Shown: positions 1 to 64,000 of the stretch, piece by piece
Layout: each line of letters opens with the position of its first letter
Position numbering within the stretch: position 1 is the first letter of the stretch
Source of the DNA: Blastopirellula sp. J2-11
Lineage (GTDB): Bacteria; Planctomycetota; Planctomycetia; Pirellulales; Pirellulaceae
Direction of reading: 5' to 3'
Length of the DNA stretch: 64,000 bases
Assembly: GCF_024584705.1 (NCBI RefSeq)
Contig: NZ_CP097384.1
Span: 3,844,001 to 3,908,000 of the forward strand
The notes under the pieces: generated by a model
What the model saw: only the letters and a program-made list of their open reading frames with translations
The model's database searches: none
What the model was told of the DNA's origin: nothing
Translations under genes and position numbers: made by a program

Positions 1-814
1 CGGGATGGAAGCTCGAGAACCCTTGAGGGCGCCATTCGAAGGTTCCGCCGCCGGGAACCGTGAACGGGCCGTTGATCCCGGTGGACGTATCCAAGGTGTT
101 GTAAACGGCGTAGGTGTTCGCGTTATACGTCGTTGTACTGCTGCTGGTCGCTTGATTCGGATCGCCTGTGACTTCGCCGACGAACAAAGTATTGGAAGTA
201 CCGTCGATGATGTCGCGAAAATTGGTTTTCGACAACGCGTAAAAGATTCCATTACCATCAGAACGGGGACGCAAACCCACGGTTCCCGAAGAATTGCAGC
301 GCCAGTCGCGTGAATCGGCCACGCCGGCCATATCCGAGCGGGGAACTGACTCTACCCCCGCAGAAAAGGCCGGATTCACCATGGTGTCAGACTGCGGATT
401 CGAGGCGCACAAGTAGACCGGAACCGGCCCCAATGCGATCTCCGGCTCATAATTCGCTTGCGTTTGAATTGGCGCCGCAACATTAAAGTTCACCGCATCG
501 TAGCGCGCGTTTTGCTCGAGAAATGGCAACGTGTGAACGCCCCAGGAGAAGAAGTGCGTACCCGTAAAACCGCTGCAACCACCGCTGATTCCGCTTCCCA
601 AGGGAAACGTCAGATGCGTGTCATGATAGTTATGCAACGCGAGTCCAACCTGCTTAAAATTCGCCGAACAAGACAATCGCCGCGCGGCCTCGCGCGCCTG
701 CTGAACGGCCGGCAGCAACAGTGCAATCAGCACGCCGATGATGGCGATGACGACCAATAGCTCGACTAACGTAAAACCGTTGCGTCGAGATTTCGAGCTG
801 TTTCTACAAAACAT
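1..814 (-). CDS. DUF1559 type II pseudopilin-like protein (3' end cut by window edge)
   Basis: The minus strand is open from an ATG at 814 to the window edge, giving about 271 residues without a stop. The N-terminus is a short basic leader followed by GFTLVELLVVIAIIGVLIAL, the prepilin cleavage/methylation signal. It continues AVQQAREAARR and later has the LHNYHDTH and DGTSNTLFVGE motifs typical of the DUF1559 family, which is hugely expanded in planctomycetes. An AGGGGA ribosome site lies just upstream of the ATG. Members are predicted to be inner-membrane or surface pseudopilins; their exact role is unknown. The C-terminus, which usually carries an H-x-G-G-A-N/H-x-x-F-x-D-G motif, lies outside the window. 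Confidence 0.93.
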   Translation of the reverse strand, partial: MFCRNSSKSRRNGFTLVELLVVIAIIGVLIALLLPAVQQAREAARRLSCSANFKQVGLALHNYHDTHLTFPLGSGISGGCSGFTGTHFFSWGVHTLPFLEQNARYDAVNFNVAAPIQTQANYEPEIALGPVPVYLCASNPQSDTMVNPAFSAGVESVPRSDMAGVADSRDWRCNSSGTVGLRPRSDGNGIFYALSKTNFRDIIDGTSNTLFVGEVTGDPNQATSSSTTTYNANTYAVYNTLDTSTGINGPFTVPGGGTFEWRPQGFSSFHP

Positions 815-888
815 CGCGCGATCCCCTGGAATAAGAAATGAAATGAGAAAAGGTAGAATTGGAGGTTTAAAATTCCTGATAGCTTTCT

Positions 889-1575
889 TTAGTCGTGCGG
901 ATCGCCGCCGATCGCACTTCGCAAGAGATCCTTCGTACGAGCGATGTGCCGTCGCAGCAGATCGGAAGCGGCTTGAATATTGCCGTCGTGCAGATCAGCC
1001 AGGATCTGGCGGTGCTCTTGAATCACGCCGATCTCTTTCTGCACTCGGACGTCGTCCGGAACCGGCGCTAAAAAATAAATATGCTGCGCCGAATGAGAGA
1101 ACATTTTGACCAGAATCTCGTTTTCCGAGAGTTCCAGCAACTTCTGATGAAAGAGGAAGTCCGACTCGCAAAACCCCATGGTCAATCCAGAGTGATGCAA
1201 GTCTTCCATCGTGTCACAGATCTTATGCAGCGGGGCTAAGTCTTTTCGCGCTGCGCCGGGAGCAAAGGAGATGTCGATCGCGCCGAGTTCCAGGACGATC
1301 CGCGCGTCGATCAATTCCTCATACCGAATCTCTTCGAGCGTCGGCACAAAAAAGCCGCCTGTCGTCCGCCGCGTTAATAGTCCGTCATGCGCCAGCAGGG
1401 CCATCGCTTCGCGCAAAGCGGCTCTTTGGGCGCCTAGCCGCTGCGACCACTCCACTTCGGCCAGACGACTCCCCACAGGGATCTGGCCACACACCAGCAT
1501 CTTGCGCAGCGCGGAATAGCACTTTCCGCTCGCGTTCATCAAAACAGGTTGGTCGAGTCGCTTTTCAGTAATCAT
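889..1575 (-). CDS. GntR-family transcriptional regulator with FCD ligand domain
   Basis: About 228 residues. Roughly residues 15-80 form the GntR winged helix (leader helix, then LAEVEWSQRLGAQRAALREA and the GGFFVP wing). The rest is an all-helical FCD domain with conserved Arg/His positions (ELIDARIVLELGAI, FHQKLLELSEN, HRQILADL). FCD-GntR proteins typically sense sugar acids and control their catabolism. A mannonate dehydratase-like gene lies about 0.9 kb away on the other strand, which fits a UxuR/ExuR-type role; this is inference. The ATG at 1575 was preferred, and a GTG at 1584 is also in frame. The gene is divergent from the lipoprotein gene at 1904. Confidence 0.9.
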   Translation of the reverse strand: MITEKRLDQPVLMNASGKCYSALRKMLVCGQIPVGSRLAEVEWSQRLGAQRAALREAMALLAHDGLLTRRTTGGFFVPTLEEIRYEELIDARIVLELGAIDISFAPGAARKDLAPLHKICDTMEDLHHSGLTMGFCESDFLFHQKLLELSENEILVKMFSHSAQHIYFLAPVPDDVRVQKEIGVIQEHRQILADLHDGNIQAASDLLRRHIARTKDLLRSAIGGDPHD

Positions 1576-1584
1576 GTTTATCAC

Positions 1585-1903
1585 TCTACTACGCTATGAG
1601 TACAAAAACAAGCCTTTTTTGAACTCACGCAAAAATTCCAATCGGTTTCAATAATTTCTGACACAAACGACCGACGATGCGAAGAAGTCCCTAGAAATCA
1701 CCTAAAATCAAGGACAATCAGCGAACTTCATTGATCCCCAACGAAACCCAAGCCGCCTGGGCGGCTTGGTGACCACCCAGAAATGAGTACATTATCTGCT
1801 TGATTTTGTGCATCAGAATGTGCTAACCTTAAAAGCGTCTTAAATTGGGATTTTCATTTTCTCATGGGCGCCTGATCTTCACTCTTCTTCTGGGACGTTC
1901 TGT
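1585..1903. promoter_or_regulatory. Divergent intergenic region with a 10-bp palindrome
   Basis: This 319-bp region separates the GntR gene from the lipoprotein gene, so both promoters must lie here. A 10-bp perfect inverted repeat (ccaagccgcc at 1748-1757, ggcggcttgg at 1760-1769) runs into ttggtgacca (1766-1775), which contains a TGGT-G-ACCA dyad. UxuR/ExuR-type GntR sites are built on TTGGT/ACCAA half sites, so this is a plausible operator. There is no T-run, so a terminator is less likely. No clear sigma-70 boxes were seen. Confidence 0.35.
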
Positions 1904-2395
1904 ATGCTCAAGCAATTTCCTCTGTTCGGCCTGGTATTGCTCGTTGTCTTGGGAGCATTCTCCTCGGGCGGATGTACGCAAGAAGCAGGACTCGAGCGAC
2001 GGATTGTCGCCGGTCATGTCACCTATCAAGGCAAACCGATCCCAGCGGGAGAGATTCGCTTTGTCCCCATGAGCAAAGGCCCCGTTTCCGCCGCATTGAT
2101 TCGCAACGGCGATTACGAGGTAACGCATCGCGGTGGGGTCATGCTGGGCAACGCCAAGGTAGAAATCGTCGTCACCTCCGCTGCAGCGCCGGTCAGCATG
2201 GAAGAACTCGACAGCCTGGGGACGACGCGAAACTCCATCGTCATCCCGAAGCAATACAGCACGGAGTCAAAATTGCAGGTCGACGTTCAACAAGGAGAAG
2301 GAAAGCAGACGCTCGACTTTGATTTGACCCAAAAATCCGCCGCCGCAGCCCCAGCCTCCCATAGCCCGGCGGTCAGACTATCGCACCTCTGCTAA
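1904..2395 (+). CDS. Lipoprotein with transthyretin-like/carboxypeptidase regulatory-like fold
   Basis: 163 residues. A hydrophobic signal (residues 4-20) ends in a lipobox-like SSGGC, so it is probably lipidated at Cys24 and anchored in a membrane. The body has the pattern GHVTYQGKPIPAGEIRFVP...GDYEVTHRGGVMLGNAKVEI..., a beta-sandwich type seen in great numbers in planctomycetes, usually next to DUF1559 pseudopilins. The C-terminus is rich in Ala, Ser and Pro. The substrate or partner is unknown. The gene is followed 79 bp later by the mannonate dehydratase-like gene on the same strand, but no common promoter can be shown. Confidence 0.8.
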   Translation: MLKQFPLFGLVLLVVLGAFSSGGCTQEAGLERRIVAGHVTYQGKPIPAGEIRFVPMSKGPVSAALIRNGDYEVTHRGGVMLGNAKVEIVVTSAAAPVSMEELDSLGTTRNSIVIPKQYSTESKLQVDVQQGEGKQTLDFDLTQKSAAAAPASHSPAVRLSHLC

Positions 2396-2474
2396 TCCGC
2401 AACTGCCTGCGACCGGCGGTCGCTGCGTTGAATCTCTACCGGACGCGACAATCCCGTTCTACGAAAGCCCAAGC

Positions 2475-3443
2475 ATGCAATTAACGTCCGTCGTCACTCC
2501 GCTCTCGGACGAAAACCTGGCCCGCGTAGCGCAGCTGGGCGTGACGAACGTTGCGATCCGTTACCCAGGCCCGCGCCAAAAGGACCTATTGGCGATCCAA
2601 GCGCGTCTAAGCCGCTTTGGCCTGAAGATCGCCGCCATCGAAGGAGAGCTGCCGATCCAGAACGCCATCCTGGGAACGGCGAACCGTGACGACGACCTGG
2701 CTCAGATGAAGCAACTTCTCGAGAATCTGGGAGCAGCGCAAATCGGCGTCTGCTGCTACAACTTTATGCCGGCTTCCGACTGGGTAAGAACGGGACGCCA
2801 AGTTCGTGAGCGCGGCGGCGCCTGGACGACTTCGTTTCGCCTGGCTGACACCGACCAGGCCGCTTCCTTGCATGCCGTCTCCAGCACGCATGCCGGCGCT
2901 GCCGTCACAAGGGAGCAACTTTGGGAGAACCTGCGGGCCTTCTTAGCCGAACTGCTGCCGGTGGCCGAAAAGTCAGGCGTCGCTCTGGCGATGCACCCCG
3001 ACGATCCTCCGCTGGCCACGTTTGGCGAGCATGCGCGGATCATGAACTGCGTGAATGACTTCGAGCGATTGCTCGAGCTTTCTTCCAGCCCCAGCAACGG
3101 CATCTGCTTCTGCCAAGGAACGTTCGCCGTGATGGGGGTCGATATCCCCGGCACGATCCGCAAGCTGGGAGATCGCATTCGCTACGTTCACTTCCGCGAT
3201 TCGCACGGAACGGCGGATGACTTTACCGAAGCGTTTCATGACAACGGTCCGACCGATATGGTCGCCGCGATGCACGCCTATCACGACATCGGCTTTCAAG
3301 GCCCAATTCGCCCCGATCACGTTCCGCAATTGACCGGCGAAGAAGAGGGGGATCCCGGCTACACCATGCTGGCGCGGTTCTTCGCCTTTGGCTATATCCG
3401 AGCGCTGATTCAAAGCGCCGAATATGGCTTGCAGCGCCGATAA
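2475..3443 (+). CDS. uxuA: Mannonate dehydratase (UxuA family), compact form
   Basis: 322 residues, predicted TIM barrel that dehydrates D-mannonate to 2-keto-3-deoxygluconate in hexuronate catabolism. Conserved UxuA blocks are visible: CCYNFMPASDWVRT, AMHPDDPP, ICFCQGTFAVMG, YVHFRDSHG, FHDNGPTDM, PIRPDHVPQL and DPGYTMLARFFAFGYIRAL. The His/Cys/Asp positions of these blocks bind the metal in the family. It is about 70 residues shorter than the E. coli enzyme because the long insertion after the SFRLAD segment is small. The FCD-GntR regulator upstream supports a sugar-acid role. A related epimerase or dehydratase of the same superfamily cannot be excluded. Confidence 0.88.
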   Translation: MQLTSVVTPLSDENLARVAQLGVTNVAIRYPGPRQKDLLAIQARLSRFGLKIAAIEGELPIQNAILGTANRDDDLAQMKQLLENLGAAQIGVCCYNFMPASDWVRTGRQVRERGGAWTTSFRLADTDQAASLHAVSSTHAGAAVTREQLWENLRAFLAELLPVAEKSGVALAMHPDDPPLATFGEHARIMNCVNDFERLLELSSSPSNGICFCQGTFAVMGVDIPGTIRKLGDRIRYVHFRDSHGTADDFTEAFHDNGPTDMVAAMHAYHDIGFQGPIRPDHVPQLTGEEEGDPGYTMLARFFAFGYIRALIQSAEYGLQRR

Positions 3444-3588
3444 AAGCCTGGGGGGCGTACGAATTCAAACGGAGCGGCGATTTTTCTTTTTTCCAGCCTC
3501 CACAGGCTTGCTCGAAACGGAGGACCAGAAGAGACTCAGGAGAAGGCCAGAAGCAACATGTGACAAGCTCACTCTCGGAAAAATAGAG

Positions 3589-4311
3589 ATGGAACAAGCT
3601 TCAAACGCCGCTAACAAGAAAGTCGCCGCCAAGCGATTCCTTCTCATTGCCGTCATCGCGTTGGTTCCGATCTTGCTGCTGCTTCTGCGATATCGCTCTC
3701 ATTTGGCCTGGAAAGTGATGGAGCACCAACTGGAACTGCGGGACGCCTTCGAATCGCCGACACGCCTGATGCCTTTAGCCACAATTCCCACCCAGTGGCG
3801 CAAAACCAAAGCAGCCGGCCTGAACTTGGCCCTTCCCAGCGATATGACGCAAATCCCCCTGGAAGACATCGAGGCCCTCCTTTTTGAGAATGAAGAACTC
3901 CGGGTTTTCATTTTCCCTCGCCTGCCAATCACGGCCGGCGATCAAGCGTATTTGCAAAAAGCAACGGAATTTTCGCCAACCCAACGTGAATTCACCTGGC
4001 CGAGCCTTCGCTTCGAGATCTTCCAAAAGAACGTCGACGATTTCCGCTGGTCAATGACCAACAAAGAAGTGCTGTGGCACTTCTACTGCATGAACATTCG
4101 CTGCGATCAGCCAGGCCAAAAGGTCGAAGGATTTTTCACGAACGACCTGGATGGTCTGTTGGTCACCGAGAACAACACCGCCAGCTTCGATTGGCAATCC
4201 AATTTGAAGCCCTATGACGGACTGCTGCAATTCGCGAGCAAGCAGGGCGAGTTGAACCTCGATCACGTTCGCGCCATTTGCCACAGCATTGAATTGGATG
4301 ATAACGACTAG
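3589..4311 (+). CDS. Hypothetical membrane-anchored protein
   Basis: About 240 residues from the ATG at 3589. An N-terminal positively charged stretch is followed by one strong membrane segment (FLLIAVIALVPILLLLL). The remainder is soluble with no recognisable domain; it has aromatic-rich segments (FRWSMTNKEVLWHFYCMNIRC) and an acidic end. The frame is open further upstream to 3424, but that would overlap uxuA and add a low-complexity leader, so the shorter start is preferred. The topology suggests most of the protein is outside the cytoplasm. Function unknown. Confidence 0.65.
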   Translation: MEQASNAANKKVAAKRFLLIAVIALVPILLLLLRYRSHLAWKVMEHQLELRDAFESPTRLMPLATIPTQWRKTKAAGLNLALPSDMTQIPLEDIEALLFENEELRVFIFPRLPITAGDQAYLQKATEFSPTQREFTWPSLRFEIFQKNVDDFRWSMTNKEVLWHFYCMNIRCDQPGQKVEGFFTNDLDGLLVTENNTASFDWQSNLKPYDGLLQFASKQGELNLDHVRAICHSIELDDND

Positions 4312-5012
4312 TTTTCTAAGCGGCGCCGGGACGCAGCGTAGATTCACGTGGGGCGAACGTAATGGGTAATTTTTTTCCCAAGCTTCTCGCAACACGTGCT
4401 ACATCCCCATGCATGGACGCCGGGGCCCATTTTGTCGCTTGACATAACGCACGGACCAGAGATCCACTAACAAGGAAATCCCGAACCGGCAGACCGCAAT
4501 CGCTCGGCGACCAAGAAGGCCGATTCGAGGACGCTTTGCTGCGCGATGCTGCTTTCCATCGCTGATCTACCAGGGATCTGGACAGAGACAGCGAAAAAAA
4601 TCGCAGCGGTCCGGTCCAACTAGTTAAGCCGTAGGGCAGGCCGTGCCTGCCGCAGCGAAGATGTCCCCAAACTAACGCACAGGCAAGCTGGGAGATGTAA
4701 TGACAAAAATTTCGGCAGTCCGGTCCAACCTTTGTCCGGCCTCAGTCCAACCTGAGATAGTCCAGAACAACTAATTTCTAAGGCCGAATGTCTATTGAAG
4801 AACGAAAATCGATACTGCTGATCTCCTTCATTAGACATTCGGCCTTCGTCATTCGACATTTTGACCAAACAGTCCGGTCCTGAAATGAGGCCGTCGCGGG
4901 GGGATATCAGACAACACGGCTCACCGAGCCGTGGCACGCAAGAAAGGAAAAACGGCAGCAATGCTTGAGCGCTGCTGCCGTACAAATTTCAAGGGAGTCG
5001 CTGTTGGCGTTA
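4312..5012. other. 700-bp non-coding spacer with repeat fragments
   Basis: No convincing coding frame. It contains short direct repeats of cagtccggtccaac (near 4610 and 4720) and a 13-bp perfect inverted repeat listed separately. It separates the plus-strand unknown gene from the 3' end of sucB. Nothing resembling a structured RNA was recognised. Confidence 0.5.
4781..4845. repeat. Hairpin repeat of the gacattcgg family, copy 1
   Basis: aggccgaatgtct (4781-4793) and agacattcggcct (4833-4845) are perfect 13-bp inverted arms separated by 39 bp. The right arm is followed by tcgtcattcgacatt. A related hairpin at 23943-23994 shares the ttagacattcggc sequence, so this appears to be a dispersed intergenic element. 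Confidence 0.6.
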
Positions 5013-6245
5013 CTACGCTTCCAACAACATCCGAGCCGGTTCTTCGATCGCGTCGCAGATGCGCTTCAGGGTGAGGACCGCTTCGCGGCCGTCGACCATG
5101 CAGTGATCGTAAGTCAGCGCCAAGTACATCATCGGGCGAATCACCACCTGACCGTCGCGAGCGACAGGGCGTTCCTCGATCGAGTGCATGCCGAGCACGC
5201 CGCTTTGGGGCGGATTGACGATCGGGGTCGACATCAGCGACCCATAGACGCCGCCGTTGGTGATCGTGAACGTACCGCCGGAAAGTTCGGCGGCGCTCAA
5301 GCGGTTTTCGTTCGCCCGGACGGCGAAGTCGGCGATCGCCAGTTCGATCTCGGCAAAACGCATCCGCTCGGCGTTCCGCAAGACCGGCACGACCAGCCCT
5401 TTTTTGCTGCCGATCGCGACGCCGACGTGGTAGTAGTCGCGATAGACGATTTTGTCGCCGTCACGGATCTCGGCGTTCAGGGCCGGCTGTTGCTTCAGCG
5501 CGTCGATCGTCGCTTTGATGAAGAACGACATGAAGCCCAGCTTGACGCCCCATTGATCGAGGAACCATTGGCCATATTTTTTGCGCAGCGCCATCACGTT
5601 GGTCATGTCGACTTGATTGAACGTGGTGAGCAGCGCGGCGTTTTGCTGAGCGCTTTTCAGCGTCTCGGCGATGCGGCGGCGGATCAGCGGCATCGGCACG
5701 ATCTTTTCGCCTACTTGCGGCGCCAAACTCGTTTCGGCTCGCGGCGCGAGCTCTTGGCTCTTCACCGGAGCGGGCGCAGGAGCCGGCTTCTTCGGCTCTT
5801 CGGCCTTAGCCGGGGCGGGCGCGTGCTTGGTTTCGGCTTCGCCGTTGCTGCTGGCGGACGACTTGGCCGGCGTCGACGACGAGTTGATGATCGTCGGTCG
5901 CGAAGCTTTGCCGCGGCCCGAACTCGCAGCCGGAGCGGGGCTCGGCGCCGTTTTTTCGACTTCGGCGGCGGCGGGCTTCGCGGCTGGCGCGGCGGCCGGA
6001 GCCGCAGCGCCATCGTCCAGGATGCCGATCACTTCACCGACGGTGACCAAATCTCCTTCACGCTTGAAGATCTCGCGCAAGACCCCTTTGGCGGGAGCAG
6101 GCATTTCCATCGAAGCCTTGTCGGTTTCGAGCTCCACTAGGAACTCGTCTTCACTGACTTCGTCCCCTTCTTTCTTCATCCAGCGGCCGATTTGAACCTC
6201 TTGGATCGACTCTCCCGCTTCGGGCACTTTGAGTTCAATGCTCAT
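5013..6245 (-). CDS. sucB: 2-oxoglutarate dehydrogenase E2, dihydrolipoyllysine succinyltransferase
   Basis: 410 residues. Transfers succinyl groups from E1 to CoA in the TCA cycle. Residues 1-75 form a lipoyl domain with the lipoylated lysine in ELETDKASMEM (Lys43). A long Ala/Pro/Lys linker follows (about 80-180), then the catalytic acyltransferase domain ending in YDHCMVDGREAV, which holds the active-site His and Asp. The usual peripheral subunit-binding domain (VRRLA...GTGxxGRI...KxD) is not recognisable in the linker. The start is ATG at 6245. The gene lies 57 bp downstream of sucA in the same orientation and is probably co-transcribed with it. No lpd (E3) gene is in the window. Confidence 0.95.
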   Translation of the reverse strand: MSIELKVPEAGESIQEVQIGRWMKKEGDEVSEDEFLVELETDKASMEMPAPAKGVLREIFKREGDLVTVGEVIGILDDGAAAPAAAPAAKPAAAEVEKTAPSPAPAASSGRGKASRPTIINSSSTPAKSSASSNGEAETKHAPAPAKAEEPKKPAPAPAPVKSQELAPRAETSLAPQVGEKIVPMPLIRRRIAETLKSAQQNAALLTTFNQVDMTNVMALRKKYGQWFLDQWGVKLGFMSFFIKATIDALKQQPALNAEIRDGDKIVYRDYYHVGVAIGSKKGLVVPVLRNAERMRFAEIELAIADFAVRANENRLSAAELSGGTFTITNGGVYGSLMSTPIVNPPQSGVLGMHSIEERPVARDGQVVIRPMMYLALTYDHCMVDGREAVLTLKRICDAIEEPARMLLEA

Positions 6246-6302
6246 TGGTTTGTTTAGTTATCTAATTGGCTAGTAGGTGTGGAAGGTGATTATTTCACGC
6301 GG

Positions 6303-9137
6303 TTAGTCGGCGAAAGCACGCTCGAGCAGATCCGCCTGTTCCCAAAGGTGAGCGCTTTTTGAACCGGTCGCAGGACTTGCCGAACGTGGTCGTCCTACTA
6401 CCGTCAACTCATGGTCATCGATGCGATGGCCGGTAAATCGAGTCGCCCAATGCGGCCAAGCGCCCATGTTGAGCGGCTCTTCCTGAACCCAAGTCACCGG
6501 GCAATCGCTGGCGTACTCTTTCAGCGCGTCGGTAAACTTGCCGGCGCGAAGCGGATGCAGCATCTCGATCCGTAAGATCGCCACGTCGTCGAGCTGATGC
6601 TCGTTGCGGTAAGAGTCCAACTCGTAATAGAGCTTGCCGGTGCACAGCAACACGCGGCGCACTTTGGCCGGATCGCATGTTTCGTCCGGCAAAATCGGCT
6701 TGAATTCTCCCTCGGCCAAATCGGTCAATGACGAAACGGCGGAAGGATGACGCAACAGGCTCTTCGGCGTAAAGATGACCAGCGGCTTGCGCCACAATCG
6801 CAACGTCTGGCGACGAAGCAAGTGGAAGTATTGAGCCGGAGTCGATGGGTAAGCGACCTGGATGTTGTCCTCGGCGCCGATCGCCAGGAAACGTTCCAAA
6901 CGGCCGCTGGAGTGCTCTGGCCCCTGCCCTTCGTAACCGTGCGGCAGCAGCATCACGATACCGCTGAGACGGTTCCATTTGTCTTCGGCGCTAGAGATAA
7001 ACTCGTCGACGATCACCTGGGCGCAGTTGCCAAAGTCGCCAAACTGAGCTTCCCAAGCGACTAGCGCTTCGGGGAAGTCCAAGCTATAGCCATAGTCAAA
7101 ACCAAGAACGCCAACTTCGCTGAGCGGGCTGTTGAGCAGTTCCACCGGCGCTTGATCGCCTGACAACTTCGAGAAGATGTTGTGCGTCTTGCCGGTGACG
7201 ACGTCATGCAACACGCCATGCCGCTGACTGAACGTACCGCGTTGAGCGTCTTGCCCTGACAAGCGGACGCGGCGCCCGGCCATCGACAAGCTGGCGAACG
7301 CGAGCGCTTCGGCCGAAGCCCAGTCGAGCGGACGCTTGCCGTCTCCCATGGCGCGACGCGCTTCCATTTGGCGAGTCAGCTTCCGATGCAGATGGAACCC
7401 TTTGGGGATTTCGGTCAGCTTGACCAACATCTTCGACAGCTTTTCGACCGGCATGCCGGTATCCGGATCGTCTTCACCGACTTCCGGCTGCGGCCCGCCA
7501 AAGTAACCTTGCCAAACATTTTGCGGATGACGATCAGCTTGGGCCAGCTCTTTGCCGATTTCATATTCGGTCTGCAAGAATTCGTGATGCTGGGTGAGCA
7601 TCTCATCCGCTTCTTGAACTTCAAACTGCCCCAGTTCGACCAGGTTGTCGAGGAAGCGATCGCGGATCGAGCGATGATGCTCGATCGCTTGGTAGAGCAG
7701 CGGCTGCGTGAAGCTCGGTTCGTCCGTTTCGTTGTGTCCGAAGCGGCGGAAGCAATACATGTCGATCACCACGTCACGCTGATGCGTACGTCGGAATTCC
7801 AGCGCCAGCGAAACCACTTGCGACACCGCCGCCGGGTTTTCGCCGTTGACGTGGAAAATCGGCGACTGCAACATGCGAGCGACGTCAGTCGCATAGATCG
7901 TCGAGCGCGAGTCGTGCGGCTGCGTCGTAAAGCCCAGCTGATTGTTGACAATCACATGCAGCGTTCCGCCGGTGCGATAGCCATGCAGTTGACTCAAGTT
8001 CAACGTTTCCTGAACGACCCCTTCGCCGGCGAATGCCGCATCGCCGTGGATCAACACGACGGCGCCCATTTGGCGTTCGGCGTCGCCGCGGCGATCTTGC
8101 TTGGCGCGCATGCGTCCCAAAGCGACCGGATCGACGTACTCCAAGTGGCTCGGGTTAAAGCAGAGCGAGACGTGAACCTTTTTGCCCGAAGCGGCCACAT
8201 AGTCGCCGCTGGCGCCCATGTGATACTTCACGTCGCCGCCGCCGATGTGGCGTTGGGGATCGGAATCTTCAAATTGCGAGAAGATCTCACGCGGAGGCTG
8301 ACGGATCACATTGGCCAACACGCTGAGACGACCACGGTGCGGCATCGCCAACACCAGTTCGCTGATCCCCTGTTCGGCGAAACCATGGATCGCCAGGTCG
8401 AGCAGCGGAATCAAGGTCTCGGAACCCTCGAGCGAGAAGGTCTTGGCGCCGAGGTATTTTTTGCGAACGAATTCTTCAAACACCATCGCTTCGGTCAGAC
8501 GCTGCAAGATTCTGCGCTGCGTGTCGCGGTCAAGCGACGAGTCGCGATCGTCCCCTTCCACTTCTTCGATCAGCCAACGCCGGACGACATGGTCGTCGAT
8601 GTGCTGCAGCTGAATACCAACGTCGCCGCAATAGACGCGCTGCATCCGCTCGAACAACTCACGCACCGTCGTCAGGATGGTCTCGCCGTCTCGATCGACG
8701 TAGACCGAGCGATCCAGGTCGCTCTCTTTGATATTAAACTGATCCGGCGACAGCGGAGGCGCCGGCGTGGTCGTCAGCCCCAGCGGGTCGAGCCGTGAGT
8801 GCAAATGACCGTAAGCCCGGAACGCAGTGATCATGCGGTCGACGCAGAATTGCAGCAGCGCATCAGCGCCGACGGCCGCTCCCCCTTTGATCGCGGCGTG
8901 GTCGCCGTTGACCGCGACCGGAGCGCCGGTCGGGTTGAACATGCTGGAGGTGGTGATCTGCGGGGCCAAGTTGGTCAGCGCTTCCGCGTCGCCGTTGGCC
9001 TGCGGCAATTTCCCAAACCATTCGCGCCAGTCATCCGGAACGCTGTTGGGATCCTCCCGGTAGGCGTCTAGCAGCTCCGCTGCGTAGGCCATGTTTTGAA
9101 CATCAATGTCAAGACGCTTCGAAAGTGGAGTGCGCAT
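6303..9137 (-). CDS. sucA: 2-oxoglutarate dehydrogenase E1 component
   Basis: 944 residues, the full length for the family. This thiamine-diphosphate enzyme decarboxylates 2-oxoglutarate and passes the succinyl group to SucB lipoate. The N-terminus has the short E2-binding-type segment (AYAAELLDAYREDPNSVPDDW). TPP and core motifs follow: MPHRGRLSVLANV, HGDAAFAGEGVVQETLNLS, IVNNQLGFTT, RRFGHNETDEPSFTQP, then the transketolase-like half with LPHGYEGQGPEHSSGRLERFL and a C-terminal PVTWVQEEPLNMGAW segment. Start ATG at 9137. It is the first gene of a sucA-sucB unit. Confidence 0.97.
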   Translation of the reverse strand: MRTPLSKRLDIDVQNMAYAAELLDAYREDPNSVPDDWREWFGKLPQANGDAEALTNLAPQITTSSMFNPTGAPVAVNGDHAAIKGGAAVGADALLQFCVDRMITAFRAYGHLHSRLDPLGLTTTPAPPLSPDQFNIKESDLDRSVYVDRDGETILTTVRELFERMQRVYCGDVGIQLQHIDDHVVRRWLIEEVEGDDRDSSLDRDTQRRILQRLTEAMVFEEFVRKKYLGAKTFSLEGSETLIPLLDLAIHGFAEQGISELVLAMPHRGRLSVLANVIRQPPREIFSQFEDSDPQRHIGGGDVKYHMGASGDYVAASGKKVHVSLCFNPSHLEYVDPVALGRMRAKQDRRGDAERQMGAVVLIHGDAAFAGEGVVQETLNLSQLHGYRTGGTLHVIVNNQLGFTTQPHDSRSTIYATDVARMLQSPIFHVNGENPAAVSQVVSLALEFRRTHQRDVVIDMYCFRRFGHNETDEPSFTQPLLYQAIEHHRSIRDRFLDNLVELGQFEVQEADEMLTQHHEFLQTEYEIGKELAQADRHPQNVWQGYFGGPQPEVGEDDPDTGMPVEKLSKMLVKLTEIPKGFHLHRKLTRQMEARRAMGDGKRPLDWASAEALAFASLSMAGRRVRLSGQDAQRGTFSQRHGVLHDVVTGKTHNIFSKLSGDQAPVELLNSPLSEVGVLGFDYGYSLDFPEALVAWEAQFGDFGNCAQVIVDEFISSAEDKWNRLSGIVMLLPHGYEGQGPEHSSGRLERFLAIGAEDNIQVAYPSTPAQYFHLLRRQTLRLWRKPLVIFTPKSLLRHPSAVSSLTDLAEGEFKPILPDETCDPAKVRRVLLCTGKLYYELDSYRNEHQLDDVAILRIEMLHPLRAGKFTDALKEYASDCPVTWVQEEPLNMGAWPHWATRFTGHRIDDHELTVVGRPRSASPATGSKSAHLWEQADLLERAFAD

Positions 9138-9238
9138 TGGTCGGGTTGTTCCCGTGTAGTGGTTAAGCCTTGAAGGAAGGTGCGCGACGATGTCTTACGG
9201 TAAGTCGTGTCGTAGGTATGCCGGTCGTTTTCGGTAAT

Positions 9239-9607
9239 TCAGTCTTTGGGTGAAAAGGAGTTCGCTGAATCGGAGTACCAAAACCGGGGAGGACGTGCTG
9301 CGTGATTCGGAACTAGCGCGAACATGAGTAACAGCAGCCCTACGACAATCTCGTTTTGCATTCCTGGTCCAGGGGACCCTTCCAATCCGAAACGCCCAAA
9401 GCCGATTAGCCAGATTGCTACGACCGCCGTGAACAAGTGTGCATGTCTTGTCGGTCGCCAATAGGATAACAGCGAGGCGCCGCCAACGCAGATGGCCGTA
9501 ACGTAGTCGTTCCACCAAAGTGCGCGTGCGCTATCTGAATGATGAAATATAAACGGACTAGCCGCCAGCCAACAAGACAACATAAATTCAACAACACGGG
9601 CCCACAT
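9239..9607 (-). CDS. SPW-repeat membrane protein
   Basis: 122 residues with four predicted membrane helices. It has the SPW-type signature (LAASPFIF near residue 18 and a paired WxxT/A motif in the second half: NDYVTAICVGGASLLSYW, WLIGFGRFGL). SPW proteins are small integral membrane proteins of unknown function. It is the last gene of the epimerase-VKOR-SPW operon, starting at an ATG 13 bp after the VKOR stop. The tail after the last helix is hydrophilic. Confidence 0.75.
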   Translation of the reverse strand: MWARVVEFMLSCWLAASPFIFHHSDSARALWWNDYVTAICVGGASLLSYWRPTRHAHLFTAVVAIWLIGFGRFGLEGSPGPGMQNEIVVGLLLLMFALVPNHAARPPRFWYSDSANSFSPKD

Positions 9608-9620
9608 GATCGCCTCCGGG

Positions 9621-10292
9621 TTATTTTGACAATGCGTTAGGCGAAACCGAACCCGAAATCGTCCCTATCATTTCGAGCGCGACCTCATCTGCGGCCTTCT
9701 CAGGAAAACCCCATAATGCTCGCCAAACGATTTTTCGACTTTTCGTCTTTTTCCAAACTAGTGCGAGATACTTCAGCGAAACGTAGACTTCGTCGTACGC
9801 CATCACAACGAGCACCAGAGAAATAACAGCCGTAATCAGGCACAGAAAACACCAATTCCCCACAATTGTCGCTTGACAGATCACCAAGATCCCGCTGACC
9901 AGACCCAGCGGAATCACATCGATCCCGAACAAGATCACCAGCCAAGGGCGATACTGCCAACGCCGCGTTGACCCGGCCAATCCAAAGATGGCGTCGCCCA
10001 AATAGGCGATCGCACCAAGAATTGCATCGGGGACGCCTATCCAAAGGTGCATTTTTTTCGCGACGTCCGAGTCGAGCACGCGTTGACTTTGATCGCCAAA
10101 TGCGGGATCCCACACGCCGTCAATCAGTCTCCACTGGTACAGCCCCATGTGGGTCGCCAATAAAAACGCGATAAACGCCAAGACGCAGATCGGCAATCGC
10201 TGCGACCACGCGGACGGATTGTACGAATAGGGGCTGACCCGAACCTCCAGATCGGCCGATTCAGCCGGGTAACCTTTGAGTGAACCTGTCAT
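9621..10292 (-). CDS. Vitamin K epoxide reductase (VKOR)-family membrane protein
   Basis: About 223 residues from ATG 10292, which has a strong GGAGGGG ribosome site; an in-frame TTG lies further upstream. After a cytoplasmic leader there are about five membrane helices. The redox CxxC of VKOR is present as WCFLC in the fourth helix. The loop where classical VKORs carry another Cys pair reads [14 protein letters not shown], so that pair is missing. This WDPxFG form is a recognised subgroup, often beside epimerases and SPW proteins. VKOR homologues reoxidise periplasmic thiol oxidases; whether this one does is uncertain. It lies in an operon with the epimerase (26-bp gap) and the SPW gene. Confidence 0.85.
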
Positions 10293-10318
10293 CGTGCGTC
10301 CCCTCCTTCCACTTTCGT

Positions 10319-11407
10319 TCAAGTCGAGGGCAAATGCTCGACCGGTAGGTGATTGATTTCATAAAACTTCTGGGGATCGCGGTGGAGCAGTTCGATCATC
10401 TGCGGCAGCGTTTCACGTAGAGAATGCTGCGGTTTCCAGCCCAGCAGAGTTTCGGCCCGACGAATATTGATCGGGTAATTTTGATCGGCCAAATCGATCA
10501 TCCACGGTTTGATGAAGGGAGCGTTGTCGCCGGTCGCCCACTGACCTTTCACCCAAGCTCCCGCTTTAGCGACCATTTTGGGAATCCGAATCGCGGGCCA
10601 CTGCTGACCGTGCAACAGCTCGCCAATCTGATCCTGCAGTTCGGCGTAGCTCATTACTTCTTCTTCGCCGATCAACAGATGTTCTAGCGGCGGCAATTCG
10701 GCACGCTGTTCAATCGCACAGCGGATCGACGCAACCGTGTCCTCGAGATGGACAAAAGATTGACCATGATCTTTATCACCAGGAAAGAAATAGCTCTCCA
10801 ACTGCTTCTCATAGATGCGGCTGATCTGTTGCGTAATCGGCGGTGAGTGCCCTTGTTCGTCATAAGCCCCAGCCAAACGAAGAATGAGGGCGGGAATTTT
10901 TCCTCGCTCTTGCTCGATGACCTGTTCCGTTTTCAACTTCGATTGGGGGTAAGCCCATTCCGCTTCCACCGACGATTGATTGGTCAACGATTGACCGCTC
11001 TCTGACGATTTCATAACCAGCAGCGTGCTGGTAAAGATAAATTGCTCGACCTCGAATGACTGCAAATGGCGCAAAACGCTTCGCGTACCTTCGACGGTCA
11101 AATCGTCGTAAAGCGAGCTCGGCTCGCCTGAGAAGTCGTAATACGCCGCGAGATGGACAACGCTCGCGAGTTGATTTCCCCAACGATCACGAACTTCCTG
11201 CAACGTCTTTTGCACACTTTCATCATCGGTCAGGTCGCATTGTCGCCAGTCGATATCGGCTCGATCGCTGCGGGGTAGATCGATATCGAGCCCGATCACC
11301 TGATAGGAGTCCGCCAGATTAAGGATCACACGGCTGCCGATTAAACCTGCGCCGCCGGTCACAAGAACCACCGGGCGTTCCCTTTTTTTAGTCTCGTCCC
11401 TACTCAT
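10319..11407 (-). CDS. NAD-dependent epimerase/dehydratase (extended SDR)
   Basis: About 363 residues from ATG 11407, which follows an AAGGGAAAGGAAC ribosome site; the frame runs further upstream but without support. It is a Rossmann fold with [12 protein letters not shown] (TGxxGxxG nucleotide site), an acidic residue after beta-2 ([10 protein letters not shown]), [15 protein letters not shown], a catalytic YPQSKLKTE (Tyr and Lys of YxxxK), and a C-terminal substrate domain ending [18 protein letters not shown]. The substrate is unknown. It is the first gene of the operon with VKOR and SPW genes and is divergent from the gene at 11568, so the 160 bp between them should hold both promoters. 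Confidence 0.88.
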
Positions 11408-11567
11408 GTTCCTTTCCCTTTCGGTGCGAATAACGAACAATTCTGGTAAGTCGAACTCCGTCTTGTGAATTAAAACACGCAAGTCGGGCGCCGAAGTGGG
11501 CCAAGCCATGCATTTCTCCGCACATTCCAGTTCGAGCAATGGGTACCTAGCAAGAGAAGGAACCGTT

Positions 11568-12026
11568 ATGAGAAAAGTCGAAGCAACGCCAGATTTGCAC
11601 CAAGCCTTAGAACAATTTGAAAATGTACTCGAGACGCCTGTCGTTCCTGGCGAATTGCCCGAATGGTGTCAATCGGCGATGACCTGTTGCGTCTCCGTTC
11701 ATCAGTTGCTGTTGCGCAAACTGGACGATCATGTCAGCATCTATCTGCAAATCGAACAAGAAGATCCTTCGTTGGAATCGCATGTGCAGACGATGCGGGA
11801 AGAAGACGACACGCTAAAGAGTGAATCAGAGCACTTTGTGGATGAGTTCACCCGTGCTGCCGCAACGGCGGAAGTCGCCGAACCTAACGAAAACCTGGTC
11901 CAACAATTGGCAGGCGAGATCGCCGACCGCGCCATTCAATTTATCATCGCCGTCCGCAAACAAGAGCGAGCCGTCGCCACGTGGTACGTGGAATCACTCG
12001 AACGCGATCGCGGGAACAAGGACTAA
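11568..12026 (+). CDS. Hypothetical helical protein divergent from the VKOR operon
   Basis: 152 residues from ATG 11568, with an AGAAGGA ribosome site. It is predicted mostly alpha-helical and acidic, with no signal peptide and no membrane segment. It has two Cys near the start of a helix (WCQSAMTCCVSVH) and a coiled-coil-like middle. No known domain was recognised. Its head-to-head position with the epimerase-VKOR-SPW operon suggests shared control, for example in a stress response, but nothing in the sequence proves it. Confidence 0.65.
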   Translation: MRKVEATPDLHQALEQFENVLETPVVPGELPEWCQSAMTCCVSVHQLLLRKLDDHVSIYLQIEQEDPSLESHVQTMREEDDTLKSESEHFVDEFTRAAATAEVAEPNENLVQQLAGEIADRAIQFIIAVRKQERAVATWYVESLERDRGNKD

Positions 12027-12101
12027 CCAACGGCGTTGCGGATCACTCGCCGACATTAGCACTGGTAATAGAGTTGCTGCGCTCTGATAGAGAGCCTTGG
12101 C

Positions 12102-13106
12102 TCACTCCGCAACTTGCAGCACAATTTTTCCAACCGCGTGTCCATCTTCGCTCTTTCGATGGGCGTCGGCAGCCTGCTCAAGCGAGAAAACTTCGTCGAT
12201 AATCGTGCGTAGTTTGCCCTGCTCGGCAAGACCATAAATCGCTTGCAGGTCTTTCTTACGAGCCGACGCCCAAATAATTCCGCAGCGTCGCCGCTGAAAT
12301 TTAGAAATCACGGTAAACGCCGCCGTCTCGGCCGAAGGGAGCGTGGTTGCAAAGCGCCCATTGCGGTCGAGCACGCGACAGCAATCGCGATACGACGCTT
12401 TTCCAACGGCGTCAAAGATCACATCGAACTTACGATTCGCCTGTGTGAAGTCGACTTGATGATAGTTAATGACGTCATCGGCGCCCAACTCACGCATCAG
12501 CGATTCGTTTCGCCCGCTGCAAACGGCGGTGACCGTCGCATGATGGATCTTGGCGATTTGAGTTGCAAAGACACCGACTCCGCCAGAGGCTCCGTTCACG
12601 AGCACATTGTCTCCGGGCCGCAGCGAGCAGATGTCAAACAGCGCTTGCCAAGCGGTTGACGCCGCCAAAGGAAACGACGCCGCTTCGATCGGAGAAAGAT
12701 TCGCTGGTTTCCGTACGACGCACTCCGCATCGACAGAAACAAATTCAGCGTAGCCCCCGCCGGGCGCATGATTGGCGTAAGCGCAAACTTCTTCTCCCAC
12801 TGTCCACTGGGTCGCCAGATTGCTGCCGACCGATTCTATTTCGCCGGCGACATCAAAACCCAGAACTGCAGGAAACTTGAGCGGTAGTATCCAGCGCAGT
12901 TCGCCATACCGAATCTTCCAATCGATTGGATTAACGCTCGCCGCTTTGACCCGAATCAACAATTGATCGGGGGCCACTTCTGGACGGGGCAAATCCATCA
13001 CTTGGAGTCGCGTTGCAGGTCCGTACGATTGAATCGCGATGCTCTTCACGGGATTGCGTTCTGTGAAAGGTTCATCCTGGGAAGACGCCGCTTTGGCTTC
13101 GGCCAA
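12102..13106 (-). CDS. MDR-family NADPH-dependent oxidoreductase (quinone oxidoreductase-like)
   Basis: Up to 334 residues. It is a GroES-like N-terminal domain (VKAASVNPIDWKIRYGEL, PAVLGFDVAGEIESVG) followed by a Rossmann domain (NVLVNGASGGVGVFATQIAK) and a C-terminal end (EDGHAVGKIVLQV). It lacks the structural zinc Cys cluster of classical alcohol dehydrogenases, so it is closer to zeta-crystallin/quinone oxidoreductases. The start is unsure: a TTG at 13106 opens the frame, while GTG at 13049 begins right at the conserved fold. A small gene ends 15 bp upstream of the TTG, suggesting co-transcription. Confidence 0.85.
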   Translation of the reverse strand: MAEAKAASSQDEPFTERNPVKSIAIQSYGPATRLQVMDLPRPEVAPDQLLIRVKAASVNPIDWKIRYGELRWILPLKFPAVLGFDVAGEIESVGSNLATQWTVGEEVCAYANHAPGGGYAEFVSVDAECVVRKPANLSPIEAASFPLAASTAWQALFDICSLRPGDNVLVNGASGGVGVFATQIAKIHHATVTAVCSGRNESLMRELGADDVINYHQVDFTQANRKFDVIFDAVGKASYRDCCRVLDRNGRFATTLPSAETAAFTVISKFQRRRCGIIWASARKKDLQAIYGLAEQGKLRTIIDEVFSLEQAADAHRKSEDGHAVGKIVLQVAE

Positions 13107-13121
13107 GCGAATCGCTGCAAA

Positions 13122-13352
13122 CTACCCAGCGATCAAACGGGCCAAGTGGATAACCCCAGCATAGCTGCGACGCCGATTGACTTCGACCGAACCATGACGA
13201 AGCGTTTGATCCAGGACGCGAATACGGCGCTCGCCGTCGATTTTGCGTTTGATTTTTTCGGCGCCGCTCCAGTTCATTCGAATCGCTTCGCAGCGTGCCT
13301 GAATTTCTTCCCGCGTCAATTTTGGCATTTCATCGCATAACGAATTAAGCAT
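13122..13352 (-). CDS. Small hypothetical protein
   Basis: 76 residues from an ATG at 13352 with a good GAAGGAG ribosome site. It is basic, with a helical N-terminal half (LTREEIQARCEAIRMNW) and an Arg-rich centre. No recognised domain. It lies directly upstream of the MDR oxidoreductase on the same strand, so the two are probably one transcript. Confidence 0.5.
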   Translation of the reverse strand: MLNSLCDEMPKLTREEIQARCEAIRMNWSGAEKIKRKIDGERRIRVLDQTLRHGSVEVNRRRSYAGVIHLARLIAG

Positions 13353-13639
13353 GGGTTCGCTCCTTCATGGGAAATGGAATTGCTTGACCTCGAAGTTCGT
13401 CGTTCAATTTCAAGCTGTGCTCACCTTAAGCAAGCGTCGTGCCAGGACAGGCCGATTTTGACTCATCCCCCGTCACTGGCAGACTTGGCAAGCTACGGGG
13501 TTCAAGCAACCCGCAAACTGTTTGTGGGGCATCCACAACGGTTGAGTCGCGTGCAACAATAAACTCTGCCGGTATGCCCTTTGCTTCTTAACCGGCAACT
13601 GTTTTCTATTTCCCCCCATTTGCACGGAGGATTCTTCGC

Positions 13640-13930
13640 ATGAAGATGGCTCAATCACTGAATCAAGCTGCTCGATGGATTGTTGTTGTCGCCGCGACCA
13701 TTGCGTTGGTCGTCGCCTTCTCACTTCCCAGCGCTGGTTTCTTCTCTGCTTCCAGCAGCGAATCAGTCGTCGCTTTCGGTCGTCATCGCTGCGGCGGCGC
13801 TCGACGCGTTCATCGCCACCGCGGATATCGCTCTTGCGGTTCGACCGGTTGCAGCACTTCGTATTCCCCCTGTAGCACCGGCGGCTGTAATGTCGGCGGC
13901 GGGTGCACCGTCGGCGGCGGTTGCAACTAA
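13640..13930 (+). CDS. Small secreted Cys/Gly-rich protein
   Basis: 96 residues, start ATG 13640 after a strong CGGAGGA ribosome site. A signal peptide (WIVVVAATIALVVAFSLPSAG) is followed by a His/Arg-rich segment and a C-terminal tail made of short repeats with paired Cys and Gly (STGCS..CSTGGCNVGGGCTVGGGCN). About seven cysteines sit in the last 50 residues. No family was recognised. The tail could bind metal or form disulphides, but this is inference. Downstream is the TrmH-type gene on the same strand. Confidence 0.7.
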   Translation: MKMAQSLNQAARWIVVVAATIALVVAFSLPSAGFFSASSSESVVAFGRHRCGGARRVHRHRGYRSCGSTGCSTSYSPCSTGGCNVGGGCTVGGGCN

Positions 13931-14095
13931 CTGCCGGATGAGCGCGGGTCGCGCAACATGATCGTCGTGCGACCACGCTTGCCGTGAATGAATGAATGAA
14001 GGGGGAACAGGCATCTGCTTGTTCTCCCTTTTTTTTCTTCGCCTTCCAACTTGTCGGAGGTTGATTCCGCAAAAGCGAATCGCTGTAATAAGCGG

Positions 14096-14893
14096 ATGAA
14101 CGTCGAAAAAATGGAAAGCTTGGACGATCCGCGGCTCGCTCCGTATCGTGGGTTGTCGAATTCGAGAAAATATCGCACGTCCGGCCTGTTAATCGCCGAA
14201 AGTCGCTTCCTGGTCGAGCGTCTGTTGTCCAGCACGCTCGCAGTCGAATCAATTCTGGTCGACGACCTTTCTAAAACGCCGGATCTGCCGGCGGGTCGTG
14301 AAGCGACGCCGATCTATTGCCTGCCGCGTGACCAACTGCAGGAATTGGTCGGCTTTAATTTCCATCGCGGCGTCATGGCCTGCGGGCGCCGCCCGGTCTT
14401 GTCCGATCTGCAGCAAATCGCATGGCCTGACTCCGAACGTCTCACGCTCATCATTGCCGCCCAAGTAGTTGATCCCGAAAATCTCGGCAGCTTGATTCGC
14501 GCCAGCAGCGCCTTTGGCGCCGACGCCCTTTTGATAGATGATCGCTGCGGCGATCCTTATTCACGTCGAGCGCTGCGCGTATCGACGGGTCACGCCTTCA
14601 AAATACCGATCGTCGAAACGTCGAACTTACTCGACCAATTGAACGTCGCCAGGTCGCTCGACTTTCAGTTGATCGCGACCGTTCTGGACGAATCAGCGAC
14701 TCCCTTAAAAAAAGAGACGGTGCGACATCGTCGCACCGCCTTGCTGTTTGGCAACGAGGGCTTCGGTCTCGAAGCCGATCTAGTCGCGATGGCGGATCGC
14801 CGCGTGACGATCCCTATGAGCCGCGGCAGCGATTCGCTCAACGTTTCGATGGCTGCCGGCGTGTTTCTCTATCACTACGGTTACATGCTGTAA
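14096..14893 (+). CDS. TrmH/SpoU-family RNA 2'-O-methyltransferase
   Basis: About 266 residues (ATG 14096; TTG 14051 is an upstream alternative). It has a small N-terminal substrate-binding domain (RKYRTSGLLIAESRFLVERLL), then a SPOUT knot domain with the three family motifs: VVDPENLGSLIRASSAFGAD, LLFGNEGFGLEADLV and IPMSRGSDSLNVSMAAGVFLY. It binds S-adenosylmethionine in the trefoil knot and methylates ribose in tRNA or rRNA; the exact target cannot be read from sequence. It is convergent with the FG-GAP gene, with only 2 bp between stops. Confidence 0.9.
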   Translation: MNVEKMESLDDPRLAPYRGLSNSRKYRTSGLLIAESRFLVERLLSSTLAVESILVDDLSKTPDLPAGREATPIYCLPRDQLQELVGFNFHRGVMACGRRPVLSDLQQIAWPDSERLTLIIAAQVVDPENLGSLIRASSAFGADALLIDDRCGDPYSRRALRVSTGHAFKIPIVETSNLLDQLNVARSLDFQLIATVLDESATPLKKETVRHRRTALLFGNEGFGLEADLVAMADRRVTIPMSRGSDSLNVSMAAGVFLYHYGYML

Positions 14894-14895
14894 GG

Positions 14896-16050
14896 CTACT
14901 CGCGCGGAAGTTGCTCGAGATAAAAAACCCCTTGCTTGTTGGACGTGACGACATCCAGCAAACCGTCGCCGTTCATGTCGGCCACTTCAAACTGCGTGCC
15001 GACGCCGCTGTTGTCGTCAAAGATGTGTGCAGTCCAAACCGCTTTGCCATCTTTGCGTGACAGTTCGTACCAGCACATGATCGCCGGATCGTTGCCCCCG
15101 GGATCGCGACCGCCATGGGCCCAATGCCGTTTGCCGGTGACATAATCTGGCAAACCGTCGCCGTTCATATCGACCAGGTGCGACGAGTGGGTCTGCGAAA
15201 AGGACTTGTCGATGATGTGCCGCTGAAAACCTTCCGGCGTTTGCTCGTACCACCAGACGCCATATTCATGGGCGCTGCTGCTGATCACGTCATTGTCGCC
15301 GTCACCATCAAAATCGTAGACATACATGTGCCCGCATTTTTCACCGAAATTGGCCGGGTGAAACTTCCACGGCGTCTGGCTCCGATCTTCCGGCGCTTCC
15401 CACCAGCCTTCGGTGACCAGGATGTCGTTACGACCATCGTTGTTAATGTCGCCGGCGCCGATGCCATGCGAATAACGATCGGTTCCCGGCGCGTTCTCTT
15501 CGGATACGGCGGTGATTATCCACGGCGCCGTCGGATCTTCCGCCGGAGCGGCGTAGCCGACTTTCTTGCCTGGCTCAAACGAGAAGACCAACTCACGCTT
15601 GCCGTCGCCGGTCACATCGCGCATGTCGGGGCTTTCGTTATTGGTCACCGGGACCATTTCATGACGCGGCCACGGACCATCTCCTTTGCCGGGATTCTCA
15701 AACCACCAGGTCTGCTTGCCTGGAAAGTCGACGACCAGCACGTCAGTCCAGCCGTCGTGGTTGACGTCTTGAGCAAAGTTGCAAAACGAGTCACTGTAGT
15801 TTTTCGGATCGTACTCGTCCGCTTTGGCGCGAATCAGGTGCATTTCCCAATCAGGCGCGGCGTACCAGACGCTGCCGGCGGCGATGTCCATTTTGCCATC
15901 GCGATTGAAATCGCCGACGGCGACCCCTTCGCTGCGGAACTTGGTTTCGATTTGATGTTTCTTAAACTTCAGTTCATCCTCGCCGCGTACAACAAGCGGC
16001 AAGACAAACAACAACAGCGAACAAGCGGTCAGAGATCGACAGAGCATCAT
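14896..16050 (-). CDS. Secreted FG-GAP/VCBS-repeat beta-propeller protein
   Basis: 384 residues. Signal peptide (LTACSLLLFVLPLVVRG), then repeated calcium-binding type loops of the form DxNxDGxxD (DFNRDGKMDIA, DVNHDGWTDVLV, DINNDGRNDILV, DFDGDGDNDVIS, DMNGDGLPDYVT, DMNGDGLLDVVT). These mark blades of an integrin-like beta-propeller. Such proteins are common in planctomycetes, exported, and of unknown ligand. Start ATG at 16050 after an AAAGG ribosome site. No catalytic domain is fused to it. Confidence 0.88.
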   Translation of the reverse strand: MMLCRSLTACSLLLFVLPLVVRGEDELKFKKHQIETKFRSEGVAVGDFNRDGKMDIAAGSVWYAAPDWEMHLIRAKADEYDPKNYSDSFCNFAQDVNHDGWTDVLVVDFPGKQTWWFENPGKGDGPWPRHEMVPVTNNESPDMRDVTGDGKRELVFSFEPGKKVGYAAPAEDPTAPWIITAVSEENAPGTDRYSHGIGAGDINNDGRNDILVTEGWWEAPEDRSQTPWKFHPANFGEKCGHMYVYDFDGDGDNDVISSSAHEYGVWWYEQTPEGFQRHIIDKSFSQTHSSHLVDMNGDGLPDYVTGKRHWAHGGRDPGGNDPAIMCWYELSRKDGKAVWTAHIFDDNSGVGTQFEVADMNGDGLLDVVTSNKQGVFYLEQLPRE

Positions 16051-16151
16051 GCGGGACCTTTCAGTCGAAAGTCACGGTAGGAGGCGAGAGAAGCGACGCG
16101 GAAACTCCGCGTGCGAGGCGCATCTATTTTGCGCTGGATTATTTCAGATTT

Positions 16152-16937
16152 CTAGAACCGCGTGACCACGCCAGCCAAGATTCGGCGAACTCCCGTCGGA
16201 GAATTAACCAGTAAAGCGCCAGAATCGTCGATACCGCCGCAAATCCCGACGATCGTTTGTTCTCCGGACTGAATTTCGACTTTACGTCCCAACAGCAAAC
16301 AACGGCTCCGCCACGCATCGGCCAGGGGAATCAGACGGTCTGCACACAACGCGAAGTTCGCCTGCATGCGCTGCAAAATCGCCAGCAGCACGTCGGGCAA
16401 AAAGAATTCGTGGTGACTCATTTCGACCAGCGAAATCGCCCGATCTTGTACTTCCTGCGGCGCCGCGGCGAGCGAATTGTTCACGTTGACGCCGATCCCC
16501 AAATGCAACATCGGCCGCGGCGAATCGGTTCGTTCCAGCAAGATGCCGCAGAGTTTGCGACCACGACAATAGATGTCATTCGGCCATTTGACGAAGATGG
16601 ATTCATCGGGAACCAACGTCTCCAGCGCCTCGGCCACGGCGACCGCCGTCATCAGCGACGCCTGCGGCCAGCGCTGCAGCGGAATCGGCAGCGACGCTTG
16701 ATCAAAGACCGCGGTGAAGGTCAACGCACCGTCGGTCGCATGCCAGGCGTTATCGCCGCGACCTCGGCCGGCAGTCTGACGTTGGGCGACGATGACATAG
16801 GGCAAGGTCGCCGCGATCACTTCGGCACGTTCTTTGGTATAGCGACTGGTCGAAGGAAGTTCGGCCAGCGCTTCCACCGCAGCGGCGCCGACGCTGCGAG
16901 CAATTTCGTCCAGCGCCGCTTGGGGAAACGGATCCAT
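16152..16937 (-). CDS. birA: Biotin-[carboxylase] ligase, short (non-regulatory) form
   Basis: 261 residues. It attaches biotin to carrier-domain lysines through biotinyl-AMP. The catalytic domain has TAGRGRGDNAWH (biotinyl-AMP loop, normally GRGRxGRxW), VKWPNDIYCRGRKLCGILLER and GIGVNVNN, followed by the small SH3-like C-terminal domain. There is no N-terminal winged helix, so it cannot act as a BirA-type repressor. The ATG lies 2 bp after the pyruvate carboxylase stop codon; that biotin enzyme is the obvious substrate. Confidence 0.93.
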   Translation of the reverse strand: MDPFPQAALDEIARSVGAAAVEALAELPSTSRYTKERAEVIAATLPYVIVAQRQTAGRGRGDNAWHATDGALTFTAVFDQASLPIPLQRWPQASLMTAVAVAEALETLVPDESIFVKWPNDIYCRGRKLCGILLERTDSPRPMLHLGIGVNVNNSLAAAPQEVQDRAISLVEMSHHEFFLPDVLLAILQRMQANFALCADRLIPLADAWRSRCLLLGRKVEIQSGEQTIVGICGGIDDSGALLVNSPTGVRRILAGVVTRF

Positions 16938-16939
16938 CG

Positions 16940-19900
16940 CTACGCCAATTTCACCAACAAGTCGCCGGCCTGCACCTGGCTGCCTGGTTTGACCAACACT
17001 TGCTCGACAGTGCCTTCGACTTCGCTGTAGATGGTCGATTCCATCTTCATCGCTTCCAACGAGAGCAGCTTTTGCCCTTTGGCGACTTTATCGCCAACTT
17101 CGACAGCGACCATCACCACCATGCCTGGCATCGCGGCCCCCACTTGCTTGGCGTCGTCCGCATCGGCCTGAATCCGCTTCGGCACGTCCGATTCCAAGCT
17201 GTGATCGATGACTTCGACTTCGCGCGGTTGACCATTCAGTTCAAAGAACGCGACGCGGGTTCCGTCGACATGCGGTTCGCCCACCGTCAAAAATTTGACG
17301 ATCAACGTTTTGCCAACTTCAATGTCGACCGCCGCCTCTTCGCCTGACTGCTGCCCGTAAAAGAAGACCGGCGTCGGCAACGTGCTGACGTCGCCATACT
17401 TTTTGACATGCTTGGTGAAATCTTCGTAGACCTTGGGATAAAGCAGGTACGAGACGACTTCACGGCGGTGCGGCTCGCGGCCCAGCATCTTTTTGACGCT
17501 CGCGGTCGCGGCGGCAAAGTCGGCCGGCGTAAACTCGGCGCCGGGACGATCGGTCATGATCGGCTCGTCGCGCATGATGCGGGACTGCACCTCCGGGGGA
17601 AAACCGCCTGGCGGCTGTCCCATGCGACCGCCGATCAAATCTTTGACCGAAGCCGGGAAAGCCAATTCTCGCTGAGGATCCAGCACGTCGGCCGTGGTCA
17701 GATTGTTGGCGACCAAAAACAACGCCATGTCGCCAACCGCTTTCGAGGTGGGCGTCACTTTGACGATGTCGCCAAACAACTGGTTCACGTCGGCGTAGAT
17801 CCGGCAGATGTCGGCCCATTGATCGGCCAGACCGAGCGCACGGGCTTGCTGGAACAGGTTGGTGTACTGACCGCCTGGCATCTCGTGACGGTACAAGTCG
17901 GCGTTGGCCGGCAGCACGATCGCTTCAAACGGCGTGTAGAACTCACGCACGGCTCGCCAGTATTCGGCGATGCCATCGAGCGCGTCGGTATCCAAGTCGC
18001 CGTCGCGGTCGGTATTGCGGAGCGCCTCGACCATCGTATTCAAGTTGGGCTGAGAAGTGCCGCCGGACCAGGGGGCCATCGCGGCGTCAGCGATGTCGAG
18101 CCCAACTTCCGACGCTTTCAAAATCGCCCCCGCCTGAGTGCCGGCGGTGTCATGCGTATGGAAGTGAATCGGCAGGCCGACCTCTTGCTTGAGCGTCTTG
18201 ACCAACTTTTCGGCCGCGTACGGCTTGCAGAGCCCCGCCATATCTTTGATCGCCAAGATATGAGCGCCCATCTTCTCGAGCTGCTTGGCCAGATCAACGT
18301 AGTACTTCAGCGAGTACTTGTCCCGTTTGGGATCCGAGATGTCGCCGGTATAGCAAATCGACGCTTCGCAGATGGCGCCGGTCTTCTCGACCGCTTCCAT
18401 CGCGATCTGCATGTTGGGCGCCCAGTTGAGCGCGTCAAAAACGCGGAAGACGTCGATGCCGGCCGCAGCCGCTTCTTCGACAAACGCCGTGACGACGTTG
18501 TCAGGATAATTGGTATAGCCGACGGCGTTCGAAGCTCGCAGCAACATCTGGAACAAGATGTTCGGAACCTTCTCCCGCATGTCGGTCAGACGCCGCCAGG
18601 GGTCTTCCTTCAGGAACCGCATGCTGGTGTCAAACGTCGCGCCTCCCCACATCTCCAAAGAAAACAGCTGCGGGCAGAGTCGCGAATAGGCCTCCGCGAT
18701 GGTCACCAGATCATGCGTACGCACGCGAGTCGCCAACAACGACTGATGCGCGTCGCGGAACGTCGTGTCGGTATAGAGCAGCGGCTTTTGCTCTCGAATC
18801 CACTGTCCAAATTTGGCGGCGCCCAGCTCTTGGTATTTCTGCCGCATTCCAACCGGCGGATTTCCCTTCACGCTGTAAGTAGGCAGCGGCGCCGGATCGC
18901 GGCGCACAGCGACCGGGCGTCCTTTCACCAATTCGTTGCCGTTGACGGCGATTTCGCCCAGATAAGAGAGCAATTTGGTCGCCCGATCGCGGCGAATCGG
19001 GAAATTGAAGAGATCGGGCGTTTCGTCGATAAAACGGGTCGTGCAATCGCCGGCGAGGAACGTCTTGTTCGACATCAGTCGAATCAAAAACGGGATGTTC
19101 GTTTTGACGCCGCGGACCCGGAACTCTTGCAGAGCTCGCTCCATGCGCTTCACAGCGGCCAAAAACTGGCGCCCCCGAGCACTGACTTTCACCAGCATCG
19201 AATCGTAGTAAGGATGCACGACGGCGCCCGAGAAGGCGCTGCCGGCGTCCAGACGAATCCCCATGCCGCTGGCCGAACGATAATGGCTGACGCGGCCATA
19301 GTCGGGCAAAAAGTTATTGGCCGGATCTTCGGTCGTCACGCGACACTGCAGCGCAAAACCGACAGTTTGCACTTTGCTTTGATCGCCCAGATCAATATCG
19401 GGGTGACTCAGTTTTTCTCCCTGCGCGATCAAGATCTGCGTTTTGACGACGTCGACGCCGGTCACTTCTTCGGTGACGGTATGCTCGACCTGAATTCGCG
19501 GATTGACCTCGATAAAGAAGAATTGGTTCGATTTTTTGTCGACCAAAAATTCAACGGTGCCCGCGTTCTGATAGCCGACTTCTTTGCCGATTTTGATCGC
19601 CGCTTCGCAGAGCGCATCACGCACTTCCGGCAACAAATTGGGCGCCGGTGCGATCTCAACCACCTTCTGATGGCGGCGTTGGACCGAGCAATCACGCTCG
19701 AACAGGTGGACCAGATCGCCGTGGCGATCCCCCATCAGTTGCACTTCGATGTGCCGCGCTTGTTCGATGTATTTCTCGACAAAAATGTCGGGACTGCCAA
19801 ACGCCGACTGCGATTCGCGCGTCGCCGAATCAAACGACGCGTCAAACTCGGCGGCTTCGCGGACGACGCGCATCCCGCGTCCGCCGCCCCCTTTGGCCGC

Positions 19901-20383
19901 TTTCAAAATGATCGGAAAGCCGAGCTTCTCGGCCAGCTTTCGCCCTTCGTCGGCGGTCGAAATCGCCTTGGGACTGCCGCTCAGCACGGGAACATTGGCC
20001 TGTTCAGCGATCGCTCGAGCGGCCGTCTTATCTCCCAGACGCTCTAGGCAATCGACGCTGGGCCCGACAAAAATGATCCCATTTTCCTCGCAAGCACGCG
20101 CCAAGTCCGGATTCTCCGACATGAAGCCGTAACCGGGATGCACGGCGTCGATTTTATGCTCGCGACAAAGTCGGATCACGCTGTCGATGTCGAGATAGGC
20201 GCGAACTGGTTCGCCCTGCGTCCCGACCTGGTACGCTTCGTCCGCTTTGAAGCGATGCAGCGCAAAGCGGTCTTCGTACGAGTACATCGCGACGGTGCGA
20301 ATGCCTAACTCGTGGGCGCTGCGGAAGATACGAATGGCGATTTCGCTACGATTCGCCACCAACAGTTTTTTAATGCTCTTCAT
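16940..20383 (-). CDS. pyc: Pyruvate carboxylase, full-length single chain
   Basis: 1147 residues. It carboxylates pyruvate to oxaloacetate, an anaplerotic step feeding the TCA cycle. Residues about 1-460 are the biotin carboxylase with an ATP-grasp site (KAAKGGGGRGMRVV) and FIEVNPRIQVEHTVTEEVTG. About 530-800 is the carboxyltransferase TIM barrel (DTTFRDAHQSLLATRVRTHD, the metal site IHFHTHDTAG). The C-terminal end is the biotinyl carrier domain with the biotin lysine in LEAMKMEST. Start ATG at 20383. birA follows at 2 bp, so the enzyme and its ligase are made together. Confidence 0.97.
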   Translation of the reverse strand: MKSIKKLLVANRSEIAIRIFRSAHELGIRTVAMYSYEDRFALHRFKADEAYQVGTQGEPVRAYLDIDSVIRLCREHKIDAVHPGYGFMSENPDLARACEENGIIFVGPSVDCLERLGDKTAARAIAEQANVPVLSGSPKAISTADEGRKLAEKLGFPIILKAAKGGGGRGMRVVREAAEFDASFDSATRESQSAFGSPDIFVEKYIEQARHIEVQLMGDRHGDLVHLFERDCSVQRRHQKVVEIAPAPNLLPEVRDALCEAAIKIGKEVGYQNAGTVEFLVDKKSNQFFFIEVNPRIQVEHTVTEEVTGVDVVKTQILIAQGEKLSHPDIDLGDQSKVQTVGFALQCRVTTEDPANNFLPDYGRVSHYRSASGMGIRLDAGSAFSGAVVHPYYDSMLVKVSARGRQFLAAVKRMERALQEFRVRGVKTNIPFLIRLMSNKTFLAGDCTTRFIDETPDLFNFPIRRDRATKLLSYLGEIAVNGNELVKGRPVAVRRDPAPLPTYSVKGNPPVGMRQKYQELGAAKFGQWIREQKPLLYTDTTFRDAHQSLLATRVRTHDLVTIAEAYSRLCPQLFSLEMWGGATFDTSMRFLKEDPWRRLTDMREKVPNILFQMLLRASNAVGYTNYPDNVVTAFVEEAAAAGIDVFRVFDALNWAPNMQIAMEAVEKTGAICEASICYTGDISDPKRDKYSLKYYVDLAKQLEKMGAHILAIKDMAGLCKPYAAEKLVKTLKQEVGLPIHFHTHDTAGTQAGAILKASEVGLDIADAAMAPWSGGTSQPNLNTMVEALRNTDRDGDLDTDALDGIAEYWRAVREFYTPFEAIVLPANADLYRHEMPGGQYTNLFQQARALGLADQWADICRIYADVNQLFGDIVKVTPTSKAVGDMALFLVANNLTTADVLDPQRELAFPASVKDLIGGRMGQPPGGFPPEVQSRIMRDEPIMTDRPGAEFTPADFAAATASVKKMLGREPHRREVVSYLLYPKVYEDFTKHVKKYGDVSTLPTPVFFYGQQSGEEAAVDIEVGKTLIVKFLTVGEPHVDGTRVAFFELNGQPREVEVIDHSLESDVPKRIQADADDAKQVGAAMPGMVVMVAVEVGDKVAKGQKLLSLEAMKMESTIYSEVEGTVEQVLVKPGSQVQAGDLLVKLA

Positions 20384-20489
20384 GATGCAAAATACTGGTG
20401 CGCAAGGCTGGGTAAGAACGCGTTGACGCGCAGCGCTCGGCCGCGTTAGAAACGGCCGCAGTATAGCAAAAGTTACGGTAGCCCGGCAG

Positions 20490-20921
20490 CTATGCCCCGC
20501 GATTGAGCGGCACGGCCGGAACCGGCTCGACCATCGGCGGCTGATTTAGCAGCGGCTCGATCGAATCTTGCGGCATTTCCAGCATTCCCGGCTCGCCGAT
20601 TTGCTTGCGGCAATTCGGGCAATTGTCGACCGGCAGCGCTTCGGTCGGCGGCGGCATAAACGGCAAATGCCACAGACGGGGCAAATGATCGATTTGACCG
20701 GGTACGTAAACTTCGCCGGTACTGACGGCATATTGCGAAGAATTGATCTTTGCCTCTGACCAATGACTGCCGGGAGCGTGATAACCGTTGGACCATCCCT
20801 CGCCAAACCAGCGGCCAAATCTTGGCCACCCAGCTTCCGCCGAACTTGCAGCCAAAGCGAACAGCGAAAACGCTAATAACAGCGCAGTCAGGCGGGGAAG
20901 AACCATCGCGAAAGACTCCAT
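20490..20921 (-). CDS. Hypothetical secreted proline-rich protein with a CPNC motif
   Basis: 143 residues. Signal peptide (LTALLLAFSLFALAASSAEA) with cleavage after AEA. The mature part begins with Trp/Gly/Arg-rich sequence (GWPRFGRWFGEGWSNGYH) and ends Pro-rich. A CPNC pair near residue 100 resembles a thioredoxin-like or zinc CxxC but stands alone. No family recognised. It lies upstream of pyc on the same strand, separated by about 106 bp. Confidence 0.6.
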   Translation of the reverse strand: MESFAMVLPRLTALLLAFSLFALAASSAEAGWPRFGRWFGEGWSNGYHAPGSHWSEAKINSSQYAVSTGEVYVPGQIDHLPRLWHLPFMPPPTEALPVDNCPNCRKQIGEPGMLEMPQDSIEPLLNQPPMVEPVPAVPLNRGA

Positions 20922-21126
20922 TACGAATCGCGCAGCGAGAAACAGGCTTCGTGCTAGCTATTGTTATCGCCGCGATCGAACGGTGAAAACCAACGATTTG
21001 CTGGCATCGCCGCGGAAATGCACTGCCGCCGTTCCGGGCAGGACGATCTTGCCGGTTCTAGGGAGAAACGCGCAGAGCGTAGCCCGAGACGTGCGTGTTG
21101 AAATTGCGCTATTTCGAATCCATCGA

Positions 21127-21226
21127 ACACTAGCCCGCCAGCGCCAGCGAGGGAATACGGCTCGCCACTTCAATCCGTGTTAGGATCGCCAACTCTATTC
21201 CCTCGCTGGCGCTGGCGGGCTAGTGT
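21127..21226. repeat. Long inverted-repeat element, copy A (31-bp perfect arms)
   Basis: Arms at 21127-21157 and 21196-21226 (acactagcccgccagcgcca... and its exact complement) are identical over 31 bp around a 38-bp centre. The left flank (21098-21118, ttgaaattgcgctatttcgaa) and the right flank (21293-21336, aaatagcgcaacttcaaaaa and onward) match sequence in copies B and C, so the element is larger than the hairpin. It sits in the 425-bp gap upstream of the secreted gene at 20921 and downstream of the M16 pair. No ORF lies within it. Confidence 0.8.
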
Positions 21227-21346
21227 GACGATTTGCGGTTGGTTCTGGCCGTAATAACGTCCTTCATTCGTGTTCGATCGTTCGTGAATTGCAAATAGCG
21301 CAACTTCAAAAAACGCGAGTCGCGGGAATGTGGTTGAATCTTTCCA

Positions 21347-22579
21347 CTATCGCGCTAACTCGGCGAGCGGGCCGATCGCCAGCGTGTTGCTCTTCGACAG
21401 CGGATACTTCGCCAGAACGGCATGGACATCGTCCAGCGTTACGCTTTTGTAGGCGGCGACCGATTCGGCGACGGTGTGGTATTTGCCGCGTTGGATCCAA
21501 CCGTTACCAACCGAGAACAATCGGCTCGAAGGACGCTCGCTGCGCAAGACCGTACTCGAGCAAACCTTGTTTTTGGCTTGATCCAGTTCCGCCAGGGTCA
21601 CGCCGCTTTTCTCAAGCTTGGCGATCTCTTCGGTCAGGATCGCCAGGTTGCTAGCCGCTTCCTCTGGACTGCAGCAGAGATAGTTCATGAAAACGCCGGC
21701 CGACTGAAACTCGTATGGATCGGACGAAGCGAATTCGGCCAAGCCAGGATCGACCAGCGCCCAAAAGAGTCGACTGCCGGTGTCATCGCCAAAGATCGTC
21801 GTCAGCAATCGCGCGGCGAATCGATCAGCGTCTTCTGACGCCGGACAATCGGCTAACTGAATCAAGTATTCTTGGGCGGCCGTTTCTTTGTGAATCACCT
21901 CAAAGCCGGGCATGCCTGCCGGTCGCGACAGATCGCGCGACGTTTCGGAGCGTTCCCAATCGCCGCAATGCCGTTTCGCTTGCTCGACTAGCGCGTCAAA
22001 GTCAACGCGTCCTGATGCGGCCAACACCATGTTGTGAGGACTATAACGGCGATTGAAATAATCCATCATCCGATCGGCCGACAGCGCGCCAACGGTCTCG
22101 GCCGTGCCGAGCACGCTATTTCCCAGGGGATGCTTGCCGAAGAACGACGCCATGATTCGCTCGTGACCGCCAAACGGAGGCTGGTCGTCGTACTTCATGA
22201 TCTCTTCCAAGATCACCTGCTTCTCCGTTTCGAAATCGGAAACGCGCAGCGAAGGACGCATGATGTCGGCCAGCAGGTCGACCACTTGCTCTTGCAGCTC
22301 GGGCAGCACGACAGCGTAGTAAACGGTCTGCTCTTCGCTGGTGTAGGCGTTGGCCTGCGAGCCCATTTCGTCCAGTTCGCGATTGACGTCGGCCGCCGAA
22401 CGACGCGGCGTTCCCTTGAACACCATGTGCTCTAGAAAATGGCTTACGCCGGCAATTTCCGCCGTTTCATCCCGCGATCCTGTTTTGACAAAGAAGGCGG
22501 AAGCGAGCGAGTAAGCGTTGGGGTTAATCTCAGCAACGATCTGCAGACCGTTGTCGAGAACTTCATGGCGAAACTGCAA
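21347..22579 (-). CDS. M16 zinc protease, catalytic subunit
   Basis: 410 residues. Inverted zinc motif HxxEH is present (HFLEHMVFKG, His47, Glu50, His51) with the distal Glu in EKQVILEEI near residue 125. Two M16 clam-shell halves are visible. The C-terminal half has GSRLFWALVDPGLAEF in place of the R-x-LAY substrate-binding element. Starts with TTG at 22579, supported by GGAG 7 bp upstream, and overlaps the end of the partner gene by 17 bp, so translation is coupled. No signal peptide. Together with the next gene it is likely an M16 heterodimer that degrades peptides. Confidence 0.92.
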   Translation of the reverse strand: MQFRHEVLDNGLQIVAEINPNAYSLASAFFVKTGSRDETAEIAGVSHFLEHMVFKGTPRRSAADVNRELDEMGSQANAYTSEEQTVYYAVVLPELQEQVVDLLADIMRPSLRVSDFETEKQVILEEIMKYDDQPPFGGHERIMASFFGKHPLGNSVLGTAETVGALSADRMMDYFNRRYSPHNMVLAASGRVDFDALVEQAKRHCGDWERSETSRDLSRPAGMPGFEVIHKETAAQEYLIQLADCPASEDADRFAARLLTTIFGDDTGSRLFWALVDPGLAEFASSDPYEFQSAGVFMNYLCCSPEEAASNLAILTEEIAKLEKSGVTLAELDQAKNKVCSSTVLRSERPSSRLFSVGNGWIQRGKYHTVAESVAAYKSVTLDDVHAVLAKYPLSKSNTLAIGPLAELAR

Positions 22580-23828
22580 CGGGAATCTCCAATTTTTCAG
22601 CGCCGACCGTGGTGAAACGGAAATCGTGCGGCGGGTTGTCTTGCAAATAGCGGTTGATCGAATCGCAGCTCAAGCCGTCCAGAATCGACGTCAATTCGTC
22701 CAGCGTGCGAACGCGCCCCAGATGGCGCCAGTCGCTGGCCAACGAGGACGCACGGGATGAACTCGATTCTTGCTGCATCACCAGCGAGCTTTTGATGCGA
22801 GCCTTCAGCCGCGTCAGTTCGCTTTCTTCGATGCCTTCGCGAATGCGAACCAGTTCGCCCATCAATACGTCCAGCGTCTCTTGCGCACGCTCGGTGCTCG
22901 TACCGGCGTAACACAAGACGCTGGCCCGATCCAGCAGCGTATTGATCGACGCGAAAACGGTATAGCAGAGCCCGCGATTTTCGCGAACTTCGGTAAATAG
23001 TCGCGAACTCATCCCGTCGCTCAGCACGCCGACCGCAGCGCGAGCAAGGAAATAATCGGGATGGTTATAAGGTACGCATTCGTAGCCTACCCCGATATGC
23101 GTCTGGTTCGAATCAAACGGGAGATGGCGATAGATTCCTTCGGCCGGCGTTTCCACAATCGGCGCTTCGGCGGCCATCTTCCAATCGCTAAACAATCGCA
23201 GCACGTCCGCGCGCGTTTGATCCCAGTCAATATTGCCGGCGATCGCCAGAATCGTGCCGTTGGGACGATAGTTTGCGGCGAAGTGGGCCTTGGCGATTTC
23301 GGACGTCAACGCTTCGACCGAAGCGACATCGCCATACGACGCGCGGCCCCAAGGATCGGCGTAAACTTGCTTGCGCAGTTGCAGCATCGCCTGTTGAGAG
23401 AGATCGTCTTCCAGCGCTCGCAGCTCTTGCAGGCACACTAGTTGGGCTTCGTCGAATTCGTCTTCCGGCAAATGGGGCCGTTGCACGACATCGGCGTAAA
23501 TCGCTAACGTGCGGCCGAGATTCTCGGCCAGCACCGCGCCTCCAAAGCTGGTATGCGAAGTCGAAACGCCGGCGCCCCGCGAGACGCCGAGATTGTCCAG
23601 GTCTTCGATAAACTGGCGGCTGTCTCGATTTCCGCAGCCGCGCTGCGTCCAGTCGCACAACAGATTGCTGACGCCAACTTGCGTTTTGGAATCACTGGCG
23701 CTGCCGGACGGGGTGAGCAAAGCAAACGCGGCCGATTCGAGCCACGGCATTTGCTCCACCACCAGCGTCATGCCGTTGGCCAGGGTTTCGTGACGGATAG
23801 TGGACGAATCGCTAGGAGACATACGCAT
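22563..23828 (-). CDS. M16-family protease homologue, non-catalytic subunit
   Basis: About 421 residues from ATG 23828 (a TTG at 23885 is also in frame). It has the M16 fold, but the HxxEH position reads NLLCDWTQRG, so it cannot bind zinc. It keeps the substrate-binding Arg/Tyr element in FTEVRENRGLCYTVFAS. This is the reverse of its neighbour. The pattern of one subunit with the zinc site and one with the R/Y pair is known for bacterial M16B-type heterodimers and mitochondrial processing peptidase. It is the first gene of the pair. Confidence 0.88.
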   Translation of the reverse strand: MRMSPSDSSTIRHETLANGMTLVVEQMPWLESAAFALLTPSGSASDSKTQVGVSNLLCDWTQRGCGNRDSRQFIEDLDNLGVSRGAGVSTSHTSFGGAVLAENLGRTLAIYADVVQRPHLPEDEFDEAQLVCLQELRALEDDLSQQAMLQLRKQVYADPWGRASYGDVASVEALTSEIAKAHFAANYRPNGTILAIAGNIDWDQTRADVLRLFSDWKMAAEAPIVETPAEGIYRHLPFDSNQTHIGVGYECVPYNHPDYFLARAAVGVLSDGMSSRLFTEVRENRGLCYTVFASINTLLDRASVLCYAGTSTERAQETLDVLMGELVRIREGIEESELTRLKARIKSSLVMQQESSSSRASSLASDWRHLGRVRTLDELTSILDGLSCDSINRYLQDNPPHDFRFTTVGAEKLEIPVAVSP

Positions 23829-23942
23829 TCCACGGGACAGGGAAAACAAGCCCCATATTAGAGACAGAACCTGGTTAAGTGACAACCTGAGTGGATGAGG
23901 GATTCCACGTCGAAACCAAGCGTTTGAGGAAATGTCGAATGA

Positions 23943-23994
23943 CTAAATCCTAATGTCTAATGACATTTTTTCTCCACGAGACATTAGGATTTAG
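23943..23994. repeat. Hairpin repeat of the gacattcgg family, copy 2
   Basis: ctaaatcctaatgtct (23943-23958) and agacattaggatttag (23979-23994) form a perfect 16-bp stem with a 20-nt loop containing a T6 run. The right arm is followed by acattcggcttttcg, shared with the hairpin at 4781-4845. It lies between the GNAT gene stop and the M16 pair, both on the minus strand, and could also stop transcription. Confidence 0.6.
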
Positions 23995-24040
23995 ACATTC
24001 GGCTTTTCGCCGAATAGCCGCAGCGTGAAGCAAACCGGCG

Positions 24041-24649
24041 TCAAGAACAGGCGGCCTCGACCGCTTTATAAACGGTGCGAGAAATCCGGAAACCCAGTCG
24101 TTCGTACAGACGTATCGCCCCTTCGTTTTGGGCGGTGACTTCCAAGAAGGCATGCTGCAGACCGTAGTCGTAAAAACCTTGCAGCGCCTTGAGCAGCAAG
24201 CGTCCGCCCAACCCGCTGCCGCGATGCTCGGGAACGACTCCCAGATTTTGGATCGAACCGTGCCCAGATCGGTCGGCGACCCCTTGGACCGTCCCAACCG
24301 GCAGCATCATTCCGGTCGTTTCCTCTTTGTATTCGGCCAACCAGGTCGCACCGGGGATGAACCCTTCGCGGTGTGAGATCTCGGTCATCAACCGCCGACA
24401 GCCTTCGGCGTCTCCTAGACAAGGAAAGACGTTTGCGTCGATTTCCCAGCGAAAACTCTCAAATTTGCTCGCCGCGTGGGCGTCGATCAGCTCAGGCCGC
24501 CAGGAAACGAAACGATAGGCTGGGGGAAGCAAGATCGGCTGGGCGGGAACCTCCGCCAGATCGATCTCCATGCGGTAACGTTTGAAGTAAGTCAGTGTCA
24601 CCGGGTCTACCACGTCCGTCGTAACGTAGCGTCGAATTTGAGGATTCAT
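24041..24649 (-). CDS. GNAT-family N-acetyltransferase
   Basis: 202 residues. The acetyl-CoA site is clear: NLGVVPEHRGSGLGGRLLLKAL (motif A, R/Q-x-x-G-x-G/A), followed by LEVTAQNEGAIRLYERLGF (motif B with the Tyr acid). The N-terminal half is a less conserved substrate domain. Ends in AACS. Start ATG 24649. The acceptor molecule is unknown; it could be a protein N-terminus or a small amine. It is divergent from the metal ABC operon. Confidence 0.9.
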   Translation of the reverse strand: MNPQIRRYVTTDVVDPVTLTYFKRYRMEIDLAEVPAQPILLPPAYRFVSWRPELIDAHAASKFESFRWEIDANVFPCLGDAEGCRRLMTEISHREGFIPGATWLAEYKEETTGMMLPVGTVQGVADRSGHGSIQNLGVVPEHRGSGLGGRLLLKALQGFYDYGLQHAFLEVTAQNEGAIRLYERLGFRISRTVYKAVEAACS

Positions 24650-24808
24650 CTCGGTCGTCGTCCATCGAAGCGTTCTTGCAATTTATCGCGGTCGCTCCCT
24701 TGGGTCAATTTTCGACCCCGCTAGCACTCTCGGGCGAGACTACCTCTCTGGCTGACGTTTGGACCGATTTTGCCGCTGAATTGCTCCAGAAATCCTCCAC
24801 AAAAGGAA

Positions 24809-24863
24809 TTGACGCCGCTACGGGGCGACTCCTATACTTTTTGATGAGCCAAAAAATTTTTTG
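24809..24863 (+). promoter_or_regulatory. Predicted sigma-70 promoter and palindromic operator of the metal ABC operon
   Basis: TTGACG (24809-24814) and TATACT (24833-24838) are separated by 18 bp, which predicts transcription start near 24845. Directly at the start lies caaaaaattttttg (24850-24863), a 14-bp perfect palindrome. An AT-rich dyad just downstream of the start site is where a DtxR-type repressor would block transcription, and the operon itself encodes such a domain. The repressor assignment is inference. Confidence 0.5.
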
Positions 24864-24876
24864 CGTGAGTCGAAAA

Positions 24877-25770
24877 ATGCGAGCTTTTTCTACCTCTACA
24901 GCGATCCTACTAGCATTAACCTCGTCTTCAATCGCTTTAGCGGATGATCCGAAGCCGCTGATTGTATGCTCCACGACCCAGGTCGCTGATTTTGCCCGAC
25001 AGGTGGTCGGGGATCAGATGGAAGTTCGGTCGATCCTCGCCGCCGGCCAAGACCCGCACGTCTATGAGATTAAACCCAACGACGCCGCTCTGGTTTCGCG
25101 TTCGGCTCTCTGTTTTGACAACGGCTGGCATCTGGAAGGCGCCGACTGGATGCGCAAACTGGCCGAAAACGCCAACAAACCGATCACGAGTTGCGCGAAC
25201 GGCGCCACGCCGCTGGAGATCAATAACGGCACAGCGCACGATCCGCATGCCTGGTTCTCGCCGGCCAACGCCGCCGTTTATGTGCGTAACATTCGTGATG
25301 CGGTCAGCCAATATGATCCGGCGCATCGCGACCAATATCACGCTCGGGCTCAACTCTATTTGGATGAGTTGCGTACGCTAGATGGTTGGGTTCGAAAGCA
25401 GATGAATGCAATACCAGTTGAAAAACGAATCTTGGTCACCAGTCACGATGCGTTCAACTATTTCTGTCGCGAATACCATTTCACCGCGGCGACGCCGGTT
25501 GGCTGGTCGACTGGATCGGAAGTGGGCGGAGGAGTGACGCCTGAGCGACGACGGGAAACGGTCGAGTCGATTCGCAGCTTCGGAGTCCGCTCAATCTTTG
25601 TCGAAACGTCGGTCAGCCCGGTGATGATTCGCCAAATCGCCGATGAGGCAGGCGTCGTCGTCGGCGGCACGCTCTATTCCGATTCAATGGGACCTCCCGG
25701 TTCGGCCGGCGAAACCTACATCGGCATGATGCGCGAAAACGTGTTGACGATTGCGGCAGGGTTAAAATAA
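24877..25770 (+). CDS. Metal ABC transporter substrate-binding protein (ZnuA/TroA/MntC family)
   Basis: About 297 residues from ATG 24877, chosen because it starts a signal peptide (AFSTSTAILLALTSSSIALA) and lies downstream of the promoter; the frame is open further back. Cluster A-I metal ligands are visible as His in QDPHVYEIKP, His in AHDPHAWFSP, His/Glu-region VTSHDAFNYFCREY and the acidic ligand in LYSDSMG. There is no His-rich loop of zinc ZnuA proteins, which leans toward Mn or Fe. It delivers metal to the permease encoded downstream. Confidence 0.9.
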   Translation: MRAFSTSTAILLALTSSSIALADDPKPLIVCSTTQVADFARQVVGDQMEVRSILAAGQDPHVYEIKPNDAALVSRSALCFDNGWHLEGADWMRKLAENANKPITSCANGATPLEINNGTAHDPHAWFSPANAAVYVRNIRDAVSQYDPAHRDQYHARAQLYLDELRTLDGWVRKQMNAIPVEKRILVTSHDAFNYFCREYHFTAATPVGWSTGSEVGGGVTPERRRETVESIRSFGVRSIFVETSVSPVMIRQIADEAGVVVGGTLYSDSMGPPGSAGETYIGMMRENVLTIAAGLK

Positions 25771-25776
25771 TCGGTC

Positions 25777-26280
25777 ATGCGTATTCTCTTTGCGATCACC
25801 GCCGCGGCTCTGGCGCTCTTGTTGGTGAAAGTTTATCTCACCGTCGATGAGCATCGCGCCGCCGCTGCGCCCCAAGCCGAAGTTTTGGAAAACGCCGCCG
25901 GCGAATTTCGCCTAGAGCTGGAACTTTCGTTTGACGCGGGTCCCGATCGTTTTTCGGCCGACCTCAACAATTCCAACGCCGTCAGCGTTCGCTTTGCCGG
26001 CAAGGCGCTTTATGCAACCGACCAACCGATCGCCGCCGGTGAAAACATCGAAATTGCCGACATCGACAACATCGTCGTCGGGCGAAACGAATTTCTGATC
26101 GAAGCGACTCCACAAAACCCTGGCCCCCCGCTCTTCGCGAAGGTCGCGATCTATTCAAGCCAACAACACGAGCCGATCGCCGAACGTTTTCTATGGGCGC
26201 CGGCCGGAGCTGCGATCCTGTCTGGCGTCGCTAATTTCTCCACCACGGCCGACCATCCGGCCGACGGAGGGACTCCATGA
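25777..26280 (+). CDS. Unknown membrane-anchored protein in metal transport operon
   Basis: 167 residues, ATG 25777, 6 bp after the binding-protein stop and overlapping the ATPase start by 4 bp (ATGA). One N-terminal hydrophobic segment (ILFAITAAALALLLVKVYL) anchors a predicted beta-rich extracytoplasmic domain (FRLELELSFDAGPDRFSADL, VSVRFAGKALYAT). A conserved-looking NEFLIEATP segment follows. No family recognised. Its place inside the operon implies a role with the transporter, perhaps as a docking or accessory factor; that is inference only. Confidence 0.7.
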   Translation: MRILFAITAAALALLLVKVYLTVDEHRAAAAPQAEVLENAAGEFRLELELSFDAGPDRFSADLNNSNAVSVRFAGKALYATDQPIAAGENIEIADIDNIVVGRNEFLIEATPQNPGPPLFAKVAIYSSQQHEPIAERFLWAPAGAAILSGVANFSTTADHPADGGTP

Positions 26281-27062
26281 TCGCCCGACCGACACGTTCT
26301 GGAGTTCCGGCCGTTCAGGTCGACCACCTGACAGTGAGCTATGGCCCGACGCCGGCGCTGCTCGATATTTCGTTTCAGATCGAAGCGGGACAGTTAGTCG
26401 GAGTGATCGGTCCCAATGGCTCTGGCAAGTCGACACTGATCAAAGCGATTCTCGGCTTTATGAAACCCGACTTGGGCGAGGTTCGCTTGTTTGGCGCGCC
26501 GACCGAAAAAGCCCGGCGGCGCGTCGCCTATGTTCCGCAGCGCGGCGCGGTCGACTGGGATTTCCCGGTCACTGTCGAGCAGGTCGTCATGATGGGACGC
26601 TATGGACAAATCCCCTTTTGGGCCTGGGGACCGTCGCACGAAGATCGTCAGCATGTCGACGACGCGTTGGTAACCGTTCGCATGGAAAAATTCCGCCGCC
26701 GACAGATCGGGCAACTCTCAGGCGGACAACAGCAGCGGGTCTTTATGGCGCGAGCGCTCGCCCAAGGCGCCGATATTCTGCTGCTCGACGAACCATTCGC
26801 CGGCGTCGACGCCGCGACTGAACGCGCGTTACTGGAAGTGCTGGACAGCACCAAGCAGGCAGGACGAACGCTGATCGTCGTTCATCACGATCTCGCGACC
26901 GCCGCCGAATATTTTGATTCGCTGCTGTTGATTAAGCAGCGTCTGTTCGCATTCGGCTCGCCGCAGCAAGTCTTGCAGCCAGAGTTGTTGTCTGAAGTCT
27001 ACGAAGGATCGCTGAAAGCGTTTGAGCATTTGCGCGACGTCTCGACAGGAGGTGGAAAATGA
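26277..27062 (+). CDS. Metal ABC transporter ATP-binding protein
   Basis: 261 residues. Walker A GPNGSGKST, Q-loop YVPQRGAVDWDFPVTVEQVV, signature LSGGQQQRV, Walker B DILLLDEPFAGVD and the H-loop HHDL are all intact. The wording of the Q-loop region is typical of Mn/Zn/Fe importers (MntB/ZnuC/YtgB). Both ends overlap neighbours by 4 bp, showing tight translational coupling. Confidence 0.95.
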   Translation: MIARPTRSGVPAVQVDHLTVSYGPTPALLDISFQIEAGQLVGVIGPNGSGKSTLIKAILGFMKPDLGEVRLFGAPTEKARRRVAYVPQRGAVDWDFPVTVEQVVMMGRYGQIPFWAWGPSHEDRQHVDDALVTVRMEKFRRRQIGQLSGGQQQRVFMARALAQGADILLLDEPFAGVDAATERALLEVLDSTKQAGRTLIVVHHDLATAAEYFDSLLLIKQRLFAFGSPQQVLQPELLSEVYEGSLKAFEHLRDVSTGGGK

Positions 27063-28600
27063 ACTTCCTCTATGACGTGTTTGTCGAACCGCTCGCTTCC
27101 GGCGGATATCTGTTTCGCGCGATGTTCGCCGGCTCACTCGTCGCAATCGCTTCGTCGATGATCGGCTGCTTTATCGTACTGCGTCGCATGGCCTTTTTGG
27201 GGGACGCGATCTCCCACTCGATGCTGGCCGGCGTCGTCGGCGGCTATTTGCTAATGAAATTGATCGCCGGAGAGGAAGCCCATTTTGGGGCGATGATCAT
27301 TGGCGCGTTGTTGGCCGGCTTTGTGACGGTGCTGTTGATCGGCTTTGTCTCACGCGCTTCGCGCATCAAAGACGATACGGCGATCGGCATTATGTACACC
27401 GGCATTTTCGCCTTTGGCGGCGCGATGGCGAGCGTCTTCTCCAGCGAGATCCATGTCGACTTGATGCACATGGTGATGGGGGACGTCTTGGTTGTCGACG
27501 CCGAGCGACTTTGGATGATGGGCGCCGTCACCGCAATCATCCTGTTTGTCGTGATCTTGTTCTATCGCCAACTGCAATTAACCAGTTTCGATCCGATTAT
27601 GGCCGCGTCGGTTGGCGTTTCGGCGCCGCTGGTCGGATACTTATTGACCGCCTGCACGTCGCTGGTCGTCGTGTCGGCCGTTTCCATCGTCGGCATCATT
27701 CAAGTGGTCGGGCTCCTGATTACGCCGGCTGCCGCCGCTTATTTGCTCTGCAATCGCTTGTCGAGCATGCTGGTCCTCTCGGCGGCGCTCGGCGTCAGCA
27801 GCGTAGTGCTGGGCGTTTACGCTTCAGCCTGGCTCAATATCGGCGCCGGCTCGTCGATCGTGATGGCAGGCACCCTGCAATTTATGGTGATCTTGATTCT
27901 CGCGCCGCACAACGGTCTGTTAGCCGGCACGCTGCGGCGCTGGAACCAGGTTCCTCAACATGTCGTCGAAGACGTCCTTGGTTGCTTGCGGCGCGACGAG
28001 ACGCACGCGACGCGATTAGAAACCATTCGAGCCCATGTGCAAGCGACGCCGGCTACGTTACGTCGCGTGCTGCAGCGAATGGTGGCGATGTCGCTGCTGG
28101 ACCAGACGCCGCAAGGTTTTATTCTGACCGAGTTCGGAAATCATGAAGCGCGACGTTTGATGCGCGCGCATCGGATTTGGGAAACCTATCTGCAGCGGGT
28201 TGGCATGCCGGAAGATTCGCTGCACGATCGCGCTCACCTGTTGGAGCACCTGAACGACGAGGCGACCGTCGACTATCTGGATGATCGACTGGGACATCCG
28301 ACTCGCGATCCGCACGGGCAAGAGATTCCTGAAGACTTTATCGACCTAATCCCCGGCGCAGAAGTCAAAGCGAGTCTATTGCGTGACGGGCGCCGCGGCG
28401 TCATTACGGCGATCGCCGGCAGTCACAAACATGACCAAGTCGCGATCGGCGATGTGATCATCGCTGGCCCGCGTGAAATGGAGGACACCATTTGGACCTT
28501 CCGTTTGCCCAGCGGGGTAGAGTTGCATCTTGATCATGATTCGGCCGATCAACTAACCGTGCGGCTAGCTGATCCAAACAGCGAACGACAAGAGAATTAG
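27059..28600 (+). CDS. Metal ABC permease fused to a DtxR-family repressor (YtgCR-like)
   Basis: 513 residues. Residues 1-290 are an ABC-3 family permease with about eight or nine helices (LRRMAFLGDAISHSMLAGVV, VVGLLITPAAAAYLL, LQFMVILILAP). Residues about 300-365 are a winged helix (ETIRAHVQATPATLRRVLQR, TPQGFILTEFG). Residues 366-425 are the metal/dimer domain with DtxR ligands in register: His371, Glu375, His389, His393 (Cys in DtxR), Glu396, His397, and GHPTRDPHGQEIP. The end looks like an SH3/FeoA-type domain. Chlamydial YtgCR has the same permease-repressor layout, and there the repressor part is released by cleavage. No second permease gene follows, so it may act as a homodimer. Confidence 0.93.
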   Translation: MNFLYDVFVEPLASGGYLFRAMFAGSLVAIASSMIGCFIVLRRMAFLGDAISHSMLAGVVGGYLLMKLIAGEEAHFGAMIIGALLAGFVTVLLIGFVSRASRIKDDTAIGIMYTGIFAFGGAMASVFSSEIHVDLMHMVMGDVLVVDAERLWMMGAVTAIILFVVILFYRQLQLTSFDPIMAASVGVSAPLVGYLLTACTSLVVVSAVSIVGIIQVVGLLITPAAAAYLLCNRLSSMLVLSAALGVSSVVLGVYASAWLNIGAGSSIVMAGTLQFMVILILAPHNGLLAGTLRRWNQVPQHVVEDVLGCLRRDETHATRLETIRAHVQATPATLRRVLQRMVAMSLLDQTPQGFILTEFGNHEARRLMRAHRIWETYLQRVGMPEDSLHDRAHLLEHLNDEATVDYLDDRLGHPTRDPHGQEIPEDFIDLIPGAEVKASLLRDGRRGVITAIAGSHKHDQVAIGDVIIAGPREMEDTIWTFRLPSGVELHLDHDSADQLTVRLADPNSERQEN

Positions 28601-29298
28601 CCTTTTTTCTTTTTTGATCCCAAGCCAAATAAGACCCGATTCATCGCTTGGTTCTTGTCCCCTTTGCTGATCTGTCGCTGGATGAAACCGGCGGCACGTT
28701 CGGCGGCGACAAGATAGTCGCGCACCGCCGGTTGATGATAGGCGACGGCAAATTGGATCGGCCGCAATCCATTCGAGTTATTGATTTGGATGTCGGCGCC
28801 TGCTTTGACCAGCACTTTGGCGACATCCAGAAACCCCTTGCGAGCCGCCCAGTGCAAAGCTCCGCAGCCGTCTGGATCGCGTGCTTGCAGATTCGCCCCT
28901 TGGGCGATCAGCATCGCCGCCGCTTCGGCATGTCCTTCGCGTGCGGCGTAGATGAGTGGAGTCTGCTCGGTTCGGGTCGCGCGAATCTCCAGCTTTGCGC
29001 CCCCTGCCAACAATTCTTTCAGCGCGTGCAGCTTGCCATGCAAACTTGCGACGTGTAGCGGCGTGTGGCCATCCCGGGGATTCTGGATGTCCAGGTCGGC
29101 CTGTTGATCGGCGAATTCGCGAATCACTTCGCCGTCATTCCGCCGCGCAGCAAACAAAACGCCCAGTTGCATACGCTCTGCAACGCTACGATCTGGAATA
29201 AAGAAACTGCGCCGACATTTCAGACACAGCACCTCATGGCCGCGCGCTTCGTTCGGCACGACGCCCAACGTCTCGCAAAGCGGACAATGATAGTTCAT
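28597..29298 (-). CDS. Ankyrin-repeat protein with N-terminal zinc ribbon
   Basis: About 233 residues from ATG 29298. The N-terminus has CPLC and CLKC pairs, a zinc ribbon. Four to five ankyrin repeats follow (DGHTPLHVASLHGKLHALKELLAGG, EQTPLIYAAREGHAEAAAMLIAQG, GCGALHWAARKGFLDVAKVLVKAG, GLRPIQFAVAYHQPAVRDYLV). The tail is Lys-rich. Likely a cytoplasmic protein-binding scaffold; the partner is unknown. Its stop overlaps the permease-repressor stop by 4 bp on the opposite strand. Confidence 0.88.
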   Translation of the reverse strand: MNYHCPLCETLGVVPNEARGHEVLCLKCRRSFFIPDRSVAERMQLGVLFAARRNDGEVIREFADQQADLDIQNPRDGHTPLHVASLHGKLHALKELLAGGAKLEIRATRTEQTPLIYAAREGHAEAAAMLIAQGANLQARDPDGCGALHWAARKGFLDVAKVLVKAGADIQINNSNGLRPIQFAVAYHQPAVRDYLVAAERAAGFIQRQISKGDKNQAMNRVLFGLGSKKKKG

Positions 29299-29490
29299 GA
29301 AGCAGTCCCCAACCGCTGCAAAACTCTTGCGGCCGATTCCGACCACAGGCCCTTGCCAAATGGTTATATCGCAGAGACTTCTGAATCCTGCACAAATTCT
29401 GCAACAGCGCCCTCAGAAGTGAGAGACTTCACGGGCGCTTCATCGAACGTTCATTTCAGTCGCTTCGCAGCGTTACGCACAAAGCGACGC

Positions 29491-30348
29491 TTATGATTTC
29501 ATCAATCGCCGCAGCGTCGCCAGATTTCGCGTGTCGAAGGTCTCCCCTTCCTCTTCTCCCTTGGGAGTCTCCAGATACATCGGCATCTGCTCAAATCGCG
29601 CATCATTCACCAACAAGCGAAACGGTTCGATTCCCAGACAACCTTCGCCGATGTGCTCATGCCGATCGACTCGCGAACCAAGCGGCTTTTTACTGTCGTT
29701 CAGATGAATCGCTTTTAACTTGTCGAGCCCGATGAGCGATTCAAATTGCTTCCAGGTCGTTTCGTACTCTTTCTCGGTTCCAATGGGATAACCGGCGGCA
29801 AAGATATGACAAGTATCAAGACAGACGCCGACCCGATCTTTCTTCTTCACGCCATCCAGCATCGCGCCAAGATGCTCGAACGTGTGCCCCAAGCAACTCC
29901 CCTGCCCTGCCGTTGTTTCTAACAAACAGATTGAATCCAGATCCATGGTCGCCTCGATCACTTCATCCAGCGCTTTCACCACTGCGGCGATTCCTTCCGC
30001 TTCGCTGCTGTCAACAAACGCGCCGGGATGGACCACGACATACGGAATCCCCAACTGATCGGCTCGCTGCAGTTCGACTATCATCGCATCCCGCGACTTT
30101 TCCCACAGTTCTGGCTTGGGCGATCCCATGTTGATCAAGTACGACGCATGCGAAAGCGGATGCTTCACTCCTTTTTCGGCCAGCGCATCCTTGAACAGCT
30201 TTACGTCTTTCTCGATGATTTCCTTGGCGCGCCACTGGTTGTTATTCTTGGTGAACAACTGAACGCACTCCATTGACTCTTCCGCGGCGGCATTAACGGC
30301 TTTGTAATAGCCGCCGGCAATCGACATGTGAGCTCCGAAGATTGGCAC
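29491..30348 (-). CDS. nfo: Endonuclease IV, AP endonuclease
   Basis: 285 residues. It cuts DNA 5' of abasic sites in base excision repair. TIM barrel with the family zinc ligands spread over GAHMSIAGG, VVHPGAF, LETTAGQGSCLGHTFEHLG, GVCLDTCHIFAAGY, AIHLNDSKKPLGSRVDRHEHIGEG and YLETPKGE. The family usually begins IGAHMS, so the GTG at 30348 (PIFGAHMS) is taken as the start. The gene stands alone. Confidence 0.95.
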   Translation of the reverse strand: MPIFGAHMSIAGGYYKAVNAAAEESMECVQLFTKNNNQWRAKEIIEKDVKLFKDALAEKGVKHPLSHASYLINMGSPKPELWEKSRDAMIVELQRADQLGIPYVVVHPGAFVDSSEAEGIAAVVKALDEVIEATMDLDSICLLETTAGQGSCLGHTFEHLGAMLDGVKKKDRVGVCLDTCHIFAAGYPIGTEKEYETTWKQFESLIGLDKLKAIHLNDSKKPLGSRVDRHEHIGEGCLGIEPFRLLVNDARFEQMPMYLETPKGEEEGETFDTRNLATLRRLMKS

Positions 30349-30458
30349 AGCACTAATTTCCCAAAGAGTAATACGAGAGACGACAATAAGTCGACGATTT
30401 TAGACGTGATTGCGCTAAAATCCGAGAGGACTCATCGGGGGAGAATCCCCAAGGCCTC

Positions 30459-31085
30459 TTAAATCGTCAGCTGATGAAACAAAATCATCAGCACCATCCC
30501 CAGGATCGCCGTCGCCCATGTGATTGCGCCAAACATCCCCAAGAAGTAACCGATCTGCGTGATCAGCACCGAGCGTGTGTCGAGTCTTCCCTCGCGATGC
30601 GCCTCTAAATCAGACGCCCCCATCCCCCAGGCCAGCACGCCGAAGACCGGACAACCAACCCAACCCAAAACGCCAAACAGGACGATCATGATCCCCCGTT
30701 CCGACAATCGCGATGCCGACGCCGCGTTGGCCAACGGTTTGGGCTCTATCTTAAAGGGATTGCCGCTGCTGACCGTCGGCGGCAATTTGAGCACTGGAAA
30801 AATCGTCGCCGCCGATTGCCAAGGCCCATTCAAAGTAAGTCGCACGTCGCATTGATCATCAACGCGCCCCTGACAGATCCATTCTTCCAACTGATCCAGC
30901 GGCATTGGTCCATAGATGCGTCCCTCTGGTATGCGGAGCGATGCGATCGACTCGACAGGCGCCGTAATCGTTGGCGAATCAGGGTGAAATTGATGCCCGC
31001 ACCCCGCGCAGCGAATCGAACCGCCCGGCGCAGCATCTAATTCCAATACAGCCTGGCAGCTGGGACATTGCAAAGTGAAAGTCAT
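30459..31085 (-). CDS. Zinc-ribbon, GYF-like membrane protein
   Basis: 208 residues. Zinc ribbon at the N-terminus (CPSC...CAGC), then a GYF_2-like segment (GRIYGPMPLDQLEEWICQGRVDDQCDVRL, as in 'YGPxxxxQLxxWxxxGRIxxxxxV') around residues 55-95. The C-terminal half has two or three membrane helices with a DUF4190-like layout (GVLGWVGCPVFGVLAWGMGASDLEAHREGRLDTR). GYF_2 domains bind peptide ligands and are common in planctomycete proteins with such helices. Function unknown. Divergent from the gene at 31262. Confidence 0.8.
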   Translation of the reverse strand: MTFTLQCPSCQAVLELDAAPGGSIRCAGCGHQFHPDSPTITAPVESIASLRIPEGRIYGPMPLDQLEEWICQGRVDDQCDVRLTLNGPWQSAATIFPVLKLPPTVSSGNPFKIEPKPLANAASASRLSERGIMIVLFGVLGWVGCPVFGVLAWGMGASDLEAHREGRLDTRSVLITQIGYFLGMFGAITWATAILGMVLMILFHQLTI

Positions 31086-31261
31086 GAAGAGCCGTCAGCG
31101 AGAAGATTTTTTATGAAGTGGACGATATGGCAGGACTTACGCCCATAATCTTCGACCTTGTTAGTCGGTTTTCCGCCAAACAGTTGATTTTCGTCGCTGC
31201 GTGTCAGTAAAATCAAGTGCCTACTGAATTCCTCGGACTCACCAGCAAGGTGAGCGCCTCT

Positions 31262-31756
31262 ATGGACGCAACCTCCCAATATATCGCGATCGGACTTGCG
31301 CTGGTTGCCATCGCCACCATCGCTATCGGGCTTTGGCTGCGCGCTCGCGGCGGACGCCAAAACCCTCGCGTCGACTTCACGGCCGCCCGCAAGCAGTTCT
31401 CACTGCAACGAGAATTGCTCGAAGCGAAGTTTGAGACGATCGCCAGCCACTCGGGCCGCCCGCGCGGTTTGGCCTGGAAACAGTGCGATTTCCAATCCGA
31501 AGTCCAATTTGCCCGTGACCCGGCCAACTCGCAACTCCGCGCTTTTGTCGCGGTCACCATTAGTTTTGAAGCGATCGAAGGAGGCGGCATGGAAGAAGTC
31601 GCCGCCGTCTCCAACCTACGTGCCGCAACCGCACTTTTCTCGTACGTCGACGGCGCCTGGATGACCGACGGGCGCACGATCTTCAATCTGAACCCGCAAC
31701 AAGCGATCGAACACTACCGCCACACGCCCGAAGTCGCCCCGGCTCCAGTGCAGTAA
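31262..31756 (+). CDS. Hypothetical membrane-anchored protein
   Basis: About 164 residues from ATG 31262 with an AAGGTGAG ribosome site (GTG 31217 also possible). One N-terminal helix (YIAIGLALVAIATIAIGLWL) then a soluble alpha/beta domain. The domain has GLAWKQCDFQSEVQFARDP and a FVAVTISFEAIEGGGMEEV strand, which looks like a small conserved planctomycete domain. No catalytic motif seen. It stands 184 bp upstream of the tRNA gene. Confidence 0.65.
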   Translation: MDATSQYIAIGLALVAIATIAIGLWLRARGGRQNPRVDFTAARKQFSLQRELLEAKFETIASHSGRPRGLAWKQCDFQSEVQFARDPANSQLRAFVAVTISFEAIEGGGMEEVAAVSNLRAATALFSYVDGAWMTDGRTIFNLNPQQAIEHYRHTPEVAPAPVQ

Positions 31757-31940
31757 AAGCGGCAATTCTCCCCCGGCGCCTCTAGCCGCCCAACATCCGG
31801 CGCAATTTGCCTTCTACCGGCACAAACCACCTATCAGCCAACACTTTACGCGCCGCCACTAGGGATTTCCGTCAGGCCCCAATCCAGGTAATATGAACCT
31901 TTGCGTCACGTTGCTCCTCCAGCGAGCAACAAGACTACAC

Positions 31941-32331
<391 letters not shown>

Positions 32332-32359
32332 CGACGATGCCGAAAAGCAAGATAGCCTG

Positions 32360-33232
32360 ATGATGACCAGTCCAGCCGCCAAAACTATCCAGATCTTTCT
32401 GCCGTCAGGCGAACCGCGCGGTGTGCGGATCGCTGAATTTACTAACCGTACGGTTCAGGTGATCGTTGTACCAAGATCGGACTTAGTAGAAGCAAAGCAG
32501 CGAGCCGAGTTGGATCATATTGCCGTCTATTTTCTATTTGGGGAATCAGAAGAATCCGCCAAACCAATCGTCTACATCGGCCAGACCGAAGACATACGAA
32601 AGCGGCTGAATAATCACAATTCAAAGAAGGATTTTTGGACGACTGCGGTCGTGGTTAGCTCCCGAACCCAGACGTTCACTCAGGCTCACATAAGATATTT
32701 AGAATGGTACTGCCTGCAGGCAGCGAAGGAGACGGGCCGTTTCGCAATCGCCAATGACGTTCAGCCAGGCATGCCGTTTGTGACGGAGCCCATGGAGGCC
32801 GATCTGCTGGATGTGTTCGAAACATTGAGCGTCTTGGTGTCGACCGTCGGATACCCTGTATTTGAACCATTCGTCAACAAGAGTACGAACTCGGAGACTT
32901 TCTTTATCAAATCGATTGATTGTGCTGCGGAAGGTGACTTTGTCGAAGATGGGTTTGTCGTCCTGGCCGGTGCGATAGCTCGTAAAGAGATCACTCCTTC
33001 CGGCGTCGACCTAATTGAGCCGGTTCGGAAGCTACTCATCGAAAGTGGCGTCCTTGTGGACCAGGGGACGAACCTAAAATTTACACAAGACTATCTATTC
33101 AACTCGCCCAGCCGAGCCGCAATCGTCGTACTTGGACGCCGAGCAAATGGTTGGACGGAATGGAAAAATTCGTCGGGGAGGACGCTTGATGAGGTCTATC
33201 GGATGAATGGCGATGACCAGACATCCGACTAA
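32360..33232 (+). CDS. GIY-YIG nuclease-family protein with C-terminal DUF4357
   Basis: About 290 residues (ATG 32360; TTG 32324 in frame). GIY-YIG core near residues 50-115: VYFLFGE (GIY equivalent), IVYIGQTEDIRKRLNNH (YIG plus catalytic Arg), then a conserved Glu in RYLEWYCLQ. The C-terminal part has the DUF4357 pattern FNSPSRAAIVVLGRRANGWTEWKNSSGRTLDEV. Such proteins occur in accessory islands; the substrate is not known. Lower GC and its position next to the integrase remnant suggest it was acquired by transfer. Confidence 0.85.
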   Translation: MMTSPAAKTIQIFLPSGEPRGVRIAEFTNRTVQVIVVPRSDLVEAKQRAELDHIAVYFLFGESEESAKPIVYIGQTEDIRKRLNNHNSKKDFWTTAVVVSSRTQTFTQAHIRYLEWYCLQAAKETGRFAIANDVQPGMPFVTEPMEADLLDVFETLSVLVSTVGYPVFEPFVNKSTNSETFFIKSIDCAAEGDFVEDGFVVLAGAIARKEITPSGVDLIEPVRKLLIESGVLVDQGTNLKFTQDYLFNSPSRAAIVVLGRRANGWTEWKNSSGRTLDEVYRMNGDDQTSD

Positions 33233-33536
33233 GACGCTCAATCGGGTGACGAATTTCAAAGCGGAAAACACCAAATCTTTCCTGTATGCCTGACGCGTCC
33301 AAAGCTTGTATTCCGGATCTCCATATCTTGATCCTTTCGCATGGTCACGCGCGACCAAGAGATTTTGGCAAGAACAAACTCGGCGATGGGGGTCGTTGGA
33401 CTCCCTCCTGCGCAGAGCAGTCTGGTCGGGTCTGACTGATCCTCTGGCAACGCTTTTTTTCAAGCTCCTCTGATTTGGCTCGCAAAATGCATTGATTTGG
33501 TCGGGCGGTTTTTGCGACCAGTGGAGTGCTGATTCC
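33233..33536. other. 304-bp spacer, nothing recognised
   Basis: Low coding potential on both strands. No hairpin with T-run and no second copy of the tRNA 3' end (possible att site) was found here. Confidence 0.4.
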
Positions 33537-34634
33537 ATGAGCATTGCGACCTTTTCTCGGATTGCGGGCGCCGAAAATCTGAGCGGCGGCCCTTTGTTGG
33601 ACGCCGACTTGGCCGACTTCTTGGACATCTTGCATCTGTTGATCCGCGAGCCGAGCGTCGTCGGCGCCGAGGATTCGTTCTTTCGGGTATTGCGGCGTGA
33701 GCTGGAGGAAGTGGGCGCCAGGGTTCAGTACTACCAAGGGGTTTTGGTTGCACAGGGACCGCGGCCTTATGACCTGATTCTGTCGGCGCATATCGACCGG
33801 CATGGGCTGCTTTGTACGGGTCCGAATGAGTTTCAATATGCGGCGTTTATCGCCAGCAATCGTTGCGATTTGACCGGCGACTCTGTCTCGGAACAGATGA
33901 TGTACAACATCGGCGATCGCTTCGCCGGGCAGCGCGTGCAGGCGCATTTGCCGTACGCCGGAACCTATTTAGGACAAGCGGCGATTACGCGGTCGTTTGT
34001 CTGCCCGCAACGACACAATTTGATCTTTGAACTAAACGGGCTCGAGTTTCTGCAGCCGGGAACGCCGATTTCGTTTTTGGATCGGCTCAAGATCGAGAAT
34101 GGGTTTCTCTCGGCCCAGTTGGATAACGTGTTGTCTGTCGCGATGCTGGTCCACCTGTTCCGCAAAGGTTTTCGGGGAACGTGCCTATTTACGGCCCAGG
34201 AAGAAGCTGGCCGCAGTTGGCGCTACGCGCTGGAGTGGTTCAAACGGCAGCATTTGACAACGCAAAAGCTGATCGTGGTCGATACAAGTCCCTTCCCCTG
34301 CACGCCGACGGCGACGGCTCAGCAGCTTGTGCTGAGGCGGAAAGACGCCAGCGGAGAGTTCGCCGGGGGGATCACTGACGAACTCCAGAATCGCTGCGAT
34401 GATCTGGGGATCACGACGATGTTCAAAGACGCCTACATCGAAGCGCAAAACGTCGACCGCTGCAAACCGCTCTCGCTCGGCAGGACCGAGCTGGGGAGAT
34501 TGGCCTCGGCGACCTGCGGAGAAATTAACGGTACCACGCTGCAGATTCCGACCACCGGCTATCACACGGCGGAAGAAACCGCTTCGTTGGAATCGGTCGC
34601 AGCGGCGATTCGATTGTTGTCGACCTATTTGTAA
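33537..34634 (+). CDS. M42/M28-type metallopeptidase
   Basis: About 366 residues from ATG 33537. Co-catalytic zinc motifs of the clan MH: LSAHIDRHGLL (His and Asp), AQLDNVLSVAML (bridging Asp), FTAQEEAGRSW (Glu-Glu), IVVDTSPFP (Asp) and GYHTAEE (last His). This set is typical of M42 aminopeptidases, which form large cytoplasmic tetrahedral complexes that trim peptides. No signal peptide. The N-terminal 30 residues precede the fold. No clear operon partner. Confidence 0.82.
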   Translation: MSIATFSRIAGAENLSGGPLLDADLADFLDILHLLIREPSVVGAEDSFFRVLRRELEEVGARVQYYQGVLVAQGPRPYDLILSAHIDRHGLLCTGPNEFQYAAFIASNRCDLTGDSVSEQMMYNIGDRFAGQRVQAHLPYAGTYLGQAAITRSFVCPQRHNLIFELNGLEFLQPGTPISFLDRLKIENGFLSAQLDNVLSVAMLVHLFRKGFRGTCLFTAQEEAGRSWRYALEWFKRQHLTTQKLIVVDTSPFPCTPTATAQQLVLRRKDASGEFAGGITDELQNRCDDLGITTMFKDAYIEAQNVDRCKPLSLGRTELGRLASATCGEINGTTLQIPTTGYHTAEETASLESVAAAIRLLSTYL

Positions 34635-35184
34635 AGTCGATTTCGTGTGACTCACCAAGAGCTGCGATTCCTCAGCAGCTCAACTCTCGGCCGAGCTGCA
34701 ATCACTTGGCGTTCGCAGTGGAAGCAGGTTTTACCGCAAGCGGCGCGAGAGATCTGGGTGATCAGCTCTTCTGACATCCCCCCGATTCCAGCGACATCTC
34801 CTTGCTTTTTCTGCTAACCATTTCGTTAAACCATCAGCGTGACATAGCAAGTCTCTCCACGCTCTGCGGTCGCGATGCTCTCACAATGTGCTCACCAAAA
34901 GCATCGCTTACCGATTCGAAGATTCTGCGATATCGAAGACCTCTTTTGGCCGCGTCGCTTTGCAGCAGACCTCTGCAGACGTGATGAAGAAGGCATGCAT
35001 GCCCCCCGCCCCCCCCCCACTTCACGGGATGACACAAAAAAACTCTCCTACATTGATATTTTTATACCCAAAGAATCATCGAGTCACTACAATGTCTTTC
35101 CCCTCCTTAAAGTCAATCGAATGGATTGCGTTTCGCACTTCTATTGTTTTATCCCCTATATCTCAATTGAATGGAGTTTTACCA
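34635..35184. other. 550-bp leader region of the DUF1559 gene with a C10 tract
   Basis: It holds no convincing gene. A cytosine-rich tract (C6-G-C10, 35002-35018) lies 167 bp before the pseudopilin ATG. From 35030 to 35184 the DNA is AT-rich compared with surroundings, as expected of a promoter/5' UTR. The pseudopilin frame stays open through this stretch, but conservation starts only at ATG 35185. Confidence 0.45.
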
Positions 35185-36147
35185 ATGGCGCGCTCCAAAG
35201 GATTCACGTTGGTCGAACTGTTGGTGGTCATCGCGATCATCGGCGTTCTGATCGCCTTGCTATTACCGGCGGTTCAACAAGCTCGCGAAGCTGCTCGCCG
35301 GATGCAATGCTCGAACAATCTGAAACAGATCGGTTTGGCGCTGCACAATTACCATGATGTCGCCAAGCGATTTCCGCCGGCATTGCAGTTGGATAGAGCC
35401 CGGGTCCTGGCCAGCAACTGCCCTGAAGGGAAATGCGGCACTTGGACCTGGAGCGCGTTTATTCTGCCGTTTGTCGAGCAATCCAACCTGTACGATCAAT
35501 TGCAAGTCGGCAAGCTGCCTGGTGAAGTCTCTCTGGGTGACGCCGATCGCTTGAAATCGGCCGAAGCGGGATTCGCCGGCTATCGCTGCCCTTCGTCCAC
35601 CGCGCCCGAGCTCAATAGCGAACGCAAAGTCCCCGCCGGCTCCGGCGGCAATACCGACTGCACCGACGCTGGTTGCCTAGAGATCGCTACGTCCAGCTAT
35701 GTCGGATCGAACGATAGCTACAACTTGGAACGGGCCAAATGGGACGGTTTCATGGGCAGAGACTCGGAAGGGCAATACGTCAATTTTGCCCGCATCACCG
35801 ATGGCAGCAGCAATACGATTGCGATCGGCGAGCGAGCCTGGATGCTGGCCGGTTTTTCTCTACGGGCCTCCACGCAATTGATCGCCAACGGGGATACCGA
35901 AGACCATAGCCGCCAAGGATATTCTTATCCTGCGGCCGCGGGTCGCTGGCCGCTGAACTGCACCAACAACGCCGCCTGTGATCGAGGCTTCAGCAGCACC
36001 CATCCCGGCGGCGCCCTGTTTCTGTTTGTCGACGGGTCCGTTCATTTCCTCGCGGAAACGATCGACCACAATACCAACAGCACCACGAACAGCACCTATG
36101 AGTATCTGATTCGTCGCGACGACGGTAATCCTGTTTCCAACTTCTAG
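35185..36147 (+). CDS. DUF1559 type II pseudopilin-like protein
   Basis: About 321 residues. Class III-type leader (MARSKGFTLVELLVVIAIIG) is followed by AVQQAREAARRMQCSNNLKQ, LHNYHDVAKRFPPA, DGSSNTIAIGE and the C-terminal H-x-G-G-A-x-F-x-F-V-D-G motif (HPGGALFLFVDGSVHFL). All are DUF1559 hallmarks. Several Cys pairs (NCPEGKCGTW, TDCTDAGCLE, NCTNNAACDRG) suggest disulphides outside the cytoplasm. Start ATG 35185 with GGAG at proper distance. The lipoprotein gene follows 84 bp later, the usual planctomycete pair. Confidence 0.94.
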   Translation: MARSKGFTLVELLVVIAIIGVLIALLLPAVQQAREAARRMQCSNNLKQIGLALHNYHDVAKRFPPALQLDRARVLASNCPEGKCGTWTWSAFILPFVEQSNLYDQLQVGKLPGEVSLGDADRLKSAEAGFAGYRCPSSTAPELNSERKVPAGSGGNTDCTDAGCLEIATSSYVGSNDSYNLERAKWDGFMGRDSEGQYVNFARITDGSSNTIAIGERAWMLAGFSLRASTQLIANGDTEDHSRQGYSYPAAAGRWPLNCTNNAACDRGFSSTHPGGALFLFVDGSVHFLAETIDHNTNSTTNSTYEYLIRRDDGNPVSNF

Positions 36148-36230
36148 CGTACGCCCTAAGCTCCCTCCTTCTCTCCAGACGCGCGCGCTGCAAGCGTGAA
36201 CGTCGGGTTGTCATCCTGCAGGAAAATACG

Positions 36231-36647
36231 ATGAAACGGAACGCATTTCTTTTAGGGCTCGCGCTGCTCTTGACGACAGGCTGCTTTGGGTCGAGCGGCC
36301 CGCAATTGGGCAAGGTTCATGGAACTGTCACTCTCGACGGGCAACCGCTCGCCGGCGCTATCGTCGCGTTTGATCCCGCCGCCGGAGGACGGACGTCGGA
36401 AGCGACGACCGACGCGGAAGGGCACTTTCAGCTGCAGTTCGCCGCCGGCGCCGAAGGGGCGCTGCTGGGTGAACATTCGATTCGGATTCATACGTTTCAG
36501 GCCAGAGTACTGACCGACAACGGCAAGGTCCAAGATCCCGGCGTACCAGAGAAGGTTCCAGCCAAGTACAACGATGAGACCGAACTAAAGCGAACGATCG
36601 AGCGGGGAGAAAACAACTTTGACTTTGATTTGGATTCTTCCCAATAA
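36231..36647 (+). CDS. Lipoprotein with transthyretin-like fold, partner of the DUF1559 gene
   Basis: 138 residues. Signal peptide with lipobox LLTTGC (Cys18). The body has the regulatory-like beta fold VHGTVTLDGQPLAGAIVAFDPA, TTDAEGHFQLQF, GEHSIRIHTF, VPAKYNDETELKRTIERGENNFDFDL. The last segment (VPxKYxxxTxL...V..G.N.FDFDL) is the standard ending of this planctomycete family. Start ATG 36231 after CAGGAAA. Same strand as the pseudopilin and likely co-expressed. Function unknown. Confidence 0.88.
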   Translation: MKRNAFLLGLALLLTTGCFGSSGPQLGKVHGTVTLDGQPLAGAIVAFDPAAGGRTSEATTDAEGHFQLQFAAGAEGALLGEHSIRIHTFQARVLTDNGKVQDPGVPEKVPAKYNDETELKRTIERGENNFDFDLDSSQ

Positions 36648-36860
36648 GAATACCAAGCGGCCTCCAGCATCGCGACGACGGGGCCTGCGTCAAATCGAGA
36701 CGATGAAAAGCTGGCGTTCGGTCGTCTCAAAAACGCCCGAGAATTGAAATCCGCTCTAGTACTTTGGTCCCGCTTGATTTGAGGGTCGTTCACGTCGCAA
36801 CCCAAGACACTGCTGGACAAGCCAGACAGCGGCGCCCGAAATTTTAAGTGAACCAAAGCT

Positions 36861-37733
36861 CTAGTCTGTTCGCCCCTTCATTTGCGCCGCGTATGCTTTA
36901 GCGGTCTGTAGACGCGATTCGGTCAACGGTTTGATTTTGGCGGTCACATCATCGAGCACGTCGGCGGGCGCGGTGGAAGGGAGTCCCGCTTGAAACGGGG
37001 GTTCCGGCGCGTACTGGATGCCAAGCTGAATGCGTTGGGCGGCGGCATCGCCACGCAGCAGCGCAGCAATGATCAAAGCTCCATCGATGCCTGCGGTGAC
37101 GCCGGCGGCGCTGACGATTTCGTCATCGATCACAACACGCTGGTCGACGGCGATCGCGCCGAAATAGGGAAGCAAGGCGATTGTCGACCAATGCGTAGTG
37201 GCGCGGCGCTCGTGAAGAATACCGGCGCCGCCGCAAAGCAGCGCACCGGTGCAGACCGAGAAGAGCGGCTTGCCGGTTGCATGATAGCGGCGGATAAACT
37301 CCAGCACCTGCTCGTCCTGCATCAACGCCTGCTGCCCGGGACCGCCTGGTACGACAAGCAGATCCAATTCCGGCGTATCGGCGAGCGTCATTTCAGGCGT
37401 TAGCACCAGCCCGTTGTAGTCACGTACGGGATCGGCCTGCGTGCCGATGATGTGAATTTTTGCGCCCGGCACTCGGACGAGAACTTCAAATGGCCCGGTG
37501 AAGTCGATCTGATCGATGCCGGGAAAGATCAGGATTCCGATGTTCAGCGCCGCTTTGTTTCGCAGCTTGGCGAAAGCGGCAGGTACGTGTTGCGTAAGGC
37601 TTTGTGCTGGTGCGTTGGAAGCAGGAAACATAGCGGAGGCGAGTCCCAAAGTACCTAGTTGAACTAAGTGACGGCGTGTGAGCGGCAAACTGCTGGCAGC
37701 AGATTCTTTACGCTGGTTATCATCGGTCGACAT
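36861..37733 (-). CDS. DJ-1/PfpI-family protein with Tat signal
   Basis: About 290 residues from ATG 37733. The N-terminus has twin arginines before a hydrophobic stretch (LTRRHLVQLGTLGLASAMFPA), a Tat export signal. The core is a class I glutamine-amidotransferase-like fold with the nucleophile elbow SVCTGALLCGGAGIL and LDLLVVPGGPGQQ. It resembles isonitrile hydratase-type proteins but is exported. The upstream gene on the same strand is a GlxA-type regulator with the same fold, so the two probably form a regulatory unit. Confidence 0.85.
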   Translation of the reverse strand: MSTDDNQRKESAASSLPLTRRHLVQLGTLGLASAMFPASNAPAQSLTQHVPAAFAKLRNKAALNIGILIFPGIDQIDFTGPFEVLVRVPGAKIHIIGTQADPVRDYNGLVLTPEMTLADTPELDLLVVPGGPGQQALMQDEQVLEFIRRYHATGKPLFSVCTGALLCGGAGILHERRATTHWSTIALLPYFGAIAVDQRVVIDDEIVSAAGVTAGIDGALIIAALLRGDAAAQRIQLGIQYAPEPPFQAGLPSTAPADVLDDVTAKIKPLTESRLQTAKAYAAQMKGRTD

Positions 37734-37799
37734 GACGGATATCTCTATGGTTTGACGGGGGGAATAAAACAAGCAATCAGCATCGTGTCCGTTTTGCGA

Positions 37800-38756
37800 T
37801 TAAGACTTTTTCGCCTTCTGTTGAGCGGCGCGATGGAGCGATTTTTCGCAGCCAAAACCTAGCTCGGCGGCAAGCTCTCCGGTTTTGCCGGGCGCTTGTT
37901 GCATGCGGCGCTGGCCTGCTTCGGCTCGCAACTGACGTAGGTAGCTGCCGGGAGTCATGCCGGTCTGCTGTTTGAAGAGTCGAGAGAAGTTTCGCGGACT
38001 CATATGGACATGCGCGGCCATGTCATCGACAGTGGTTAGGGAGGGCAGATTATCAGGCGCCCAGCGCTGCAGTTGGCGAATCGGATCATGGTCGGCGATA
38101 CGCTGCGCCAGTGACCAGCTGAGTTGCGTCTGGTCTGCATGACGCTGGACGAATATCACAAGATCGTGCGCGATCTGCTGAGACACGGCATGTCCGCAGT
38201 CTTGCTCGACGAGCGCGAGCGCCAGATCAATGCCTGCCGCGATGCCGGCGGAAGTATAGATATCGCGATCACGCACGAAAATCGGTTCGGGATCGACCGT
38301 TAGATCCGGAAATTGAGATTTGAGCTGGTCGATGTATCGCCAATGACTGGTCACCCTGCGTCCCACCAACAGGCCGGCTTGGGCGAGATAAAAAACGCCG
38401 GTACAGACCGAACCTATCCGACGCGTGCGACTTGCCGCATCCTGCAACCACGCGAGAAAAACAGGATCGGCGACGCCGTCGACGCCCTGCTGACTGCCGG
38501 CGACGAGCACGGTATCGAGCGGTCCTGGAAATTCATCCATCTTCCGTTCGCAGCAAATATCAAGGCCATATTTAGTGCTGACCCGCGCGCCGGGTTCGGT
38601 GGCGATAACGGCGACATCATAGGTTCCAGGAATCATGGCCTCGGCGCGGCAGAACACTTCCCACGGCCCCGTTACATCCATCAGCGTGACCTGCGGCGGC
38701 GCTACGATCAAGACCTTTTTTCTATCCTTATTGACCAATGAGTTCCTCGCATTCAA
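37800..38756 (-). CDS. GlxA-type transcriptional regulator (DJ-1-like sensor plus AraC HTH)
   Basis: Up to 318 residues. The N-terminal 190 residues are a DJ-1/PfpI-like domain (VLIVAPPQVTLMDVTGPWEVF, GSVCTGVFYLAQAGLL). The C-terminal 100 residues are an AraC double helix-turn-helix (VDDMAAHVHMSPRNFSRLFKQQTGMTPGSYLRQLRAEAG). Start is unclear: TTG 38756 opens the frame, while TTG 38738 has GAGGAA at good spacing. Probably activates the DJ-1 gene 66 bp downstream; the signal molecule is unknown. Confidence 0.88.
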   Translation of the reverse strand: MNARNSLVNKDRKKVLIVAPPQVTLMDVTGPWEVFCRAEAMIPGTYDVAVIATEPGARVSTKYGLDICCERKMDEFPGPLDTVLVAGSQQGVDGVADPVFLAWLQDAASRTRRIGSVCTGVFYLAQAGLLVGRRVTSHWRYIDQLKSQFPDLTVDPEPIFVRDRDIYTSAGIAAGIDLALALVEQDCGHAVSQQIAHDLVIFVQRHADQTQLSWSLAQRIADHDPIRQLQRWAPDNLPSLTTVDDMAAHVHMSPRNFSRLFKQQTGMTPGSYLRQLRAEAGQRRMQQAPGKTGELAAELGFGCEKSLHRAAQQKAKKS

Positions 38757-38900
38757 GTAGTGACGACTTCCCTATGAAGCATAGAAATCACGGCGTGCTC
38801 CGTCCATGACAAAGATCGGACAAATCTTGCCATGGTTGCGGATCGATGCTTACCGCCTGATCGGCGTCGGCGATAAACGGAACAGGAGAAGCGATTCACC

Positions 38901-38935
38901 ACAAAAAAACCGCGGGAGATTTCTCTCCCGCGGTT
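38901..38935 (-). terminator. Intrinsic terminator of the outer-membrane efflux gene
   Basis: On the minus strand aaccgcgggaga/tctcccgcggtt (38924-38935 and 38908-38919) forms a 12-bp GC-rich stem with a 4-nt loop, followed by a run of seven T (A run at 38903-38909 on the plus strand). It lies about 30 bp past the stop of the gene at 38967. Confidence 0.85.
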
Positions 38936-38966
38936 AACCAAAGCATCGGTGCGAAAAAATAGTCGC

Positions 38967-40589
38967 CTAGTTCATCGGTTGTGGGATGATCATCGGCGGC
39001 GGGATTGCTTCGCCGGGGGCCATCGGCGGGACAGGGTTGTCCGGAGCCAGCGGATTGGCGCCGGCCGCGTTGGGCGCCGGCAGCATCATCTGCGGATCGA
39101 GCTGCAATTCACCCTGTGGGTTCTGGTCGGCGCCAAGGTTGCCGGCTGCGAAGGGTTCTTGCCAGCCGCCGCCCAGGGCTTTGTAGAGACTAACCAACGA
39201 GGTGTAAGTGTCGCCGCGAGCCGCGACATACTGGTCTTCCAAGTCGGCCTGGAAACGCTGTGCGTCCAAGAGCGTTTGGAACGGGATGATGCCCCCTTCG
39301 TACTGAACTTCGGAGATCGCCGAGGCTCCTTGGGCAGCTTCGACCGCTTTATAAAGTTGGTCGGCGCGAACCTGCGTGAAGCGATACGAGATCATTGCGT
39401 TCTCAACCTCTTCCGAAGCTTCGAGCACCGTTTGCTGATAGTTGTTCACCAGCTCACGCCAACGAGCTCGTTGGAATTCGATGTCGCCCCAGACGCGACC
39501 AAAGCTCAACACATTCCAGCGCGCCGTCGGGCCAAAGTTGTAGGCGAGACTGTCAGTCGTGAACCAGCGGTCGATACTTGTCGCGTTGACGCCCAAAGTA
39601 CCGTTCAGCGTAAAGCGAGGCAACAAGTCGGCCATCGCGACGCCGATACGAGCCGATTGGGCCGCCAGCTGACGTTCGGCCATGCGAATATCAGGTCGTT
39701 GACGGATGATTTCGATCGGCAAGCCGACTGCGATATTCTCGGGGATCTTGAAGAGCTGCCGAGCGCCCATTACTTCGTTCGTCAGGTCTTGCGGCGGCAT
39801 CCCTTGCAACACCGCCAAGCGGTTGTAAGCGATATCGAGATTCTGACGCAGCGACGGAATCAACGATTCGGTCGAGTACAAGTTGGAGCGAGCTTGATAA
39901 ACGTCCAGCTTGCTGACCGTGCCGGCTTCCAGCTTCGTTTCCGCGATTTGCAATGATTGCCGTTGCAACTGCACGTTGCGCTGAGCGATCAAGATACGAT
40001 GCTGCAGCGTGCGAACTTGAACGTAGTTGGCGCCGACATCCCCCTGCAGCGAAACGAGAATCGCGTTGTGATCTTCGATCGCTACGTCGATCTCGGCGTT
40101 GGCGGCTTGCAAGTTACGCCGCACAGCGCCCCAAACGTCGATTTCCCAAGATGCGTCGACCAGCGAGGCGCTCCAATAATTGAACGCCGGCGTCTGGAAG
40201 GTCAAACCGATCGGGCTACCGTTGTTGCTGGACTTAATGCGGCTGTAGCTCATATCCATGAAGAAGTCGGGAAACAAACCGCCGCGAGCAATCGCACGCT
40301 GCGCACGGGCTTCGGCGATGCGTTCGTAGGCCTGACCCAGCGTCAGGTTTTGCTGAGCGGTCCGAACCATCATTTCAGACAGAACCGGGTCATTGAACTT
40401 GGTCCACCACGCAACCGAGTCATTGGGTTCGTCGGTCAGCCCATCGGGTAGAGGACGACTCCAATGCGGCAAGAATGGTGCACCAGGATCACAATGATCA
40501 GGACCGATCAGACACCCAGTGCTCGCTAGTGCGGCCGCCAAACAGGCGATCGCTAGCACTCGTTGCGTCGAGAAAACTTGTTTGCACAT
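38967..40589 (-). CDS. Outer-membrane efflux lipoprotein (RND-type OMF, NodT/OprM family)
   Basis: About 540 residues. Signal with lipobox LASTGC (lipidated Cys). Two TolC-type repeats follow (LTLGQAYERIAEARAQRAIARGGLFPDF, WEIDVWGAVRRNLQAANAEI and YVQVRTLQHRILIAQRNVQL, then LSFGRVWGDIEFQRARWRELV). This builds the trimeric outer-membrane channel of tripartite efflux pumps. The last about 60 residues are Pro/Gly/Met-rich and unusual. No RND pump or membrane-fusion gene is adjacent. ATG 40589 preferred; GTG 40592 precedes it. Ends in the strong terminator at 38901. Confidence 0.92.
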   Translation of the reverse strand: MCKQVFSTQRVLAIACLAAALASTGCLIGPDHCDPGAPFLPHWSRPLPDGLTDEPNDSVAWWTKFNDPVLSEMMVRTAQQNLTLGQAYERIAEARAQRAIARGGLFPDFFMDMSYSRIKSSNNGSPIGLTFQTPAFNYWSASLVDASWEIDVWGAVRRNLQAANAEIDVAIEDHNAILVSLQGDVGANYVQVRTLQHRILIAQRNVQLQRQSLQIAETKLEAGTVSKLDVYQARSNLYSTESLIPSLRQNLDIAYNRLAVLQGMPPQDLTNEVMGARQLFKIPENIAVGLPIEIIRQRPDIRMAERQLAAQSARIGVAMADLLPRFTLNGTLGVNATSIDRWFTTDSLAYNFGPTARWNVLSFGRVWGDIEFQRARWRELVNNYQQTVLEASEEVENAMISYRFTQVRADQLYKAVEAAQGASAISEVQYEGGIIPFQTLLDAQRFQADLEDQYVAARGDTYTSLVSLYKALGGGWQEPFAAGNLGADQNPQGELQLDPQMMLPAPNAAGANPLAPDNPVPPMAPGEAIPPPMIIPQPMN

Positions 40590-40802
40590 CACGGGTCAAC
40601 CGCCCCCAGCGATCATCGATTCGTAAGCTAACCATCGGTTCGCATGTTCCGATACTGCTTGACATATCGACCATTCCGAAAAGTCCGGATGAAAGTTCTT
40701 TAAGGGCGCGGCAAGGTGACTGGAAACGGAAAAGTCGCCGATAGCAACGCTTACAACGGTTGATACCGGCGACTCTTTGGATTGAGTAATCTGCCTTACA
40801 AT

Positions 40803-41348
40803 TCACACCGCTTCGATGTGAATTCCACGACGGATACGCTCTTTTCGTCGGGCGCCATCAATCAAGTCAGCCACCCTTTTGACGTCCTCAATCCCGTCCA
40901 GCACCAATGTGGGGTGAGTTCGATCACTGGAGGTGACGGTGATCGTGCCGACGCCAAACATGCGATCAAAAATGCTTTGATTGAAAGTGACGTCGTCGAT
41001 ATCGATCACTTCGATCCGATCGGTCGTCCGGCTCAGGATGCCGCTTTGATGAACAAAGCGTTGCGTCGTCAGTTCGTATTGGACGCTCCACTTGCGCCAG
41101 GCTAGGCGGCACAAGAGAAAAATCCAGATCACGGCAACCACAGCGATCACTCCCAGAACAACGGGAAACATCGCCAAAAAGAAGACGCAAGCCACCACAA
41201 GAGCCGTCACTGACAGCACAGCGGTGATGATCCAGGTCCCATACATATCTTTGACCGAATAGTTGCCGGCCCACAGTTGCTCTTCGGGATCGTCGCGGCG
41301 ACGATCATCCTGAGGCTTCATCTTGTCTGTGAAGTCGTCTTTATCCAT
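40803..41348 (-). CDS. Bacterial PH-domain membrane protein (bPH2, YdbS-like)
   Basis: 181 residues. A charged N-terminus is followed by two membrane helices (WIITAVLSVTALVVACVFFLAMF and VVLGVIAVVAVIWIFLL) and a bPH2 (DUF304) domain with YELTTQRFVHQSGILSRTTDRIEVIDIDDV and GVGTITVTSSDRTHPTLVLDGI. The pattern ends in a basic tail. Such proteins are integral membrane proteins of unclear function. Start ATG 41348. Divergent from nrdR with 241 bp between. Confidence 0.88.
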   Translation of the reverse strand: MDKDDFTDKMKPQDDRRRDDPEEQLWAGNYSVKDMYGTWIITAVLSVTALVVACVFFLAMFPVVLGVIAVVAVIWIFLLCRLAWRKWSVQYELTTQRFVHQSGILSRTTDRIEVIDIDDVTFNQSIFDRMFGVGTITVTSSDRTHPTLVLDGIEDVKRVADLIDGARRKERIRRGIHIEAV

Positions 41349-41589
41349 GGCGCATCCTCGTTGCAGAGACTAGAGGGGACTTTTGAAAGTGTATTCGCTG
41401 CGACACGTCAATTCTTGGCCGCCGCAAGTGGGCCATTATAGCGGCTCAGAAATGTGGCTGCAGCGCACACCGCTTTCGATATTCTCCCCTTTGAAAGCGG
41501 CGGATTTTCGTACGCGAACCGACCCGTTCGTGTATATTGAAGAAATCGCTCGTTGATCGAGCTTCTCCCCCCTCGCGGAATTTTTTAGC

Positions 41590-42063
41590 ATGCGTTGCCC
41601 ATTTTGCCGTACGGATAACGACAAAGTGATTGACTCGCGCGCTAGTCAGGACGGGTTCTCGATCCGTCGTCGCCGCGAATGTCTTGGCTGCAAGCGTCGT
41701 TACACGACCTATGAGCGGGTCGAAGAGATGTCGATCAAGATCGTCAAAAAGGATAACGTGCGTGAGCCGTTTATGCCGGAGAAGATCAAAAAAGGGTTGG
41801 CGCTCGCTTGTTGGAAACGGCCGATCAGCGAATCTCAAATCGAGAGCATCGTCTCCGGCGTCGAAAGCGACATCTATGTCGAGTGCGAAGGAGAAGTCGA
41901 AAGCCACTACATCGGCGAGCTCGTGATGCGTCACCTGCAGAAGATCGATCAAGTCGCCTACGTCCGCTTCGCCAGCGTTTATCGCGAGTTCAAAGATGTC
42001 CACGACTTTGTGGATGAACTGCAACCGATGCTCAACACGCCGCGCAGTCCAACGCAGCCGTAA
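41590..42063 (+). CDS. nrdR: Transcriptional repressor NrdR of ribonucleotide reductase genes
   Basis: 157 residues. N-terminal zinc ribbon (MRCPFCRTDNDKVIDSR, CLGCKRRYTTYERVE) followed by an ATP-cone domain (VREPFMPEKIKKGLALACWKRPIS). The usual length and order of NrdR. It senses (d)ATP and represses nrd operons at NrdR boxes. No nrd gene is in the window. Starts at ATG 41590. Element B begins 15 bp after its stop. Confidence 0.96.
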   Translation: MRCPFCRTDNDKVIDSRASQDGFSIRRRRECLGCKRRYTTYERVEEMSIKIVKKDNVREPFMPEKIKKGLALACWKRPISESQIESIVSGVESDIYVECEGEVESHYIGELVMRHLQKIDQVAYVRFASVYREFKDVHDFVDELQPMLNTPRSPTQP

Positions 42064-42077
42064 ATCGCGGAACGTTT

Positions 42078-42284
42078 TCTCTTCATAGCCCGCTGCGCGA
42101 GTTTTGAGGTTGCGCTCTTTTCCAAACCACGCCCGGTTGGCCCGGATAGCTTCGCTATCGGGGCCGACCAGGGAAATAGCGCAACTTCAAAAAGCGCGAG
42201 CGAGGGAAATGCGGTTGGCTACTTCGATCCACGTTGGAATTGCCAAGCGATTTTCCCTCGCTCGCGCAGCGGGCTATGAAGAGA
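42078..42284. repeat. Long inverted-repeat element, copy B (nested palindrome)
   Basis: Outer arms tctcttcatagcccgctgcg... (42078-42101) and its complement (42261-42284) are perfect over 24 bp. An inner 16-bp arm gcgcgagcgagggaaa (42194-42209) pairs with 42252-42267, overlapping the outer right arm. A third pair, gttttgaggttgcgct with agcgcaacttcaaaaa, is imperfect. The layout implies alternative hairpins. It shares agcccgc, gcgagggaa and aaatagcgcaacttcaaaaa with copies A and C. It fills the gap between two convergent genes and may also end transcription. Confidence 0.75.
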
Positions 42285-42301
42285 AATAGACGTAACGAAG
42301 A

Positions 42302-43390
42302 TTAGCAAGAACGCGCCGTCACGAAGCTGGCGAGTTGCTCCAGCGTCGTTCGCGACTCCGACTCTGGCAAGATCGAAAGCGCTGCGATCGCCGATTGAAT
42401 GTACTCGTTAGCACGGCGGCGAGCATATCCCAGCGCGTCGCACTGAGCGAGCCAAGGTCGCAAACCGGGGCCGCGATTCTCGGCCGGGCCTTCGACGATC
42501 GCCAACACTTGTTCGCGCTGCTCCCCTTGGAAGCACTGCAACGCGTAGATCAGCGGCAGCGTCGGTTTTTGCTTCTCGAGGTCGGTGCCGAGCGACTTGC
42601 CGGTCTCGACTTCGTTCCCTTCAACGTCCAACAAGTCATCGGCGATTTGAAACGCGATGCCGAGATCGCGGCCGAATTTCTCGAGCGCAGCGATTTGCTC
42701 TTCGCTGGCTTCGGCGTAGCGAGCGCCCAGTTCACAGGCACACGCACAGAGTTCGGCCGTCTTGGCGTCGATGATCGCCAGGTACTCTTCTTCCGTGGTT
42801 TCAAACGCCTGACGGCTGGCGATCTGACGTAGTTCCCCTTCGCAGACAATATTGGTCGAACGACCAATCATGCGGGCCGCACAGGTGGTCGGAAGCATTG
42901 TCGCCAGATAGAACGCATGCGAGAACAGGAAGTCGCCCAGCAACACGCTGGTCTCGTTGTTCCAGCGCGAGTTGACCGTCGCCAGATGGCGGCGTTGGTC
43001 GGCTTCGTCCAGCACGTCGTCATGAACCAGCGTCGCGGTATGGATCATTTCGATCACGGCGCCCAGCGTGTAATGGGCGTCGGTCACCTGGCCGCAGGCT
43101 TTGGCGGCCAACAGCAACAGGGCCGGGCGCATTCGCTTGCCGCCAAGCATGCAACCATACGAGACGACCTCGTTGACCGACTCGTACCGCGAACTCATCT
43201 CGCGAGTCAGAATGTCTTCGACCGCGGCCATCTCTTGCGAAATGCCGCCATAAGCCGACGTAAGAAACTGGGCGTCGGCTGGTAAAGAGCGGGTTACGCC
43301 GTTGGCTGTTTGACTCACAACAAAATCGCCTAATACTGTCGGTCGAAAATCAGCGTACCCGCGGTGATGCGGGGTCCGCAGGGTCGCCAT
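42302..43390 (-). CDS. ispB: Long-chain polyprenyl diphosphate synthase (IspB/HepT-type)
   Basis: About 362 residues. It extends farnesyl diphosphate with isopentenyl units to make the quinone side chain. The first aspartate-rich motif is HDDVLDEADQRR and the second is IADDLLDVEGNE; GGKRMRPALLLL binds the diphosphate. The residues before the first motif are not bulky, which fits a long product, but the exact length cannot be read. ATG 43390 overlaps the moaC end by 41 bp; GTG 43318 is an alternative start. Same strand as moaC. Confidence 0.93.
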   Translation of the reverse strand: MATLRTPHHRGYADFRPTVLGDFVVSQTANGVTRSLPADAQFLTSAYGGISQEMAAVEDILTREMSSRYESVNEVVSYGCMLGGKRMRPALLLLAAKACGQVTDAHYTLGAVIEMIHTATLVHDDVLDEADQRRHLATVNSRWNNETSVLLGDFLFSHAFYLATMLPTTCAARMIGRSTNIVCEGELRQIASRQAFETTEEEYLAIIDAKTAELCACACELGARYAEASEEQIAALEKFGRDLGIAFQIADDLLDVEGNEVETGKSLGTDLEKQKPTLPLIYALQCFQGEQREQVLAIVEGPAENRGPGLRPWLAQCDALGYARRRANEYIQSAIAALSILPESESRTTLEQLASFVTARSC

Positions 43391-43868
43391 CGGCCGATCG
43401 GACAAAATGACCCGAACGTCCGCCTGTTTTTTCTAGCAGACGAACCGCGCGAATCTCCATCTCCCGATCGATTGATTTACACATGTCATACACGGTCAAC
43501 GCGGCCGCGGAAGCCGCTGTGAGCGCTTCCATCTCGACGCCGGTTTTACCGGTGGTTCGAGTCGACGCTTCAATCACCAGGGTTGTCGCGTCCACAAACC
43601 GAAAGTCAATCGTCACCCCTTCCAGTGGAATTGGATGACAAAGCGGTATCCACTCGCCGGTTCGCTTGGCGGCCATGATGCCGGCCAACCGAGCGACTTC
43701 CAGCACATCCCCCTTCCCCAGATCGCGCTGTGCGATTCGGGCAGCCGTGGCGGCGGCCATCACGACGGAAGCTTCAGCCTTGGCCGTTCTGATTGTCGTC
43801 GGCTTAGCGCTGACATCGACCATGCGGCTAGCGCCGGAGTCGTCGAAATGGGTCAGTTCGCCGGCCAT
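43350..43868 (-). CDS. moaC: Cyclic pyranopterin monophosphate synthase (molybdenum cofactor)
   Basis: About 172 residues from ATG 43868, the position where family members start (LTHFDDSGASRMVDVSAKP). The frame is open to 44006, but this is not conserved. Motifs present: GIMAAKRTGEWIPLCHPIPL, EASTRTTGKTGVEMEALTAASAAALTVYDMCK and the conserved Lys/Asp pair. It forms cyclic pyranopterin monophosphate from the MoaA product. No other moa or moe gene is in the window. The last residues extend beyond the family end and overlap the ispB start. Confidence 0.95.
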   Translation of the reverse strand: MAGELTHFDDSGASRMVDVSAKPTTIRTAKAEASVVMAAATAARIAQRDLGKGDVLEVARLAGIMAAKRTGEWIPLCHPIPLEGVTIDFRFVDATTLVIEASTRTTGKTGVEMEALTAASAAALTVYDMCKSIDREMEIRAVRLLEKTGGRSGHFVRSADGDPADPASPRVR

Positions 43869-44041
43869 ATCCGCCGCCAGGGTTGAAGTGAGGACAACCC
43901 ACCATGGTAACCTGCCATCAAACCTTGAAAAGAGGCCTTTTGGCCGCAAACTAGCGAGTCGCCCTCTGGTATGACAACCGCAGGGATCCCTCGGCGGTAA
44001 CCACACAATTGGTTCGAGAATTGAAAGTTTGCGCTAGGCGC

Positions 44042-44074
44042 AAAAAAAACGCCGCGGGGGTCTGTCCGCGGCGT
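44042..44074 (-). terminator. Intrinsic terminator of the HTH-receiver gene
   Basis: acgccgcgg (44049-44057) and ccgcggcgt (44066-44074) form a 9-bp GC stem with an 8-nt loop. On the minus strand it is followed by eight T (44042-44049). It lies 36 bp after the stop at 44110. Confidence 0.85.
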
Positions 44075-44109
44075 AGTATCGTATCGGCGATTTATTGTCG
44101 ACTAGCTGA

Positions 44110-44682
44110 CTAGACCAATTCTTTTTTGGCGCCAATCAGCGTGCGAAGGCGCTCAGCCAGCAATGCGGCATCGAACGGCTTCTTAAAGGTTTCATTGATC
44201 GTCGAGCGATCGAAGCTCATCGGGTTGCCGTCATCGGGCAACAAGGCGATGAGGATCGTTTCGGAGAAGTCGATGTTGCGACGCAGATTTTGGCAAATCT
44301 GCAACGCTTCGACTCGACCGATCGAAAAATCGACGATGATGCAGTCAGGGTGAAAACCTTCGGCTTGAATACCGGCTTCAAAACCACTCGCGGCCACAGC
44401 GACCTTGAACGATTTTTCGGGCGGCAGTTCACGACGCAAGTTCTCGACCAAGACCTGATCTTGAGCGACGATCAAACACTTGGCCATGGCCTCGTCTTCG
44501 AGGTCGCCCAAGGGCATCCCGTGCTCTTTCAAAAACTTAATCAAGTATTCCCGCGGAATTCTGCGGTCTTGCGACCCCGGAATCCGGTAACCTTTAAGAC
44601 GGCCCGAATCGAACCACTTGCTTACCGTGCGCGGGGCCACTTTACAGATCTTCGCGACCTGTCCTGTTGTGAAGACCTTCAT
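44110..44682 (-). CDS. Excisionase-type HTH fused to a response-regulator receiver domain
   Basis: 190 residues. Residues 1-55 form a MerR/excisionase HTH_17 domain (MKVFTTGQVAKICKVAPRTV, SKWFDSGRLKGYRIPGSQDR, RRIPREYLIKFLKEH). Residues about 68-185 form a receiver-like domain: the phospho-acceptor Asp is probably in CIIVDFSIG, and the Lys is in TFKKPFDAALL. The acidic pair at the first strand is weak (CLIVAQDQ), so phosphorylation is not certain. Fusing HTH_17 in front of REC is unusual. Start ATG with GGAG. It ends in a strong terminator and stands alone. Confidence 0.85.
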   Translation of the reverse strand: MKVFTTGQVAKICKVAPRTVSKWFDSGRLKGYRIPGSQDRRIPREYLIKFLKEHGMPLGDLEDEAMAKCLIVAQDQVLVENLRRELPPEKSFKVAVAASGFEAGIQAEGFHPDCIIVDFSIGRVEALQICQNLRRNIDFSETILIALLPDDGNPMSFDRSTINETFKKPFDAALLAERLRTLIGAKKELV

Positions 44683-45419
44683 CTCAGGCTCTCCGTTACT
44701 CTCTAGTTGAGTTGACCTCCACCGCGTTTCCGAAAACCGGAAACACGCGTCCAGCCCTTGCTTGCAGCGTCGCCTTGACGCTTCTTCCCTCGCGCCGACA
44801 GTGGGACTTGTCCGGCTACCGCAAACATCTGGGTTAGGGCTGATAAAAATGCATCGCTTCTGTGGCTCGTGTTCAGTTCCTTCTGACTCCGCGCCTCAAA
44901 TGTCTGACCACCGAAAGCGAATGTCCGCGAAGAGGGTGAGATATTACTTCCCAGCACCTTCGCTTCGCTATCGAATCCGATGATTCGGCGAGGTGGCGGC
45001 TTAAGGGATCCCCTCATAGAAGACGTAAATCCACCACGATTCGCTCCCGTCCGTTGCGAAACGTTGCGGCTTACGCCCTGACTGAGATGTACCCCCCTTG
45101 CCGGTCTATTCTGCGAGACGTCTTGTGGACGCGATTCGACGGAACAGACCTTCCGAAGCTTAATTTCGAGTCATTCGGGGGCTTTTCTTTAGCATCTTTC
45201 CGGACAGACGCCGTCAACAAGCAAAATCGTGTCGCACGGCGCGACCGGCGCTATCCGAATCTTATCGAGCCCGACCGATGCAAGTCGTTCTCATTAGCCG
45301 GGTTAGAATGGACAGCACAACGCATGTCGCCGCCGACGATTTCTTCGCCAAACATTTAATTATATGCGCGGAAGATAGAGAGGGTCGCAGCATTTGTAAC
45401 GATTAGGTGACTTCTACGG
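44683..45419. other. 737-bp spacer upstream of the HTH-receiver gene
   Basis: No coding frame with credible start or composition. A small imperfect hairpin (gcgtttccg-aaaa-ccggaaacacgc, 44725-44749) is near the HTH-receiver promoter. The remainder holds no recognised RNA, repeat or att site. The smc gene ends at the right border, so it is mostly promoter/downstream region. Confidence 0.4.
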
Positions 45420-48400
45420 TCATGCAACCTGCGCGTCACCGCTGTCGCGCTCGACCGCCGCTTGCGAAATCTCGCCGTCTTCGCTGACGTCATCGAACTG
45501 CACCGAGACCCGTTTCGACACGCCAGACTCTTGCATCGTCACCCCATACAACGTCGAGGCCGCCGCCATCGTCGCTTTGGAGTGCGTTACGATCACAAAC
45601 CGCGTCCAGTCAAGGAACCCCTTAAGGACGTCAACGAAGCGTCCAATGTTCGCTTCATCGAGTGGACCGTCGACTTCGTCCAAAATACAGAAAGGACTAG
45701 GGCGAAACTGAAATATGGCTAGCAACAGCGTCACCGCCGTCAAAGCGCGCTCGCCGCCGCTCAGCAGCGAAATATGCAACGTGTTTTTACCCGGCGGTGT
45801 CACGACGATATCGACGCCAGCTTCCAGCACGTCGACTCCTTCTTCCAAAATGATATCCGCCGAACCGCCGCCGAAAACCTTGCGAAAGAGTTGCCGGAAG
45901 TTGTCACGCACCGTCGCCAGCGTCTCTTCAAACAGCCGACGACTGTCGGCGTTGATCTTGTGAATGATCTTTTCTAGCGATTGCTTCGCTTCGGTTAAAT
46001 CGGTCAACTGACCGGACAGGTGGGCGAAACGCTGCTCCAATTCATCCAGTTCTTGCAGTGCGTCCACGTTAACGGCGCCGATGTTGGTCACCTTGCGGCG
46101 CAACTCGGCGATCTCTTCGTCGACCGCCTGGCGATCTTCGATCGGCTCGACATCCTGCTTGTCGACAAACTTGCTGATCTCGATGCCGTAATCTTCTAGC
46201 AGTCGCGACGCTAGCGTCCCTCGTTCGTGACGCAGATCGCCGCCGGCGAGTTCTTTGCGATGGACGCGCTGGGCAATTTCGTCCAGTTCACGCCGCATGC
46301 GCTGCGCTTCGGCGGTGATCTCGGCTCGCTGCGTTTCGATCGTGCGACGACGCACGCGGCCAGAGTGGACCTCACGATAGCGTTGCTCGCGAACCAGAAA
46401 CAAATGGGCCAGTTCGCCGTTGGCGGACAGGATCTCCCGCTCCAGCGTCTGATACTGCGTCTGCTCGGCCAATAGCCGTTCACGGTTTTCCGTAATGGCC
46501 TGCGATTTTTCGACCAGCGCCTGCTCGGTCTGTTTCGCTTGTTGTCCGAGCGAGCCAACTTGTTGCTCGCTTTTCGCCAATTCAATCTTCAGGCTGGTCG
46601 CTTGCTGTCCGACCTGGGCTCGCTCGCTCTCGAGCATCGCCGCTTTGGCGTGATCGTCATCGGCAGCTCTTTCCAAGTCAGCGGTTTCGCGCTGCTTTTC
46701 CGCCAGTGAATGACGAACCGCCTGCAGACGAGAGTCCCCATCTTCGATTTGGCGACGAATCGCTTCCTGCTCCTGACCGCTGCGGTGCTGATCGCGCGCC
46801 AGATGTTCTAGCTGCTGTTGCACCGAAGCAAGTCGAGCGCGATGCTCTGACTGCATCAGGCTCGCTTCTCGATGTTCGTCGATCGCGCTGCGTAGCTCAT
46901 CGTCGGCTTCGGCAATTTCATCTTGCAAAGCGGCGATTTCGCTGCGCCCGCCTGCAAGCTCTTCGTCCAGATCGGCCAATTGATCACGGAGCGAGCGCAG
47001 TTCGCTACGACGCGATATAATTCCGGACGCATTGGCTCGCGGCCCGACATAGATGCGTCCATCCGCTTCCAGCATTTCGCCGGTCTCAGCAACAAAGCGA
47101 CGACGTGGGTATTGCCGTTGCAAGCGTCGAGCGGCCGCCAGATCAGTCACAATCCACGCGTCGCCAAGCAGTTGGTTCACGAGCGGCGTAAATTCTGCGG
47201 CCGTTTCGACAAACCGATCGGCCCGTCCGCGGACATCGCCATCTTCGGCCAGTTTCTCTTCGTCCTCTTCGCCAACCCGCGGCAGACAGCTCGCTAGCTC
47301 GATCAGTCCGACGCGACCCGGAAAATGGACAGTTCCGTCTTCAATCGCATCGACCAGCCCGCTGTCACGCAGCACGACATAGTGCGCGGCGTCCCCCAAC
47401 GCGATTTCAATCAGCGTCGCGATTTGCACATCGACCTGAAAGACGTCGGCAACCAAGCCGGCGACCGAGCGGAAGTGATATTCCTTTTCGTCGCGAGCGC
47501 GTGAGAGCACTTCTTTGACGCCAGCGTTGAGCCCCTCGTACCGCTTCTCTAGTTCGTCGAGCACTTTGGCTCGTTCGTGAATCGCGGCGCGGCGATGCTG
47601 CAGGGTCGATAACGCTTCCTGGCGTACACGCAGGTCGTCACGCTGCCGGCTTAGGCGATCTTGCGTTACGTCCAGACGATCTTGCTTGCGTTGCAAGTCG
47701 ATCGCGACGCGGGCGCCTTCTTCTTCAAAATTGGCCAGTTCTTGCTGCTGACTCGCGATCAAGCCGCAAATCTCGCTATATTGCTCACCCACTTCGCTGG
47801 AACGTCGTTGAGCGGCGGCGACTTCGGCTTCAATCGCACCGATCGAGTTTTCCAAGCTCGAAGCTTCTTTGAGCAACTCGACGTGCCGCTGCCGGCGCAC
47901 TTCCCGATCTTTGCGAAGCTGTTCGACGCCTGACTCTAGATCGGCGGCGGTCTCTTCGACGCTATGCAGTTCTTCTACCACGGTGTCGTACTGCAAGCGA
48001 GCGGCGTCTAAGAGGCCGCGGATCGACTCGACGTCGATCGTCAGCGAGGCTTCGGCCGACTTCAGGCGTGAGACCCGCTCTCGACGACTCGCGACATCGC
48101 TGGTCAGTTCATGCAATTGGCGATATTGCATGTTCGAGGCGGCGGAAAGGGTTGCAACACGCTGCTCGGCCCGCGACAGATCCCCTTCGGCCTGGGCCAT
48201 TCCTTCGCTGAGCGTGCGTGATTCCGCTTCGAGCGCCGTACTCTGTTCTTCCGATGCTTGCACCGCTTGCGTCAACGAGGCGGACTCGTCGCGCAGTTGC
48301 GATAACTCGACTTCGTATTCTTCCAGCCGAGCCGACAACGATCGCCAGTCGACCAAACCGACGCTAACCCGCAAGTCTTGCAGGCGTTGACTATATTCAC

Positions 48401-49049
48401 GATAACGCTGCGCCTTGCCGGCCTGGGCGCGAACGCTTTTCAGGCGTCCTTCGACTTCGTCCACGATGTCGGCCAAACGAAGCAGGTTTTGATCGACACG
48501 CTCCAACCGGCGCTGCGTTTCCACCTTTTTCGCTTTGAAGCGGCTGATGCCGGCCGCTTCTTCAAAGATGGCGCGGCGATCGCGGGCCGACGCTTGCAAC
48601 AGCGTATCGACCTTCCCTTGCTCGATGATCGCATAGGCGTCAGCGCCAACTCCGGTACCGCTGCAGAGATCGCGGACATCACGAAGACGGCAAGGATGGC
48701 GATTGATCAGATATTCGGCTTCGCCGCTGCGATAGACGCGCCGGGAGACATGGACTTCGGGCGAATCGATCGCCAACTGGCCTTCGCTATTATCAAAGAC
48801 GATGGTCGCTTCGGCTGAGTTCATCGCCTTGCGAGCCCCAGACGCGGCGCCTTTGAAGATGACATCCGCCATCTCTTTGCCGCGGAGACTTTTTGCGCTT
48901 TGTTCGCCTAAAGCCCACTTGATCGCATCGACGATATTCGACTTACCGGAACCATTGGGGCCAACCACCACCGTAATTCCGGGGGGGAACTCGAACCGCG
49001 TTTTGTCGGCGAAGCTTTTGAATCCGACAAGTTCGAGCGCCTTCAGCAT
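45420..49049 (-). CDS. smc: Chromosome segregation protein SMC
   Basis: About 1209 residues from ATG 49049 (MLKALELVGFKSFADKTRFE), where the family begins; the frame is open to 49109. Walker A VGPNGSGKSN is at the N-terminus. Long Gln/Glu/Arg-rich coiled coils flank a hinge near residues 500-640 (LDELEKRYEGLNAGVKEVL, GDAAHYVVLR...). The C-terminal head has the signature LLSGGERALTAVTLLLAIF and Walker B FCILDEVDGPLDEAN. Dimers organise and segregate the chromosome together with ScpA/ScpB, which are not in the window. Confidence 0.97.
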   Translation of the reverse strand: MLKALELVGFKSFADKTRFEFPPGITVVVGPNGSGKSNIVDAIKWALGEQSAKSLRGKEMADVIFKGAASGARKAMNSAEATIVFDNSEGQLAIDSPEVHVSRRVYRSGEAEYLINRHPCRLRDVRDLCSGTGVGADAYAIIEQGKVDTLLQASARDRRAIFEEAAGISRFKAKKVETQRRLERVDQNLLRLADIVDEVEGRLKSVRAQAGKAQRYREYSQRLQDLRVSVGLVDWRSLSARLEEYEVELSQLRDESASLTQAVQASEEQSTALEAESRTLSEGMAQAEGDLSRAEQRVATLSAASNMQYRQLHELTSDVASRRERVSRLKSAEASLTIDVESIRGLLDAARLQYDTVVEELHSVEETAADLESGVEQLRKDREVRRQRHVELLKEASSLENSIGAIEAEVAAAQRRSSEVGEQYSEICGLIASQQQELANFEEEGARVAIDLQRKQDRLDVTQDRLSRQRDDLRVRQEALSTLQHRRAAIHERAKVLDELEKRYEGLNAGVKEVLSRARDEKEYHFRSVAGLVADVFQVDVQIATLIEIALGDAAHYVVLRDSGLVDAIEDGTVHFPGRVGLIELASCLPRVGEEDEEKLAEDGDVRGRADRFVETAAEFTPLVNQLLGDAWIVTDLAAARRLQRQYPRRRFVAETGEMLEADGRIYVGPRANASGIISRRSELRSLRDQLADLDEELAGGRSEIAALQDEIAEADDELRSAIDEHREASLMQSEHRARLASVQQQLEHLARDQHRSGQEQEAIRRQIEDGDSRLQAVRHSLAEKQRETADLERAADDDHAKAAMLESERAQVGQQATSLKIELAKSEQQVGSLGQQAKQTEQALVEKSQAITENRERLLAEQTQYQTLEREILSANGELAHLFLVREQRYREVHSGRVRRRTIETQRAEITAEAQRMRRELDEIAQRVHRKELAGGDLRHERGTLASRLLEDYGIEISKFVDKQDVEPIEDRQAVDEEIAELRRKVTNIGAVNVDALQELDELEQRFAHLSGQLTDLTEAKQSLEKIIHKINADSRRLFEETLATVRDNFRQLFRKVFGGGSADIILEEGVDVLEAGVDIVVTPPGKNTLHISLLSGGERALTAVTLLLAIFQFRPSPFCILDEVDGPLDEANIGRFVDVLKGFLDWTRFVIVTHSKATMAAASTLYGVTMQESGVSKRVSVQFDDVSEDGEISQAAVERDSGDAQVA

Positions 49050-49161
49050 AGAAACGAACGATACGCGGAGGTGATGGTGGACCGGTCCCTCGCCGCGCAA
49101 GCGCGACAAGCGAGATAAGTAAACAGATTCCCCCTAATATACGCATGGGGAGTCTCTTAGT

Positions 49162-50946
49162 TTACCAAAACCGCCACCAACTTTTGTCGCCTGATTTCTC
49201 ACTGGCGGCAATTTCTTCCGACTCAGCGGCTTCCGCATCCTCTGTAACCGCTTCTTCTTCCAACATTTCGTCATCCGCATAGTCGGAATCGCTATCTTCC
49301 TCACGTTCCAGAAAATAGACCCGATCGTTATGAGCCAGCGAATCGGCCTCTACCCGAGCGTCGATGGCGCCTTGCTGCTTCAAGCTGTAGATAACCTTCA
49401 TCACTTCGGGATAATCGCCGTCGGCGTCGACAATCCCTTTGATCAGTTCGGTGACCGTCGGCTCGCAGACAAACGAGCGATTCTCGCGACCGGCGACAAC
49501 GCGGGTCACCTTGACCTTGCCGTCGGTCGTGCCGGTGATGGTCAACCCCTTGGGCATCAGCAAAATCGCGTCCGTCCGGACCGGGATATTGTCGCCAAAG
49601 ACGACCACTTCGGGGCGTTCGCTCAAGCGAAAGTGAACCAGCGGTGACGCTTTGGAGCGGATCGGGTGGAAGATAAACTTCCCTTTCATGTCGACGCCGC
49701 GAATGATCGGCGCTTTGCCGGTTTTCTCTAGCAGCGTGTCGAACGCACCGTAGCGAGCTTCGGCGCTTTCGCAGTGAAGCAAGCCTTCTAATTCGTCGAT
49801 CACCGTCAAATCGTCAAGCGTCCCGAAAGCGATATAGGCGCGATGGCGAAATTCGCTTTGACTGCGCGCCGCTTCGGTCAGCGTGGGGATCGCCGCGGGA
49901 TCATCCAAGTAAGCCAGCGCTTCGGCCGCGCAGAAGCGGACCAGCGGACTTTTCGATGCAAGCCCCTTCTTCAACGAATCGAGCGAATCCTTGCCTAGCG
50001 CTTCCAACTTCATCGCTCCGGCTTCTGAGGATTCGGGAATCATCAACTCGGCTTCGGCGTTTTGGATGCGTTGCAAGCGTTCTTCGGTCGTGTCGCCGAT
50101 CGGAATATAGCGAACGACACGCAGGAAACGGGGGACATTTTCAAAGTATTTGGGATGAACGCGGAGTTCGATCTTTTTGTCGTCTAACGGATTGGCGACC
50201 CCGGTCTTGCCGCCTCCGTTTTGATAGCTGAAGAAACGGGAGTTGATCGACTGCCCGACCCGAGCACTGGCCTGAACCGACACATTGTCAGCACGCATCG
50301 CTAGTCCGATCGGACGATCTTTCTTGAGGATGCCGCCACCGAGGATCACGCCCCGTTTGAGTAGAATCTCGGAATCGTCTCGGCCTTCGCGGATATTGTC
50401 GGTCAAAATGGCGCCGTGGCCGCGAACGAACGTCTCCCCCTTCCGCAAACGACCTTCTAAAACGGCCGATTCGGACAACGAGGTTTCCAGCATCCAGCCA
50501 TCGACCAGGCTGGTCGTCTCAGAATCACGCGAAGTCAGCACGCGAATATCGACACGCTGACCAACGCGAGCGCCCGGCTCGATATACGCTTCGGCGACCA
50601 CCAGCGAAGTTCGCGGCGACGCAAGTTCGGTGTTGGGCTTGGCGATCTTGCGAATCCGCATCTCATTCAGCAGCGCCTCTTGCAGGGGAGACGGCGGCGG
50701 ATCGCTGCCGGTGTTGTCGAGGCCGGTCACCATCGACACGCCTTGAATCTTGGCTACCTGCAGTCCGACAGGGACGGTTAGATCACCCACCACGCGCGAG
50801 AGTTCCCACTCGGCGGGCGATTCGTCCACAATGGCCACATCCTCTTCGTGAAACCACGAAACGCACCCCGGCGAAACGAGCAAACCGCCGGCAAGCAGTA
50901 AGATCGTGAGTGGTCGAGAACGAGATTGTAATGCCCGAATAGTCAT
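49162..50946 (-). CDS. FlgI-like P-ring lipoprotein with inserted HEAT repeats
   Basis: 594 residues. Signal with lipobox LLVSPGC. Residues about 45-270 match the flagellar P-ring fold (VTGLDNTGSDPPPSPLQEAL, SLVVAEAYIEPGARVGQRVD, KRGVILGGGILKKDRPIGL). Residues about 310-400 are HEAT-like repeats (SPLVRFCAAEALAYLDDPAAIPTL, HRAYIAFGTLDDLTVIDEL). The FlgI end resumes around 480-535 (VTELIKGIVDADGDYPEVMKVIYSLKQQGAI). The C-terminus is very acidic and ends SWWRFW. Flagellar FlgI is shorter, soluble and lacks HEAT. No flagellar genes are near. Confidence 0.85.
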   Translation of the reverse strand: MTIRALQSRSRPLTILLLAGGLLVSPGCVSWFHEEDVAIVDESPAEWELSRVVGDLTVPVGLQVAKIQGVSMVTGLDNTGSDPPPSPLQEALLNEMRIRKIAKPNTELASPRTSLVVAEAYIEPGARVGQRVDIRVLTSRDSETTSLVDGWMLETSLSESAVLEGRLRKGETFVRGHGAILTDNIREGRDDSEILLKRGVILGGGILKKDRPIGLAMRADNVSVQASARVGQSINSRFFSYQNGGGKTGVANPLDDKKIELRVHPKYFENVPRFLRVVRYIPIGDTTEERLQRIQNAEAELMIPESSEAGAMKLEALGKDSLDSLKKGLASKSPLVRFCAAEALAYLDDPAAIPTLTEAARSQSEFRHRAYIAFGTLDDLTVIDELEGLLHCESAEARYGAFDTLLEKTGKAPIIRGVDMKGKFIFHPIRSKASPLVHFRLSERPEVVVFGDNIPVRTDAILLMPKGLTITGTTDGKVKVTRVVAGRENRSFVCEPTVTELIKGIVDADGDYPEVMKVIYSLKQQGAIDARVEADSLAHNDRVYFLEREEDSDSDYADDEMLEEEAVTEDAEAAESEEIAASEKSGDKSWWRFW

Positions 50947-51072
50947 AGCGTGCGACGCTCCCTGTCGGCGTGGCTGCCGCGCCGCAATCCTTGCAGCGCG
51001 TTCCAGTCGATGTATCGGGGCGAAGGCTATTTCAATCTGATAGCACGGTCAAGAGCGATTTAGGGCAATGAT

Positions 51073-51321
51073 TTATGGAGGATCGTACCCACCACGACTA
51101 AACGGATGACAGCGGCAGATTCTCCATGCTCCGCGGGCGGCGCCGGTGAACGGTCCGTACTTTTGGACCGCGCCGATAAAATAGTGACTACAGGTAGGTT
51201 GGTAAATACACTGCCGGCCAAAAATCGGACTGAGAAAGAACTGATAGAGCCGCACCGCGAAGATCATCGATTCCGCTAGCAAACCATCCGCCGCCTGCCA
51301 CAAGAACGCGAATCCGCTCAT
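51073..51321 (-). CDS. yidD: Membrane protein insertion efficiency factor YidD
   Basis: 82 residues from ATG 51321. Conserved [40 protein letters not shown] and the GGYDPP ending are all present. It sits at the inner membrane and helps YidC insert proteins. The start overlaps the rnpA stop by 4 bp (ATGA). The usual rpmH-rnpA-yidD-yidC order is only partly kept: no rpmH or yidC was seen. Confidence 0.93.
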
Positions 51322-51695
51322 CCTTTGGCGCCTCGCTGACCTAATTTTTTGCGTGCTCGACGCGCTGTCTCGACTAGGCTGCGGCAAAGCCGTTCGAGCG
51401 GCGGTTCGATCGCCGCGCGGGGAATCACGATCAAATCGCAGTTCTCCGGCAGGCGCGCCTGCTGAATGCGAAACGCTTCGCGCAGGCGCCGCTTCCAACG
51501 ATTGCGGCGGACAGCGTTCCCTACTTTTTTCGAGACGACCAAGCCGATCCGCGGACCAAGATGGTCATTCTGGGCGATGTAGACGACCAAAATACCGTCG
51601 GCCGCTGAACATTTGCCGGCGAAGACCTGATCAAACTGGGCGGTTCGCAGCAGTCGCTTTTCCTTGCCAAATTGATGTTCTCCCCGGCTGCTCAT
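51318..51695 (-). CDS. rnpA: Ribonuclease P protein component
   Basis: 125 residues. Basic protein with the RNR motif ([23 protein letters not shown]) and the N-terminal [11 protein letters not shown] and IGLVV strands. It binds RNase P RNA for tRNA 5' processing. Start ATG 51695, 4 bp after the stop of the DnaJ gene. yidD is coupled downstream. Confidence 0.95.
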
Positions 51696-51699
51696 CGGA

Positions 51700-52641
51700 T
51701 CACCAAGTCAGATCTTTGCGCGGGTCATCAGCGTACAGCTTGCCCAGTTCCCGAATCATCTCTTGGGCCTGCTCATCCAATTGCGGCGGCATTTTGATTT
51801 GCAGTTCGGCGTACAGATCGCCGGGCTCGCCTGACTTTGGCTTGACCCCTTGGCCCCGAATCCGCAGACGTTTGCCGCTGGAAGAGTTGGGGGGAACGGT
51901 CAGCGTGATCGTACCATGCGGAGTCGGAACATCGATTTTTCCACCGAGCGCCGCTTCTTCGAGCGTGATCGGGACTTTCACTTCCAGATTCTTGCCGTTG
52001 CGAACAAAGCAGCGGTGCGAATCGATATGCACATTGATCAAAATGTCCCCGGCAGGTCCGCCGCCGGGACCGGGCTCGCCTTGCCCGCGAAGTCGAATTT
52101 TCTTCCCATCTTCGATCCCAGCAGGAATTTGGGCCGAAATCGTTTCGACGCTGTTGCCGCGGCGCACGCTTAGTAGGACCTCGCCCCCTTCGACAGCGGT
52201 ATGAAAAGGAACCGTTACTTCATGGTGCAGATCAGAGCCGCGAATCGGCGCCGAGCGAGCGCGTCGTCCTCCTCCGCCGGTAAATTGGCGAAAAATATCG
52301 GAGAATCCGCCGCTCGCTTCTCCGCCGCCCCCAAAAATGTCGCTGAAGTCGAACTCTTCGCCAGCGCCGCCGGCGCCACCGGGACGCCGCCAAGCTCCCC
52401 CTTGGGGGCCTCCGCCCATCTGCTCAAAGCCGTGGCCAAATTGATCGTACTTGGTCCGCTTTTCGGTATCTCCCAGCACGTCGTAGGCGTTCTGGATCTC
52501 CTTAAATCGCTCGTGGGCCTTTTTATCGTCTGGATTGAGGTCAGGGTGATACTTCTGGGCGAGTTTGCGATACGCCTTCTGAATTTCTTCAGCGGTGGAC
52601 GAGCGTGGGACGCCTAAGGTTTTGTAGAGATCTTCTGGCAT
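51700..52641 (-). CDS. DnaJ/CbpA-family co-chaperone without zinc finger
   Basis: About 313 residues from ATG 52641 (MPEDLYKTLGVPRSSTAEEI); the frame is open to 52746. J domain with HPD (KYHPDLNPDDKK), then a Gly/Phe-rich stretch (MGGGPQGGAWRRPGGAGGAG) and two C-terminal substrate domains (VTVPFHTAVEGGEVLLSVRR, IRLRGQGEPGPGGGPAGDIL, VPTPHGTITLTVP). The four CxxCxGxG zinc motifs of DnaJ are absent, so it is a type II J protein that activates DnaK. It is the first gene of a unit with rnpA and yidD. Confidence 0.93.
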   Translation of the reverse strand: MPEDLYKTLGVPRSSTAEEIQKAYRKLAQKYHPDLNPDDKKAHERFKEIQNAYDVLGDTEKRTKYDQFGHGFEQMGGGPQGGAWRRPGGAGGAGEEFDFSDIFGGGGEASGGFSDIFRQFTGGGGRRARSAPIRGSDLHHEVTVPFHTAVEGGEVLLSVRRGNSVETISAQIPAGIEDGKKIRLRGQGEPGPGGGPAGDILINVHIDSHRCFVRNGKNLEVKVPITLEEAALGGKIDVPTPHGTITLTVPPNSSSGKRLRIRGQGVKPKSGEPGDLYAELQIKMPPQLDEQAQEMIRELGKLYADDPRKDLTW

Positions 52642-52814
52642 GGAGCGGAGGCGTTCTAAAGGCCCTAAACCGTTGCGGCAAAATCCGTTACGATTTGTGA
52701 AAAAACGAGAATGACTATTGTAGAGAGCAAGCGAACGATCAATCAAGACGCTTGACCCGGCGAGACGACGATACCTAGAATTTCGTTGCTTGGAACACCA
52801 ATTATTTGTAGCCT

Positions 52815-53249
52815 ATGCCTTTTTGTCGCGACAACTCGCTCTCGTTTCAGCTCGGCGTGGCGATGCGCCGCGTCGCGCGGCTCTATACGGAAGAACTCGC
52901 TCCCTTCCAACTGACTCCGCCGCAGCTCTATTTGCTGACTTGCCTAGAACAAAACGCAGGGTGCAAACCGCGAGAAATCGCGCGTTCGATCTGCGTCGAC
53001 GCCAGCAGCATCACCAGCTTGCTCGACCGCAGCGAACAAGCGGGGCTGATCGAGCGCCAGGCTGATCCCGCCGATCGCCGGTCGCTGCAGATCTTTTTGA
53101 CCGACCAGGGGCGTCAACGCTTAGCGACCGTCGCGCAAACGGTGGAATCGTTAAACCACCGCATCCGGGACGAATTGCTGTCCCCATTTAACGACGATCA
53201 GATCGACTTGTTTCTCGCAATGCTCCGCGGCATCGGAAAAGATGCGTAG
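52815..53249 (+). CDS. MarR-family transcriptional regulator
   Basis: 144 residues. Winged helix with LTPPQLYLLTCLEQNAGCKP, REIARSICVDASSITSLLDR, EQAGLIERQADPADRRSLQI (DxRS wing) and FLTDQGRQRL. A typical MarR homodimer. It is followed 38 bp later by a DinB-family gene on the same strand that it may regulate. Ligand unknown. Confidence 0.92.
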   Translation: MPFCRDNSLSFQLGVAMRRVARLYTEELAPFQLTPPQLYLLTCLEQNAGCKPREIARSICVDASSITSLLDRSEQAGLIERQADPADRRSLQIFLTDQGRQRLATVAQTVESLNHRIRDELLSPFNDDQIDLFLAMLRGIGKDA

Positions 53250-53287
53250 CTAGCCATAGCCGACGACAATATTCACAGGAATTGCGG

Positions 53288-53797
53288 ATGACCCCGAAAG
53301 AACGACTACGGAAGCGATTGACGACGGCTCGGGCTTTTACAGAGCGGTTGTTCGAAGATTTTCACTCGCCGGAAGAATGGACGCAGCAGGTCTGCGATCA
53401 GACGAACCATGCGCTTTGGATTGCCGGGCATTTAGCGCTGACCGACAATTTCTTCTTGACGCAGATTGCACCTGACCAAGCGGAGCCTCGCGACGAATAT
53501 CAGACGCTGTTCGGAGTCGGATCGCAGCCGGTGGCCGATCCTGCACACTATCCGGCGGTAGCGGACGTGTTGGAATACTTACGCGATCGCCGCGCTCTGC
53601 TGCTGGCGGTATTTGACGCGCTGGACGAAGAAGCGATGTCGACGCCGACTCCGGATGGATCGCCCGATTTTCTCAACGATATCGGCGCCGTCTTTGAAAC
53701 TGCCGTCTGGCACGAAGGCATGCACACCGGGCAATTGTCGGTCGTGCGGCGTTCGCTGGGGCACGAGCCGGTCAACGCACCGCAGCCGCAAGCGTAA
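53288..53797 (+). CDS. DinB-family four-helix protein
   Basis: About 169 residues from ATG 53288 (AGGA at good spacing; TTG 53282 in frame). Three metal-binding His in the DinB pattern: NHALWIAGHLAL (two) and AVWHEGMHTGQLSVVRRSLG. DinB proteins include thiol-dependent S-transferases that use bacillithiol, mycothiol or other thiols; the cofactor is unknown here. It follows MarR. A 61-bp palindrome lies 29 bp beyond the stop. Confidence 0.85.
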   Translation: MTPKERLRKRLTTARAFTERLFEDFHSPEEWTQQVCDQTNHALWIAGHLALTDNFFLTQIAPDQAEPRDEYQTLFGVGSQPVADPAHYPAVADVLEYLRDRRALLLAVFDALDEEAMSTPTPDGSPDFLNDIGAVFETAVWHEGMHTGQLSVVRRSLGHEPVNAPQPQA

Positions 53798-53825
53798 AGC
53801 CAGGCGCGGAGGGGAATGGAGGGCA

Positions 53826-53886
53826 CGACAAAAGGGGGTCAGGTCCCAATTTTGCAGCAAAATTGGGACCTGACCCCCTTTTGTCG
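53826..53886. repeat. 61-bp palindrome with ggggtcaggtcccaatttt core
   Basis: Arms cgacaaaagggggtcaggtc... (53826-53855) and the exact complement (53857-53886) match over 30 bp with one central A. The ggtcaggtccc-type core occurs in REP/RAYT-associated elements of many bacteria. Because it sits between convergent genes and can fold on both strands, it may end transcription of both. No transposase is near. Confidence 0.85.
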
Positions 53887-53893
53887 GCGGCAC

Positions 53894-54556
53894 CTACGTC
53901 AGGGCCGAGACCAACAGCTTTTCGGCGGCGTCTAACCCCAACGTCGTCTGACGGCCTTCGACTTCGATCGTCAGAACTCCGGCTTCGGCTCGAAATGCAA
54001 TGATTTTGCCTTCGCAGCCGGGCGCGAGCGATTCTTCGGTTAAATATCGCAAAAAATCAGACGTTTGATCCATCACTCGGATCAAACGAAACGGCTGGGC
54101 CGCGTCCCATTTGGTCAATTTTTTTGAGTCGACGCTCACCATACTGCCGTCGGCTCGAGGAATTGGATCGCCATGGGGGTCGGTGTCGGGATACCCCAAA
54201 AAATCGTCGATCCGATCGACCAGCAGGTCACTGACCGCATGCTCCATGTGCTCAGCCTCTTCGTGGACTTCGTCCCAGGTCAGATCGAGCGTGCGGACCA
54301 GAAAGAGTTCGATCAGACGGTGTCGACGCAGCACGCGCAGCGCCAACGTGCGGCCGGACGGCGTTAGGCTCACCCCTTCGTACTTCATGTACTCCGCAAG
54401 TCCCGCTTCGCTCAAAGTTTTGAGCATGCTTGTGACCGTGCCTGGCGAAACGGAGAGCGCTGTCGCTAGTTCTCCGGTCGACGCGGCGTCTTTGTCAGCA
54501 CGGGCGCAGACCTGGTAGATCGCTTTTACGTAATTCTCTATCGTCAGATTGTGCAC
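53894..54556 (-). CDS. DtxR/MntR-family metal-dependent regulator
   Basis: 220 residues. Start GTG with AAGGAG 7 bp upstream. Winged helix (STGELATALSVSPGTVTSML, KYEGVSLTPSGRTLALRVL), metal/dimer domain with ligands His79, Glu83, His98, Glu102, Glu105, His106, and a C-terminal FeoA-like SH3 domain. Glu at 102 replaces the DtxR/IdeR Cys and matches MntR Glu99, so Mn2+ sensing is possible. However, Asn8 and Lys11 sit where MntR has two acidic ligands. It is divergent from mch. Confidence 0.93.
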   Translation of the reverse strand: MHNLTIENYVKAIYQVCARADKDAASTGELATALSVSPGTVTSMLKTLSEAGLAEYMKYEGVSLTPSGRTLALRVLRRHRLIELFLVRTLDLTWDEVHEEAEHMEHAVSDLLVDRIDDFLGYPDTDPHGDPIPRADGSMVSVDSKKLTKWDAAQPFRLIRVMDQTSDFLRYLTEESLAPGCEGKIIAFRAEAGVLTIEVEGRQTTLGLDAAEKLLVSALT

Positions 54557-54695
54557 TCAGATCTCCTTCCGGTGGCGATCGCCAATTCTACGAAGACCGG
54601 GCCTCGGGAACAATCGACCCGGCGCGCCTGACTTGCAAGTAACCCGTTTTGCTGAAACAACATGGGGTAGCAACCTTACCTACGGAGCCCCCCTC

Positions 54696-55637
54696 TTGAA
54701 CCTGAACCAACGCGCTTGGGCCGCAGCACAGGCAATTGTCGACCAGCCAGAGCAGTTTCAAGCGATCGTCACCCAAAGCCGTTGCGGCGTGCAGATATTG
54801 GACCTGGGAGTCAACGCGACCGGCGGAGGCGAAGCAGGACTCAAAATGGCGGAAGTCTGTCTGGCCGGATTGGGGGAAGTTCGTTTTACGCCGGGTCAAC
54901 TGCCGGGCGTTCCGCTCGATGTCCTGGTCCAAACCGATCAACCGGTCATCGCTTGCATGGGTTCGCAATACGCCGGTTGGAAAGTACAGCAAGGGGACTA
55001 CTTTGCGATGGCTTCGGGTGCGATGCGGGCCTGCGCCGATAAAGAACCGCTGATCGCCGAACTCGGATTTGCAGAATCGGCCGAGGTCGCCGTCGGCGTA
55101 TTAGAAACGGCGCAAATTCCACCGGATGAGGTTTGCGCCGAACTGGCGAAACAATGCAGCGTCGAACCGCAACAGTTGCGACTGTTGGTCGCGCGTACCG
55201 CGAGTCGAGCAGGCCATGTGCAAATCGTCGCGCGAAGCGTCGAAACAGCGTTGCACAAATTACACGAACTTCGTTTTGATCTGCGTAAAATCGTGCGTGC
55301 CGAAGGAACAGCGCCGCTGCCGCCGCTGTCAGCCAACGACGTACAAGGAATCGGCCGCACGAACGACGCGATTTTATACGGCGGACAGGTTACTTTATGG
55401 GTCGAAGCGAATGACGACGAAATCGCCAGCATCGGCCCTCAAATCCCGAGCAGCAGTTCGCCGGCGTACGGAACGCCGTTTGAGAAGATCTTGCGCGACG
55501 CCAAGTTCGATTTCTACCAGATTGACCCGATGCTCTTCAGTCCCGCCCAGGTGACCTTCATCCCAACCAAGACTAACAAACGGCATGTCTTCGGCAAAAC
55601 GTCGGAAGAGCTGTTGCGCGAGAGTTTCGGCGTTTAG
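54696..55637 (+). CDS. mch: Methenyltetrahydromethanopterin cyclohydrolase
   Basis: About 313 residues from TTG 54696 (LNLNQRAWAAAQ; GGAG upstream); the frame is open to 54549. Family blocks: GVNATGGGEAGLKMAEVCLAGL, CMGSQYAGWKVQQGDYFAMASGAMRA, VCAELAKQCSV, GHVQIVARSVETALHKLHEL and DPMLFSPAQVTFI. It hydrolyses methenyl-H4MPT to formyl-H4MPT. In planctomycetes and methylotrophs this pathway oxidises or detoxifies formaldehyde. Its stop overlaps the WD40 gene stop by 4 bp on the other strand. Confidence 0.95.
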   Translation: MNLNQRAWAAAQAIVDQPEQFQAIVTQSRCGVQILDLGVNATGGGEAGLKMAEVCLAGLGEVRFTPGQLPGVPLDVLVQTDQPVIACMGSQYAGWKVQQGDYFAMASGAMRACADKEPLIAELGFAESAEVAVGVLETAQIPPDEVCAELAKQCSVEPQQLRLLVARTASRAGHVQIVARSVETALHKLHELRFDLRKIVRAEGTAPLPPLSANDVQGIGRTNDAILYGGQVTLWVEANDDEIASIGPQIPSSSSPAYGTPFEKILRDAKFDFYQIDPMLFSPAQVTFIPTKTNKRHVFGKTSEELLRESFGV

Positions 55638-57472
55638 CGGCGTTTTACCGTCGGCTTCGTCGCGATCACGTCGACTCCGCCGCCGATCGATTGCAACCGC
55701 TCAAACGCGACTCCCATTAGAATGGTCGGGTCAAGTTGGCGGATCATGACTTCCTGTTTGTCGTTGGTCACGGCGACCCATTGGCCGTCAGCGGAGATCG
55801 CCGCCGTTTCGGTTTGACCGGCGACCTGCGGCAGTTTGACGCCAAGCGCCACTTCTTCTTTTCCGGTCAAATTTGTGCGGCGAATCAAACCTTGCAAGTC
55901 AATCGAAGCGAGCGCCCCGCCTGGCAAAAATCGGACCAGTTGAATTTGCTGTTCATGCCCCACCACCGGCGTCACCACGCCGGAGCCTCCATGGATCACG
56001 TTGATTTGGCCTTGTTTGCCGCCGATGGCGACGTTCCCACTGGCGAAGTCGACATCGGCCGCCAACGGCGCCATCTTCAGTCTGGCGACAACTTCGGGAC
56101 GAATCATTTCCCCCAGTCGCCAACGACGAACGACGCACTCGCCGTTATTCCCTTCCGAGATGGTCACCAACTGCGAGCTATCGGGCGAAAAAAAGACGCG
56201 ATCGGTCAGACCATGCTGGGCTCGCATCGCGACGGTCAGGCGATCGCCGCTTTTCGGATTCAGCCGCCATAGTTGCACAAAACCGTCGGCCGAAGAGGTG
56301 AACGCCCAGCGCGAGTCAGGGCTTAACCGAGCTGCATGCACGCGGCCGAAATGTTGCCCTAAGGTTTGCGTGACATGCGGATGCCCTTTGGCCTGTAGAT
56401 CCCAGAGCAGGATCTCGCTGGGACTGCCCGGCGCGGCTTGAGCGGCGGAGAGCAACCAGCGCGAATCCGCGCTAAAGTCGATCGACAGGACGCGCTCGTC
56501 ATGGCCTGACAGCACGACCGGCGATTGCGCCACGTCATTGGCCTGCACGTCCCACAAACAAATCGTCGCGTCATAGCTGGCGGTCGCCAGTTTCCGCGAA
56601 TCGGGAGAAAACCGTACCTGACTGACGCGGCTCCAATGCGCTTCTAGCGGAATCGCAGCGCGTTGGCTCTGCAAAGCGTGCAGGATCGCGCGGTTGTCAT
56701 CGCCGCCGCTGGCCCACATCGCCCCATCGGCGCTAAAGGCGATAGAGCGGATTGTCTCGACGTGCCCTGACGTCTGCAGGCGGGCTTGATCTTGGAGTTG
56801 ATCAAATAGCACCTGCACGGCGCCTGCAGCTGGATGTTGATTCGCAGTGCGGGCGATTTCGACCGATTCGGCCGCCAGCATCAGCGAGCGATGCGGGGCC
56901 GTCAATTCCAGTCGGGTCGCTTCGTCCGCCAAACGAAGCGAAAGATCTCGACGCGCGTCTAGGCGAGCCTGGTCCAACTGCTTGCCAATTGAACGCGATT
57001 TGATCTGGGCCGAGTCAACCAAGATCCGCAGTTCTTCGTCCCGCTTCCCCGCTTGCTGGCGAGTCGCCGCATGCGAGGCCCGTTCATCGGCCAACTGCTG
57101 TCGTGCGACGACGCAGTTCTGCATCGCATGCGCGGCCAATCCTGAGATGCCCAGCAATGCGACCAGAAAGCAGGTGACGGCGCCCCAGTTCTCGTGCGCC
57201 CAACGATTCAAACGCCGTGAGATTGGCGGGGTCTTTTGTTCGATCGGCTTGCCAGAAAGCCAACGATCGAGTTGGTCTTCATCTTGGTCAGCGCAAAGCG
57301 ATTGCGAAGGTGCGGTCGATACTTCGACCAGCGGTTCGCGCTGCTGCGCCAATTCGATCGACATGCCGCAACTGTGGCAATTCCACAGATCGCGGATGCT
57401 ATCTTCATCGCGTTTTAGAGCCGTTCCGCAAAGCGGGCAATCGACTCCGCGACTCGTTAGCTCCGTTTGCAT
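55634..57472 (-). CDS. WD40 beta-propeller protein with zinc ribbon and one membrane helix
   Basis: About 612 residues from ATG 57472 (TTG 57610 in frame but unsupported). An N-terminal zinc ribbon (CPLC...CHSC) is followed by a membrane helix (WGAVTCFLVALLGISGLAAHAM), a coiled-coil of about 90 residues and WD40 repeats (GHVETIRSIAFSADGAMWAS, HWSRVSQVRFSPDSRKLAT, GHDERVLSIDFSADSRWLL, HFGRVHAARLSPDSRWAFT). It looks like the scaffold part of planctomycete WD40 kinases, without a kinase domain. Function unknown. Confidence 0.87.
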   Translation of the reverse strand: MQTELTSRGVDCPLCGTALKRDEDSIRDLWNCHSCGMSIELAQQREPLVEVSTAPSQSLCADQDEDQLDRWLSGKPIEQKTPPISRRLNRWAHENWGAVTCFLVALLGISGLAAHAMQNCVVARQQLADERASHAATRQQAGKRDEELRILVDSAQIKSRSIGKQLDQARLDARRDLSLRLADEATRLELTAPHRSLMLAAESVEIARTANQHPAAGAVQVLFDQLQDQARLQTSGHVETIRSIAFSADGAMWASGGDDNRAILHALQSQRAAIPLEAHWSRVSQVRFSPDSRKLATASYDATICLWDVQANDVAQSPVVLSGHDERVLSIDFSADSRWLLSAAQAAPGSPSEILLWDLQAKGHPHVTQTLGQHFGRVHAARLSPDSRWAFTSSADGFVQLWRLNPKSGDRLTVAMRAQHGLTDRVFFSPDSSQLVTISEGNNGECVVRRWRLGEMIRPEVVARLKMAPLAADVDFASGNVAIGGKQGQINVIHGGSGVVTPVVGHEQQIQLVRFLPGGALASIDLQGLIRRTNLTGKEEVALGVKLPQVAGQTETAAISADGQWVAVTNDKQEVMIRQLDPTILMGVAFERLQSIGGGVDVIATKPTVKRR

Positions 57473-57681
57473 TTTCGATTCCGCCTGCCCGTCGCTACAC
57501 CCTGAAATGTCATTCGACCCTTGCTGCCGAAGTAACAACGTTTGCTGATGTAGAAAATGATCGGGTTTTAACGCGTAACATGCGGCATGAAACGGGTTTG
57601 GATGGGACAACTAACTTGGCCGCTAGACTCCGGCTGATCGGAAGAGTCATTGACCGCCGGCCTAGATTGCCAAGAAACGAG

Positions 57682-57712
57682 AGCAGGACGTGCCTTGATA
57701 GCACGTCCTGCT
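57682..57712 (-). terminator. Hairpin downstream of the gene at 57754
   Basis: agcaggacgtgc (57682-57693) and gcacgtcctgct (57701-57712) form a perfect 12-bp stem with a 7-nt loop. It is 41 bp past the stop of the minus-strand gene. Only a weak T-rich stretch follows, so terminator activity is probable but unproven. Confidence 0.5.
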
Positions 57713-57753
57713 GGGAGACGTCTTGCCCAATTTGCGGCCGCAATCCTGGAGAA

Positions 57754-58122
57754 TTAGGCCGCTCGGCGTCGCGGAGTGATGCCGGGCTGCTTGTCAGAGA
57801 GATCTTCCGATTTGATTCCCCAAGAAGCTTTCTTGTTTTGCAAAGCTTCCAGAAGTTCAGTTAGCGTGACGGTGCGATTTTCAATTTCTAGCGGAATCTC
57901 ACTGCCGGGATCGCAGTAGAGATCGACCGCGTCATCTTCACTCATCAAGTGATCGAGTTCGCGTAGCAGACCGTCACGGACGGCCTGACGCACCAGATGG
58001 CCGCGTGAAGCGGCGATGGCGCGACCGGTTTCACCCAAGTTCTCGTTGGCGCGTTGCACGAGTGCGGGCAAGTATTCGCTCGGAATTTCGACGGTTTTTG
58101 GTACGTAGACTTTGACTTGCAT
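57754..58122 (-). CDS. Small hypothetical protein (possible ribbon-helix-helix)
   Basis: 122 residues from ATG 58122 (the frame is open to 58473 without support). It starts with MQVKVYVPKTVEIPSEYLPA and has helical segments LVQRANENLGETGRAIAAS and HLVRQAVRDGLLREL. The N-terminal strand-helix-helix pattern resembles RHH DNA-binding proteins but lacks a convincing signature. C-terminus basic. Divergent from the ATP-grasp gene. Confidence 0.6.
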   Translation of the reverse strand: MQVKVYVPKTVEIPSEYLPALVQRANENLGETGRAIAASRGHLVRQAVRDGLLRELDHLMSEDDAVDLYCDPGSEIPLEIENRTVTLTELLEALQNKKASWGIKSEDLSDKQPGITPRRRAA

Positions 58123-58299
58123 ATTTCGGTTCCCGACCCTGAACGTTGACTTCGGCTTTGCTGCCCTTGGGTTTGCGGCCACGGCTAGCGTGCATTGGAT
58201 TCTGTCACTATGGTGATCGGCAGTTCGACTGTAGCGATTGAACTGATTATTTGCGATTTCACGATTATTCTGATCCGGACCCGCTTTTGGCCCCATTTC

Positions 58300-59208
58300 A
58301 TGTCTAATTCCCCTCTGCTGGTCGGATTGCTCGCAGCCGCTGATAGCTGGTACGGCCAAGATCTGGCCCGCGCCGCCGCAAAATTGACGGATGTCGAAAT
58401 CGAGTGGGTCGACTTCCGCCGCTTCCAAGCGACAGTCGGCGACGCCCTCCAGTTTTCGCACGGCGATCTTCAACGCGCCGACGCTTTGCCAGCATTACTC
58501 GTCCGCACGATGCCGCTGGGAAGTCTAGAGCAGGTCATCTATCGCATGAACTGGCTAGCCGAGCTGCAGCGACATGGAACGGTCGTTTTGAACTCGCCGC
58601 GGAGCCTCGAAATTGCGATCGACAAGTATCTGACCCTCTCCCGCCTGGCGGATTGCGGCGTTTTGGTTCCCCAGACGCATGTCTGTGAGTCGTGGGAAGA
58701 CGCGCTCGCCGCGTATGAAACGCTAGGAGGAGACGTCGTCGTCAAACCGCTTTTTGGGGGCGAAGGACGCGGAATCATGCGTGTCGAGTCGCCCGACTTG
58801 GCCGAGCGGGTCTTCAAAACGCTCTCACGGACCGACTCCGTTTTATTCCTGCAGAAGTTCATCCCCCACGACGGCTACGACATTCGCGTGCTATCAATCG
58901 GCGGTAAAACCTGGGGGATGACGCGACATAGCGCCAGCGATTGGCGAACCAATGTGCAGCGCGGCGCCGACAGTCGACCGCATACGCCGACGACGGAACA
59001 ATTAGAAATCGCCGCTATAACGCTCGACGCCATCGGGCTCGAGATAGCCGGCGTCGATCTGCTGCCGGGGCGCGATGGGAATCTTTATTTGCTGGAGGTG
59101 AACGGCGTTCCCGGCTGGAAAGCGCTGGCCGCCGCTTGCCAGTGCGACATCGCCCTTGAGGTGCTTTCCCACGTTCGGGCGGTTGTGAAGAGCCGCTCGG
59201 CGGCCTAG
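58300..59208 (+). CDS. RimK-like ATP-grasp ligase
   Basis: About 302 residues from ATG 58300. ATP-grasp domain with DVVVKPLFGGEGRGIMRVE (ATP lid), LFLQKFIPHDGYDIRVLSIG, and the metal-binding end AGVDLLPGRDGNLYLLEVNGVPGW (Glu and Asn ligands). RimK relatives add glutamate to a protein, F420 or H4MPT. Homologues occur beside mch in methylotroph H4MPT clusters, and mch is 3 kb away here, so a role in making H4MPT is plausible; ribosomal S6 modification is the alternative. Confidence 0.88.
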   Translation: MSNSPLLVGLLAAADSWYGQDLARAAAKLTDVEIEWVDFRRFQATVGDALQFSHGDLQRADALPALLVRTMPLGSLEQVIYRMNWLAELQRHGTVVLNSPRSLEIAIDKYLTLSRLADCGVLVPQTHVCESWEDALAAYETLGGDVVVKPLFGGEGRGIMRVESPDLAERVFKTLSRTDSVLFLQKFIPHDGYDIRVLSIGGKTWGMTRHSASDWRTNVQRGADSRPHTPTTEQLEIAAITLDAIGLEIAGVDLLPGRDGNLYLLEVNGVPGWKALAAACQCDIALEVLSHVRAVVKSRSAA

Positions 59209-59254
59209 ATTACCGAGCTTTGATCCATTTCGCGCTCCTTCAACGGTAAGTCTT

Positions 59255-60943
59255 GTGGCGACCGCCGCTTCTTTCACCTCGAAAAACGTCGGACTTCTCT
59301 TAGCGCAAGTCGCTGCGGAGCGAGGGGATGCCGTCGCGATTGCGACCCCCGGCCGGCGTGACGCCAATGGTCGACGCGTCTATCAGACGATCACCTTCGC
59401 TCAGCTAGATGCCGATAGCACGCGTCTGGCGGCTGGTCTGGCTCAGATGGGCGTTACCCCAGGCACGCGACTCGCGCTGCTGGTGAAACCGAGCATCGAC
59501 TTTGTCTCGCTGGTCTTTGCGCTGTTCAAAGTCGGCGCGGTCAGCGTGCTGATCGATCCCGGCATGGGGCGAAAGAACTTGCTGCGTTGTCTCGATCAGG
59601 TCGAACCGCAAGGCTTCGTCGCGATTTCGATCGTCCAAGCGGTCCGCGTTCTGATGGGACGACGCTACGGACAAGCCAAAATGAACGTTACCGTCGGCCG
59701 CCGCTGGTTCTGGGGCGGTCCGACGATCGACGATTTACGCAAAACGGACGCGAGCAACTTTCAACCGCTTGCCGCCGCTGATGATGATCCGGCGGCGATC
59801 ATCTTCACGACCGGCAGCACGGGGCCTCCCAAAGGCGTCCTGTTCCGGCACGAAGGATTTTACGAACAAGTCCAGCAAATCCGCGATCGCTATGACATTC
59901 AGCCGGGCGAGATCGACTTGCCGGGCTTTCCGCTGTTTGGCCTCTTCAACAGCGCGATGGGCGTAACGTCGATTATTCCTGAGATGGACGCGAGTCGCCC
60001 AGCCGCCGTCAATCCGCTGAATATCATCGAACCGATCCATGACTGGCAAATTACGCAGTCGTTTGCGTCGCCGGCGGTCTGGAACAAAGTCGGCCTCTAT
60101 TGCGAGCAGCACGAGATTCGCCTGCCATCGTTAAAACGGGTCCTCTCGGCCGGAGCGCCGGTGCCGCCGCATGTGCTGCGACGGATGAAGAACGCGATTC
60201 ACGCCGACGGCGACATCTATACGCCGTATGGAGCAACCGAAGCGTTGCCGATCGCATCGATCGCCGCCAGCGAAGTGCTCGACGGAACCGAACTCGCTTC
60301 CGAAAAAGGCGCCGGAACTTGCGTCGGACGACGCTTCAGCGGCATCCAATGGCGCGTCATTCGCATCACCGACGCCGCCATCGCCACGCTCGACCAGTGC
60401 AAAGGAGTCGACCAAGGGGAGATCGGCGAGTTGATCGTAACCGGCCCGGTGGTGACGCACCGCTATTTCACCAGCGAAGCGGCGACCCAAGCGGCGAAGA
60501 TCGCCGATGGCGAGCGAATCTGGCATCGAATGGGAGACGTTGGCTATCTGGATGCGGAAGATCGTTTTTGGTTTTGCGGCCGCAAGGCGCATCGCGTGCG
60601 GACGGCCAGCGGCGATATGTTCACGATTCCGTGCGAAGCGATCGCCAACAATCACGCCAGCATCTTTCGCAGTGCGCTGGTCGGCGTCGGCGAGCCGGGG
60701 GAACAGTTTCCGGTGATGATTGTCGAGCCGTGGTCCGACAAATATCCGCAATCCCGCGCGGCGATCGACGCGTTGCTAGACGAAGTGCGTCAGTTGTGCG
60801 CTGCTCATCCGCTGACCGAAACAATTCACGATTTTCTGCTTCACCCCGCTTTTCCGGTCGATATCCGCCACAATGCGAAGATTTTTCGCGAAAAGCTCGC
60901 GGTTTGGGCCGCGGAACGGCTCAGCGAACCGCCGCACGACTAA
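59255..60943 (+). CDS. oleC: OleC-like AMP-dependent synthetase (olefin/beta-lactone synthetase family)
   Basis: 562 residues, GTG start at 59255. ANL-family adenylation enzyme: P-loop IIFTTGSTGPPKGVLFRHEG, YTPYGATEALPIASIAASEV, the aspartate in WHRMGDVGYLDAEDRFWFCG. OleC relatives share the CVGRRFSGIQWRVIRITD, GPVVTHRYFTSEAATQAAKI and RKAHRVRTASGDMFTIPCEA blocks. OleC turns 2-alkyl-3-hydroxyalkanoates into beta-lactones in long-chain olefin synthesis. An oleD-like gene is downstream, but OleA and OleB are not seen. A fatty acyl-CoA ligase role is possible. Confidence 0.9.
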   Translation: MATAASFTSKNVGLLLAQVAAERGDAVAIATPGRRDANGRRVYQTITFAQLDADSTRLAAGLAQMGVTPGTRLALLVKPSIDFVSLVFALFKVGAVSVLIDPGMGRKNLLRCLDQVEPQGFVAISIVQAVRVLMGRRYGQAKMNVTVGRRWFWGGPTIDDLRKTDASNFQPLAAADDDPAAIIFTTGSTGPPKGVLFRHEGFYEQVQQIRDRYDIQPGEIDLPGFPLFGLFNSAMGVTSIIPEMDASRPAAVNPLNIIEPIHDWQITQSFASPAVWNKVGLYCEQHEIRLPSLKRVLSAGAPVPPHVLRRMKNAIHADGDIYTPYGATEALPIASIAASEVLDGTELASEKGAGTCVGRRFSGIQWRVIRITDAAIATLDQCKGVDQGEIGELIVTGPVVTHRYFTSEAATQAAKIADGERIWHRMGDVGYLDAEDRFWFCGRKAHRVRTASGDMFTIPCEAIANNHASIFRSALVGVGEPGEQFPVMIVEPWSDKYPQSRAAIDALLDEVRQLCAAHPLTETIHDFLLHPAFPVDIRHNAKIFREKLAVWAAERLSEPPHD

Positions 60944-61030
60944 AATAGATAGGTCACGAAATCGGAGAGTCTTTGCCCGTTGCAACTATTGTGAAGTGAC
61001 TCAACCTGTACGCAAAACCAAGAATCATCC

Positions 61031-61126
61031 CACTAGCCCGCAGCGCCAGCGAGGGAATACGGCTGGCGATGCGAACACGGATTAAAGTAGTGGGCCGTAT
61101 TCCCTTGCTGGCGCAGCGGGCTAGTG
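61031..61126. repeat. Long inverted-repeat element, copy C
   Basis: Arms 61031-61062 and 61095-61126 (cactagcccgcagcgccagc...) match at 30 of 32 positions around a 32-bp centre. The right flank (ttaatcggttcgaaatagcgcc) equals the reversed left flank of copy A. It is between oleC and the zinc-ribbon gene, so it may lie in the 5' region of the latter. Confidence 0.75.
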
Positions 61127-61180
61127 TTTAATCGGTTCGAAATAGCGCCACCTCACTTTTTCGAAAAGCGCAACGTTAAA

Positions 61181-62146
61181 ATGCAACTGCGATGTCCTCA
61201 CTGTTCGACCGTGCTCGAAATTCAATCGGCTGCCGGAACTCAGGTGCAGTGCCCGACCTGCAGCGGCGTCTTCCTGGTTCCCGACATGCCGGCTGCGCCC
61301 GCAGCGTCTGCAGCGCCGGTGATTCAAACGCGTCCCAAATCTCCGGGTCGTAAATCAGCGCCGGCGCCTTCCAAGCCGCCGCAATCGGCGACGCCTGGCG
61401 GCGAAGGCGAAGAGGCCGTCGAGGGAGAAGCTGGAATCTCGTTCTTCAAACAGCATGAGAAACTGATCTTCAACATCGTCGCTGGCGGTGTCGGCGCCGT
61501 GGCGCTTTTCCTGGTTTTTGCGGTGGCGAAATATCTGATCATGGGCAGCGGCGGTGGCGGCGAAGAAGTCGAAGTGGTCGCCACCGAAACGAACACAAAC
61601 GTCGGTAACAAAATCCAAGACGTGCTCGATAAGTCAGAAAATGACGACAATTATTACGTGAATTGGTCCGATGCCTCCAAGTCAGCCAAGTACATGGATG
61701 GCCTGCGTGTAAAAGTCCACCATATCGATTGGGGCGAAGTTCGCGGGCAAGACGAGAAAGGCGAATTGGTCACGTCGGGACGCCCGTTTATGGTCGTCTA
61801 TCTAGAACTGGCGAATCGTTCGAACAAACCGATCGACTTCAAAACCTGGTACGGCACCGAATTCAAATCGCCGGCCGGTTTTCGCACCGCGCAGCTTTCC
61901 GACGAACAGCGCAACATTTACTATCCGCTCCGCTTTGACGACATCGCCAAACTGAAGTGGAACACGCCGGAGAAAACGTTCGAGCCAAAAGAAGAAGGGA
62001 CCGATTCGGTCGTCTTTGACGTTGGCGAAAACTTTGATCCCAAGACGGTGCAAAATCTGTATCTCGACTTGCCCGGCCAGGCGATCGGCGACGGCGGATC
62101 GTTTCGCTTTAAGGTCCCACGATCGATGATCGAAGGCCTCGACTGA
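61181..62146 (+). CDS. Zinc-ribbon membrane protein of unknown function
   Basis: About 321 residues from ATG 61181 (MQLRCPHC). N-terminal CPHC/CPTC zinc ribbon (VLEIQSAAGTQVQCPTCSGV, MJ0042-like), a low-complexity Ala/Pro linker and one membrane helix (LIFNIVAGGVGAVALFLVFA). The C-terminal domain of about 180 residues has a beta-rich extracytoplasmic pattern (VKVHHIDWGEVRGQDEKGEL, FMVVYLELANRSNKPIDFKT, DEQRNIYYPLRFDDIAKLKW) typical of a planctomycete protein family without known activity. It lies between the oleC- and oleD-like genes on the same strand. Confidence 0.78.
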   Translation: MQLRCPHCSTVLEIQSAAGTQVQCPTCSGVFLVPDMPAAPAASAAPVIQTRPKSPGRKSAPAPSKPPQSATPGGEGEEAVEGEAGISFFKQHEKLIFNIVAGGVGAVALFLVFAVAKYLIMGSGGGGEEVEVVATETNTNVGNKIQDVLDKSENDDNYYVNWSDASKSAKYMDGLRVKVHHIDWGEVRGQDEKGELVTSGRPFMVVYLELANRSNKPIDFKTWYGTEFKSPAGFRTAQLSDEQRNIYYPLRFDDIAKLKWNTPEKTFEPKEEGTDSVVFDVGENFDPKTVQNLYLDLPGQAIGDGGSFRFKVPRSMIEGLD

Positions 62147-62184
62147 TTTTTGGCCATAGGGCTCTCGAAAAAAAGGCGAATCTG

Positions 62185-63171
62185 GTGCGAGCGCTAGTCA
62201 CCGGCGGCGGCGGTTTTCTAGGACGATATATCGTCGAGCAGTTACTTGCGCGCGGCGATCAAGTGCGCGTCCTTGGGCGGCGCGACTATCCTGATCTGGC
62301 CGCGGCGGGAGTCGACTGTCTGCGCGGCGATGTCGCCGATTCGCAGATCGTCTCGCAAGGCTGCGCCGACATCGACGTCGTCTTCCATACCGCCGCAATC
62401 GCCGGCATCTGGGGACGTTGGGAAGATTTCTACCAAGCGAACGTCGTCGGCACTGAAAACATTCTGGCCGGCTGCCGACAGCACAACGTCGGCAAGTTGG
62501 TCTACACCAGCAGTCCCAGCGTTACTTTTGACGGAACCGATCAAAATGGAGTCGACGAGTCGGTCCCTTACCCGAGCAGCTGGCTCGCGCATTACCCCCG
62601 CAGCAAAGCGATCGCCGAACAGCAAGTGTTGGCCGCCAATCAGGCCGGAAAATTGTTGACCTGTGCGCTGCGTCCCCATCTGATCTGGGGTCCGCGCGAT
62701 CAACATTTGATTCCCCGCTTGCTCCAGCGGGCCCAGAGCGGCAAGTTGCGGATCGTTGGCGACGGAAAAAACAGGGTCGACATGATTTATGTCGAAAACG
62801 CCGCCGTCGCGCATCTGCAGGCGGCCGATGCGATGGCCGACGGCGCAGCAATCTGCGGCAACGCGTATTTCCTCAGCCAGGGGGAACCGGTCGTCTGCTG
62901 GGATTGGATCAATGAGCTGCTGGAATTGGCCAAAATTCCGCCTCTCAAGCGGAAAATCTCGTATCGCGCCGCATTTGCGATCGGCCGGTTGCTGGAGACG
63001 GCGTATAAAATTGCCCAAAAATATGACACAGAACCGCGGATGACCCGATTTTTGGCGGCTCAGCTGGCGACCAATCATTATTTTGATCTCTCGGCGGCGC
63101 GGCGCGATTTTGGCTATCAGCCGCAAATTAACATGAAAGAAGGAATGCGGCGTTTGGCCGAAACTCTCTAA
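62185..63171 (+). CDS. oleD: OleD-like NAD(P)-dependent 3-ketoacyl reductase (extended SDR)
   Basis: 328 residues, GTG start at 62185 with AAGG upstream. Rossmann site VTGGGGFLGRYIVEQLL, HTAAIAGIWGRWEDFYQANV, catalytic Tyr and Lys in YPRSKAIAEQQVL, and RPHLIWGPRDQHLIPRLL. OleD reduces 2-alkyl-3-ketoalkanoates to the hydroxy acids that OleC uses. The order oleC, unknown gene, oleD supports the pathway. The ending is typical (FGYQPQINMKEGMRRLAETL). A 3-beta-hydroxysteroid-dehydrogenase-like enzyme with other substrate cannot be excluded. Confidence 0.9.
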   Translation: MRALVTGGGGFLGRYIVEQLLARGDQVRVLGRRDYPDLAAAGVDCLRGDVADSQIVSQGCADIDVVFHTAAIAGIWGRWEDFYQANVVGTENILAGCRQHNVGKLVYTSSPSVTFDGTDQNGVDESVPYPSSWLAHYPRSKAIAEQQVLAANQAGKLLTCALRPHLIWGPRDQHLIPRLLQRAQSGKLRIVGDGKNRVDMIYVENAAVAHLQAADAMADGAAICGNAYFLSQGEPVVCWDWINELLELAKIPPLKRKISYRAAFAIGRLLETAYKIAQKYDTEPRMTRFLAAQLATNHYFDLSAARRDFGYQPQINMKEGMRRLAETL

Positions 63172-63262
63172 TCAACGCCGCTTCATTCGTCCTGCATATC
63201 TTGTCAACATGCAGGGGAAGCGGTAGTTTGGACTGTTTCTCTGGACCCTTCGGTAGCAGTTC

Positions 63263-64000
63263 ATGATTGCGGGCCCCGACCAACTTCCGGATTCGCAACG
63301 CATCGTTATTACGGGGATCGGCCTGACCGCTCCGAATGGCAATTCGTATGCTGAGTACCGGTCTGCGCTGTTGGCTGGCAAGAGCGGCGTGCAGAACTAT
63401 CACATTCGCTACGTCGGCGACACGCTGGCCGGAATCTGCGACTACGAAGCGACCCGCCATCAGACGAAACGGGAAGTTCGCCGCGGTACGCGAGCCGGCA
63501 GCATCGGCATCTACTGCGCGTCTGAAGCGATCGCCGACTCGGGGATCGACTGGGAAAATACCGACAAAAGCCAAGTCGGCGTCTACATCGGCGTTACCGA
63601 ACACGGCAACGTCGAGACCGAAAACGAAGTCTACGAGCTGAAAGGGTACGACTACGACACGAGTTGCTGGTCGCACCACCACAATCCCCGCACCGTGGCC
63701 AACAACCCGGCGGGCGAAATCTGCCTGAACCGCGAGATCACCGGACCGCATTACACCATCGGCGCCGCTTGCGCCGCCGGTAACGCCGGCCTGATCCAAG
63801 GCGCCCAAATGCTGCGTCTGGGAGACTGCGATCTGGCGCTGGCCGGGGGGGTTTCGGAGAGCATTCACACATTCGGCATTTTCGCCGGCTTCAAAAGCCA
63901 GGGCGCACTGGCGCATCACGCCGCGCCAGAGCAAGCGTCGCGTCCCTTTGATAAGGCCCGCAACGGCATAGTGGTGGCTGAAGGGGGCTGCGTTTACGTG
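63263..64000 (+). CDS. Beta-ketoacyl synthase (KAS II/FabF type), 3' end cut by window edge
   Basis: The frame is open from ATG 63263 to the window end (246 residues). It begins RIVITGIGLTAPNGNSYAEY and has the nucleophile Cys170 in YTIGAACAAGNAGLIQGAQM, then LALAGGVSESIHTFGIFAGF and ASRPFDKARNGIVVAEGG, all KAS signature blocks. The His-His of the active site is beyond the edge. It condenses acyl chains with malonyl units. It follows oleD by 91 bp on the same strand but is a FabF-type, not the FabH-like OleA. No strong ribosome site seen. Confidence 0.9.
   Translation, partial: MIAGPDQLPDSQRIVITGIGLTAPNGNSYAEYRSALLAGKSGVQNYHIRYVGDTLAGICDYEATRHQTKREVRRGTRAGSIGIYCASEAIADSGIDWENTDKSQVGVYIGVTEHGNVETENEVYELKGYDYDTSCWSHHHNPRTVANNPAGEICLNREITGPHYTIGAACAAGNAGLIQGAQMLRLGDCDLALAGGVSESIHTFGIFAGFKSQGALAHHAAPEQASRPFDKARNGIVVAEGGCVYV

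Follow-up and report, generated by a model that had tools for sequence, protein, structure and literature searches.

The frame analyzed here lies in a 64,000-nucleotide window of the Blastopirellula sp. J2-11 genome and encodes, over 513 codons from an ATG start and with no internal stop, an ABC-3 permease followed by a DtxR-type tail (Table 1). We propose that this tail may serve as a metal-sensing feedback valve on the importer to which it is fused, with a standalone DtxR protein repressing the operon, a reading to which we assign a nearly even chance of being correct. Both halves score over the Pfam cut-offs (PF00950, ABC-3, E 4e-56; PF02742, Fe_dep_repr_C, residues 357–425, E 2e-21), and the solved sequences closest to the fusion are those of DtxR-family regulators (5zr4, E 1.2e-14). 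The first-pass annotation, made from the sequence alone, had described a permease joined in one frame to a complete winged helix and a metal/dimer domain with DtxR ligand spacing. The single frame, the permease, and the metal/dimer domain are borne out, and all six ligands that it named occupy the positions it gave them; the winged helix is present by length and pattern, but the DtxR DNA-binding model PF01325 finds no match in the J2-11 fusion at E values up to 1. The model PF04023 gives a weak match in one of six fusions of the J2-11 kind that were scanned (L018, E 0.0028, below the cut-off) and scores over the cut-off in the standalone DtxR protein. Predicted structures were too poor and were set aside (mean pLDDT 49 for the tail, with the standalone DtxR of J2-11 in its alignment, and 42 for the whole fusion by itself).

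Table 1. Features of the fusion operon and the standalone DtxR gene, numbered from the first letter of the window
Feature	Positions	Strand	Basis
GNAT-type gene (presumed label), divergent, sharing an intergenic region with the operon	24041–24649	-	ORF
Promoter: TTGACG (24809–24814), 18 bases, TATACT (24833–24838)	24809–24838	+	read from sequence
Near-palindromic operator TTTTTGATGAGCCAAAAA, overlapping the -10 box	24838–24855		congeners and other genera
Substrate-binding protein, ZnuA family	24877–25770	+	PF01297, E 5.5e-78
167-aa protein, function unassigned, between binding protein and ATPase	25777–26280	+	ORF
ABC ATPase	26277–27062	+	PF00005, E 1.1e-32
Permease-DtxR fusion, 513 aa	27059–28600	+	ORF, Pfam, relatives
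ABC-3 permease half, residues 1–285	27059–27913	+	PF00950 at 17–281
22-residue connector, residues 283–304, from permease end to tail helix 1	27905–27970	+	129/129 fused tails
Winged-helix part of tail, residues 304–358	27968–28132	+	alignment; unmatched by PF01325
Asp305 in helix 1 and recognition helix (about 328–344), both in winged-helix part	within 27968–28132	+	alignment
Metal-binding/dimerization domain, residues 357–428, with tail-specific Trp374	28127–28342	+	PF02742, column counts
Ligands His371, Glu375, His389, His393, Glu396, His397	within 28127–28342	+	column counts
C-terminal domain, residues 429–513	28343–28597	+	place of the DtxR SH3/FeoA-like third domain (putative)
Standalone DtxR-family protein, 220 aa	53894–54556	-	PF02742 113 bits, PF01325 51 bits

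Fusions of the J2-11 kind, here called type A, are about 500–520 amino acids long and are encoded with one permease gene. They occur in 19 of the 60 genomes searched (J2-11 included), and the matches in the 18 further genomes are 46–96% identical and free of internal stops, one copy (in G050) being split over two contigs. Because the whole fusion type recurs without internal stops in these 18 genomes, a sequencing error that merged two genes, a concern raised in the first-pass annotation, is excluded. A second kind, type B, consists of tandem permeases of about 430–490 amino acids in other planctomycetes and in Verrucomicrobiota. Of 40 tandem pairs, 28 are matched by the tail profile on both permeases (23/31 in planctomycetes, 5/9 in Verrucomicrobiota), 11 on a single permease, and one on neither, several of the tandem-pair frames being cut at the end of the locus. 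In the eight planctomycete pairs with one match, the unmatched protein is the second permease in six, where it carries just a winged helix, and the first in two, where its tail is divergent. In the chlamydial kind, a tailed YtgC adjoins an untailed permease in 34 loci. The permease-DtxR design is found in planctomycete, verrucomicrobial, and chlamydial genomes among those sampled.

The descent of the permease half was examined in a careful tree of 80 rows, from which 20 rows of a 100-row quick tree were removed (long branches, near-copies, and some untailed rows) and in which four rows were relabelled (H_L021, U_L190, U_L191, and D_L155). The first tandem permease falls together with YtgC (100/99) and the second with YtgD (100/99). 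Type A forms a clade (100/100) that is joined to untailed single permeases (97/85). On the 100-row quick tree, a forced clade of type A and YtgC permeases was borderline (p-AU 0.051) and a grouping of type A with the second-permease branch was rejected (p 3.7e-6); the grouping of first permeases with YtgC gave a p of 0.035, probably because one first-permease row (H_L021) carried a different label and was missing from the set. By its permease half, the J2-11 fusion is of the YtgCR design but of a different lineage, and is not an ortholog of YtgCR; on the same tree the closer planctomycete counterpart of YtgC is the first permease of the tandem pairs. The first-pass annotation had called the fusion a planctomycete counterpart of YtgCR and had suggested trees of both halves; the likeness in design stands, the likeness in permease lineage does not, and it is the permease tree that separates type A from YtgC. 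For the tail half, AU tests on 131 columns rejected none of four groupings, including type A with YtgR and type A with standalone proteins, and better trees existed than those that the quick search had reached; with so short an alignment, the tails may or may not share one origin.

The operon runs from the substrate-binding protein through the 167-residue protein and the ABC ATPase to the fusion, the start of which overlaps the ATPase gene by 4 bases. For the binding protein the ATG start was taken, a GTG at 24865 being another possible start, and the 167-residue protein has no Pfam match at E values up to 1. Across the 20 other type A loci examined, two of which held the fusion alone, an ATPase precedes the fusion in 18, a binding protein is present in 17, and a protein similar to the 167-residue one occupies the same place in 12. 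In 18/56 upstream regions (11 type A, 7 type B), a gene resembling the divergent one, which we take to be of GNAT type, lies 0.2–2.9 kb away on the other strand. The J2-11 genome (one contig, 6.43 Mb) yielded a single ABC-3 permease, that of the fusion, and two proteins with a DtxR domain, namely the fusion and the standalone protein. The nearest solved sequences of the binding protein are metal- or Mn-binding proteins, and it aligns with the Mn-binding SitA, with two His, a Glu, and an Asp at what we presume to be the ligand places. From this comparison we infer that the divalent metal imported is likeliest Mn2+ or Fe2+.

Conservation of the tail was counted over 24 type A tails, 37 first and 33 second permeases of tandem pairs, and 35 chlamydial tails, which include close relatives and are not independent rows; repeat loci of the same places (L149, L151–L154, L156, and L157) were removed before counting, and L257 was left out of the tail alignment. 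In type A, His371, Glu375, and His397 are present in 24/24 tails and His389 and Glu396 in 23/24, and position 393 is His in 19, Glu in three, and Asp in two, as compared with Glu in 15 standalone DtxR proteins. In the first permeases of tandem pairs, Asp replaces His389 in 28/37. Asp305, found in 23/24 type A tails, occupies what we take to be the place of MntR Asp8 and sits at the end of the connector between the permease and helix 1. The 22-residue length of this connector is common to all fused tails; it is aligner-dependent, with both ends anchored by conserved residues. Trp374, the neighbor of ligand Glu375, occurs in every fused tail (129/129) and is absent from all 33 distinct standalone DtxR proteins (0/15 in the alignment, 0/29 in a further set) and, by eye, from 18 MntR-like proteins; it is also found in 5/5 proteins of a third kind, two of which were scanned by Pfam and bear FeoA domains. 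Within the type A tail, conservation peaks in the dimerization stretch, residues 402–428 (0.73), and identity in the metal helix is 0.50–0.62 in the fused classes versus 0.78 in standalone proteins. Compared with J2-11, the metal domain of the fusion is 99, 92, and 93% identical in three congeners, and its dN/dS, computable for two of the three comparisons, takes values of 0.012 and 0.028.

The winged helix and the C-terminal domain of the tail evolve fast. Mean pairwise identity in the recognition helix (residues 328–344) is 0.24 in type A, 0.25 in first permeases, 0.21 in second permeases, and 0.20 in Chlamydiota; in 15 standalone DtxR proteins it is 0.72. In the same three congeners, the recognition helix of the fusion (residues 326–345) is 90, 65, and 55% identical to that of J2-11, the two lower values belonging to the more distant congeners, and that of the standalone protein is 100, 95, and 100% identical. 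PF01325 matched none of ten fusions scanned, nine of them at E values up to 0.1 in addition to that of J2-11. The winged-helix codons are nevertheless under purifying selection (dN/dS 0.07–0.14, and 0.10–0.19 for the recognition helix), and the length of the winged helix is kept in type A tails. The mean net charge of the recognition helix is +2.7 in the fusions versus +0.1 in the standalone proteins, and residue 336 is basic in 20/24 type A and 23/37 first-permease tails; a basic patch common to these helices could still read DNA. Four of the 35 chlamydial tails have a winged-helix stretch of 43–52 residues versus a median of 63, having lost 11 or more, and keep the metal domain, and six planctomycete partner permeases keep a winged helix with no metal domain.

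The stretch 24809–24863, which had been put forward in the first-pass annotation for footprinting, does hold a promoter and a near-palindromic operator, as judged from the sequence and its congeners. Both promoter boxes are identical in three congeners, and the arrangement TTGACG-18-TATACT is common to the four congeners, as is TTTTTGATnnnnCAAAAA after it, which in two of the four forms a perfect palindrome. The motif TTTTTGA-N4-TCAAAAA occurs with at most one mismatch in 21 of 56 upstream regions (12/20 type A, 9/36 others) and with at most two in 29, as against control means over 41 permuted half-sites of 0.02 (most 1) and 1.24, respectively. The 36 other regions include three that do not represent tailed transporters of their own (a repeat of G034, G025, and G012) and second regions of G009, G017, and G037, and the operator is found in none of these six at up to two mismatches. 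The site lies 1.9–2.7 kb before the permease in 18 of the 21 regions and farther away in G005, G040, and G215, and in the regions looked at it stands at the promoter of the binding protein. An operator exclusive to type A was considered and abandoned, as the same motif precedes type B operons in other genera; a candidate site at 50218 was also dropped, as it lies within coding sequence. With a longer pattern, CTTTTTGATNNNTCAAAAAG, the operon is the sole site with at most one mismatch in four congeneric genomes; at up to three mismatches this pattern performs about as a reversed control does, and only the few-mismatch operon matches were read. With the shorter pattern, among the matches listed, G000 and G002 each have at least two further one-mismatch sites, and in two genomes a perfect copy of the operator stands before a PF13557 gene as well. 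The recognition helices of the tails, listed for 16 of the 21 operator regions, differ widely at positions 332 and 333. Within the genus, across the four congeners, the recognition helix of the tail and the right half-site of the operator split in the same way.

The standalone DtxR protein has a recognition helix that is conserved in its relatives and reads PG[TSA]V[TS]SM with few exceptions. At up to two mismatches, the operator is present in 26 of 36 transporter genomes with a standalone protein versus 1 of 12 without (Fisher 1.4e-4), or in 26/34 versus 1/12 (Fisher 5.4e-5) when G033 and G038 are left out, these two having been kept among the 48 genomes though PF02742 finds no tail on their transporters. 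The 48 genomes do not include G012 and G025, which have no tailed transporter at the region, or G300 and G215, which lie outside the 60 relatives. About five changes in the occurrence of the standalone protein on the ATPase tree underlie the Fisher result (sign test p 0.5 or more), and the link between standalone protein and operator across genomes is therefore suggestive. A standalone DtxR or MntR-like protein is carried by 43 of the 48 genomes and neither by five. Ten of the 36 genomes with a standalone protein show no operator, G033 and G038 among them, and in G005 there is a perfect operator and a tail with no standalone DtxR found.

Because the recognition helix is unconserved, PF01325 fails, and the operator is common to both fusion types, the tail is probably not mainly a repressor of its own operon. 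We propose instead that the fusion would supply the transmembrane component of an importer for divalent metal, in which the permease would be present as a homodimer with a pair of tails, both of them metal sensors of DtxR type; the homodimer is presumed on account of the single ABC-3 permease found in the genome. High cytoplasmic metal would fill a site composed of Asp305 in helix 1 and His393, Glu396, and His397 in the dimer domain, and the metal-filled tails would then dimerize under the importer. The resulting pull on helix 1 might reach the last membrane helix by way of the fixed-length connector and slow transport, a form of feedback trans-inhibition. Transcription of the operon would be repressed separately, most likely by the standalone DtxR protein at the operator of Table 1. 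The kept ligands, the dimer domain, the fixed connector, and the doubled tails would fit a trans-inhibition device of the kind known from MetNI or ModABC. We count the constancy of Trp374 and of the connector (129/129 each) and the co-occurrence of operator and standalone protein in favor of the valve. Against it we count the chlamydial YtgR, a demonstrated cleaved DNA-binding repressor, the kept length, purifying selection, and basic recognition helix of the winged-helix part, and the six partner permeases with a winged helix but no metal domain. The parallel split of helix and half-site within the genus, which is compatible with coevolution, also counts against it, as do the operator of G005, the ten standalone genomes with no operator, and the few standalone changes on the ATPase tree.

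Several of these observations would suit a tail that, whether cleaved or tethered, binds the operator when metal-loaded and shuts off its own operon. Such a role has the YtgR precedent; the operon as sole site of the longer pattern is what a single-target autoregulator would produce, and the shared split of recognition helix and right half-site, the basic residue 336, and the presence in G005 of operator and tail with no standalone DtxR found all point the same way. However, one operator is common to type A and type B operons whose tail recognition helices differ widely, the PF01325 model fails on every fusion scanned, the fixed connector looks unlike a free cleavable linker, and a standalone DtxR protein with a conserved helix is available in 36/48 transporter genomes. 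On these grounds we consider autorepression unlikely as the main role, though possible above all in genomes without a standalone protein, such as G005. The release of a repressor by cleavage, which the first-pass annotation had carried over from Chlamydia, or its action while tethered, is likewise not the best fit in planctomycetes, given the unconserved helix, the common operator, and the separate DtxR- or MntR-like protein of 43/48 genomes.

A further possibility, for which MalK and MalT offer the comparison, is that mixed dimers of tail and standalone protein hold the latter at the membrane, so that the state of the importer feeds into transcription. No part of the type A tail is better conserved than the dimerization stretch, and tailed transporter and standalone protein occur together in 36/48 genomes (counting G033 and G038, the transporters of which have no PF02742 match), but 12/48 genomes have no standalone protein and Trp374 separates the tail from the standalone domain, and we regard sequestration as distinctly improbable. 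Less probable still is that the tail is a relic that stabilizes the permease and has no regulatory role: the fast evolution of its winged helix and C-terminal domain and the untailed second permeases of some tandem pairs could be read in this way, but the ligands are kept in 23–24 of 24 type A tails (with His, Glu, or Asp at position 393) and the low dN/dS of the metal domain, in the two comparisons that gave a value, argues against a relic.

The metal-sensing valve remains the reading that we favor, and its parts can be set beside known systems. Imported substrate binding to a pair of C-terminal domains and slowing the importer is the logic of MetNI and ModABC to which we liken the proposed valve. 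In MetNI the regulatory domain is carried on the ATPase MetN. In ModABC it is on the ATPase ModC (PMC10710835). Unlike these domains, which have another fold, the proposed valve would be a metalloregulator fold on the permease. Like DtxR and MntR repressors, the fusion tail has a metal/dimer domain, its ligands, and a likely third domain; unlike them, it is fused to a permease, has an unconserved recognition helix, and contains Trp374. Type A and type B share a DtxR-type tail on an ABC-3 permease, the connector, and Trp374, and planctomycete type B also the operator, whereas type B has two permease genes and shorter tails.

The YtgR of C. trachomatis is described as a cleaved DNA-binding repressor (PMC5599777, PMC7755916, PMC6504234), and permease-repressor fusions are reported in 11 phyla in a review (PMC5599777). 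As in YtgCR, the ABC-3 permease of the J2-11 fusion leads into a winged helix and a metal/dimer domain of DtxR type with the same ligand pattern, and the 22-residue connector and Trp374 are found in 35/35 chlamydial tails. The two differ in permease lineage and in that an untailed partner permease stands next to YtgC, whereas one ABC-3 permease was found in the J2-11 genome. Judged by length, the chlamydial frames (413–474 aa) are without the third domain (residues 429–513), and, unlike type A with its Asp305, chlamydial tails have Asn or His at position 305 in 34/35. Among 50 sampled genomes of Chlamydiota, 48 have a DtxR domain in a YtgCR-sized frame, and in 45 of these 48 no other DtxR-type protein scores over the cut-off, a further match over the cut-off being present in 3/50; J2-11, with its standalone DtxR, is unlike most of them. 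That other DtxR-type proteins were so rarely found alongside the chlamydial tail fits the repressor role shown for YtgR.

What appears to be new is the valve role, the pairing of tails, and the common operator, permease-repressor fusions themselves being already known. In a literature search that lacked most subscription papers, no work was found that brings together transinhibition and DtxR, or DtxR, permease, fusion, and planctomycete, and DtxR is absent from a review of transporter control (PMC10710835). The chlamydial YtgCR studies considered here give no reason for the presence of a repressor within a membrane permease. With YtgC and YtgD assigned to a tandem pair that in planctomycetes and Verrucomicrobiota is often doubly tailed, and with the operator and a standalone protein in most of the same planctomycete genomes, the question becomes a testable one: is the tail an importer valve, its repressor use in Chlamydia having been either retained or acquired anew where no other DtxR protein is present? 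It is conceivable, and we hold it somewhat less than evenly probable, that in planctomycetes and Verrucomicrobiota a repressor fold was turned into an importer valve, with the importer as a scaffold for the DtxR-type dimer of its two tails, and that in Chlamydiota, with a single tail left on each importer, the tail serves as a released repressor, the two layers of control having collapsed into one. If the proposal is correct, a known transcription-factor fold would double as a control module of a transporter.

Perfect copies of the operator shared by both fusion types, TTTTTGA-N4-TCAAAAA, also occur upstream of genes for PF13557 proteins, which we take to be of the outer-membrane barrel type, in two genomes belonging to different families (loci L323 and L333). 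The PF13557 protein is thus likely to be a second member of the metal regulon. Within the metal operon itself, a protein of 167 aa that appears to have a membrane segment at its N terminus yielded no match in a Pfam search, and its place between the binding protein and the ATPase is kept in 12 of the 20 other type A (single permease plus DtxR-type tail) loci examined.

Coordinates of genes associated with the metal operon or its operator
Feature	Sequence	Positions	Context
GNAT-type gene (presumed)	window	24041-24649	divergent from metal operon
167-aa protein	window	25777-26280	between binding protein and ATPase
PF13557 protein	L323	1501-2708	perfect operator copy upstream
PF13557 protein	L333	523-1518	perfect operator copy upstream

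The arrangement of DtxR-type domains varies among these systems. Six tandem-permease loci (L226, L229, L230, L231, L238, L239) carry a winged helix without a metal domain on the second permease, the first being tailed, and it is possible that the two functions are divided between the partners. An MntR-like regulator gene (L413, L414) lies near the tandem-permease operon in G045 and G030, two genomes that yielded no copy of the longer standalone DtxR. In the chlamydial YtgCR homologs L142, L144, L168 and L182, the winged-helix stretch is at least 11 residues shorter and the metal domain is retained; DNA binding by these proteins seems doubtful.

DtxR-domain proteins of a third kind (L247, L248, L252, L418, L419; frames of 324-364 aa) have Trp at the place of residue 374 of the window fusion. 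Two stretches of FeoA (PF04023) were detected by Pfam in L247 and L252, the two scanned, and a single apparent membrane helix stands at the N terminus of L247 and of L248. These proteins may represent the iron-transport (Feo) equivalent of the tethering idea considered for the permease fusions.

A neighbour similar to the divergent, presumably GNAT-type gene lies near type A and type B (tandem-pair) operons alike (18 of 56 upstream regions), which suggests that the transporter has been exchanged at one chromosomal place.
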